NCBI GenBank assembly: GCA_013151495.1 | Contig: JAADIE010000031.1 | Coordinates: forward strand, 1 to 36,259 | Length of the DNA: 36,259 nt | Direction: 5' to 3' | DNA from: Nitrospirota bacterium | GTDB lineage: Bacteria > Nitrospirota > Thermodesulfovibrionia > Thermodesulfovibrionales > JdFR-85 | In this document: positions 1-36,259 of the stretch, in pieces | Layout of the letters: each line of letters begins with the position of its first letter | How positions within the stretch are numbered: position 1 is the stretch's first letter | The notes under the pieces: model-generated | The model's input: the letters and a program-made list of their open reading frames with translations, nothing else | Told to the model about the DNA's origin: nothing | Database searches by the model: none | Position numbers and translations under genes: made by a program

Positions 1-1
1 T

Positions 2-292
2 ACCGGACTTGCCAGACAACTGGGAAATGTCACGGAAGGAGCTTTATTTGAAAACAGTGTTTATCAAAGCCTGAGAGGTAAAGGAAAGGTGTGTTATTTT
101 CAAAAGAAAAGCGGTGTGGAAATAGATTTTATTTTAAATAATAAGACTGCCTTTGAGGTAAAGCTAAAACCAGAACCTAAAGATCTGAAAAGGCTTAATA
201 GATTAGCGGTTGAGCTTGGTCTTAAAGAGTTTTACCTGGTTTCAAAACACTATACAGATTTGAAAAATACGATTTACGGTTTCATGCTTTAA
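2..292 (+). CDS. C-terminal part of a DUF4143-type ATPase (5' truncated by window edge)
   Basis: Frame open from base 2: TGLARQLGNVTEGALFENSVYQSLR...VCYFQKKSGVEIDFILNNKTAFEVKLKP, typical of the C-terminal nuclease-like domain of DUF4143 AAA proteins; stop at 292. Confidence 0.75.
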   Translation, partial: TGLARQLGNVTEGALFENSVYQSLRGKGKVCYFQKKSGVEIDFILNNKTAFEVKLKPEPKDLKRLNRLAVELGLKEFYLVSKHYTDLKNTIYGFML

Positions 293-332
293 ATGTTTTT
301 TATATTTTATTTCAGTATGTTATATTTCTTTT

Positions 333-848
333 ATGAGGCTACTTTTTATCGGTGATTCTTTAATTGAGTATTTTGACTGGCAGGAGAGATTTCCCTCCCA
401 CCAGGTCTACAACCTTGGCATTGCTGGTGAGACCGTAGAGGGTCTCCTTTATCGTCTGTCCGATATACTGAAGAATTACCCTGCAGCTGATTATGTTTTT
501 GTTATGACAGGAATAAATAATGTAGCCATGGAGGATCTGGATTTTTTCAGCACCTACGAGCAGCTTCTTAAAGAGCTTAAAAATGCCTACCCGGCTTCAA
601 GGATTTATATCCACAGCCTTTTGCCTGTGGATGTTGATTTTATAGAAAACAGCCTGATACATACTGTTAATGAACGGCTAAGGGAGATGGCCAGGCGGTT
701 TGATATAGGTTATATAGATATCTATCGTCAGTTTGCTGATGAAAGGGGAGCACCAAAAGAGGGCTACCTGCTTGACGATGGTGTGCATTTAAGCAACAAG
801 GGGTACGAGGTCTGGAGTAAAGAGATTGAGAAAGTTTTGAAGATATGA
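333..848 (+). CDS. SGNH/GDSL-family hydrolase
   Basis: N-terminal GDSL-like block LLFIGDSLIEYF, MTGINNVA block, C-terminal DDGVHLSNKGY (catalytic D-x-x-H). Confidence 0.85.
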   Translation: MRLLFIGDSLIEYFDWQERFPSHQVYNLGIAGETVEGLLYRLSDILKNYPAADYVFVMTGINNVAMEDLDFFSTYEQLLKELKNAYPASRIYIHSLLPVDVDFIENSLIHTVNERLREMARRFDIGYIDIYRQFADERGAPKEGYLLDDGVHLSNKGYEVWSKEIEKVLKI

Positions 849-968
849 TGGTATTCCTTTGAACGGTTTCAGCACACGCCTGAAGCAGCCGTGATGGCTG
901 CTTCAGTGTGCGTCCTCGGAGCCGCACATGGATGTGCGGCGAGAATGAGAAAGAAATACCATCATATC
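842..968 (+). ncRNA. Structured intergenic element, copy 1 (novel candidate; RNA or DNA hairpin element)
   Basis: Perfect 14-bp outer stem GATATGATGGTATT (842-855) / AATACCATCATATC (955-968), one C.A mismatch, then CTTT/AAAG; conserved GAACGGTTTCAG; hairpin CTGAAGCAGCC-GTGAT-GGCTGCTTCAG; CCTCGGAGC; hairpin CCGCACA-TGGA-TGTGCGG; GCGAGAATGAG. Confidence 0.7.
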
Positions 969-979
969 AAAGTTAAAAG

Positions 980-2440
980 ATGTTCAAACTGGTAATAACA
1001 GTTTCTCTTAAAAAGGAGCTTCCTCTTCAGTGGTTAAAGGACAGGGGGCTTACAATTCTTACCACCCAGGCTATTGAGTCGGGTGCCCTGAAAGGCCTTG
1101 ATACCAAAAAGATTAAAGACCCCTTGATTGTTGTCACAGGGGTTGGTCCTCAGCAGGCTAACAGGGCAGCAAAAGCCATAGCTACAAATCTTACCCCACT
1201 TTTTGTGCTTCACATTGGTACCTGCGGTATTTTGCGAAAGGATTTACCTCTGAGAAAATGGTTAAGGCCAAGGTGGTTAAGCTCTTCCTGCAGTGAAGAG
1301 CTCCTGATGATTGATCCAAGAATTCCACTTCCTGTTTACACTGATTTAACAGATATAAGGCTTCATGAGGTTTCAAGGCCCTTCAGAGGTAGCCTCGATG
1401 GGATTGATGCTGTGGATATGGAGTGCTATAGCCAGGCGAGGGTATTTAAACAGGCTGGTATTTCATTTCATGCCCTTAAGTTTGGTACTGACTATGCAGA
1501 CCATAACCGCGACAACCAGTATCATGAAAGCCTTCCAGTGCTTCATGATGCCATAAAGCAGCTATTTAGTTTTCTTGATGGTCAGTTTGCGGGAGAGGAT
1601 GTTTCGGTTGTAATACCTGTTTACAACAGGCCTGACCTTGTTAAAAGGGCAATAGATTCGGTACTTAATCAGAGCCTGAGTCCCGGAGAGATAATAGTGG
1701 TTGATGATGGTTCAACGGATAATACCTGGGAGGTTTTAAAAAACTATAAAAACCCTATCAGGGCCATCAGGCTTGAGGAAAACCTGGGGCCATCGGCTGC
1801 CCGAAATAAAGGTGTCCTTGAAAGTACGGGCAGGTGGATTGCCTTTCTTGATTCAGATGACTACTGGAAGGAAGATAAAATAGAGCGCCAGTTAGAGTAC
1901 TTAAAGAGGTATCCCTATTTTGAGATTCTACAGTCTGAGGAGATATGGATAAGAAATGGAAAAAGAGTAAACCCCTGTAAACACCATAAAAAACCAGAGG
2001 GTTGGGCCTGGGAGCCGTCATTAAGACGGTGTTTGATTTCACCATCTGGAGTGATGATGAAAAGGGATATCTTCTTTCGTTATGGTCCTTTCAGAGAGGA
2101 CTTTCCAGTTTGCGAAGACTACGATTTATGGCTTAAGATAACAAGAGGGCATCCTGTGGGTCTTGAGCCATCTTTTACTGTAGTAAAGTACGGTGGACAT
2201 GGGGATCAACTGTCCCGTCGTTACCCTGCTATGGACAGGTTCAGGGTAAAGAGCCTTTTTGAGCAATTTGAAAGAGAGCCCTATCCGGAATTCAGGGAAA
2301 AACTGAAAGAGGTTATTAATGAAAAGCTGAAAATACTTTACAAGGGTTATAAAAAAAGAAGCAGATGGGAAGATGTAAAATGGTGTGAACAGATCTGGCA
2401 GAGGATTGGATATGAAAAGGTGCTCGTTGAAAATCTCTGA
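980..2440 (+). CDS. Nucleoside phosphorylase/nucleosidase-like domain fused to family 2 glycosyltransferase
   Basis: N-term VVTGVGPQQANRAA...HIGTCGIL...DAVDMECYSQARVFKQAGI (PNP_UDP-like VDME motif); C-term VSVVIPVYNRPDLVKRAIDSVLNQSLSPGEIIVVDDGSTDNT...AFLDSDDYW (GT2). Confidence 0.85.
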   Translation: MFKLVITVSLKKELPLQWLKDRGLTILTTQAIESGALKGLDTKKIKDPLIVVTGVGPQQANRAAKAIATNLTPLFVLHIGTCGILRKDLPLRKWLRPRWLSSSCSEELLMIDPRIPLPVYTDLTDIRLHEVSRPFRGSLDGIDAVDMECYSQARVFKQAGISFHALKFGTDYADHNRDNQYHESLPVLHDAIKQLFSFLDGQFAGEDVSVVIPVYNRPDLVKRAIDSVLNQSLSPGEIIVVDDGSTDNTWEVLKNYKNPIRAIRLEENLGPSAARNKGVLESTGRWIAFLDSDDYWKEDKIERQLEYLKRYPYFEILQSEEIWIRNGKRVNPCKHHKKPEGWAWEPSLRRCLISPSGVMMKRDIFFRYGPFREDFPVCEDYDLWLKITRGHPVGLEPSFTVVKYGGHGDQLSRRYPAMDRFRVKSLFEQFEREPYPEFREKLKEVINEKLKILYKGYKKRSRWEDVKWCEQIWQRIGYEKVLVENL

Positions 2441-3380
2441 GATTCTCGTCAGTGATAGCCTTTTTAATTACCAGGGCTATGTATTCAAGGAAAAGAGACC
2501 CGATGATTGCCTTAAAAAGCTTTTAATGCAGTACCCTGAAGCCCTGCCCCTTGTGGTTTATACTGACCAAACTGGCAGGTATCACCTGGTGGATGGTTTC
2601 AGGAGGATTGCTCTGCTTTCAGAGGAAAAACAGGAGGTGATTAATGCCCTGGTTTTTCCTGCCGATACCCCAGGGGAGGATATGATCTTGGTAAGAGCAG
2701 ATCAGGACTGGGTTGAGATTGCCTCAACCGGGGCAAACAGATTAGGTTTTTTGGCCTTCGCTATCAGGGCTACGGTGGATAGAGAATGGGTGTTGAAAAG
2801 ACTCTGCAGGTGGCTCAGTCTAAGACCCTCGGAGGAGACACTCCAGATGGCTGAAAAACTGACAACCCTTTCAATGAAGTTAAGGGAGTTTTTTCATCAA
2901 AAATCCTATAGTGCAAAGCAGCTTGAAAATATCCTCCGTTACCCTTCAGATCTGCTTGAACTGCTGGGTGGGTGGCTTGAGAGTTTACAGGTAACGGCCT
3001 CCATTTTAGAGGAGCTTTTAGAGGGCCTACATGATCATATGCGGGCTATGGATATGAATGTATCAGAGCTTAAGCGCCAACCCGAAATAGGAGAGATCCT
3101 GAAGGGTAAAAATCCCCATGAAAACACCCGGCGATTAAGAGAGCTTCTTAATAGCTGGAGAAGACCTATACTTACGGAGAAAAACCAGAGGATTCAGAGT
3201 ATGGTTGACAGAGCCGGTCTGCCACCCGAGATAAGGCTTTCATGGGATAGGAGCCTTGAGAACCATCAGGTTAACATATCGGTTAATATAAAAAGGGCAG
3301 AGGATGTAGAGAGGGTACTGGAACATTTTAATAAACAGAAGGTGCTGGATTGTATAAAGGGTGTTTTGAAAGAGTTATGA
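2412..3380 (+). CDS. ParB N-terminal-like domain protein
   Basis: LKISEILVSDSLFNYQGYVFK...LPLVVYTDQTGRYHLVDGFRRIALLSEE resembles the ParB/sulfiredoxin-like N-terminal fold (DGFRR). ATG at 2412 preferred over the upstream GTG. Confidence 0.65.
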   Translation: MKRCSLKISEILVSDSLFNYQGYVFKEKRPDDCLKKLLMQYPEALPLVVYTDQTGRYHLVDGFRRIALLSEEKQEVINALVFPADTPGEDMILVRADQDWVEIASTGANRLGFLAFAIRATVDREWVLKRLCRWLSLRPSEETLQMAEKLTTLSMKLREFFHQKSYSAKQLENILRYPSDLLELLGGWLESLQVTASILEELLEGLHDHMRAMDMNVSELKRQPEIGEILKGKNPHENTRRLRELLNSWRRPILTEKNQRIQSMVDRAGLPPEIRLSWDRSLENHQVNISVNIKRAEDVERVLEHFNKQKVLDCIKGVLKEL

Positions 3381-3393
3381 GACTAAAGATGCG

Positions 3394-3508
3394 GTATTGT
3401 CTTTCACTCATTCTCGCCGCACATCCATGTGCGGCTCCGAGGACGCACACTGAAGCAGCCATCACGGCTGCTTCAGGCGTGTGCTGAAACCGCCGTTCAA
3501 GTCAATAC
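3394..3508 (-). ncRNA. Structured intergenic element, copy 2
   Basis: Reverse complement is identical to copy 1 over 85 nt (GGTTTCAGCACACGCC...GGCGAGAATGAG); outer stem GTATTG / CAATAC, then an A.A mismatch, then CTT/AAG; 3-nt insertion GAACGGCGGTTTCAG relative to copy 1. Confidence 0.7.
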
Positions 3509-3563
3509 ATTGCTCTTTGTAAGACTTTAGATAGTACCAAGATCGAAATAACTATAAAAACTT

Positions 3564-4559
3564 ATGGATAAGAACACAGTAAAATTAACAGAAAAGAAAG
3601 GCAAGGCCCTTGGCATCTGTGCTACCTTTAACCCCAAGTACATATGCTGCAAGGTCCAGGTACTAAGGGCTGTAAAGAACTGTCCCTTTAGCTGCACTTA
3701 CTGCTTTTTACAAAACTACCTTAATGAAGAGACCCCACAGGTAGTTTCAGATACCGGGGCCTTGATTGAAGAGGTTAAGGAAGCAATAAAAGCGAACCCC
3801 TGGCGGCTTTTTCGTGTAGGCACCTGGGAGCTTGGCGACAGCCTTGCCTTTCCTGAAGCTGACCAGCAGGTAAAGGAGTTAATAGAGGCCTTTTCTGAGA
3901 TACCTGAGGCTATGCTTGAGCTAAAGACAAAGTCTTCAAGGGTGGAGCATATTCTGGGGCTTTCACACAGAGGAAAAACCGTTGTCTCCTGGTCATTAAA
4001 CCCGGAGGAGGTGGTACAGAAGGAGGAACTCCACACCGCCTCGTTATATGAGCGTCTTCATGCAATGCAGAGAGTGCAGGAGGCTGGTTATTTGATTGGG
4101 CTTCATTTTGACCCAATGATACATTATCCAGACTGGCAGAGGGGATACACAAGGCTGGTTGAGCAGATATTCAGTTTCCTGAGGCCCGAGCAGATAGCCT
4201 GGATTTCAATTGGTTCTTTGAGGTTCAATCCAGAGATGAAGAGACTCATAGAACAGAACTTTCCCCACACAAGGATAACCCTTTCGGAAATGGTAAGTGC
4301 CGATGACAACAAGACCCGTTATGTAAAACCCCTCAGGCTTCAGATGTACAGATTGCTTTATGGACAACTAAAGAGGCACCTTAAAGGTGAACCCGTGATT
4401 ATTTATCTATGCATGGAGCGATGGGATATGTGGGAGAGGCTATTCGGTTTTACCCCTGACAGCTCAGAAGAGCTCGATTACCTTTTTGCTGAAAACCTGT
4501 ACAAACGGTTTGGCATAGGCAGGGTCAGGCCTGAGAGAAGAAACTATAAAGTTGCTTGA
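3564..4559 (+). CDS. Spore photoproduct lyase (SPL)-family radical SAM protein
   Basis: Radical SAM motif CPFSCTYCFLQNYL with SPL-like context (ELGDSLAF, ELKTKSSRVEHIL). Confidence 0.85.
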   Translation: MDKNTVKLTEKKGKALGICATFNPKYICCKVQVLRAVKNCPFSCTYCFLQNYLNEETPQVVSDTGALIEEVKEAIKANPWRLFRVGTWELGDSLAFPEADQQVKELIEAFSEIPEAMLELKTKSSRVEHILGLSHRGKTVVSWSLNPEEVVQKEELHTASLYERLHAMQRVQEAGYLIGLHFDPMIHYPDWQRGYTRLVEQIFSFLRPEQIAWISIGSLRFNPEMKRLIEQNFPHTRITLSEMVSADDNKTRYVKPLRLQMYRLLYGQLKRHLKGEPVIIYLCMERWDMWERLFGFTPDSSEELDYLFAENLYKRFGIGRVRPERRNYKVA

Positions 4560-4584
4560 CATAGAATCAGCCCTGTATTACAAT
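4556..4584 (+). promoter_or_regulatory. Sigma-70 promoter of the toxin-antitoxin pair
   Basis: TTGACA (4556-4561), 17-bp spacer, TACAAT (4579-4584). Confidence 0.75.
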
Positions 4585-4590
4585 GTAATA
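4576..4590. promoter_or_regulatory. Palindromic operator candidate (TATTACA-A-TGTAATA) overlapping the -10
   Basis: Perfect 7+1+7 palindrome overlapping the -10 box upstream of an RHH protein gene. Confidence 0.65.
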
Positions 4591-4616
4591 ATCTCAATTG
4601 AGGAGGCTATTAGTAT

Positions 4617-4835
4617 ATGCGGACATCGATTAGTATAAGCCTTCCAGAAGAATTAGCAAAGGAAATAGATAAGGTAGTGAAACAGACCTCTCTTACAAGA
4701 AGTGAGTTGGTGAGGGCAGCCCTTGATGAGTATCTTTTTAAATTCAGATTCCGTAAACTAAGGGAAAGACTTGTTTTAAAGGCCCGAGAAAAAGGCATTT
4801 ACACTGATGAGGATGTCTTTGAACGACTCGGATGA
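4617..4835 (+). CDS. Ribbon-helix-helix (CopG/MetJ-like) antitoxin
   Basis: MRTSISISLPEELAKEIDKVVKQTSLTRSELVRAALDEYL, canonical RHH fold; overlaps the downstream PIN gene. Confidence 0.88.
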   Translation: MRTSISISLPEELAKEIDKVVKQTSLTRSELVRAALDEYLFKFRFRKLRERLVLKAREKGIYTDEDVFERLG

Positions 4836-5239
4836 GGATAGTTGTTGACACAAACGTTCTAATTTCTGCATTTATAGCTACAGGAACCTGCAAAGACATC
4901 CTTGAATATGCAGTTGAAACACATGAGGTGATAATCTCTCCTTACATTCTGAAGGAACTTAAAGAAAAGCTTATTGAAAAACTGGTTTTTTCTACAAAAG
5001 ATTATAGGGACATCAGGGATATACTTCAACAACATTTAACTGTTGTTACTGAAAAGAAGTCACTTCAGTCCTTTCCTGACAAAGATGATATACCGATACT
5101 GAATCTATGCTTAACGGTTAAGGCTGATATTTTAGTGACAGGAGACAAAGAACTCCTAAAACTGAGGCTTATCGGAAATACAAAGATAATCCCCCCTTCT
5201 GAGTTTTGGAAGATTGAAAAGGGTATAAGATCAAGGTAA
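4832..5239 (+). CDS. PIN-domain toxin
   Basis: MRIVVDTNVLISAFI...FPDKDDIPILNLCLTVKADILVTGDKELL, acidic PIN motifs; 4-nt overlap with the antitoxin. Confidence 0.88.
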   Translation: MRIVVDTNVLISAFIATGTCKDILEYAVETHEVIISPYILKELKEKLIEKLVFSTKDYRDIRDILQQHLTVVTEKKSLQSFPDKDDIPILNLCLTVKADILVTGDKELLKLRLIGNTKIIPPSEFWKIEKGIRSR

Positions 5240-5275
5240 AGAAGTTAGCAAACTCCTCGAGTATATTTTTAGAGT

Positions 5276-6283
5276 ATGAAAGAAAACAAGCTTTTGTTAC
5301 CCCTTGAACCTGATGAAACACCTGAGATGGCCTGGCTCTGGATAGGCACCTGGAGCATGGGTGGAGAGGGCTTTGGCCCACATGATGAAAGGGAGTCGCT
5401 GGAGGTTTTAAGGCTTGCCCTTAGGGAAGGTATCAGGCACTTTGACACTGCAGGGTTTTATGCCCATGGTCGATCAGAGGAATTGCTTTCAAAGGCCCTC
5501 AAGGGTATAAGAGGGTCGTGCTTTATATCGACAAAGGGAGGGCTTAAATGGCAGGGCAAAAAGGTGGTACACGATGCCTCACCAGAGGGCCTGAGAAGGG
5601 CATTAACCGAAAGCCTTCACAGGTTAAAGACCGATTATTTAGACCTCTTTCAGCTACACTGGCCAGACCCCCAGGTGCCTGTGCCTGAAAGCATAGATGC
5701 CCTTAAAGAGATGCAGACAGAGGGGCTCATCAGGTACTGGGGTGTTGGAAATTTAAGCGAGGCCCAGGTCAGGGAATATCTTTCAGAATATAAGGACATC
5801 CCCCACCAGGTACACTTTAATCCTCTTCATCGTACCGATTCTGTGCTACGGGCTGGCAGATGCTTCTGTATTAACTGCATTATATCTCCTTTAGAACAGG
5901 GCCTTCTGGCTGAAGGAAAAAGCTCTTCTGGCCGCACGGCCCTCAGTAAAAGGGACCTGAGGAGACGAAATCCCTATTTTATGAACCCCCAGGCCGTGGA
6001 GAGATGTAAAAAACTCCGAGAACTTACCAGTAAGGCACCCTATCCGCTTTCAGTTTATGTGCTACTGTGGATTGCAAGTAAGGAGGATGTTCATACCCTT
6101 ATACCTGGACCCCGGAAAATCTGGCAATTAAAAGAGATCTTATTTTTCAGGAATATCGTTAAAGACAAAGGCCTCCTGGCCGGTTACGACGAGGAGGCCT
6201 TACTGAGGGGGAGGGTTGTCAGGGAGTTGTTTCCCATGGGGCTCTGGGAACAACTCGAAACCCTAAACAGGGGCTTGAGGTGA
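5276..6283 (+). CDS. Aldo/keto reductase
   Basis: GTWSMGGEGFGPHDERESLEVLRLALREGIRHFDTAGFYAHGRSEELL...YLDLFQLHWPDP...WGVGN. Confidence 0.9.
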   Translation: MKENKLLLPLEPDETPEMAWLWIGTWSMGGEGFGPHDERESLEVLRLALREGIRHFDTAGFYAHGRSEELLSKALKGIRGSCFISTKGGLKWQGKKVVHDASPEGLRRALTESLHRLKTDYLDLFQLHWPDPQVPVPESIDALKEMQTEGLIRYWGVGNLSEAQVREYLSEYKDIPHQVHFNPLHRTDSVLRAGRCFCINCIISPLEQGLLAEGKSSSGRTALSKRDLRRRNPYFMNPQAVERCKKLRELTSKAPYPLSVYVLLWIASKEDVHTLIPGPRKIWQLKEILFFRNIVKDKGLLAGYDEEALLRGRVVRELFPMGLWEQLETLNRGLR

Positions 6284-6295
6284 GACATATTACAG

Positions 6296-6541
6296 TTATT
6301 TTCTTTTTATTATGAATGTTATTGTTTCATCTTTGTCCTCCACCTGGATTATCTCTGCATCAAGTCGTTTAAGAAGGGCAGGTATGTCGGTAAGGGTTGC
6401 CCTGTCTGTGGCCAGCACCTTCAGGGTCTGGCCAGGCTCCATACTAACAACAGCCTTTTTTGTTTTAAGGGCTGGCATCGGACAGGTAAGCCCCCGTAAA
6501 TCAAGTACCCGATCTTCCTTATGGCCGGTGTCTAAAAGCAT
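6296..6541 (-). CDS. TusA-family sulfurtransferase
   Basis: LDLRGLTCPMPALKTKKAVVSMEPGQTLKVLATD (TusA CPxP motif). Confidence 0.92.
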   Translation of the reverse strand: MLLDTGHKEDRVLDLRGLTCPMPALKTKKAVVSMEPGQTLKVLATDRATLTDIPALLKRLDAEIIQVEDKDETITFIIKRK

Positions 6542-6921
6542 AGCACTCCTTTCGCATCTACGGTGATATCAATAAGAGTCATGGCTCCGGAAACCCTGGC
6601 TCCTTCAATGAGGTCTTCCTCGGTAAGCCCCTTGTTTTCCATGGTCTGGGAGCAGCACAGTATCTCTACACCTTCATCAAGGGCCTCTTTAAGCCGCTGT
6701 GAAAGGGAGGGCTTAGAGGGGTGCTCCTTTTCATACTCCTGTATTGCACCCCGCACCATAATATCAACACCCTGCTGTATGCAATAAACCACGGTGTGGT
6801 ACTCTGCGGCAGCAGCCAGTGCAGCAAACATCAGGGCAGACTTGGCCCTTGCCACATGGTCAAATCCGGAGGCACAGAGGATAACGAAACTTTCCTTTAC
6901 AGGCTCTTGAACCTTTACCAT
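6532..6921 (-). CDS. DsrE-family sulfur relay protein
   Basis: SFVILCASGFDHVARAKSALMFAALAAAAEYHTVVYCIQQGVDIMVRG...GVEILCCSQTMENKGL; overlaps the tusA-like gene. Confidence 0.85.
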   Translation of the reverse strand: MVKVQEPVKESFVILCASGFDHVARAKSALMFAALAAAAEYHTVVYCIQQGVDIMVRGAIQEYEKEHPSKPSLSQRLKEALDEGVEILCCSQTMENKGLTEEDLIEGARVSGAMTLIDITVDAKGVLCF

Positions 6922-7452
6922 TTACAGAACCTCTAAATTGCTTGATAGTTTTACAGGTCGGGAAAGGGTGGTGCCAACTGGTGAGGTGCTGATCACATGA
7001 TTGTGAAGTGCTTCAAGGTCTTCCTTTGAGGCATCGCCCTTTAGCTTTACATTGGTCGTGATGGTCTTAAATCCGGGAAGCCTATCCATTCCTAATTCCT
7101 CAGGGGGTTCAAGTCCTAAAAACCCGGGCAGGTCTATCTCGCCTTCAAGCTCTATCTGGATGCTTTCAAGCTTAATACCCCTTACAGCCGCATTCATCGC
7201 ATAACCAATACACAGACATGCACCATAGGCCTGCAGAACCACCTCCACTGGATTTGCAGCTGTGTCAGTACCACATAGCATCTCTGGCTCATCAAAGGTT
7301 ATCTTAAAGCCCCGTGATTCTGCCTCTACCCTGAAACCGTCAAGCCAGTTGGCGGTAGCCTTCCAGACGGTTCGACCAGCCTCCCAGTTGCTCTTTACCT
7401 GCTCCACTACCTGCATAAGTTTTTCTGTTTCCAGTCCATTGATTGTTGCCAT
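6922..7452 (-). CDS. OsmC-family protein (second conserved cysteine absent)
   Basis: DTAANPVEVVLQAYGACLCIGYAMNAAVRGI ... VISTSPVGTTLSRPVKL. ATG at 7452 has a GGGAGGT Shine-Dalgarno. Confidence 0.85.
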   Translation of the reverse strand: MATINGLETEKLMQVVEQVKSNWEAGRTVWKATANWLDGFRVEAESRGFKITFDEPEMLCGTDTAANPVEVVLQAYGACLCIGYAMNAAVRGIKLESIQIELEGEIDLPGFLGLEPPEELGMDRLPGFKTITTNVKLKGDASKEDLEALHNHVISTSPVGTTLSRPVKLSSNLEVL

Positions 7453-7500
7453 AATGTTACCTCCCATTAATGGTTTTGCCCTTCAGGCCTGATTTAAAAA

Positions 7501-7514
7501 GCAACTACCATGCC
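7501..7514 (-). promoter_or_regulatory. Sigma-54 -24/-12 promoter for the OsmC-DsrE-TusA operon
   Basis: Minus strand GGCATGGTAGTTGC = GG-N10-GC with a TTGC -12 element, about 50 bp upstream of the OsmC start. Confidence 0.7.
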
Positions 7515-7577
7515 TGCAAATAACCTGTTGAAATATAAGAGAATATTAGATTCGGGATCTTTTACAAGAAAGAAGTA

Positions 7578-7624
7578 ATTGCATTTTGCATGACTAAAAA
7601 ACGGAAAGATTGCAATATGCAATC
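7578..7624. promoter_or_regulatory. Two activator-site candidates (UAS) with TGCA half-sites
   Basis: ATTGCATTTTGCAT (from 7578) and GATTGCAATATGCAATC (7608-7624), about 65-110 bp upstream of the -24 element. Confidence 0.6.
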
Positions 7625-9101
7625 ATTCAGAAAGGAGGTTGTATTTTTTCAGTTTTCTCCAAAGGGTGGCAGGATCGATGCCAAGCAATTCGGCAGCCTT
7701 CTTTTTTCTGCCGCCTGTTATGCTAAGTACCTTTTTAATGTGCTCTCTTTCGATGCTTTCAAGGGTAAGGTCTGTCTCTGGTACAGATGTACGGGTCAGG
7801 TTCTTTGGCAGGGCATCAATGGTAATTTCAAAGGAGTCGGTCATAATAAGGGCATGCTGTATGGTGTTTTCAAGCTCCCTCACATTGCCTGGCCAGTGAT
7901 AATCCATAAGCAGGGAAAGGGCCTGCTCTGTAATGCCCCGCACATTTTTCTGCATACTCTGGTTGTACTTGTTAATAAAGTATCTGACCAGAAGCGGGAT
8001 GTCCTCCTTTCGCTCTCTTAAAGGTGGCAGGTCTATTCTTATCACATTGAGCCTGTAGTAAAGGTCCTTACGAAAGGAGCCCGATTCAATGGCCTCCTCA
8101 GGGTCCTGATTGGTTGCAGCTATAATACGGACATCCACGGTCTGGGGCCTTGTAGAGCCAACCTTATAGAAGGTTCTGTCCTGGAGAAACCTCAGCAGCT
8201 TGACCTGGAGATTGGTGCTCATGGAGTTTATCTCATCAAGGAAGATGGTTCCGCCATCGGCAGCCTCAAAGAGCCCCTTTTTGTCGGCATCTGCACCAGT
8301 GAAGGCACCCTTTACATAACCAAAGAGCTCGGTCTCTAACAGGCTCTCAGGCACAGAGGCGCAGTTTATCGGGATGAAGGGCCTTTCCTTTCTCAGGCTA
8401 TTAAAATGTATTGCCCTGGCAATTAGTTCCTTTCCGGTTCCGCTTTCACCATGGATCAGGATGCTTGAGGGTATGTTAAGGGTCTTTCTTACCAGGTCCA
8501 TGACCTGCTTCATCTTCGGGCTTGTGGTAATTATACCGCTGAAGTCGTGAAATCGCTTGCACTCGTCTACCTCTTTCTGGAGACCCTCGAACAAACGGGC
8601 GTTTTCAATGGCAAGACTGATCGGGGCAGTGGCAGCCCGAAGAACATCCATCATCTCAGGGTCTGGGCTGTAGGGTGTGTGGGTGATTACACAGAGCACA
8701 CCAACAACCTTGCCCTTTGCTTTAAGCGGAAGCCCTGCATAAAACTCCATGCCCTCTCGCCTCAGTGACTCACGGGTAAAGCGGCTGTCCTGGGATGCTT
8801 TTTCATTTATGACCACCTCGCAGTCAAACTGGGCAATGTTTCCACACATGCATTCCCCAACCTTTACCCTGTTTTCTGTCAGATCCCGTACAACCTCTTC
8901 AGAAAGATTGCGAAACGAAACGGGTATCATCTCCATGGTCTCTTCGTTTATCACATAGATAACTCCGGCATCCACCTCCATGAAGTCAATAACCTTCTCT
9001 AAGGCATCGTTAAGGATACTGGTAAGGTTCAAAGACCTGCTTACCGTAAGGGCAAGTTCATACAGGATGGAGAGTTTTTTGTTTTGCCGTTCAAGGGACA
9101 T
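7623..9101 (-). CDS. Sigma-54-dependent transcriptional activator with N-terminal GAF domain and Fis-type HTH
   Basis: GAF-like N-terminus; GESGTGKELIARAIH, GAFTGA, GGTIFLDEI, C-terminal HTH GGRKKKAAELLGIDPATLWRKLKKY. Confidence 0.95.
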   Translation of the reverse strand: MSLERQNKKLSILYELALTVSRSLNLTSILNDALEKVIDFMEVDAGVIYVINEETMEMIPVSFRNLSEEVVRDLTENRVKVGECMCGNIAQFDCEVVINEKASQDSRFTRESLRREGMEFYAGLPLKAKGKVVGVLCVITHTPYSPDPEMMDVLRAATAPISLAIENARLFEGLQKEVDECKRFHDFSGIITTSPKMKQVMDLVRKTLNIPSSILIHGESGTGKELIARAIHFNSLRKERPFIPINCASVPESLLETELFGYVKGAFTGADADKKGLFEAADGGTIFLDEINSMSTNLQVKLLRFLQDRTFYKVGSTRPQTVDVRIIAATNQDPEEAIESGSFRKDLYYRLNVIRIDLPPLRERKEDIPLLVRYFINKYNQSMQKNVRGITEQALSLLMDYHWPGNVRELENTIQHALIMTDSFEITIDALPKNLTRTSVPETDLTLESIEREHIKKVLSITGGRKKKAAELLGIDPATLWRKLKKYNLLSE

Positions 9102-9122
9102 ATCTTATCATAACCTATTTTT

Positions 9123-9157
9123 GATTTTAGATTTTAGATTTCAGATTTAAGATTTTA
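9123..9157. repeat. Heptanucleotide tandem repeat, five units of GATTTTA/GATTTCA/GATTTAA
   Basis: GATTTTA GATTTTA GATTTCA GATTTAA GATTTTA in series; two further units GATTTTA GATTTTT at 9399-9412. Confidence 0.8.
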
Positions 9158-9200
9158 ATCTAACCTGTCTATTGAAGAAAGCTCACAACGATGAAGGCAG

Positions 9201-9357
9201 AAGGGTATAGGGTTTGAGCGGTTTCAGGCAATCTAAAATCTTCACCAGGAGGGTGAAGTAGATTGCCTGCCTCGGAGCAGGGGGCCCCCGTCAAAGACTT
9301 TTCGGGGCACTGAGGCCTTGGATGGCCTGCGAGAATGAGCGAAAAGCCTATACCCTT
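9201..9357 (+). ncRNA. Structured intergenic element, copy 3 (divergent helices, same conserved blocks)
   Basis: Outer stem AAGGGTATAGG (9201-9211) / CCTATACCCTT (9347-9357), G.G mismatch, TTT/AAA; GAGCGGTTTCAG; hairpin CAGGCAATCTA...TAGATTGCCTG; CCTCGGAGC; expanded arm with GGCC-TTGGAT-GGCC; GCGAGAATGAG. Confidence 0.7.
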
Positions 9358-9432
9358 GTACCTTAAAAACTGACTGATGTGTCAATAGTCAATTTAGGGA
9401 TTTTAGATTTTTTCTGCGTAAGCCTTTAACCT

Positions 9433-9446
9433 GGTATTGAATTTGC
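9433..9446 (+). promoter_or_regulatory. Sigma-54 -24/-12 promoter for the OsmC-metF operon
   Basis: TGGTATTGAATTTGCTTT: GG (9433-9434)-N10-GC (9445-9446). Confidence 0.6.
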
Positions 9447-9491
9447 TTTAGATACAGGCCGGTAGATTACTGGTAAAAGGAGGTAGGATGA

Positions 9492-10016
9492 ATGAGCGGT
9501 AACAGAGAAGAAAGGCTGAGAGAGATTGTTAGTCGGAGGATTGAGTTTTTCAAGCGAAAACCTGAGGCAGCCATCTACCGTCCAAAGGTAAGCTCAAGGC
9601 TGATAGAGGGTCTGTACACAGAAACCCGGGTAAGGGAGCATACAGTAAAGGCGGATTATGCAGAGGCTGCCGGTGGGACAAACCGGGCGCCAAACCCAAT
9701 TGAGCTCCTACTTTCAGCCCTTGCAGCCTGTATAGAAAGTGCTGTTTATGAGTTTGCTGCCTATGAGGGTATCAGGATAAAGGCTGTAGAGGCAGAGGTT
9801 GAGGGAGAGCTCGACCTTAGAGGACTATTCATGGTTGATGATTCGGTATCCCCTGGGTTTAAGCATGTAAGCTATACCCTTAAGATACGCTCCAGTGATG
9901 ACCCCGACAGGGTCAAGGAGCTTGCCCAGAGGGTCATTGCCCACTGTCCGGTGGTTGACTCTCTGATAAGACCGGTAACCCTGAATGGAAATATTATTGT
10001 AGAGGAGGGTGTATAA
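9492..10016 (+). CDS. OsmC-family protein (both conserved cysteines present)
   Basis: GTNRAPNPIELLLSALAACIESAVYEFAAYEGI...VIAHCPVVDSLIRPV. Confidence 0.85.
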   Translation: MSGNREERLREIVSRRIEFFKRKPEAAIYRPKVSSRLIEGLYTETRVREHTVKADYAEAAGGTNRAPNPIELLLSALAACIESAVYEFAAYEGIRIKAVEAEVEGELDLRGLFMVDDSVSPGFKHVSYTLKIRSSDDPDRVKELAQRVIAHCPVVDSLIRPVTLNGNIIVEEGV

Positions 10017-10895
10017 ATGAAGATAATCCAGGTTTTAACTGAAAGGGGTAAAGGGGTATCCTTTGAGTTTTTTCCGCCAAAGACCGCAGAGGGCAGAAAG
10101 GCCCTTCTTGAGGTAATAAAGGGGCTGAAGGTATTTAATCCCCTTTATGTTTCTGTAACCTATGGAGCAGGTGGCACCACCACAGATCGCACAAAGGAGA
10201 CCATCTACGAGATACAGACCGTGCTGGATGAACCGGTTATGTCTCATCTTACATGTATAGGGGCAACCCGTAGCTCCATTAGGGCATTGCTTGATGAGTA
10301 CAGACAAAAGGGTGTGGAAAATATACTCGCCTTAAGGGGTGATAAGCCCCAGGATGTGGAGGATTTTGATCCTTCTAAGGGTGAGTTTAAGTATGCCCGA
10401 GACCTGGTGGAGTTTATCAAAAAGGAGTTTCCAGAGTTTGGTATCTCCGTTGCCGTTTATCCAGAGGGGCATCAGGAGGCGCCCTCTCTTGAGGCAGACC
10501 TTGAATATACCAGGATAAAGATAGATGCCGGGGCAGACTTTGCAATCACCCAGATGTTTTTTGACAACTCCTACTACTATGACTTCCTGGATAGGGCCCA
10601 GAAGAAAGGTATTGATATACCCATACTACCAGGGATAATGCCCATAACCGATATTGTAAAGATAAAGCGTTTTGCCTCCTTCTGTAAGGCCACAATTCCC
10701 GCGGAGGTGGAAAAGAGGTTTGAGCCATACGCTGAAAGTCCTGAGGACATGCTGAAGCTTGGAGTGGAGCTTGCCATAAAACAGTGCGAGGACCTGATTG
10801 GACAGGGTGTCAGGTTTCTACACTTTTATACACTGAACAGAGAGGATGCGGTTTCAGAGATACTGAAGGCCCTGGTGCCTACTCATTTTTCTTGA
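10017..10895 (+). CDS. metF: Methylenetetrahydrofolate reductase
   Basis: GVSFEFFPPKTAEGRKALLEVI...YVSVTYGAGGTT...LTCIG...ENILALRGDKP...ADFAITQMFFDN. Confidence 0.95.
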   Translation: MKIIQVLTERGKGVSFEFFPPKTAEGRKALLEVIKGLKVFNPLYVSVTYGAGGTTTDRTKETIYEIQTVLDEPVMSHLTCIGATRSSIRALLDEYRQKGVENILALRGDKPQDVEDFDPSKGEFKYARDLVEFIKKEFPEFGISVAVYPEGHQEAPSLEADLEYTRIKIDAGADFAITQMFFDNSYYYDFLDRAQKKGIDIPILPGIMPITDIVKIKRFASFCKATIPAEVEKRFEPYAESPEDMLKLGVELAIKQCEDLIGQGVRFLHFYTLNREDAVSEILKALVPTHFS

Positions 10896-10915
10896 AGGTT
10901 TCAAAGGGAGTTACC

Positions 10916-12298
10916 CTATAGTTTGGTTCGTATTTTATAGACTATTTTTACGGTTTCTCTTGCAGGCACAAGTGGATTGAACTCGATGTGGGTGGCATCG
11001 ATTTTTTTGTAGGCATGGCTGCTTTCGATGATGCTCCATTGTCCCTGAAGGGTCTCAATAACCTTAACCTTTATATCCCGTGACTTGTGATTTGTAATGG
11101 TTATTTCATAGGTTCCTTCAAAGGTATTAGGGCCAATGCGTATGTAATCAACCTGACGGCGCCTTGCCTTTATGTCAAAGGCCCAACCAGTGGTAATTAA
11201 TATCTCCTCTCCCCTTGGTGTATGATCAATTGTATCTGAGCCTGAAAAGACCATAGAAGCATCACTCCTTAAGGAATAAACCCTCACCTTACCTGCTGGA
11301 AAGACATAACCAAGATTATTGTCTGGACGATTTTTTATTTTTAAAATTACCTTAACCGGTAGATTTGCGCTACTATTGTATGCCGACGGATAGAACAGGT
11401 TGTTTTTAATAATATAGCTTTTTTCTACCCTGATGTTATTTGCCTCGAAAAGAAGCAGGGTTTTCGTTTCCCTTTCTTTCAAAGTAACCGGTCTGTTAAT
11501 TCGATACTCGTGGTATTCATAAAGAGGCCTTTCAGTAGGGGCTGCACTCTTTTCCTTTACGGCTAAGGCAAATACACGCTCTGGCTGCTGTGAAGCCCTG
11601 TGAAGTTTGCCAGCAACAAGCCGTAAAGAGGCATTTTTAAAGGCCCTGTCAGTATTGTTTTGTATTGTGGCAAGACATTTAAGATATGCGAGTTCTTCGT
11701 TTAACAAAGTTAGCATACATGTAGAAGACCAGTTTAGACCGATAAGGTCGTATCCAATACGCAGCACGATCTTTCGGGCCTTATCAGTACGATATTTAAG
11801 CCTTAATCTACCATTTTCATAAACTCCTCCAGGGATCTTTGGTAATACGATTGTTCCAGGGTGATTAAGATAGATCTCTCCGTTTATCTCAAAATAGTAC
11901 TGCCCCCTGGATCCAAGGAGTCGAGCCCTCTGGTAGATTTTCTTTAAGTTATTTCTGTCCCATAATACGAGTTTGATCTCCCTGTTGATATATCTTTGCA
12001 GGACCTCCTCTTTTGAAAAATTAGAAGGATAAAAGCTTTGTTCTGTAATTTCAACAGATTCAGGAGCAAGAATGTTTATAGAGGATGAAGCAATACCATC
12101 TGGCAGGCCATTAATCTGTATTTCCCCTTTTTTTCTTGAAAGTCTCAAAAGATAAGCCTCACTGATAAAGGCCGTGTTGTCGTTATAAATGGTAATGGAG
12201 ATCTCTTTTGCAGAATCGGTGGAAATTATGGTCTTAGAGGTTACAGTGGAAGGGATCAGCCATACCAGCATTACCAAAAGCGCAAGTATCTTTTTCAT
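10916..12298 (-). CDS. DUF4139-like secreted protein
   Basis: Signal peptide; VTIYNDNTAFISEAYLLRLSRKKGEIQINGLPDGI...; C-term EITITNHKSRDIKVKVIETLQGQWSIIESSHAYKKIDATHIEFNPLVPARETVKIVYKI. Confidence 0.75.
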   Translation of the reverse strand: MKKILALLVMLVWLIPSTVTSKTIISTDSAKEISITIYNDNTAFISEAYLLRLSRKKGEIQINGLPDGIASSSINILAPESVEITEQSFYPSNFSKEEVLQRYINREIKLVLWDRNNLKKIYQRARLLGSRGQYYFEINGEIYLNHPGTIVLPKIPGGVYENGRLRLKYRTDKARKIVLRIGYDLIGLNWSSTCMLTLLNEELAYLKCLATIQNNTDRAFKNASLRLVAGKLHRASQQPERVFALAVKEKSAAPTERPLYEYHEYRINRPVTLKERETKTLLLFEANNIRVEKSYIIKNNLFYPSAYNSSANLPVKVILKIKNRPDNNLGYVFPAGKVRVYSLRSDASMVFSGSDTIDHTPRGEEILITTGWAFDIKARRRQVDYIRIGPNTFEGTYEITITNHKSRDIKVKVIETLQGQWSIIESSHAYKKIDATHIEFNPLVPARETVKIVYKIRTKL

Positions 12299-12320
12299 TA
12301 ACTTCCTCCTTGAGAAAACT

Positions 12321-12950
12321 CTATATGAGCAGATCCCTTAAAAAGATTATTATCGGAAATATAATAAGATCAATTACCCTCAAAAACAGAAGGATCAGTA
12401 TAATAAAAAAGCCATAAGGCTCGATTCGGCTAAAGGCGATAGCCTGTCTGGGCGGAAGTATTCCCATTAGAATTTTGCTTCCATCAAGAGGTGGTATCGG
12501 AATGAGATTGAATACGGCAAGCCCAATATTGAGTATTACGCTTAACTGGAGCATAAGAGCAACTGGTACAAGTATCTTTTTTACTATAAAGACATTTTCC
12601 ACCGGCAGAATCATAACGATCTTATAAAGTAGTGCCGAGGCCACCGCTATCAGCATGTTGGCTGCAGGCCCTGCAAGGGATACCCATATCATATCTTTTT
12701 TAGGGTCTCTGAGATTAAAGGGATTGACTGGCACCGGCTTTGCCCATCCGATCATTCTGGTCATTATAAAGACCAGGGTGCCCAGAGGATCGAGGTGTTT
12801 CAGGGGATTTAATGTTAATCTGCCAGCAAGTTTTGCAGTGGGATCTCCTAACCTATAAGCTACAAATCCGTGGGCGAGCTCATGAAAGGTAACCGCCACC
12901 AAAAGTGGCAAAGCCATAAGGACAATCTGTTTTAAGTAATACTCTATCAT
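12321..12950 (-). CDS. Site-2 protease family (M50) membrane metalloprotease
   Basis: VTFHELAHGFVAYRLGDPTAKLAGRLTLNPLKHLDPLGTL ... NLIPIPPLDGSKIL. Confidence 0.92.
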   Translation of the reverse strand: MIEYYLKQIVLMALPLLVAVTFHELAHGFVAYRLGDPTAKLAGRLTLNPLKHLDPLGTLVFIMTRMIGWAKPVPVNPFNLRDPKKDMIWVSLAGPAANMLIAVASALLYKIVMILPVENVFIVKKILVPVALMLQLSVILNIGLAVFNLIPIPPLDGSKILMGILPPRQAIAFSRIEPYGFFIILILLFLRVIDLIIFPIIIFLRDLLI

Positions 12951-12965
12951 TTTTAACTTTAAAAT

Positions 12966-14621
12966 TTATTTAATCTTTTTTTCAATACCTCTCAAGGCAT
13001 TCTCAAGGGGAACAATGTAGCATGAATCCATGTCGTGCTCTATATCGTGTTTAGCCTTTAAAAAGGTGATCCTGTCGCGTATTCTTTCTTTCAGGTAATG
13101 TAAATACCTTTTTGTGCCCCTGGGTTTGTACTTCCTGTCGTAGTCTGCACCAAAGAGTTCTCCTGCGTTTTCAGGAATCTCAAGCCCGTTAAAGTATTGC
13201 CAATTCTGCCATTTAATATTTCCACGAACAAGTTCTGTTACTATTTTCAGAGTCAAATCTTTGGGAATATCCACAAGATGCCCTGGAGTACCAAAGGCAT
13301 AAGTATTCATTATGTAGCACTCGGTGCCCATCTGAAAGAGCTTTCTGAATTGCTGACAGTCGGTAAGCAGGGGATGTACCCTGAAGGGATTTGCAAAGGG
13401 TTCGATAACCAGCTTGCTAAGTTCCTCAGGATCAACATTTTCCACACCCTTTGCCCTCATAGTACTCAGGGATGCCCCCAGTGCCACAGCAAGGTCGATG
13501 GTCTTTACCCTGCAAACTGGTGGCAGGCTGGGGTCTTTCTGAAGCCATATAACCGTGCCCGGAAGCTCACAGGAGTCGGTGTGATTGAACATATCTCTGG
13601 ATTTGATACAGCGGCCATTACGGTTTCTAACATCGTAGGCCACCAGCCTTCTACTACCATTGGGTTCCTCTGTTACAGCCACATTCTGAGCTGTAAGAAA
13701 ATATTTTATCTGAGGGTCTCGATAGGAGACCGAATCGGTTTTATCAAACAGGCTTGGTTCTAAAGCCACGGATATGTTGTGTTCAAGATCTATTAAAAAG
13801 GCATCATCATGGATTACCGTGACCTTTTCAGACTTTTTCAGTGTGCCTCCATGGTCGTGACTATTGGTAATGGAGGATTTCCCCGAGCCAGAAAGCCCAA
13901 ATACTGCAACTGGTGGATGACAGCCTATTTTTTTAATTCCTCCATGGCAGGCAACCATGTTCTGCCTCACACCTGCAGTCCAGGCAAGTGTAAGGGTGCC
14001 CTTTTTGCGTTCGCCAAAATAACGCATGCCAAGGATGGCTATGCAGTTTTCTCTTTCATCAACTATCACAAGGCCATCAGGAAAATCAGGATGCGACCAT
14101 TCAGGATCGGCCAGAACAAGAATATCTGGTTCATTAATTGGACGAGACTTTTGGTAACGACCTATCCAAGGTCTCATCCAGGGTGTAAAATTAAGACCCC
14201 AGTCAAGCATGTTCTTGGCATCGGTAACAGGGCTTAAAAGATGGGCTTTAAGCATAAAGCTTGGATGTATGCCCACGATACCCTCAAGCCAGAGGCAGGG
14301 TCTTCGATTCATTTGATATACAGCCTCTCGAAGTATTCCCAGATAAAGGTCTTTGTTTTTCCCCATCTGTCTTACAAGTCGTCTTGCCCTGGCTGTTCTG
14401 CCGACAACCCTTCCATCCTGGGAAACAAGCACCTTTGCACTCTTAGGTAGTCCAAAACGCTCTGGTTTGTACATGGGCTCAGAGGTAACAATTACCTCTG
14501 GCTGTTTTGTCGAAAGCCTGTACAGCTCGGCCATGCTGGTCTTTTTTACTGAGTTTGCATAGAAGGCGGTTTCTATTATTGCTCTCCACGGGCCTGCCGG
14601 GAGTTTATGGGTAGACGACAT
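12966..14621 (-). CDS. Phosphoenolpyruvate carboxykinase (ATP)-like protein, divergent
   Basis: GMRYFGERKKGTLTLAWTAG, P-loop VAVFGLSGSGKSSIT, IHDDAFLIDLE, LPPVCRVKTID, CYIMNTYAFGTPG align by eye with PEPCK motif order. Confidence 0.75.
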   Translation of the reverse strand: MSSTHKLPAGPWRAIIETAFYANSVKKTSMAELYRLSTKQPEVIVTSEPMYKPERFGLPKSAKVLVSQDGRVVGRTARARRLVRQMGKNKDLYLGILREAVYQMNRRPCLWLEGIVGIHPSFMLKAHLLSPVTDAKNMLDWGLNFTPWMRPWIGRYQKSRPINEPDILVLADPEWSHPDFPDGLVIVDERENCIAILGMRYFGERKKGTLTLAWTAGVRQNMVACHGGIKKIGCHPPVAVFGLSGSGKSSITNSHDHGGTLKKSEKVTVIHDDAFLIDLEHNISVALEPSLFDKTDSVSYRDPQIKYFLTAQNVAVTEEPNGSRRLVAYDVRNRNGRCIKSRDMFNHTDSCELPGTVIWLQKDPSLPPVCRVKTIDLAVALGASLSTMRAKGVENVDPEELSKLVIEPFANPFRVHPLLTDCQQFRKLFQMGTECYIMNTYAFGTPGHLVDIPKDLTLKIVTELVRGNIKWQNWQYFNGLEIPENAGELFGADYDRKYKPRGTKRYLHYLKERIRDRITFLKAKHDIEHDMDSCYIVPLENALRGIEKKIK

Positions 14622-14793
14622 TATGAAAAGCCTCCTTATAAAAGTCTTTTAAGACCTTTGATGTGCAGAGAGGGTCTAACTGACAATAAATCAAATCACT
14701 TACCCAAGTATGCTTTATTTTAACATAATACTGTTTTTAATTAGTTTTTGGTGGAATTATTTTTGTTTTTTTGTGATAATATGAAAAACCACC

Positions 14794-16077
14794 ATGAAAA
14801 AGAGATTATTAACAAAACTACTGAGTCTTCTTTTTATCATTTTGCCTCTTTTTAGTATACTGGCTCAGGAACCCGGGGTTTATGTTATAACCCTTCAGGG
14901 CGTTATAAATCCGGTTGCCTCAGAATATATAAAGAAGGGTATCTCCCTTGCCAATACTCAGGGTGCAAAGGCCATTGTTATCGAGTTAGACACCCCTGGT
15001 GGGCTCGATACCTCCATGCGGGAGATAATAAAGGCCATTAACCAGAGCGCAGTACCTGTAGTGGTCTATGTCTCACCAACTGGTGCCAGGGCTGCTTCTG
15101 CTGGTGTTTTTATAACTCTTTCGGCCCATGTGGCAGCAATGGCCCCTGGCACAAACATCGGGGCTGCCCATCCTGTAGGTATTGGTGGCAAGATGGACAA
15201 GACCATGGTTGAAAAGGTCACAAACGATGCAGTGGCCTATATAAAATCCATAGCCGAGCGTAGAGGCAGAAACAAAGAATGGGCTGAAAAGGCTGTCAGG
15301 AAAAGCATCTCTGCCACTGCAAAGGAGGCCCTTGAGCTTGGAGTTATTGATCTGATTGCAAACAACCTGGATGAACTGCTTGGAAAGATAGACGGCACAA
15401 CAGTAGAGACAGCCTCAGGAAAGGTTAAACTAAAGACAAAAGGCGTGCCGGTAAAAAAGGTGCCCATGGGCTTAAGATTAAAAATTCTTGGCGTTATAAG
15501 CAATCCAAACATCGCCTATATACTAATGTTGCTTGGTTTTTACGGGCTGTTTTTTGAACTCACCAATCCGGGTGCAGTGTTTCCGGGTGTTTTTGGAGCG
15601 ATATGCCTGATTCTTGCCTTTTATTCCTTTCAGACTCTACCGGTTAACTATGCAGGACTTTTACTGATAATATTGTCTATCGTACTGTTTATCCTGGAGA
15701 TTAAGGTTACCTCTCATGGCGTTTTGACAATAGGAGGAATAATATCAATGGTTATTGGCTCTATTATGCTGTTTGAAAGCCCGGCGCCATTTTTTAAGAT
15801 CTCCCTTTACATAATCGTGCCAGCGGCAATAGTAACAGCTCTGTTTTTTACGCTTACATTCTCTCTTGCCCTAAAAGCCTGGCGAAGAAAACCTGTTACA
15901 GGGAAAGAGGGGCTCCTTGGTCAGGAAGGAATAGCACACACAGATATAAATGGCGAGGGAATGGTCCTGGTTAGAGGAGAGTACTGGCAGGCTTACAGTG
16001 ATGAGCCAATCAAGAAAGGTGATAAGGTGATAGTGGAGTCCGTTTCAGGACTTAAAATAAAAGTAAAAAGGGGGTAG
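14794..16077 (+). CDS. NfeD-family membrane-bound serine protease (ClpP-class)
   Basis: VIELDTPGGLDTSMREIIKAINQSAVPVVVYVSPTGARAASAGVFI; C-terminal OB-fold NfeD domain. Confidence 0.93.
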   Translation: MKKRLLTKLLSLLFIILPLFSILAQEPGVYVITLQGVINPVASEYIKKGISLANTQGAKAIVIELDTPGGLDTSMREIIKAINQSAVPVVVYVSPTGARAASAGVFITLSAHVAAMAPGTNIGAAHPVGIGGKMDKTMVEKVTNDAVAYIKSIAERRGRNKEWAEKAVRKSISATAKEALELGVIDLIANNLDELLGKIDGTTVETASGKVKLKTKGVPVKKVPMGLRLKILGVISNPNIAYILMLLGFYGLFFELTNPGAVFPGVFGAICLILAFYSFQTLPVNYAGLLLIILSIVLFILEIKVTSHGVLTIGGIISMVIGSIMLFESPAPFFKISLYIIVPAAIVTALFFTLTFSLALKAWRRKPVTGKEGLLGQEGIAHTDINGEGMVLVRGEYWQAYSDEPIKKGDKVIVESVSGLKIKVKRG

Positions 16078-16080
16078 GCG

Positions 16081-16866
16081 ATGATTTTCCCACCACAACT
16101 TTTAAGCATGATCTTTGTTGTTATTCTGGTGTTTTATTTCCTGGCCAGTGCAATAAAGATCCTGAAAGAGTATGAACGGGGCGTTGTGTTCAGGCTTGGT
16201 AGAATCATACCAGTAAAAGGGCCTGGTCTGGTGATAATATGGCCGATAATTGATAAGCTGGTACGGGTAAGCCTTAGAACAGTAACAATGGATGTTCCAC
16301 CACAGGATGTAATAACCAGAGACAATGTTTCTGTAAAGGTTAATGCAGTAGTCTATTTCAGGGTTATGGACCCGATTAAAGCGGTCACAGAGGTGGAAGA
16401 CTTCTACTTTGCCACAAGCCAGATTGCTCAGACCACCCTGAGAAGCGTTGTTGGTCAGAGCCATCTGGACGATCTACTCTCTAAACGCGATGAGATTAAT
16501 GCTGAACTGCAGAGGATAATCGATTTTCAGACCGAACCATGGGGAATCAAGGTAACCGCAGTTGAGGTTAAGAATGTTGACCTGCCACAGGAGATGCTCA
16601 GGGCAATTGCACGGCAGGCAGAGGCAGAAAGGGAAAGAAGGGCAAAGGTCATTCATGCCGAGGGTGAATTCCAGGCAGCCGAAAAACTTAAAGAGGCAGC
16701 AAAGATACTGGCACCCGAGCCCATGGCCCTTCAGCTGAGGTATCTGCAGACCCTTACAGAGATAGCCACAGAGAAGACTTCTACCACAATATTCCCGGTG
16801 CCTATTGACCTTTTAAAGCCATTTTTTGATAAGATGTCTATGGACGAGAAGAAAAAGGAGGGATAA
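16081..16866 (+). CDS. Slipin/stomatin-family (SPFH) protein
   Basis: [66 protein letters not shown]. Confidence 0.95.
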
Positions 16867-16878
16867 ATACACCTATAA

Positions 16879-18411
16879 ATGCTTTCTAAACTAAAGGGTG
16901 CCACTATCGATGGTATAGTGGCACACGCCATTGATGTTGAGGTTGATATATCAGCGAGGGGGCTTCCTCAGTTTTCAATGGTTGGGCTGCCTGATGCCAC
17001 GGTCAAGGAAAGTCGAGACAGGGTAAAGGCAGCCTTGAAAAATACGGGATTTAACTTCCCCCTGAAACAGATAACTGTAAACCTGGCTCCAGCCGATTTG
17101 AAAAAAGAGGGTTCATCCTTTGATCTTCCTGTGGCTATTGGTATCCTTTGTTCTGAAGGAGTGCTTGAGCAGGAGGCCCTTGAGGGATATATGTTTACCG
17201 GAGAGCTTTCTCTGGATGGTAGACTGAGACCCATTAGAGGTGCCCTCTCAGTGGCTATGGAGACAAAACGGCTTGGGCTGAGGGGGTTGATAATTCCAAG
17301 AGAAAATGCAGAGGAAGCAGCCCTGGTCAAGGGAGTGGATGTTTTTGCAATGGAGAGTATAAACCAGGTGGTTGAGTTTCTGAAGGGGCAGAACTATTAC
17401 CATCCCTTTACTGTGGATGTGGAGGTGTTGCTACAGAGGTCGTCGGTTTATGAAGAGGACTTTTCAGAGGTAAAGGGGCAGGAGCATGCAAAACGAGCAA
17501 TGGAGATTGCAGCAGCCGGCGGACACAACATTCTTATGATAGGTCCTCCTGGCTCAGGCAAGACAATGCTTGCCCGCAGGCTTTCAACCATTTTGCCTGA
17601 TATGACCTTCCAGGAGGCCCTTGAGACAACCAGGATTCACAGTGTGGCAGGCACATTAAGGCCTGATCAGCCACTGCTTGCCCGGAGACCTTTCAGGGCA
17701 CCCCATCATAGTATTTCAGATGTGGCCTTAATCGGTGGTGGGCGTAATCCGCGCCCTGGTGAGGTTTCTCTTGCACACAATGGTGTATTATTCCTTGATG
17801 AACTGCCAGAGTTTAAAAGGAATGTCCTGGAGGTCCTGAGGCAGCCCCTTGAGGACGGAGAGGTTACGGTAGCCAGGGTTTCTGCTACCGTAAGCTTTCC
17901 AGCTTCCTTTATGCTTGTGGCAGCCATGAATCCATGTCCCTGTGGATATCTTGGTGACGAGAGACATCAATGTATCTGTACCCCGGGGCAGATATACCGA
18001 TACAGACGCAAGGTGTCAGGGCCCTTGATGGACAGGATCGATATTCATATTGAGGTGCCAGCGGTGGATTATAAAAAACTCTCCTCTGATATTGCATCTG
18101 AACCATCTGAAAAGATAAGACAACGGGTGGTCAGGGCACGAGGGATACAGCTTGAACGCTTTAAAAAAGACCGTATCTACTGTAACAGCCAGATGAAGAG
18201 CCGACACATTAAAAAGTACTGCCAGCTAACACCGGATGCAAAGACCCTGCTTGAGGAGGCAATGGACAGACTTGGGCTTTCAGCCAGGGCCTACTCGCGG
18301 ATTCTGAAGGTATCACGCACAATAGCAGACCTGGAAGACAGCCCTCAGATTCAGGCGCATCACATTTCAGAAGCAATACAGTACAGAACTCTGGACAGGG
18401 CTCTGATTTAA
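16879..18411 (+). CDS. YifB/ComM-family Mg-chelatase-like AAA ATPase
   Basis: [49 protein letters not shown]...[16 protein letters not shown]...[11 protein letters not shown]. Confidence 0.95.
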
Positions 18412-18496
18412 TCTCTGAAGCGTTTCCTTATCTTTTCCATTATTTTTAATAATTCAGTTTTTGCAGTATAATGTTACAGATAAAAGGTTTCCTGCT

Positions 18497-20125
18497 ATGA
18501 AGATTAAGCGTTTAAACAGCCTCAGCTTTAAATTCAGCTTTATTGTTGGTATCATCCTGTTTTTCTTTTGCGCCTTTTTATCACTGCTTTTGTACTACTA
18601 CCTGAGGGCCCACGCAATAGAAAATGCTGAAAGAAAAACAGAGATCATTATGGCCTTTGTTAAGGCCGTTGGTGATTATGTTAAGGATTCATTCAGACCA
18701 AAGATGCTTGAGATAATTTCAGAAGTGGATCCAGAAAATGAGTTTCTTGTAGAGTCTATATCCGCTACTCATGTAACAATGGAAATAATGAAAAAATTTA
18801 ATAAGGATATTCAAGACTATATGTACAAAAGGGTGTCTGACAGGCCTTTAAATCCTGAACACCGGGCAGATAGTTTTCACTTGAAAATGATCGAGTATTT
18901 CAGAAACCACCGGAGTGAAAAGTCATGGCATTCGATTGTTGATTTTAATAACAGACAAACCCTTGTTTATGCCAGACCAGTGGTAAGCAGTAAGGACTGC
19001 CTCATATGTCATGGAAAGAAAGAGACTGCACCGCCGGCTATATTGAAGATATACGGCGACAGTGGTAACTTTGGGTGGAAGGCAGGCAGGGTGGTTGGCG
19101 TTGAAACCGTATCTATACCGATGGATGCCACATTCAGGGATATAAGGGGCATTGCTTTAAGCGCCTTTATCCTTGGCCTGGCTACCCTTTCTGTGCTGTT
19201 TTTTGCGATATACGAGACCTTCACACACCTTGTATCTCGTCCTATAAAGAGCCTGTCGAATGTTTTTAAAGGGATAGTTAGAGGTTCTTTACCCCTTGGT
19301 AAAGACATAGATGTTACAAGCACCGACGAAATAGGAGAGCTTACCGAATCCTTTAATATACTTGCACGACACCTGCACGATGCTCAGGAAAAGCTAAAGA
19401 GAACCGCTGAGATAGAAAGACAGATGATGGAGACCGAAAAGCTGGCAGCCCTCGGGCAGCTTTCTGCTGGAATAGCCCATGAGATTAATAATCCGATAGG
19501 AGGTATCAGGCTCTGTTTCGATAATCTCATGAGTACAGAGATGGATGAGGAAACAAGGAAACAGCATATTGAGGTGGTAAGATCAGGATTAGACAGGATC
19601 CAGAGAATCGTTAAACAGCTACTCGAGTTTTCAAGGAACACACCCCTTAACATCTCGCCCGTAACGATTGATACAATAATTGAAAATGTTTTAAAGATTT
19701 CGGAGTACACCATATCAAAAAAGGGTATAAAGATCGTAAAGGAGTTATCACCAGATAACCCCACTTTGTGGGTGGATTCAAATAAGATGGAGCAGGTACT
19801 TTTGAATATAATAATCAATGCTATCCAGGCGATGGACGAGGGAGGAACATTGACGATACAGACTAAAGTGGTTGGCGACAGATGTGCTGTTTCTATCTCT
19901 GATACGGGTAAAGGGATTGAGCCTCAGGTACTGTCGCGCATCTTTGATCCCTTTTTTACTACAAAGGAGGGAACGGGAACAGGGCTCGGGCTTACAGTTA
20001 GTAAGGCAATCGTTGAACAGCATGGAGGGTCTATAGAGGTAGAAACCTCTGAAAAGGGAACAACCTTCACCGTGTGGATACCACTTGGTCAGAATCCTGA
20101 TATCCAGGTAAGGAGGCAACAGTAG
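18497..20125 (+). CDS. Sensor histidine kinase with DUF3365 (Tll0287-like) domain carrying a CxxCH heme motif
   Basis: Two TM segments, DCLICHGKKETAPPAI, HAMP, AALGQLSAGIAHEINNPIGGIRL, HATPase N/G boxes. ATG at 18497 preferred to the TTG at 18461. Confidence 0.9.
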   Translation: MKIKRLNSLSFKFSFIVGIILFFFCAFLSLLLYYYLRAHAIENAERKTEIIMAFVKAVGDYVKDSFRPKMLEIISEVDPENEFLVESISATHVTMEIMKKFNKDIQDYMYKRVSDRPLNPEHRADSFHLKMIEYFRNHRSEKSWHSIVDFNNRQTLVYARPVVSSKDCLICHGKKETAPPAILKIYGDSGNFGWKAGRVVGVETVSIPMDATFRDIRGIALSAFILGLATLSVLFFAIYETFTHLVSRPIKSLSNVFKGIVRGSLPLGKDIDVTSTDEIGELTESFNILARHLHDAQEKLKRTAEIERQMMETEKLAALGQLSAGIAHEINNPIGGIRLCFDNLMSTEMDEETRKQHIEVVRSGLDRIQRIVKQLLEFSRNTPLNISPVTIDTIIENVLKISEYTISKKGIKIVKELSPDNPTLWVDSNKMEQVLLNIIINAIQAMDEGGTLTIQTKVVGDRCAVSISDTGKGIEPQVLSRIFDPFFTTKEGTGTGLGLTVSKAIVEQHGGSIEVETSEKGTTFTVWIPLGQNPDIQVRRQQ

Positions 20126-21492
20126 TGGCTGAAAAAAGTGCAATAAAAAGGCATATCCTGATAATCGAGGATGAACCAAGCCTCAGGCTTGGTATGAAGC
20201 ACTTTTTAAGCACCCAGGGCTACAGGGTTTCCCTGTGTGCTGATGGTGCCGAAGGTATGGAGGCAATTAAAAAGGGAGATTTCGATCTGGTGATCACCGA
20301 TATCAGGCTTCCCCATTGTAGTGGGTTTGAAATATTAGATATCGTAAAAAACCAGTATCCAGATAAAGGAATAATACTGATAACAGCATACGCAGATGTA
20401 AAGGATGCGGTTCAGGCAATAAAAAAAGGGGCCTTCGACTATATAGCCAAGCCCTTCTCGAATGAAGAACTGCTTATAACAATTGAGAGGTTTTTCAAGT
20501 TTCAGAGCCTTGAAAACGAGGTTACCCTTCTCAGGGAGACCTTAAAAAATAAAGAGGGATTTGCAGATATTATAGGGGTAAGCCCGGAGATGAAACTGGT
20601 TTTTGACAGAATCACATCTGTAGCAAAAACAGATGTGCCAGTTTTGATAGAGGGAGAAAGCGGAACAGGAAAAGAGCTTGTGGCCAATGCCATACATAAC
20701 CTTAGCAGCAGGAAGGATAAACCCTTTGTCAAGATAAACTGTGCCGCCATTCCTGAGCATCTTTTTGAATCGGAGCTCTTTGGACACGAAAGAGGTGCAT
20801 TTACAGGTGCCACTGAAACACGTAAAGGAAAGTTCGAGTACGCCAATGGTGGCACCATATTCTTTGATGAGATTGGTGATATCCCACTGGTTTTACAGCC
20901 AAAGCTACTAAGGGTAATTGAGGATCATGCTATAACAAGGCTTGGTGGCAATGCCACAATTGCAGTGGATGTACGGATTATTTATGCTACAAGCAAGAAC
21001 CTCAAGGAGCTTGTAAAAGAGGGAAGGTTCAGGGAAGAGCTTTTCTATAGAATCAATGTGGTGCCAATCCAGCTTCCACCACTAAGAAAAAGGGTAGAGG
21101 ATATACCATACCTGATTGATCACTTTCTTAAATACTACATGAAAAAGTATGATAAGCCTGAGTTGCGAATCTCTCAGGAGGCCTATCAGGCCCTACTAAG
21201 CTATCACTGGCCAGGCAATGTAAGGGAGCTTAAACATGCGATTGAGCGAGCTGCCGTCTTATCAAAAGACGGGGTTATTACACTGAGTGATCTGCCGGAA
21301 GAGATATCCGGGCCTGGCATTCCCTGTATTTCAGAGGGGTATACCCTTGAGGAAAGTCTTAGATGTTTTGAAAGGGAGATGATTCGTAGAGCCCTGAAGG
21401 ATGCCGGTGGTAAAAAGACCGAGGCAGCTCGCAGGCTCGGAATTAGCAGAAAGGTTCTCTGGAAAAAGATAAAGGATTACGAAATAGAATAG
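20125..21492 (+). CDS. NtrC-family sigma-54-dependent response regulator
   Basis: Receiver domain ILIIEDEPSLRLGMKHFL...LVITDIRLP; GESGTGKELVANAIH; GAFTGA; Fis HTH GGKKTEAARRLGISRKVLWKKIKDY. GTG start. Confidence 0.95.
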   Translation: MAEKSAIKRHILIIEDEPSLRLGMKHFLSTQGYRVSLCADGAEGMEAIKKGDFDLVITDIRLPHCSGFEILDIVKNQYPDKGIILITAYADVKDAVQAIKKGAFDYIAKPFSNEELLITIERFFKFQSLENEVTLLRETLKNKEGFADIIGVSPEMKLVFDRITSVAKTDVPVLIEGESGTGKELVANAIHNLSSRKDKPFVKINCAAIPEHLFESELFGHERGAFTGATETRKGKFEYANGGTIFFDEIGDIPLVLQPKLLRVIEDHAITRLGGNATIAVDVRIIYATSKNLKELVKEGRFREELFYRINVVPIQLPPLRKRVEDIPYLIDHFLKYYMKKYDKPELRISQEAYQALLSYHWPGNVRELKHAIERAAVLSKDGVITLSDLPEEISGPGIPCISEGYTLEESLRCFEREMIRRALKDAGGKKTEAARRLGISRKVLWKKIKDYEIE

Positions 21493-21545
21493 TTCCCACC
21501 AGGGAACATAGAGATAATGGTGAATGTTACTTCAAAGGAACATTC
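21492..21545. promoter_or_regulatory. Two inverted-repeat activator-site candidates upstream of the YeiH-type gene
   Basis: GTTCCC-ACCA-GGGAAC (21492-21507) and GAATGTT-N10-AACATTC (21522-21545). Confidence 0.5.
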
Positions 21546-21617
21546 CAGCCTTAATACCCTCCAGAAAATACATTCATTTCTAAAGGAATAGAGGCCTTTA
21601 AACTGTCCATCCCTGCT

Positions 21618-21631
21618 GGCACCCTGCTTGC
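21618..21631 (+). promoter_or_regulatory. Consensus-like sigma-54 -24/-12 promoter
   Basis: CTGGCACCCTGCTTGCT: GG (21618-21619)-N10-GC (21630-21631), matching TGGCAC-N5-TTGC. Confidence 0.85.
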
Positions 21632-21680
21632 TATCTCGAGGTACGAATTTATCCAAAAACTCAATGAAAGGAGGTAACCT

Positions 21681-23081
21681 ATGGCGGAAAAAGTTGCTGA
21701 AACGGTACCCAAGCCTCAATCAACGGGGATGGGATGGAAGGAGTTGTGGCTGAAAGAGGACTGGTGGGCAGTATGGCTGGGCTTAGGGATAGTGATAGTA
21801 GCATACATCTTTTTTGCAAATGGTAGTACCATAAAACCCATAGCAATCAAACCTGCCAAATGGCATACCTTTGCAGAGTTATGGTCACATTTTATTAGCA
21901 ACATCGGAGCATATGCTGCAAATTTCATTATCTGGCTGATTATTTTCAGTGTCAGTACGGCTATACTGGGTTTTAAACAGTCAGAATTTATCCCCTCTTT
22001 TATCTTTGTTTACATCTTTTCGGTGATAATCTTTATGATCGGTGCCTGGGATAAGGCTCATCATTACAACCTCGAGCCTCCTCTGGTTGCTCTTGCCCTT
22101 GGAATGATAATATCCAATGTCTTCAGATTGCCAAAGTGGATGGATTCTGGTTTCAGGGTGGAGTACTACATAAAAACAGGTATAGTCCTGCTTGGTGCAA
22201 CTCTGCCATTTACATTGATTATCTGGGCCGGGCCTATTGCCTTTGTGCAGGCAACAATAGTTTCAGTTACAACCTTCCTTGTTATCTTCTTTGTTGCAAC
22301 AAAGGCCCTGGGGCTTGATAAACGACTTGCATCGTGCCTGGGTGCTGGTGGTGCTGTGTGTGGAGTGTCAGCAGCCATTGCAATTGGTGGAGCTGTGAAG
22401 GCCAAGAAGGAGTACCCCTCCATTGCTATTACCATGGTTATTATCTGGGCAATAATCATGATATTCTTCCTGCCCCTGGTGTCAAGGGCAATGCATCTAC
22501 ATGCAGGTATAGTGGGTGCATGGGTTGGAACCTCAGAGTTTGCCGATGCCGCCGGATTTGCAGCAGCCCAGGCCTATGGTACTATGGCACAGAACCTGCC
22601 GAATATACCCGGTACAGAGGATGCGGCTGTCTGGGGTTTTACCCTCATGAAGGTAATAGGTAGAGATATATGGATTGGTATCTGGGCCTTTGTGCTTGCC
22701 CTTATATCCTGTATGAAGTGGGAGGCCGAGGAGTGTGGTGTAAGGCCCAGTCCGGCAGAGATATGGTGGAGGTTTCCAAAGTTTGTCCTGGGCTTTTTCG
22801 CAGCATCCCTTCTTATGACCGCTATATCAAGTGGTTATACCCTTGAGACCTACAACAAGATCGTTAAACCAATGCTCGTGGGCCCAATAAAGACCATGAG
22901 AACATGGACATTTATTTTCTGCTTCTTCAGCATTGGTCTTACCACAAGATTTAGAGAGCTTACAAAAACAGGTGCAAAGCCATTCTGGGCCTTTACTGCT
23001 GGCGTTGTGGTTAATGTGATTCTGGGCTTTATACTGTCGGTGTTTATCTTTGGTAACTACTGGTCAAGCCTCGGGAAATAA
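21681..23081 (+). CDS. YeiH-family putative sulfate exporter/transporter
   Basis: Multiple TM; LALGMIISNVFRLPKWMDSGFRVEYYIKTGIVLLGATLPF...SCLGAGGAVCGVSAAIAIGGAVKAKKE; GAGGAVCGVSA-type signature. Confidence 0.85.
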   Translation: MAEKVAETVPKPQSTGMGWKELWLKEDWWAVWLGLGIVIVAYIFFANGSTIKPIAIKPAKWHTFAELWSHFISNIGAYAANFIIWLIIFSVSTAILGFKQSEFIPSFIFVYIFSVIIFMIGAWDKAHHYNLEPPLVALALGMIISNVFRLPKWMDSGFRVEYYIKTGIVLLGATLPFTLIIWAGPIAFVQATIVSVTTFLVIFFVATKALGLDKRLASCLGAGGAVCGVSAAIAIGGAVKAKKEYPSIAITMVIIWAIIMIFFLPLVSRAMHLHAGIVGAWVGTSEFADAAGFAAAQAYGTMAQNLPNIPGTEDAAVWGFTLMKVIGRDIWIGIWAFVLALISCMKWEAEECGVRPSPAEIWWRFPKFVLGFFAASLLMTAISSGYTLETYNKIVKPMLVGPIKTMRTWTFIFCFFSIGLTTRFRELTKTGAKPFWAFTAGVVVNVILGFILSVFIFGNYWSSLGK

Positions 23082-23089
23082 GGCCGCAG

Positions 23090-23125
23090 AGGTGGCACCT
23101 TCCGCTGTGGCTGGAGGTGCCACCT
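23090..23125 (+). terminator. Hairpin terminator downstream of the YeiH-type gene
   Basis: AGGTGGCACC ... GGTGCCACCT followed by TTTCTC. Confidence 0.7.
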
Positions 23126-23147
23126 TTCTCTAAAAGGGATAATAGAG

Positions 23148-23348
23148 ATGGAAAAGGCTAAAAAACAAAGTTGTATGAACTGTGCATACTTTAATAATGA
23201 CCCTGAATACATTGAGGTTGTGTTTAATGGATTAAAGGTCTTTGGTTCAGGTTACTCATCTGTAAAGAGAGACGATGGTATTTGTCAGCTTGATAACCGG
23301 TATTTGTCAGGGTATAATCTCTGCAGGCACTTTAAACAGAGAGATTAA
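23148..23348 (+). CDS. Small four-cysteine protein (probable metal or Fe-S binding)
   Basis: 66 aa: SCMNCAYFNNDPEY...DGICQLDNRYLSGYNLCRHF (C-x2-C ... C ... C). Confidence 0.6.
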   Translation: MEKAKKQSCMNCAYFNNDPEYIEVVFNGLKVFGSGYSSVKRDDGICQLDNRYLSGYNLCRHFKQRD

Positions 23349-23409
23349 ATCTTTATCCCTCTAAATCCTTCCTCATGATTTTTTCACCTCTTAGAGCTAC
23401 CTTTTTAAT

Positions 23410-23419
23410 CAAACGTTTG
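23410..23419. promoter_or_regulatory. TetR-type operator candidate
   Basis: Perfect palindrome CAAACGTTTG, 14 bp before the TetR start codon, within AATCAAACGTTTGTTTA. Confidence 0.6.
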
Positions 23420-23433
23420 TTTAAAATAGAGTA

Positions 23434-24063
23434 ATGAATACCAGAACCAGGGACAGGATCCTGAAGGCTGCTGAGGAGCTCTTTGCTGAAAAGGGTTTTG
23501 ATGGCGTTAGTGTGAGGGAAATTACCGATAGGGCGGGCTCCAATGTTGCCTCGGTGCATTACTACTTTGGTAATAAAAAGGGACTGTATCTTGCGGTGTT
23601 CAGGGAAAGAATGGCCCAGCGGGCAAAGAAGGTGCAGGAGCTTTTCTGGAAGGAAATTGGTGACGATCCAACCCCCTCGGCAGAAAAGATTATAAAGACC
23701 CTGGCCAGGGCATTCCTGAAAAGTCCCTTCAGTAAAAAGGAGCGTATGCTTCACCATAAGCTAATGGCACGCGAGGCCAATCGGCCTACCGAGGCATACA
23801 GTATCTTTCACAAAGAGGTTATTGCACCTTTTTATAATGCTTTGATAGAGTTGTTAAGTCCCTATTTGCCTGAGGGCTTGAGTAGACAGGACAGGGTGCT
23901 TTATGTGTTGAGTATCATTGCCCAGGTGATGCACTTTAATCTTGCAAGAAGCATGATTTCCCATATAACCGGACAGCCTTACACCGATAGGTTTATCGAT
24001 AGGCTTGTTAACCACATAACCAGGTTTTCTCTTTATGGAATAAACTACAGGGCAGACAGGTGA
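23434..24063 (+). CDS. TetR-family regulator (CerR-type, DUF1956-like C-terminus)
   Basis: TRDRILKAAEELFAEKGFDGVSVREITDRAGSNVASVHYYFGNKKGLYLAVF. Confidence 0.9.
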   Translation: MNTRTRDRILKAAEELFAEKGFDGVSVREITDRAGSNVASVHYYFGNKKGLYLAVFRERMAQRAKKVQELFWKEIGDDPTPSAEKIIKTLARAFLKSPFSKKERMLHHKLMAREANRPTEAYSIFHKEVIAPFYNALIELLSPYLPEGLSRQDRVLYVLSIIAQVMHFNLARSMISHITGQPYTDRFIDRLVNHITRFSLYGINYRADR

Positions 24064-25472
24064 CGATGAAAAGGAAAAGACCGGTTATAATGATTGCAGG
24101 CGTGTTAATGGTGATGCTGATCTTTTCATGCTCCACCATTAAAAGTACAAAACCGGATATCCCGATTCCTGAAAAATTTAATAACGAAGAGAAATCCTCT
24201 GAGGCAACTTTGAATCTAAAGAGATGGTGGGAGGAGTTTAATGACCCAGCTCTGAATACATTGGTGGAGGAGGCCATTAAAAACAACCATGATATACGGC
24301 TGGCTGCCGAGAGGATACTACAGCTTGAGGCAGAACTCAGGGCTGTAGATGCAGTACTTTATCCAAGGCTTGATCTTCAGGGAAACCTGTCAAGGCAGAA
24401 GCAGTCGGTTACCAGCACATTTACAGGCCAGCGTGTATCATTTAACACAACAAGCATAAACCTGAGCGTTGTGACCTCCTACGAGATAGATCTCTGGGCA
24501 AGGCTCAGGGCATCGGAAAAGGCAAAGTGGGCTGAGTATTTCAGGGTAAAGGAAAATCGAGAAAGCATACTACAGACTGTTGTATCAGAGCTTGTGAATC
24601 AGTATATTCAGATGCAGGCTCTTAAACAAAAGATAGCTATTACATCAGACAGCATCAAGAACGCAAGAAAGACCTACCAGATAATAAAGGGTCGTTACCA
24701 GAGGGGCCTGAGTAGCTATTTAGATTTGTTACAGGCACGGGGTTTTGTTACCGAACAGGAAGCCCTTTTGCCGGCTCTTAAAAGGCAGCTAAAGGAAATT
24801 AAAAAGAGGATCGCCCTTATAGTGGGTAGATATCCGTCAGATGATGTAGTTTCCACAAAAAGTGGTCTTATTGATGTAGATACCCTCAGGCCGGTGCCAG
24901 CAGGGTTACCCTCGGAGCTACTTTTAAGAAGGCCTGATATTAAGGCCCTTGAGTCAGAAATGGAGGCAGCCTTTCAGCTACTCAGGGCAAGGCGTGCCGC
25001 AAGATTTCCCAAAATCACCCTTACAGGTACCTATGGCTATACAAGTGATGAACTCAGGAACCTCTTTAAACCAGAAAACACCCTCTGGCAGATCGCCTCT
25101 GGTCTGGTAGCACCCCTTTTTGATGCAGGAAGGTTAAAGGCAGAGGAGGAGGCCCAGGCTTCCAGATACAGACAGCTCCAGATACAGTACGCAAAGTCGG
25201 TACTACAGGCATTTTTTGAGGTGGAGAATGCCCTTTCAAGCAGGTTCTGGTTGTATAAGGAGAGAGACAAACTCTTAAGGCTTTATCAGGATCATAAAAG
25301 GGCCCTCGAGGCGGCCAGAAACAGATACAATAAAGGGGTGGTGGATCTGCTGAATGTCCTGGAGTTAGAGAGAAGGCTATTTCAGACCAGGCAACGACTT
25401 ACAGATACAACCCTGGCAATACTAAAAAACAGGGTCTTTCTCTATAAGGCCCTTGGTGGAAGGTGGTACTGA
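24060..25472 (+). CDS. RND efflux outer membrane lipoprotein (OprM/NodT-type TolC family)
   Basis: Lipobox IFSCS; RWWEEFNDPALNTLVEEAIKNNHDIRLAAERI; ELLLRRPDIKALESEMEAAFQLLRARRAARFPKITLTG. Confidence 0.92.
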   Translation: MTMKRKRPVIMIAGVLMVMLIFSCSTIKSTKPDIPIPEKFNNEEKSSEATLNLKRWWEEFNDPALNTLVEEAIKNNHDIRLAAERILQLEAELRAVDAVLYPRLDLQGNLSRQKQSVTSTFTGQRVSFNTTSINLSVVTSYEIDLWARLRASEKAKWAEYFRVKENRESILQTVVSELVNQYIQMQALKQKIAITSDSIKNARKTYQIIKGRYQRGLSSYLDLLQARGFVTEQEALLPALKRQLKEIKKRIALIVGRYPSDDVVSTKSGLIDVDTLRPVPAGLPSELLLRRPDIKALESEMEAAFQLLRARRAARFPKITLTGTYGYTSDELRNLFKPENTLWQIASGLVAPLFDAGRLKAEEEAQASRYRQLQIQYAKSVLQAFFEVENALSSRFWLYKERDKLLRLYQDHKRALEAARNRYNKGVVDLLNVLELERRLFQTRQRLTDTTLAILKNRVFLYKALGGRWY

Positions 25473-25482
25473 GGAGGAGTAA

Positions 25483-26646
25483 ATGAAGGATGTCTCAAGA
25501 AGAATACTTCAATTAGTACTGGTTATTCTGGTGCTTGCCATTGGGGTGGGCCTGACCAGATGGATAATTGCCACAAAGCCGAAGATTAAAAAGACAAGAC
25601 CCCCAGGGCATGTTCCCCTTGTTAAAACCATGACAGTGAAACAGAGACCCATTACAGTGGAGATAGACTCTGAAGGTACAGTAAGACCGGTGGCCAGGAT
25701 AACCCTTTCTCCGCAGATTAGCGGCAAGGCAGTGGAGGTTTCTGAGAATCTTCGCACTGGTAAGCTGGTTCGTAAAGGCGAGCTATTAGTAAAGATCGAG
25801 GATGAAGATTACCGTATCGCCCTTATCAGGGCAAAGGCAGAGATACAGAAGACCCTGGCAGAGCTTTCAAGGCTAAAGGAGGATGCCAGGGCATCAGTGG
25901 ATGAATGGAAGAGTGTTAACCCGGATGTGCCACCACCGCCTCTGGTTGCAAGGGAGCCAGATATAAAGGCTGCCGAGGCAGCCCTGCAGGCAGCCAGGGC
26001 CGGACTAAAAAAGGCAGAGCTTGATTTAAAGAGGACTGAGATCAGGGCACCCTTTGATGCCATAGTGATTAACGAGGATGTGGACATTGGTCAGTATCTG
26101 CGGGCAGGGCAGGCAATTGCAACCCTTGCCTCGGTAGAAGAGGTAGAGATAAGGGTCTTTTTAAATGAAAAAGACGCAGGCTACCTTTACATACCCGGTA
26201 TTAATACTAAGGAAGAGTCAGGCTCCGAGGCCCTGGTATCTGCGGTTTATGGCACAAAGAAATACACCTGGAGAGGAAGAATAACCCGGGCCGAGCCTGT
26301 AGACGAAAAGACCCGTACCCTACCGGTAGTTGTAGTGGTGAAGGGGCCTTACAGAGGGCTTCCTCCCCTTGCAATAGGGCTTTTTGTGGATGTAAAGCTT
26401 AGAGGACGAACAATTTCTCCGGCTGTACTGATGCCCAAAACAGCCCTCAGGTGGGACTCAGAGGGCAGGCCCTTTGTATGGGTGCTTGATAGAGAAAACA
26501 GACTGAGAAAAAGGGCTGTTGTGATAGAACGCACCGACAATGGAAAGGCCCTTATTAGTAAAGGGCTTTCAAATGGTGAGGTTGTGGTGCTTTCACCACC
26601 TGATACTGCAACAGAGGGACTGAAGGTAAGGGTTTTGAATAAATGA
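25483..26646 (+). CDS. RND efflux periplasmic adaptor subunit
   Basis: EIDSEGTVRPVARITLSPQISGKAVEVSENLRTGKLVRKGELLVKIEDEDY; helical hairpin and lipoyl halves. Confidence 0.92.
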   Translation: MKDVSRRILQLVLVILVLAIGVGLTRWIIATKPKIKKTRPPGHVPLVKTMTVKQRPITVEIDSEGTVRPVARITLSPQISGKAVEVSENLRTGKLVRKGELLVKIEDEDYRIALIRAKAEIQKTLAELSRLKEDARASVDEWKSVNPDVPPPPLVAREPDIKAAEAALQAARAGLKKAELDLKRTEIRAPFDAIVINEDVDIGQYLRAGQAIATLASVEEVEIRVFLNEKDAGYLYIPGINTKEESGSEALVSAVYGTKKYTWRGRITRAEPVDEKTRTLPVVVVVKGPYRGLPPLAIGLFVDVKLRGRTISPAVLMPKTALRWDSEGRPFVWVLDRENRLRKRAVVIERTDNGKALISKGLSNGEVVVLSPPDTATEGLKVRVLNK

Positions 26647-29600
26647 AAAAGGTAATATCCTGGTTTATAGAAAACCATGTAGCAGCCAACCTCTTGATGA
26701 TCTTTGTGCTGCTGATGGGTTTTTTTACTGCCATCAATTCAAAGGTTGAGATCTTTCCAGAAACAGCAGCCGACAAGGTAATAATCACCATCGAATACCC
26801 TGGTGCCTCACCATCTGAGGTGGAAGAGGGAGTGGTAAAAAAAGTGGAAGAGGCTATAACCGGGCTTGATGGTATTAAAGACATAAACTCCTTTGCCACA
26901 GAAAGCTCAGCCGTTATAGAGGTAGAGGCTGTAAAGGGATGGGATATAGACAAGCTTTTTGATGATGTGAAGTCAGAGGTAAACAGGATACGCACTCTGC
27001 CTGACAATGCAGAACGTCCGATTATAAAGAAGTTTGTATTCAAGGCACCGGTTCTGAATGTTGCAATATATGGAGATGCACCTCTTGGGCTGCTTAAGGA
27101 TTATGCCGACCGGATAAAGGATGAAATCATAAGCCTTCCCCATGTATCACAGGCAGAGATATTTGGTGTAAGCAGTCCTGAAATAGCCATAGAGATATCT
27201 GAAAAACAACTGCGAAAGTACAATCTAAGCCTTTCGGATGTGGCAGCCCGTATCAGACAGTTCAGTCTTGATCTTGGAGCCGGAGAGATAAGAGAAAAGG
27301 CCGGGTACATACTGCTAAGGGCAAAAGGGAAGAGATACTCAGCCCGTGACTATGAAAACATAGTGATCCTCAGTGCCCCTGATGGCAGGGTGGTTAGGCT
27401 ATCGGATATTGCCACTCTTAAAGATACCTTTGAGGAAAGGGATATCTCTTCCAGATTCGATGGCAAACCTGCTGTGGGAATCCTGGTTTACAGAATTGGT
27501 AAGGAAAATGCCCTTACGGTTTCCAAGGAGGTAAACCAGTATATAGATTCCATAAAAGATACCCTGCCACCTGGCATTCATGTGGATACCTTTGGCGACA
27601 GATCAGAGATACTGAAGGCAAGGCTGTCGCTACTGCTTAAGAATATGGCCTATGGAATGATACTCGTGGTGGTAGTGCTTGGAATATTCCTTAACAGAAG
27701 GCTTTCCTTCTGGATAACCCTTGGAATTCCGATCTCCTTTGCCTTCGGTCTTATACTGTTGCCTCATTACAATGTCTCTATCAATATGATTTCCCTCTTT
27801 GCCTTCATTATGGTCCTGGGTATAGTGGTAGACGATGCTATTGTGGTTGGCGAGAGTGTGTTCAGAAAGAGGCAGGAGGGGCTACCTTCTTTTAAGGCAG
27901 CAGTCGAGGGTACCATGGAGGTGGGAATACCGGTTATCTTCTCGGTGCTTACAACAGTGGCAGCCTTCTGGCCTCTGCTATTGGGTACCGGTGTTATGGG
28001 CAAGGTGATAAAAAACATTCCTATCGTGGTTATTGCTGTGCTGATGGGTTCGTTGCTGGAGGCACTGCTTATTCTTCCATCCCATTTAGAAAGGTCAAAG
28101 CTACCAAAGAGGGGCAGGAAGGAAAACTTTGTTTCAAACTGTCTTGAGGGCTTTATTAAGGGGCCTTACAACAAAATATTAAACTTTTCTCTTAGGTGGA
28201 GATATGTTACTGTGGCGGTTGCGGTAGCTCTTTTACTGATTAGCCTTGGGCTCTGGATAGGTGGCAGGATAAAGTTTACATTTTTCCCCAAGGTGGAAAG
28301 TGACCGGATGATCTGTGAGATAACAATGCCTCCGGGCACACCATATGAGGCAACCCTTAGCATTATAAAGCATGTAGAAGAGGCTGCAAAGGAGGCAGCC
28401 AGAGAGGTAGAGGCAAAAAGGAAGGATAAAGACTCAACCCCATTAATTCGATACATATACTCAATTGTTGGACAGCAGCTTCCCATGGGACACAGGAGTA
28501 CCACGGGGCCACCACCTTCGGGAAGTCATGTGGGCCAGGTGATAGTTCAGCTTATAGGCTCAGAGGAAAGAGAAGACCTCAGCACTTCAGAGGTTACAGC
28601 CATCTGGCGTAAAAAGGTGGGTAAGATCTATGGTGCAGAGGCTGTAAGGTTTTACAGCGAACTTTTCAGTGCTGGAAAAGGGGTCTCTTTTGACTTAACA
28701 ATGGACAATGAGGAATCGCTTCACCGGGCTGTTGAGGAGCTCAAGGCAGAGCTTTCAAAATACCCCGGGGTATACGACATAGAGGACAGCTACATCCCTG
28801 GCAAACAGGAGCTCAGACTAAGGCTAAAGCCGGCTGCCTACTCCCTTGGCATTACCCTTCAGGACCTTGCCCGTCAGACAAGGGCAGCCTTTTATGGCGA
28901 AGAGGCGCTGCGACTACAAAAAGGCCCCGATGAGGTTAAGGTGCTGGTCAGGTATCCAAAACAGGAAAGACAGCATCTTGAAAGCCTTCTTGATATGCGT
29001 ATTCGTACCCCTGATGGCCGACTGGTACCCTTTTATGAGGTGGCTGAGGTGGAAAAGTCTCGTAGTTATGTGACCATTACAAGAAGAGATCGTAAAAGAA
29101 TAGTAACCGTTTCGGCCGAGGTGGATGAAACGGTGATGAATGCAAACGAACTCAGAGAGGAGTTGCTAAGCCGGGTATTACCAGAGTTACAAAGCAAGTA
29201 TCCAGGGCTTAAATACAGCATTGCAGGTGAGGGCAAGGAACAGAAGGAGTCGCTTTCGGATGTGATGAGGGGAATGCTGCTTGCGCTTGTTCTAATTTAT
29301 ACCTTGCTTGCCATACCTCTTAGGTCATTTGTTCAACCAGTTGTTATAATGTCGGCCATACCTTTTGGTATTATCGGAGCAATCTTTGGCCATATTCTGA
29401 TGGGCATGAATCTAAGTATCATGAGCCTTTTTGGTGTGGTGGGCCTGTCGGGCGTGGTGGTTAATGATGCCCTAATTCTGTTTGCAGCTATAAACCGTCT
29501 GAGAAAAAGCGGGCTTAATACACTTGAGGCAATTATAAAAGGCACCGCCGAGCGTTTCCGACCGGTGGTGCTTACCACACTTACTACCTTTGTAGGTCTT

Positions 29601-29768
29601 ATCCCGATCATCTCAGAGCAAAGTGTACAGGCCAAATTTCTTATACCCATGGCCTTGAGTCTGGCCTTTGGTGTGCTGTTTGCAACGGTAATTACCCTTG
29701 TGCTGGTTCCCTGCGGCTACCAGATAATGGAGGATATCCTGAAGGTATTTAAGAAAAGGTCTGCTTAA
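26643..29768 (+). CDS. RND efflux inner membrane permease (AcrB/HAE family)
   Basis: 1041 aa; MKKVISWFIENHVAANLLMIFVLLMGF; GIVVDDAIVVGE; GVVVNDALILFAAINRLR. Confidence 0.95.
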   Translation: MKKVISWFIENHVAANLLMIFVLLMGFFTAINSKVEIFPETAADKVIITIEYPGASPSEVEEGVVKKVEEAITGLDGIKDINSFATESSAVIEVEAVKGWDIDKLFDDVKSEVNRIRTLPDNAERPIIKKFVFKAPVLNVAIYGDAPLGLLKDYADRIKDEIISLPHVSQAEIFGVSSPEIAIEISEKQLRKYNLSLSDVAARIRQFSLDLGAGEIREKAGYILLRAKGKRYSARDYENIVILSAPDGRVVRLSDIATLKDTFEERDISSRFDGKPAVGILVYRIGKENALTVSKEVNQYIDSIKDTLPPGIHVDTFGDRSEILKARLSLLLKNMAYGMILVVVVLGIFLNRRLSFWITLGIPISFAFGLILLPHYNVSINMISLFAFIMVLGIVVDDAIVVGESVFRKRQEGLPSFKAAVEGTMEVGIPVIFSVLTTVAAFWPLLLGTGVMGKVIKNIPIVVIAVLMGSLLEALLILPSHLERSKLPKRGRKENFVSNCLEGFIKGPYNKILNFSLRWRYVTVAVAVALLLISLGLWIGGRIKFTFFPKVESDRMICEITMPPGTPYEATLSIIKHVEEAAKEAAREVEAKRKDKDSTPLIRYIYSIVGQQLPMGHRSTTGPPPSGSHVGQVIVQLIGSEEREDLSTSEVTAIWRKKVGKIYGAEAVRFYSELFSAGKGVSFDLTMDNEESLHRAVEELKAELSKYPGVYDIEDSYIPGKQELRLRLKPAAYSLGITLQDLARQTRAAFYGEEALRLQKGPDEVKVLVRYPKQERQHLESLLDMRIRTPDGRLVPFYEVAEVEKSRSYVTITRRDRKRIVTVSAEVDETVMNANELREELLSRVLPELQSKYPGLKYSIAGEGKEQKESLSDVMRGMLLALVLIYTLLAIPLRSFVQPVVIMSAIPFGIIGAIFGHILMGMNLSIMSLFGVVGLSGVVVNDALILFAAINRLRKSGLNTLEAIIKGTAERFRPVVLTTLTTFVGLIPIISEQSVQAKFLIPMALSLAFGVLFATVITLVLVPCGYQIMEDILKVFKKRSA

Positions 29769-30987
29769 AGAGAAAGCCTACCATCAGTAGCGAAAGAACA
29801 ATTATGGCTCCAACTGTTAGCCAGGCGATAATGTTAAATGAAAGAGAATTGGTGTATTCACCCATAAGTTTTTTGTCGTTTGATAACCTGAGGGCATAAA
29901 CGAGTACAAAGGGGAGTATCAGTCCATTAAGCACTGAAGACATAACCATAAGTGTTATTAGTGGGGCTCCTGGAATGAGCACAAGCAGAGAGGAGATAAC
30001 GATCATGGATGTATAGATCCACATAAACTGGGGTGCCTCACGGAAGGTCTTGTTAACTCCTGCCTCCCAGCCCATTGCCTCACAGGTGTAGTAAGCCGTG
30101 GCCAGGGGTACTATTATTGCACCAAGTATGGAGGCATTGGCCAGGCTTATTGCAAAGATAAGAGCAGAAAGATTTCCGGCAAAGGGCCTGAGTGCCATGG
30201 CAGCCTCTGATGCCTCGTTTATCCTGATGCCAGCAGGAAACAGCGTGGTGGCACAGGTTACTATTATGAAGAAAGAGACAATATCGGTAATGCTGCAACC
30301 GATAATCACATCGAGCCTTGAAGCTGTATAGTCCTCCTTTTTGATACCCTTTTCAGCGATTGATGATTGTAGATAAAACTGCATCCAGGGGGTTATGGTT
30401 GTACCAATGATGGCTATTGTAAGCATAATGTACTCGGAGTCTGCCCTGAAATCTGGCACAAAAAGCCTCTTTGTAACCTCTGACCAGTCGGGCCTTGCCA
30501 TAATACCTGCCACCACATAGCCAAAGTAAAGCACACAGGCCACAAGCAATATACGCTCAACAAATCGGTAGGTTCCCTTGGTAACCAAAAGCCAGATACT
30601 AAGAGCCCCTATTGGAACCATAATGTATTTACTGAGGCCCAGGATTTCCATACTCGCTGCCCAACCAGAGAGGTTTGCCACGGTGGTACCAAGATTTGCA
30701 ATAAATAGCCCTAACATCATATAAAAGGTGACCTTAACACCGTAGCGCTCCCTGATAAGGTCTGAAAGGCCCTTGCCCGTAACCACTCCCATACGGGCCA
30801 CCATTTCTTGGATTACTATCAGTGATATGGTGGTTGGTATAAGGGTCCACAACAGGGCAAGACCAAACCTGGCACCAGCCACTGAGTATGTAGTGATCCC
30901 GCTGGCATCATTGTCTATGTTGGCTGTTATGATGCCCGGGCCCAATACAGAAATAAATAAAGCCAATTTTCTTAAGTACCTTTTCAT
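29749..30987 (-). CDS. Nramp-family divalent metal transporter
   Basis: LGPGIITANIDNDASGITTYSVAGARFGLALLW (DPGN-like TM1 motif, here DNDAS); 11-12 TM. Confidence 0.88.
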   Translation of the reverse strand: MKRYLRKLALFISVLGPGIITANIDNDASGITTYSVAGARFGLALLWTLIPTTISLIVIQEMVARMGVVTGKGLSDLIRERYGVKVTFYMMLGLFIANLGTTVANLSGWAASMEILGLSKYIMVPIGALSIWLLVTKGTYRFVERILLVACVLYFGYVVAGIMARPDWSEVTKRLFVPDFRADSEYIMLTIAIIGTTITPWMQFYLQSSIAEKGIKKEDYTASRLDVIIGCSITDIVSFFIIVTCATTLFPAGIRINEASEAAMALRPFAGNLSALIFAISLANASILGAIIVPLATAYYTCEAMGWEAGVNKTFREAPQFMWIYTSMIVISSLLVLIPGAPLITLMVMSSVLNGLILPFVLVYALRLSNDKKLMGEYTNSLSFNIIAWLTVGAIIVLSLLMVGFLFKQTFS

Positions 30988-31028
30988 AATATGGAGGGTT
31001 CCTTTAGATTATGAAAAAGTTAAGCCCC

Positions 31029-32291
31029 TTATACCTTTTTTCGTTTTCGTTTTGCCTTTGGAGGGAGTATCCTGTCGATTATATCATCTACTGTTACAAT
31101 ACCAAGGAGATACCCCTCGTTGTCAACTACCGGCATTGCCACAAGATTGTATTTCGAGATGGCAGCAGCCACCACATTTTCATCAGCATCGGGTGAAACG
31201 GTTTTCAGGTTTGTTACCATGATGTCCTGGAGTTTTTTGTCAGGGTCTGCTAAAAGGAGTTCTCTAAGTGAAAGCACGCCAAGGAGTTTTTCATCTTTAT
31301 CCACCACATAAATGTAATAGATCGTCTCTATCTCTTCTGCATCTTGCTTAAATCGCTCTATTGCTTCGGAGACCTTAAGTGTGGGCGGATAAGCAATGAA
31401 GTCGTTGGTCATAAGACCACCTGCTGTGTCTTCCTCGTGCTCAAGGAGTTCCTGAATGTCTTCGGCATCCTCAATGTCAAGCCTTTCAAGTATGGCCTTC
31501 ATCTTCTCTGCGGAGATATCACCAAGTATGTCGGCTGCCTCATCAGGTGGCATCTCCTCGATAATGTTCGATGCCTTTTCTGTGTCCATCTCCTCTATAA
31601 TGCTTGCCTGCACCTCAGGTTCAAGCTCCGACAGGGTTTCGGCCGCAGTCTTTACATCAAGGTCCTTGAAGAAATTGGTACCCTCCTGCCTGGAGACCGA
31701 GCTTATGATCTCAGCAATATCAGCAGGATGGAGCTTGGAGACCATCTGCCTTGGCACTGTAAGGGCAATGGTCTTCAGTTTTGGCTCAAGAGGCTGTATG
31801 TAGTTCCAGCTTATCAGGTGGTATGGAAGCTCCACTTTGAACAAACGCAGTAGGTCACTACCCTGCTTTTCTAAGCCAAGCCGTCTCAGGATGCCACGCA
31901 TCCCTGCATCAATAGCCACTAAAACAGCTTTACCCTCGTAGCCCTCTAATTTAATGTCATTAACCCGAACCACCTTTGCACCGGTGGCATCAACGATCTG
32001 TTTGTCAAGGATATCCTTAACAGCATGAAGGTTTTCCTCAGGAAAATCGTACTCTGTGAGGTTTTCTGCAGATAGCTTGGTGGCGATTATTCTTTTGTTA
32101 AAGATATTAATTGTATCCCAGGGAATCCGGTAGTGCTTTTTTTTACGCGAGATTATAAGCGACTCCACCACCGGCAGTGGTGTGCCTTTAACGATCACCA
32201 GGTCCTTCAGCGAGCCGAGTTCCTCGCCTTTTAGATCGAGCACAGGTCTTTTCAGTATCTCACTTACAAAGATTTCTCCAAAGATGGGCAT
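31029..32291 (-). CDS. PRC-barrel / MgtE N-terminal / CBS-pair domain protein
   Basis: PRC-like N-term VLDLKGEELGSLKDLVI; MgtE_N repeats ADIAEIISSVSRQEG..EMPPDEAADILGDI; two CBS motifs; no TM permease domain. Confidence 0.88.
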   Translation of the reverse strand: MPIFGEIFVSEILKRPVLDLKGEELGSLKDLVIVKGTPLPVVESLIISRKKKHYRIPWDTINIFNKRIIATKLSAENLTEYDFPEENLHAVKDILDKQIVDATGAKVVRVNDIKLEGYEGKAVLVAIDAGMRGILRRLGLEKQGSDLLRLFKVELPYHLISWNYIQPLEPKLKTIALTVPRQMVSKLHPADIAEIISSVSRQEGTNFFKDLDVKTAAETLSELEPEVQASIIEEMDTEKASNIIEEMPPDEAADILGDISAEKMKAILERLDIEDAEDIQELLEHEEDTAGGLMTNDFIAYPPTLKVSEAIERFKQDAEEIETIYYIYVVDKDEKLLGVLSLRELLLADPDKKLQDIMVTNLKTVSPDADENVVAAAISKYNLVAMPVVDNEGYLLGIVTVDDIIDRILPPKAKRKRKKV

Positions 32292-32340
32292 CGGCCTTCT
32301 CCAAAAATAAATCTATGTTAGTATAGCCCATGAATGGAAG

Positions 32341-32724
32341 TTAGTCAATCAAGGAAAGCTCATTGATAAACTCTTCTGCAATTGGTTGAAGGTAGGCAAT
32401 ATGGCTTGCTTCGGGCTCCTTCATGTGGGCGCAGTCGCATTCATGGGTAAATCCGTAGGCAAGCCTGAGGGCCTCTAAATAGTCCTTTTTGAATCTACCA
32501 GTAGATACAAACTCCCTTTCAAACCGTTCAATCAGGTCTTGATGGGTAAGGGTGCCAATGTCCTCAAGCCCAAAGAGCCCGAGCAACCCGTATATCATGG
32601 CGTGATAGAGCTTTGTGAGGATGGCCAGATTGCTTATGTTTTCATCCCTTAAAAATCTGGCCTCCTCAAGGCTTTCCCTTGCCTGCCCGAGTCTCTTTTC
32701 TAAGATCTCCTTATTTTTCGACAT
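32341..32724 (-). CDS. HEPN-domain protein
   Basis: LGQARESLEEARFLRDENISNLAILTKLYHAMIYGLLGLFGLE. Confidence 0.75.
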   Translation of the reverse strand: MSKNKEILEKRLGQARESLEEARFLRDENISNLAILTKLYHAMIYGLLGLFGLEDIGTLTHQDLIERFEREFVSTGRFKKDYLEALRLAYGFTHECDCAHMKEPEASHIAYLQPIAEEFINELSLID

Positions 32725-32730
32725 GAATCC

Positions 32731-33300
32731 TCACTTTATGGGAGTTCCCCATTTATCGGAGTAAACAAACTCGTTAACTGGCTTTCTGGGTGGGCCTTCC
32801 TTTTTTTCGGTTGCAGGATAGCCAATTGGAAAAAGACCCACAACCCTGATGTTTTCAGGAATGCCAAGCAGTTTCTTGAGCTCCTCTTCATCAAAGACAC
32901 CAACGAACACAGTACCAAGGCCAAGGGCATGGGCTGCAAGCATGAGGTTTTCAGAGGCTATTCCCATGTCGGTCATGTAATAGGGCTGATTCCAGAGATT
33001 ACCAGATTTTGCCGGGTCAGCACAGGCAACCACTACCACCGGCGCCTCTTTTATTCCCTTTTGTGCCGGATTAACCTTGTATCCAAGGGGCTCAAAAAAG
33101 GATTTAACATAAGTGAGTTCGCTTATCTTTTCCCTTAACTGCTTGTCTCTTACAACCACAAAATGCCAGCACTGAAGATTGGCCCAGGAGGGTGCATTGC
33201 GAACAGCCTCCATTATCTTCAGAATCTTTTCATCCTCAACATCCTGGTCCTTGAACCTCCTTATGCTCCTGCGGGTTTTGATTGCCTCAAAAAGCTCCAT
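32731..33300 (-). CDS. Nitroreductase-family protein
   Basis: MELFEAIKTRRSIRRFKDQDV...APSWANLQCWHFVVV...DMGIASENLMLAAHALGLGTVFVGVF. Confidence 0.93.
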   Translation of the reverse strand: MELFEAIKTRRSIRRFKDQDVEDEKILKIMEAVRNAPSWANLQCWHFVVVRDKQLREKISELTYVKSFFEPLGYKVNPAQKGIKEAPVVVVACADPAKSGNLWNQPYYMTDMGIASENLMLAAHALGLGTVFVGVFDEEELKKLLGIPENIRVVGLFPIGYPATEKKEGPPRKPVNEFVYSDKWGTPIK

Positions 33301-33312
33301 GATTACCTCCCT

Positions 33313-34167
33313 TCATTTACTGTTATGATTACAAAGGCACAGGTTGTCTGCCTGCCACTTGATTGTTGTTGCAATTTTTTTTGGCAGATCCAGCACCCTC
33401 ATGATCTCATCAACCGTCATCTCCGTAAGGTCCTTAAGCAATATTATGCCCTGTCTGATGAGATGACTTGCCAGATTGGCCTTTATTCCACTTAAAATGG
33501 TAACCGGATATAACCTTTTTGCCTCTATCATCTTCTCAAGCCCTCCTTTTTCAGGATACCGCCAGCTCGTTAGCCTGTATCCTGCACAGCGGGCATACTG
33601 GATTGCATCGGTGCTGAATCGGGTATTGGTGACCAGCCAGCCAGAGTAGTCCCTGTCGGGGTATTTTTTTCTGAATACAGGCTCTAAATCCCTGAACCGA
33701 GAGTCCACATAAAGGGCATCTTTGGAGTTAGTGGCCCTGCCTGCACTGTTGTGGTATTTGCACTCTACAACCAGTACGGTGTCTTTGTTGACAGCAACAA
33801 TATCGACTTCGTGCTGGATGCATTGGCCTTTTATAAGCTGACCAACCTTTGTGCTGTAGCCATAGGCCTTGAGCAGTTCGGCAAAATACTGTTCAAAAGG
33901 ATAACCCGATGGGCCTAACTTGAACAGCGCCTTTTTAAGAGAATATCTCATGCCCGAGGCATGATTCAGACGTTTTAGTCTCCGGTAGGCAAGACGATAG
34001 ATTTCACGGGTTTTGGTGTAGTGGCTGATATTGGGTAAGATCTCTTCCATAACCGTCTGGGCGATTTCAGGAGAGGCACCAGAACGTATAAGTGAATTGT
34101 ATAGCTTGTCAGGGTTAAAATCCTCTTCTTTGCCTGAGGATTTGATGATCTTTATGCGGCCTTTCAT
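33313..34167 (-). CDS. ATP-cone / Mrr-type restriction endonuclease-like protein with C-terminal HhH-like region
   Basis: ATP-cone N-term IIKSSGKEEDFNPDKLYNSLIRSGAS; nuclease core HEVDIVAVNKDTVLVVECKYHNSAG (D-x(n)-ExK). Confidence 0.82.
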   Translation of the reverse strand: MKGRIKIIKSSGKEEDFNPDKLYNSLIRSGASPEIAQTVMEEILPNISHYTKTREIYRLAYRRLKRLNHASGMRYSLKKALFKLGPSGYPFEQYFAELLKAYGYSTKVGQLIKGQCIQHEVDIVAVNKDTVLVVECKYHNSAGRATNSKDALYVDSRFRDLEPVFRKKYPDRDYSGWLVTNTRFSTDAIQYARCAGYRLTSWRYPEKGGLEKMIEAKRLYPVTILSGIKANLASHLIRQGIILLKDLTEMTVDEIMRVLDLPKKIATTIKWQADNLCLCNHNSK

Positions 34168-34273
34168 ACATTAATACTATATTAAATGGCTTTTAAGTAG
34201 CAATTCTCCACCGGTAAACCATTTTATTTTCTTCTGAGTCTAATTAAACAAAAATCCATAAAGGAGGTTTACT

Positions 34274-34600
34274 ATGAGGAAATGGGGAGTCTTTTTAATT
34301 ATGGTTATGGTTGTTTTTACTGCCTCTACTGTTTTAGCCGGTAACATAAGCGACCCGCTCATTAAAAAGAGGATGCATACTCAACAGTTAAGGATCAAGC
34401 AGGGAATTAAAGATGGCTCGCTGACCTTAAGAGAGGCCATCAGGCTCGAGCGAGAGCAGGCAAGGATCAGATGTGAAGAAAGGAGATTCAAAGCCGACGG
34501 AGTGCTTACAAAAAGGGAGAGAATAAAACTTCATCGCGATCTCGACAGGGCAAGCCGGCACATATTCAGGGAAAAACATGATAGACAGCGTAGAAACTGA
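34274..34600 (+). CDS. Small secreted basic protein
   Basis: Signal peptide MRKWGVFLIMVMVVFTASTVLAG; strong GGAGG upstream; charged helical C-terminus. Confidence 0.65.
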   Translation: MRKWGVFLIMVMVVFTASTVLAGNISDPLIKKRMHTQQLRIKQGIKDGSLTLREAIRLEREQARIRCEERRFKADGVLTKRERIKLHRDLDRASRHIFREKHDRQRRN

Positions 34601-34615
34601 TGATAAAATATATGT

Positions 34616-34942
34616 ATGGAAAATGATCAGGTTTTAAACGAGGCACTTAAAAAAAGATTTTTTGAAGAGCTTACAGACTCTGAAAAACACTTCTTCTTAA
34701 AGAAGGCAAAGGAGCTTGTATATAAAGAGGGTTACCTTGTTACAGAGGATCTATTTTATTACTGTTATTTCATTACATTGAAAGAACGACTTAGAGGCAC
34801 AGAGCAGGATATAGCAGATGGGCTTCTGCGCTACATTAGGGCAGAAGCCCGCAAAGAAATTGAAGATGAGATAAGCCTTTACAAAAGCCGACTTATTAAA
34901 AAAGAGACAACACAAAACAATAGCTCCCGCCTAATAGAGTAA
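34616..34942 (+). CDS. Hypothetical protein, helical
   Basis: 108-aa ORF in the intergenic space before the desaturase; no recognised motif. Confidence 0.5.
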   Translation: MENDQVLNEALKKRFFEELTDSEKHFFLKKAKELVYKEGYLVTEDLFYYCYFITLKERLRGTEQDIADGLLRYIRAEARKEIEDEISLYKSRLIKKETTQNNSSRLIE

Positions 34943-35022
34943 AGATAGTCCTCCGACTGCCCTCTTGACAGACTGATTTTTAAGGATATAATTATAACTA
35001 TCAGTTTCAGGAATTATTAAAT

Positions 35023-36063
35023 ATGGATACCAGGGATCAACAGGCATACACAATAAATACACTCCGTAAAGAGCTGATGCCCTATGCCAGGCCCGACCGT
35101 AAAAGGGCCATTGTTCAGCTATTAAATACCATGCTGCCATATGCCTTGTTATGGGGTGTGCTTATTTATATGCTAAAGAATGACTATCCTTTGTGGGCTG
35201 TAGTGTTTTTGATGTTTCTGGCTTCCCTTTTTCTTCTTCGTATTTTCATCTTTTTTCACGATTGTGCTCATGGATGCTTTTTTGAATCCCAGAAGGCAAA
35301 CACCATCCTCGGGTATATAACAGGCGTTTTAACCTTTACCCCTTTCAGGTACTGGCAGAAGAATCATCTTATACACCACGGCACCTATGCAGACCTTGAC
35401 CGTAGAGGTATAGGGGATATCTGGACCCTGACTGTTGAGGAGTATCTGAAAGCTTCGAGATGGAAGAAACTGGGTTACAGGCTGTACCGCAACCCACTGG
35501 TGTTTTTGTTGCTTGGCCCTGGTTACATATTTTTGATTGCTCAGCGGTTTATGCACCGGTGGGAAGACAAAGACGTTCGCCACAGCGGCGCATACACCAA
35601 TCTGGCAATTGCCCTGATACTGCTTGTTTCACATTACACAATAGGGCTAAAAACATACCTGCAGATACAGATTCCTGTAATGTTGATTGCAGGAGCACTG
35701 GGGGTATGGCTTTTTTATGTACAGCATCAGTTCGAGGGAGTGTACTGGGCACGCCACGATGAGTGGGACCCACTTAAAGCTGCCCTTTATGGAAGCTCTT
35801 ATTACAAACTGCCAAAAATACTTCAGTGGTTTACTGGCAATATTGGCCTTCACCACATCCACCATGTACTGCCTCGTATTCCAAATTACTATCTGCAAAA
35901 ATGCTACGACGAAGTACCCTTTCTTCAGAAGGTAAAACCACTTACAATCCGCAAGAGCCTTAAATCCCTTTGGCTTAACCTCTGGGATGAAAAACATCAG
36001 AAACTTGTGAGTTTCCGTGAGCTTAAAAAGTATTACGGCTCCTTTGGGGAACAGAAGAGGTAG
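35023..36063 (+). CDS. Fatty acid desaturase-family membrane protein
   Basis: Histidine boxes HDCAHG, HLIHHGTYAD, HHIHH with TM helices. Confidence 0.93.
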   Translation: MDTRDQQAYTINTLRKELMPYARPDRKRAIVQLLNTMLPYALLWGVLIYMLKNDYPLWAVVFLMFLASLFLLRIFIFFHDCAHGCFFESQKANTILGYITGVLTFTPFRYWQKNHLIHHGTYADLDRRGIGDIWTLTVEEYLKASRWKKLGYRLYRNPLVFLLLGPGYIFLIAQRFMHRWEDKDVRHSGAYTNLAIALILLVSHYTIGLKTYLQIQIPVMLIAGALGVWLFYVQHQFEGVYWARHDEWDPLKAALYGSSYYKLPKILQWFTGNIGLHHIHHVLPRIPNYYLQKCYDEVPFLQKVKPLTIRKSLKSLWLNLWDEKHQKLVSFRELKKYYGSFGEQKR

Positions 36064-36174
36064 GTTAATACAAAATTTCATCATGGTTGTTACTTTCCTT
36101 TGACAATAATTTAAAATGCTATATAATAAGTAAACAAAAAAATACTTATCTAATTATTGAAAGGGAAATCGTTT

Positions 36175-36259
36175 ATGATTCCTAAATGGCTCGATAAAAG
36201 ATATGAAATTCTATGGAAAACGTTTAAAACCTCACCATTCCGTGTTGATGATGCTGCTC
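36175..36259 (+). CDS. 5' end of a further CDS, truncated by window edge
   Basis: AAAGGGAAATCGTTT-ATG start; MIPKWLDKRYEILWKTFKTSPFRVDDAA open to window end. Confidence 0.55.
   Translation, partial: MIPKWLDKRYEILWKTFKTSPFRVDDAA

Follow-up and report, generated by a model that had tools for sequence, protein, structure and literature searches.

A stretch of 36,259 nucleotides from a Nitrospirota bacterium (contig JAADIE010000031.1 of assembly GCA_013151495.1, positions 1 to 36,259 of the forward strand; hereafter the window) carries three copies of an element in which conserved blocks alternate with divergent but complementary segments, raising the question of whether the element is a regulatory RNA, a substrate for recombination, or a transposon. 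An earlier note on this DNA had described it as a three-way junction whose junction sequence is conserved and whose helices carry compensatory changes, had interpreted it as a functional fold, and had listed a riboswitch and a folded single-stranded DNA element among its possible identities, while naming membership of a MITE family as a finding that would speak against that interpretation. The positions of the three copies, of the parts of copy 1, and of the neighbouring genes are collected in Table 1.

Table 1. Coordinates of the three-way-junction element, its parts and flanking genes in the window
Feature	Position	Strand	Remark or basis
GDSL lipase-like gene	333..848	+	Stop codon inside 5' arm of copy 1
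Copy 1, complete three-way-junction element, naked subfamily A	842..968	+	Covariance-model match 846-964
Copy 1, 5' arm of outer stem P1 (GATATGATGGTATT-C-CTTT)	842..860	+	Read directly; P1 (helices 1 and 2) covaries, ~95% paired
Copy 1 conserved junction block GAACGG-TTTCAG	861..872	+	
Copy 1 arm 1 (P2), GCACAC.../...GTGTGC, apical CTGAAGCAGCC/GGCTGCTTCAG	872..911	+	Covariation (helices 3 and 4)
Copy 1 CCTCGGAG, arm 2 (P3) and GCGAGAATGAG	914..949	+	Covariation (helices 5 and 6)
Copy 1 P3 loop ATGGAT	928-933	+	
Copy 1, 3' arm of outer stem P1 (AAAG-A-AATACCATCATATC)	950..968	+	Read directly
Glycosyltransferase-family gene, 3' of copy 1	980..2440	+	
Copy 2, naked subfamily A	3391..3513 (3394-3508 in the earlier note)	-	Covariance-model match
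Sigma-54 activator gene, one side of copy 3	7623..9101	-	
Degenerate C-type MITE around copy 3, probable extent	9160..9399	+	By-eye comparison with G002 copies
Copy 3, subfamily C	9201..9357	+	Covariance-model match
OsmC-like gene, other side of copy 3	9492-10016		

Covariance-model matches were obtained at all three positions at which copies had been reported. The GARCGG/TTTCAG block reads GAACGG-TTTCAG in copy 1, GAACGG-CGG-TTTCAG in copy 2, which carries a 3-nt insertion within the junction, and GAGCGG-TTTCAG in copy 3, while CCTCGGAGC, TGGATG, and GCGAGAATGAG are common to the three copies and the outer stems, each with its single mismatch, agree with the earlier description. Copies 1 and 2 are 100% identical over their 86-nt interior and differ in their outer stems; the CUCG and CGAG segments of copy 1 pair across a GAG bulge between 914 and 949, and arm 2 of copy 3 is enlarged by an additional hairpin (GGGGGCCCCCGTC...GACTTTTCGGGG). 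Minimum-free-energy z-scores relative to shuffled sequences were -8.5, -4.3, and -5.0 for copies 1, 2, and 3, respectively. No occurrence of the CCTCGGAG..CGAGAATGAG pattern is expected from 100 shuffles of the window, and GCGAGAATGAG..GAAA occurs 16 times genome-wide versus 0 times for the reversed control, demonstrating that the three-copy pattern is not due to chance.

A covariance model, built first from copies in the source genome and its relatives and then rebuilt on 100 copies, revealed tens of family members in the source genome that were not described in the earlier note, as well as matches within the order Thermodesulfovibrionales in 67 of 121 genomes, for many of which the number of copies among the matches listed is a lower bound. 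Across the phylum Nitrospirota 32 of 198 genomes matched, all except two belonging to this order. Besides Thermodesulfovibrionales, a pattern scan of public genomes matched three Parcubacteria, which hold 6, 8, and 14 copies; in the Parcubacteria class to which one of these carriers belongs, matches were obtained in 18 of 286 genomes. The vent metagenome-assembled genome HyVt-111, filed as 'Proteobacteria', contains 113 copies in 1.8 Mb. The spread is patchy, as two genomes that look complete and belong to the window's own family have no copies, and the viral contigs, plasmids, and phages searched contained no family match. Rfam gave no match above the gathering threshold for the window or for 16 loci with diverse copies, and otherwise chance-level matches only, in keeping with the earlier note, in which the fold was not recognised as a known family. 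No description of the repeat was found in the literature searched, and the family is apparently uncatalogued. The element is a dispersed, intergenic repeat of ~130-170 bp that is present in Nitrospirota and Parcubacteria and reaches 100 or more copies per genome.

The consensus fold of the family runs from the basal stem P1 through GARCGG-UU, arm P2, CCUCGGAG, and arm P3 to CGAGAAUGAG (a block also given as AAUGAG). At the junction end of P1 lie UUU/AAA and then a tandem G.A step, a feature absent from the earlier note, and in P3 a 3-nt GAG bulge separates a CUCG/CGAG step from the upper stem. Among 99 distinct copies, 95.3% of cells are standard pairs, versus ~40% when partners are slid, and double changes occur at 36 of 40 pairs; 37 distinct Parcubacteria copies gave 91.8% paired cells and double changes at 36 of 40 pairs. 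Fitting to the model biases both alignments in its favour, but they lie far above the slid and shuffled controls. Pairing of P1 continues 5-6 nt past the model before falling to background, for a total of ~20 bp. The junction blocks are fixed in both phyla, while the helix sequence varies freely. These data very strongly support the three-way junction as real, and the search for further copies with covarying stems that had been proposed in the earlier note succeeded by a wide margin.

The covariation also bears on the form in which the element is read. G.U cells outnumber A.C cells by 107 to 33 in Nitrospirota and by 44 to 20 in Parcubacteria, an asymmetry that is possibly inflated by the preference of the covariance model and is made up of cells that are not independent events. 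This excess indicates selection on the given strand as a single strand. G.U pairs nevertheless account for 2.8% of pairs in the element versus 6.6% in 22 tRNAs of the same DNA, which is fewer than expected under pure RNA selection; as G.U is rare, RNA and single-stranded DNA are both possible.

Comparison of orthologous loci revealed both that the element spreads and that its fold is maintained where it resides. A genome of the same genus (G001) has both the copy 1 locus and the copy 2 locus but lacks the element at each; neighbouring genes at these empty loci lie close together or overlap, and the orthologue of the glycosyltransferase-family gene at 980..2440 abuts or overlaps the gene upstream of it. 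Insertion into a pre-existing palindrome was considered and set aside, as none was present in the empty sites, although at 70-80% identity this comparison is not decisive. High copy number, patchy distribution, and empty orthologous sites together establish the spread of the element. Where copies occupy the same locus in different genomes, the element is 91-97% identical and the flanks 69-80%, with several compensatory changes and no pair lost. At one locus, compared between different genera (L044 and L076), the interior is 97% identical and the flanks 74%, with three double changes, one pair-keeping single change, and no loss; at another (L227 and L228), the interior is 92% identical and the flanks 69-72%, with two double changes and no loss. 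Although this same-locus evidence amounts to two independent loci, it supports selection and with it the functional fold that had been proposed.

In at least three lineages the core lies inside MITEs with unrelated ends. In HyVt-111, it sits within ~215-bp units (G265-type) with ends CTCAACTTTCTGA, of which 11 of 26 are flanked by exact target duplications of 6-7 bp versus ~2% under shuffling. Two further types occur in the window's own family. B-type units have ends TGTCCGGTAAA and 9-bp target duplications, with a direct repeat of at least 8 nt in 12 of 15, most at the fixed offset that gives 9 bp, versus ~6% for shuffled flanks; C-type units have ends CCCnAnATTGCCGAT / ATCGGCATTTTTGGG and 5-bp target duplications, duplications of 5-6 bp being found in 8 of 13 versus ~5%. 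Terminal inverted repeats and target-site duplications, the two marks of a MITE, are thus present in all three types far above shuffled flanks. Copy 3 of the window is probably C-type judging from its core and its degenerate ends, as its left end CTAACCTGTCTATTG.. and right end ..GTCAATAGTCAATTTAGGG resemble those of intact C-type MITEs; no clear target duplication was seen in its AT-rich, repetitive flank. These probable transposon-end remnants extend to ~9160-9399, beyond the limits of copy 3 as first described. B-type units of ~64-103 bp without the core also exist, two of which were read by eye to have near-perfect 9-bp flanking repeats, indicating that B-type ends do not need the core. 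No recognisable transposase gene was found beside lone B- or G265-type ends at the loci examined, in assemblies that are fragmented, nor was an autonomous transposon with the same ends or a linked protein found.

Many other copies are naked. Terminal repeats and target duplications did not exceed shuffled flanks in the naked copies of Parcubacteria (CPR) and of other Nitrospirota families, none were recognised for copies 1 and 2 of the window (subfamily A), and a pooled scan of all flanks revealed no duplication adjoining the stem. Among naked copies in the source genome (G000, subfamily A) and in three further genomes (G074, G263, and G264), P1 is 39-51% identical between copies and 94-99% paired, versus 70-91% identity for the P2 and P3 helices, while P1 identity among MITE-borne copies is 92-96%. 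This contrast was not seen in G001 (P1 80%) or in G262 (53% versus 56%). Since P1 is retained by copies that different genomes share at one locus, the differences do not result from rapid drift at the site, and the candidate explanations for a copy-specific P1 are that it is formed at insertion or that interiors are homogenised by gene conversion.

We consider it probable, though well short of certain, that the element is a non-autonomous mobile element with a strand-specific, selected three-way-junction fold that has been repeatedly captured by MITEs. The fold, its spread, and its capture by MITEs follow directly from the data: the three unrelated sets of ends, with duplications of 9, 5, and 6-7 bp, indicate that in at least three lineages the unit is moved by transposases that act on these ends, and at resident loci compensatory changes keep every pair as the flanking DNA drifts. 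Under this reading, the core would be an older self-standing element that later entered several MITE families. A factor present in both phyla would recognise its fold in single-stranded form, as RNA or as DNA, and may thereby give the element its mobility or lead the host to tolerate it.

An alternative that we regard as possible but rather unlikely is that the element acts at the RNA level, with a read-through or local transcript that folds and a conserved RNA-binding or processing factor, such as the RNase III or RNase E that act on Correia and ERIC elements, that alters the stability or termination of neighbouring transcripts. The strand-asymmetric preference for G.U over A.C, the tandem G.A step and bulged junctions, which are typical of RNA, and the behaviour of known bacterial MITE transcripts (PMC10969869, PMC2229807) are in line with this, as is the intergenic placement of copies near gene ends, with median gaps of ~60 nt. 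The rarity of G.U does not favour it, and copies occur in all four gene orientations beside unrelated genes, which in the window encode a GDSL lipase, a glycosyltransferase, an SPL-family protein, a sigma-54 activator, and OsmC. This nearly free orientation weakens the case for a cis-acting mRNA element. An antisense bias relative to neighbouring genes was also considered, with 43 antisense versus 22 sense copies in a first set, and was rejected at 49 versus 32 among the same-direction gene pairs of a larger set (p = 0.07, not significant).

It is also conceivable, if doubtful, that the element is a folded single-stranded DNA substrate, in which a recombinase or HUH-type transposase would recognise an extruded or lagging-strand junction and move the element without target duplication, in the manner of attC or REP/IS200-type ends. 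Such a mechanism would account for the naked copies, and would fit a P1 that is almost fully complementary yet unlike between copies of one genome, the few G.U pairs, the strand-specific junction sequence, and the orientation-independent placement. Selection on resident copies, however, would not be predicted for an element that is only a transposition substrate, the source genome has no Y1 transposase, and no element lies within ~1.5 kb of any of 30 Y1 genes of the order. The two Y1 results led us to reject a REP/RAYT system: REP/REPIN sequences, mobilised by RAYT/Y1, are likewise dispersed folded elements without target duplication, but no Y1 gene is linked to the element here, and REPs are 20-40 bp palindromes, most of them tagged GTAG or CGTC (PMC3733652). 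Tyrosine recombinase genes adjoin copies in only about two independent cases among ~240 loci; the xer-like genes concerned (at L183, L198, and L226) are probably chromosomal xer, and a tyrosine recombinase partner was rejected. Integron attC sites are one long hairpin with paired core sites. Like attC, the element keeps the fold of one strand as its sequence varies; unlike attC, it is built as a three-way junction whose junction sequence is fixed, and no cassette array or arrangement was seen.

The absence of ends and duplications from the naked copies means that their mode of movement is not accounted for by repeated capture of a selected core by MITEs. A tentative extension, which we consider unlikely, is that the family represents a new class of mobile element in which the three-way-junction fold would itself be the mobilisation signal, without terminal repeats or target duplication, P1 would be made new at each insertion, and unrelated MITEs would have captured the unit.

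That the family is an ordinary MITE family without further function, its fold a by-product of palindrome dynamics and its naked copies old insertions with decayed ends, appears decidedly improbable. The terminal repeats and target duplications of B-, C-, and G265-type copies speak for this, and bacterial MITEs usually have a palindromic structure (PMC2229807). Against it are the association of one core with unrelated ends and three duplication lengths, single-strand junction blocks that do not vary between phyla, copies at one locus in different genera that are more conserved than the flanking genes, and MITEs that have the same ends and lack the core. The objection anticipated in the earlier note therefore applies in part: the core is the centre of MITEs in at least three lineages, but since naked copies lack MITE features and the fold is kept across unrelated ends, a MITE explanation alone is insufficient. 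A riboswitch or self-cleaving ribozyme, suggested by the compact junction with conserved nucleotides, is highly improbable: the repeat occurs tens to more than 100 times per genome, its copies take all four orientations relative to genes, and it has neither an Rfam match nor a common downstream gene class. Of the functional-fold interpretation, the junction, its compensation, the selection, and the lack of an Rfam match stand while the riboswitch does not. A CsrA/RsmA sponge, suggested by the GGA of the apical ATGGAT loops, was also rejected, as the ATGGAT loops of Nitrospirota are replaced in arm 2 of Parcubacteria by GCTG, AACT, and AGTT.

The closest known kinds of element are ERIC, Correia, and CIR. 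The ERIC/IRU, Correia/NEMIS, and RUP MITEs are likewise small, non-autonomous, intergenic, high in copy number, and strong in secondary structure (PMC2229807, PMC10969869), and some subfamilies described here share with known MITEs their terminal repeats and target duplications. Known structured MITE families, however, are described as having one set of ends each and forming mostly one long stem-loop (PMC2229807, PMC10969869), in contrast to one fixed-junction core that is found in two phyla, across unrelated ends and also without ends. CIR repeats of Caulobacter and Brucella (Chen and Shapiro 2003) have a conserved two-arm intergenic structure without terminal repeats, with arms that are joined by a linker, no end-to-end pairing, and a GANTC motif (PMC2229807); the element of this study has a three-way junction closed by a basal stem, and the fixed blocks differ. 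What is new is thus a single core common to unrelated MITE ends and to two phyla, and because this core is shared by transposons with unrelated ends, it is the fold and not the ends that is conserved.

A folded element that covaries very strongly, is present at high copy number, and spans two phyla has thus been missing from Rfam. As its structure and covariation can stem from a mobile element, covariation alone is no proof of a regulatory RNA. Where different genera share a copy at the same position, its fold shows selection, and with this element the purpose of structured bacterial repeats becomes directly testable.

The gene lying 3' of the first window copy (980-2440, + strand) is a single open frame whose start weakly matches a phosphorylase-superfamily stretch and which matches family-2 glycosyltransferases beyond it, and is possibly a gene fusion. 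Genes for xerC/xerD-like tyrosine recombinases immediately adjoin elements at three loci (L198:406-1627, L226:458-1629 and L183:486-1621), the first of which, probably related to the second, has one element copy on each side of the gene, mutually inverted.

A stretch of ~540 bp at L012:1483-2020 holds three elements, in both orientations, that differ in subfamily. Within the window's genus, two species have elements of differing subfamilies in one and the same intergenic region (L024:1379-1543 versus L331:327-449). Arm 1 is greatly enlarged in two copies of genome G005 (L309:377-618 and L045:1294-1530), with further hairpins inside that are perhaps nested insertions. Parcubacteria copies (L191, L193, L219 and other loci) have their own conserved arm-1 internal loop, TTTTGGCATGGT..CAAAA, seen in none of the Nitrospirota copies.

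Among the short B-type MITEs lacking the core, those of L359 and L373 look as though a clean deletion had removed the hairpin from between their two halves. B-type and C-type elements have in common an extra hairpin (CCCCGAAAAGTC..GACTTTTTGGGG) inserted at the arm-2 base, which points to module exchange between MITE subfamilies.

Locations of core-less MITEs and of elements with the extra arm-2 hairpin
Feature	Location
Core-less B-type MITE	L359:1449-1514
Core-less B-type MITE	L367:1412-1514
Core-less B-type MITE	L373:1501-1565
Extra arm-2 hairpin	L022:1022-1180
Extra arm-2 hairpin	L024:1379-1543
Extra arm-2 hairpin	L064:45-206
Extra arm-2 hairpin	window:9270-9320
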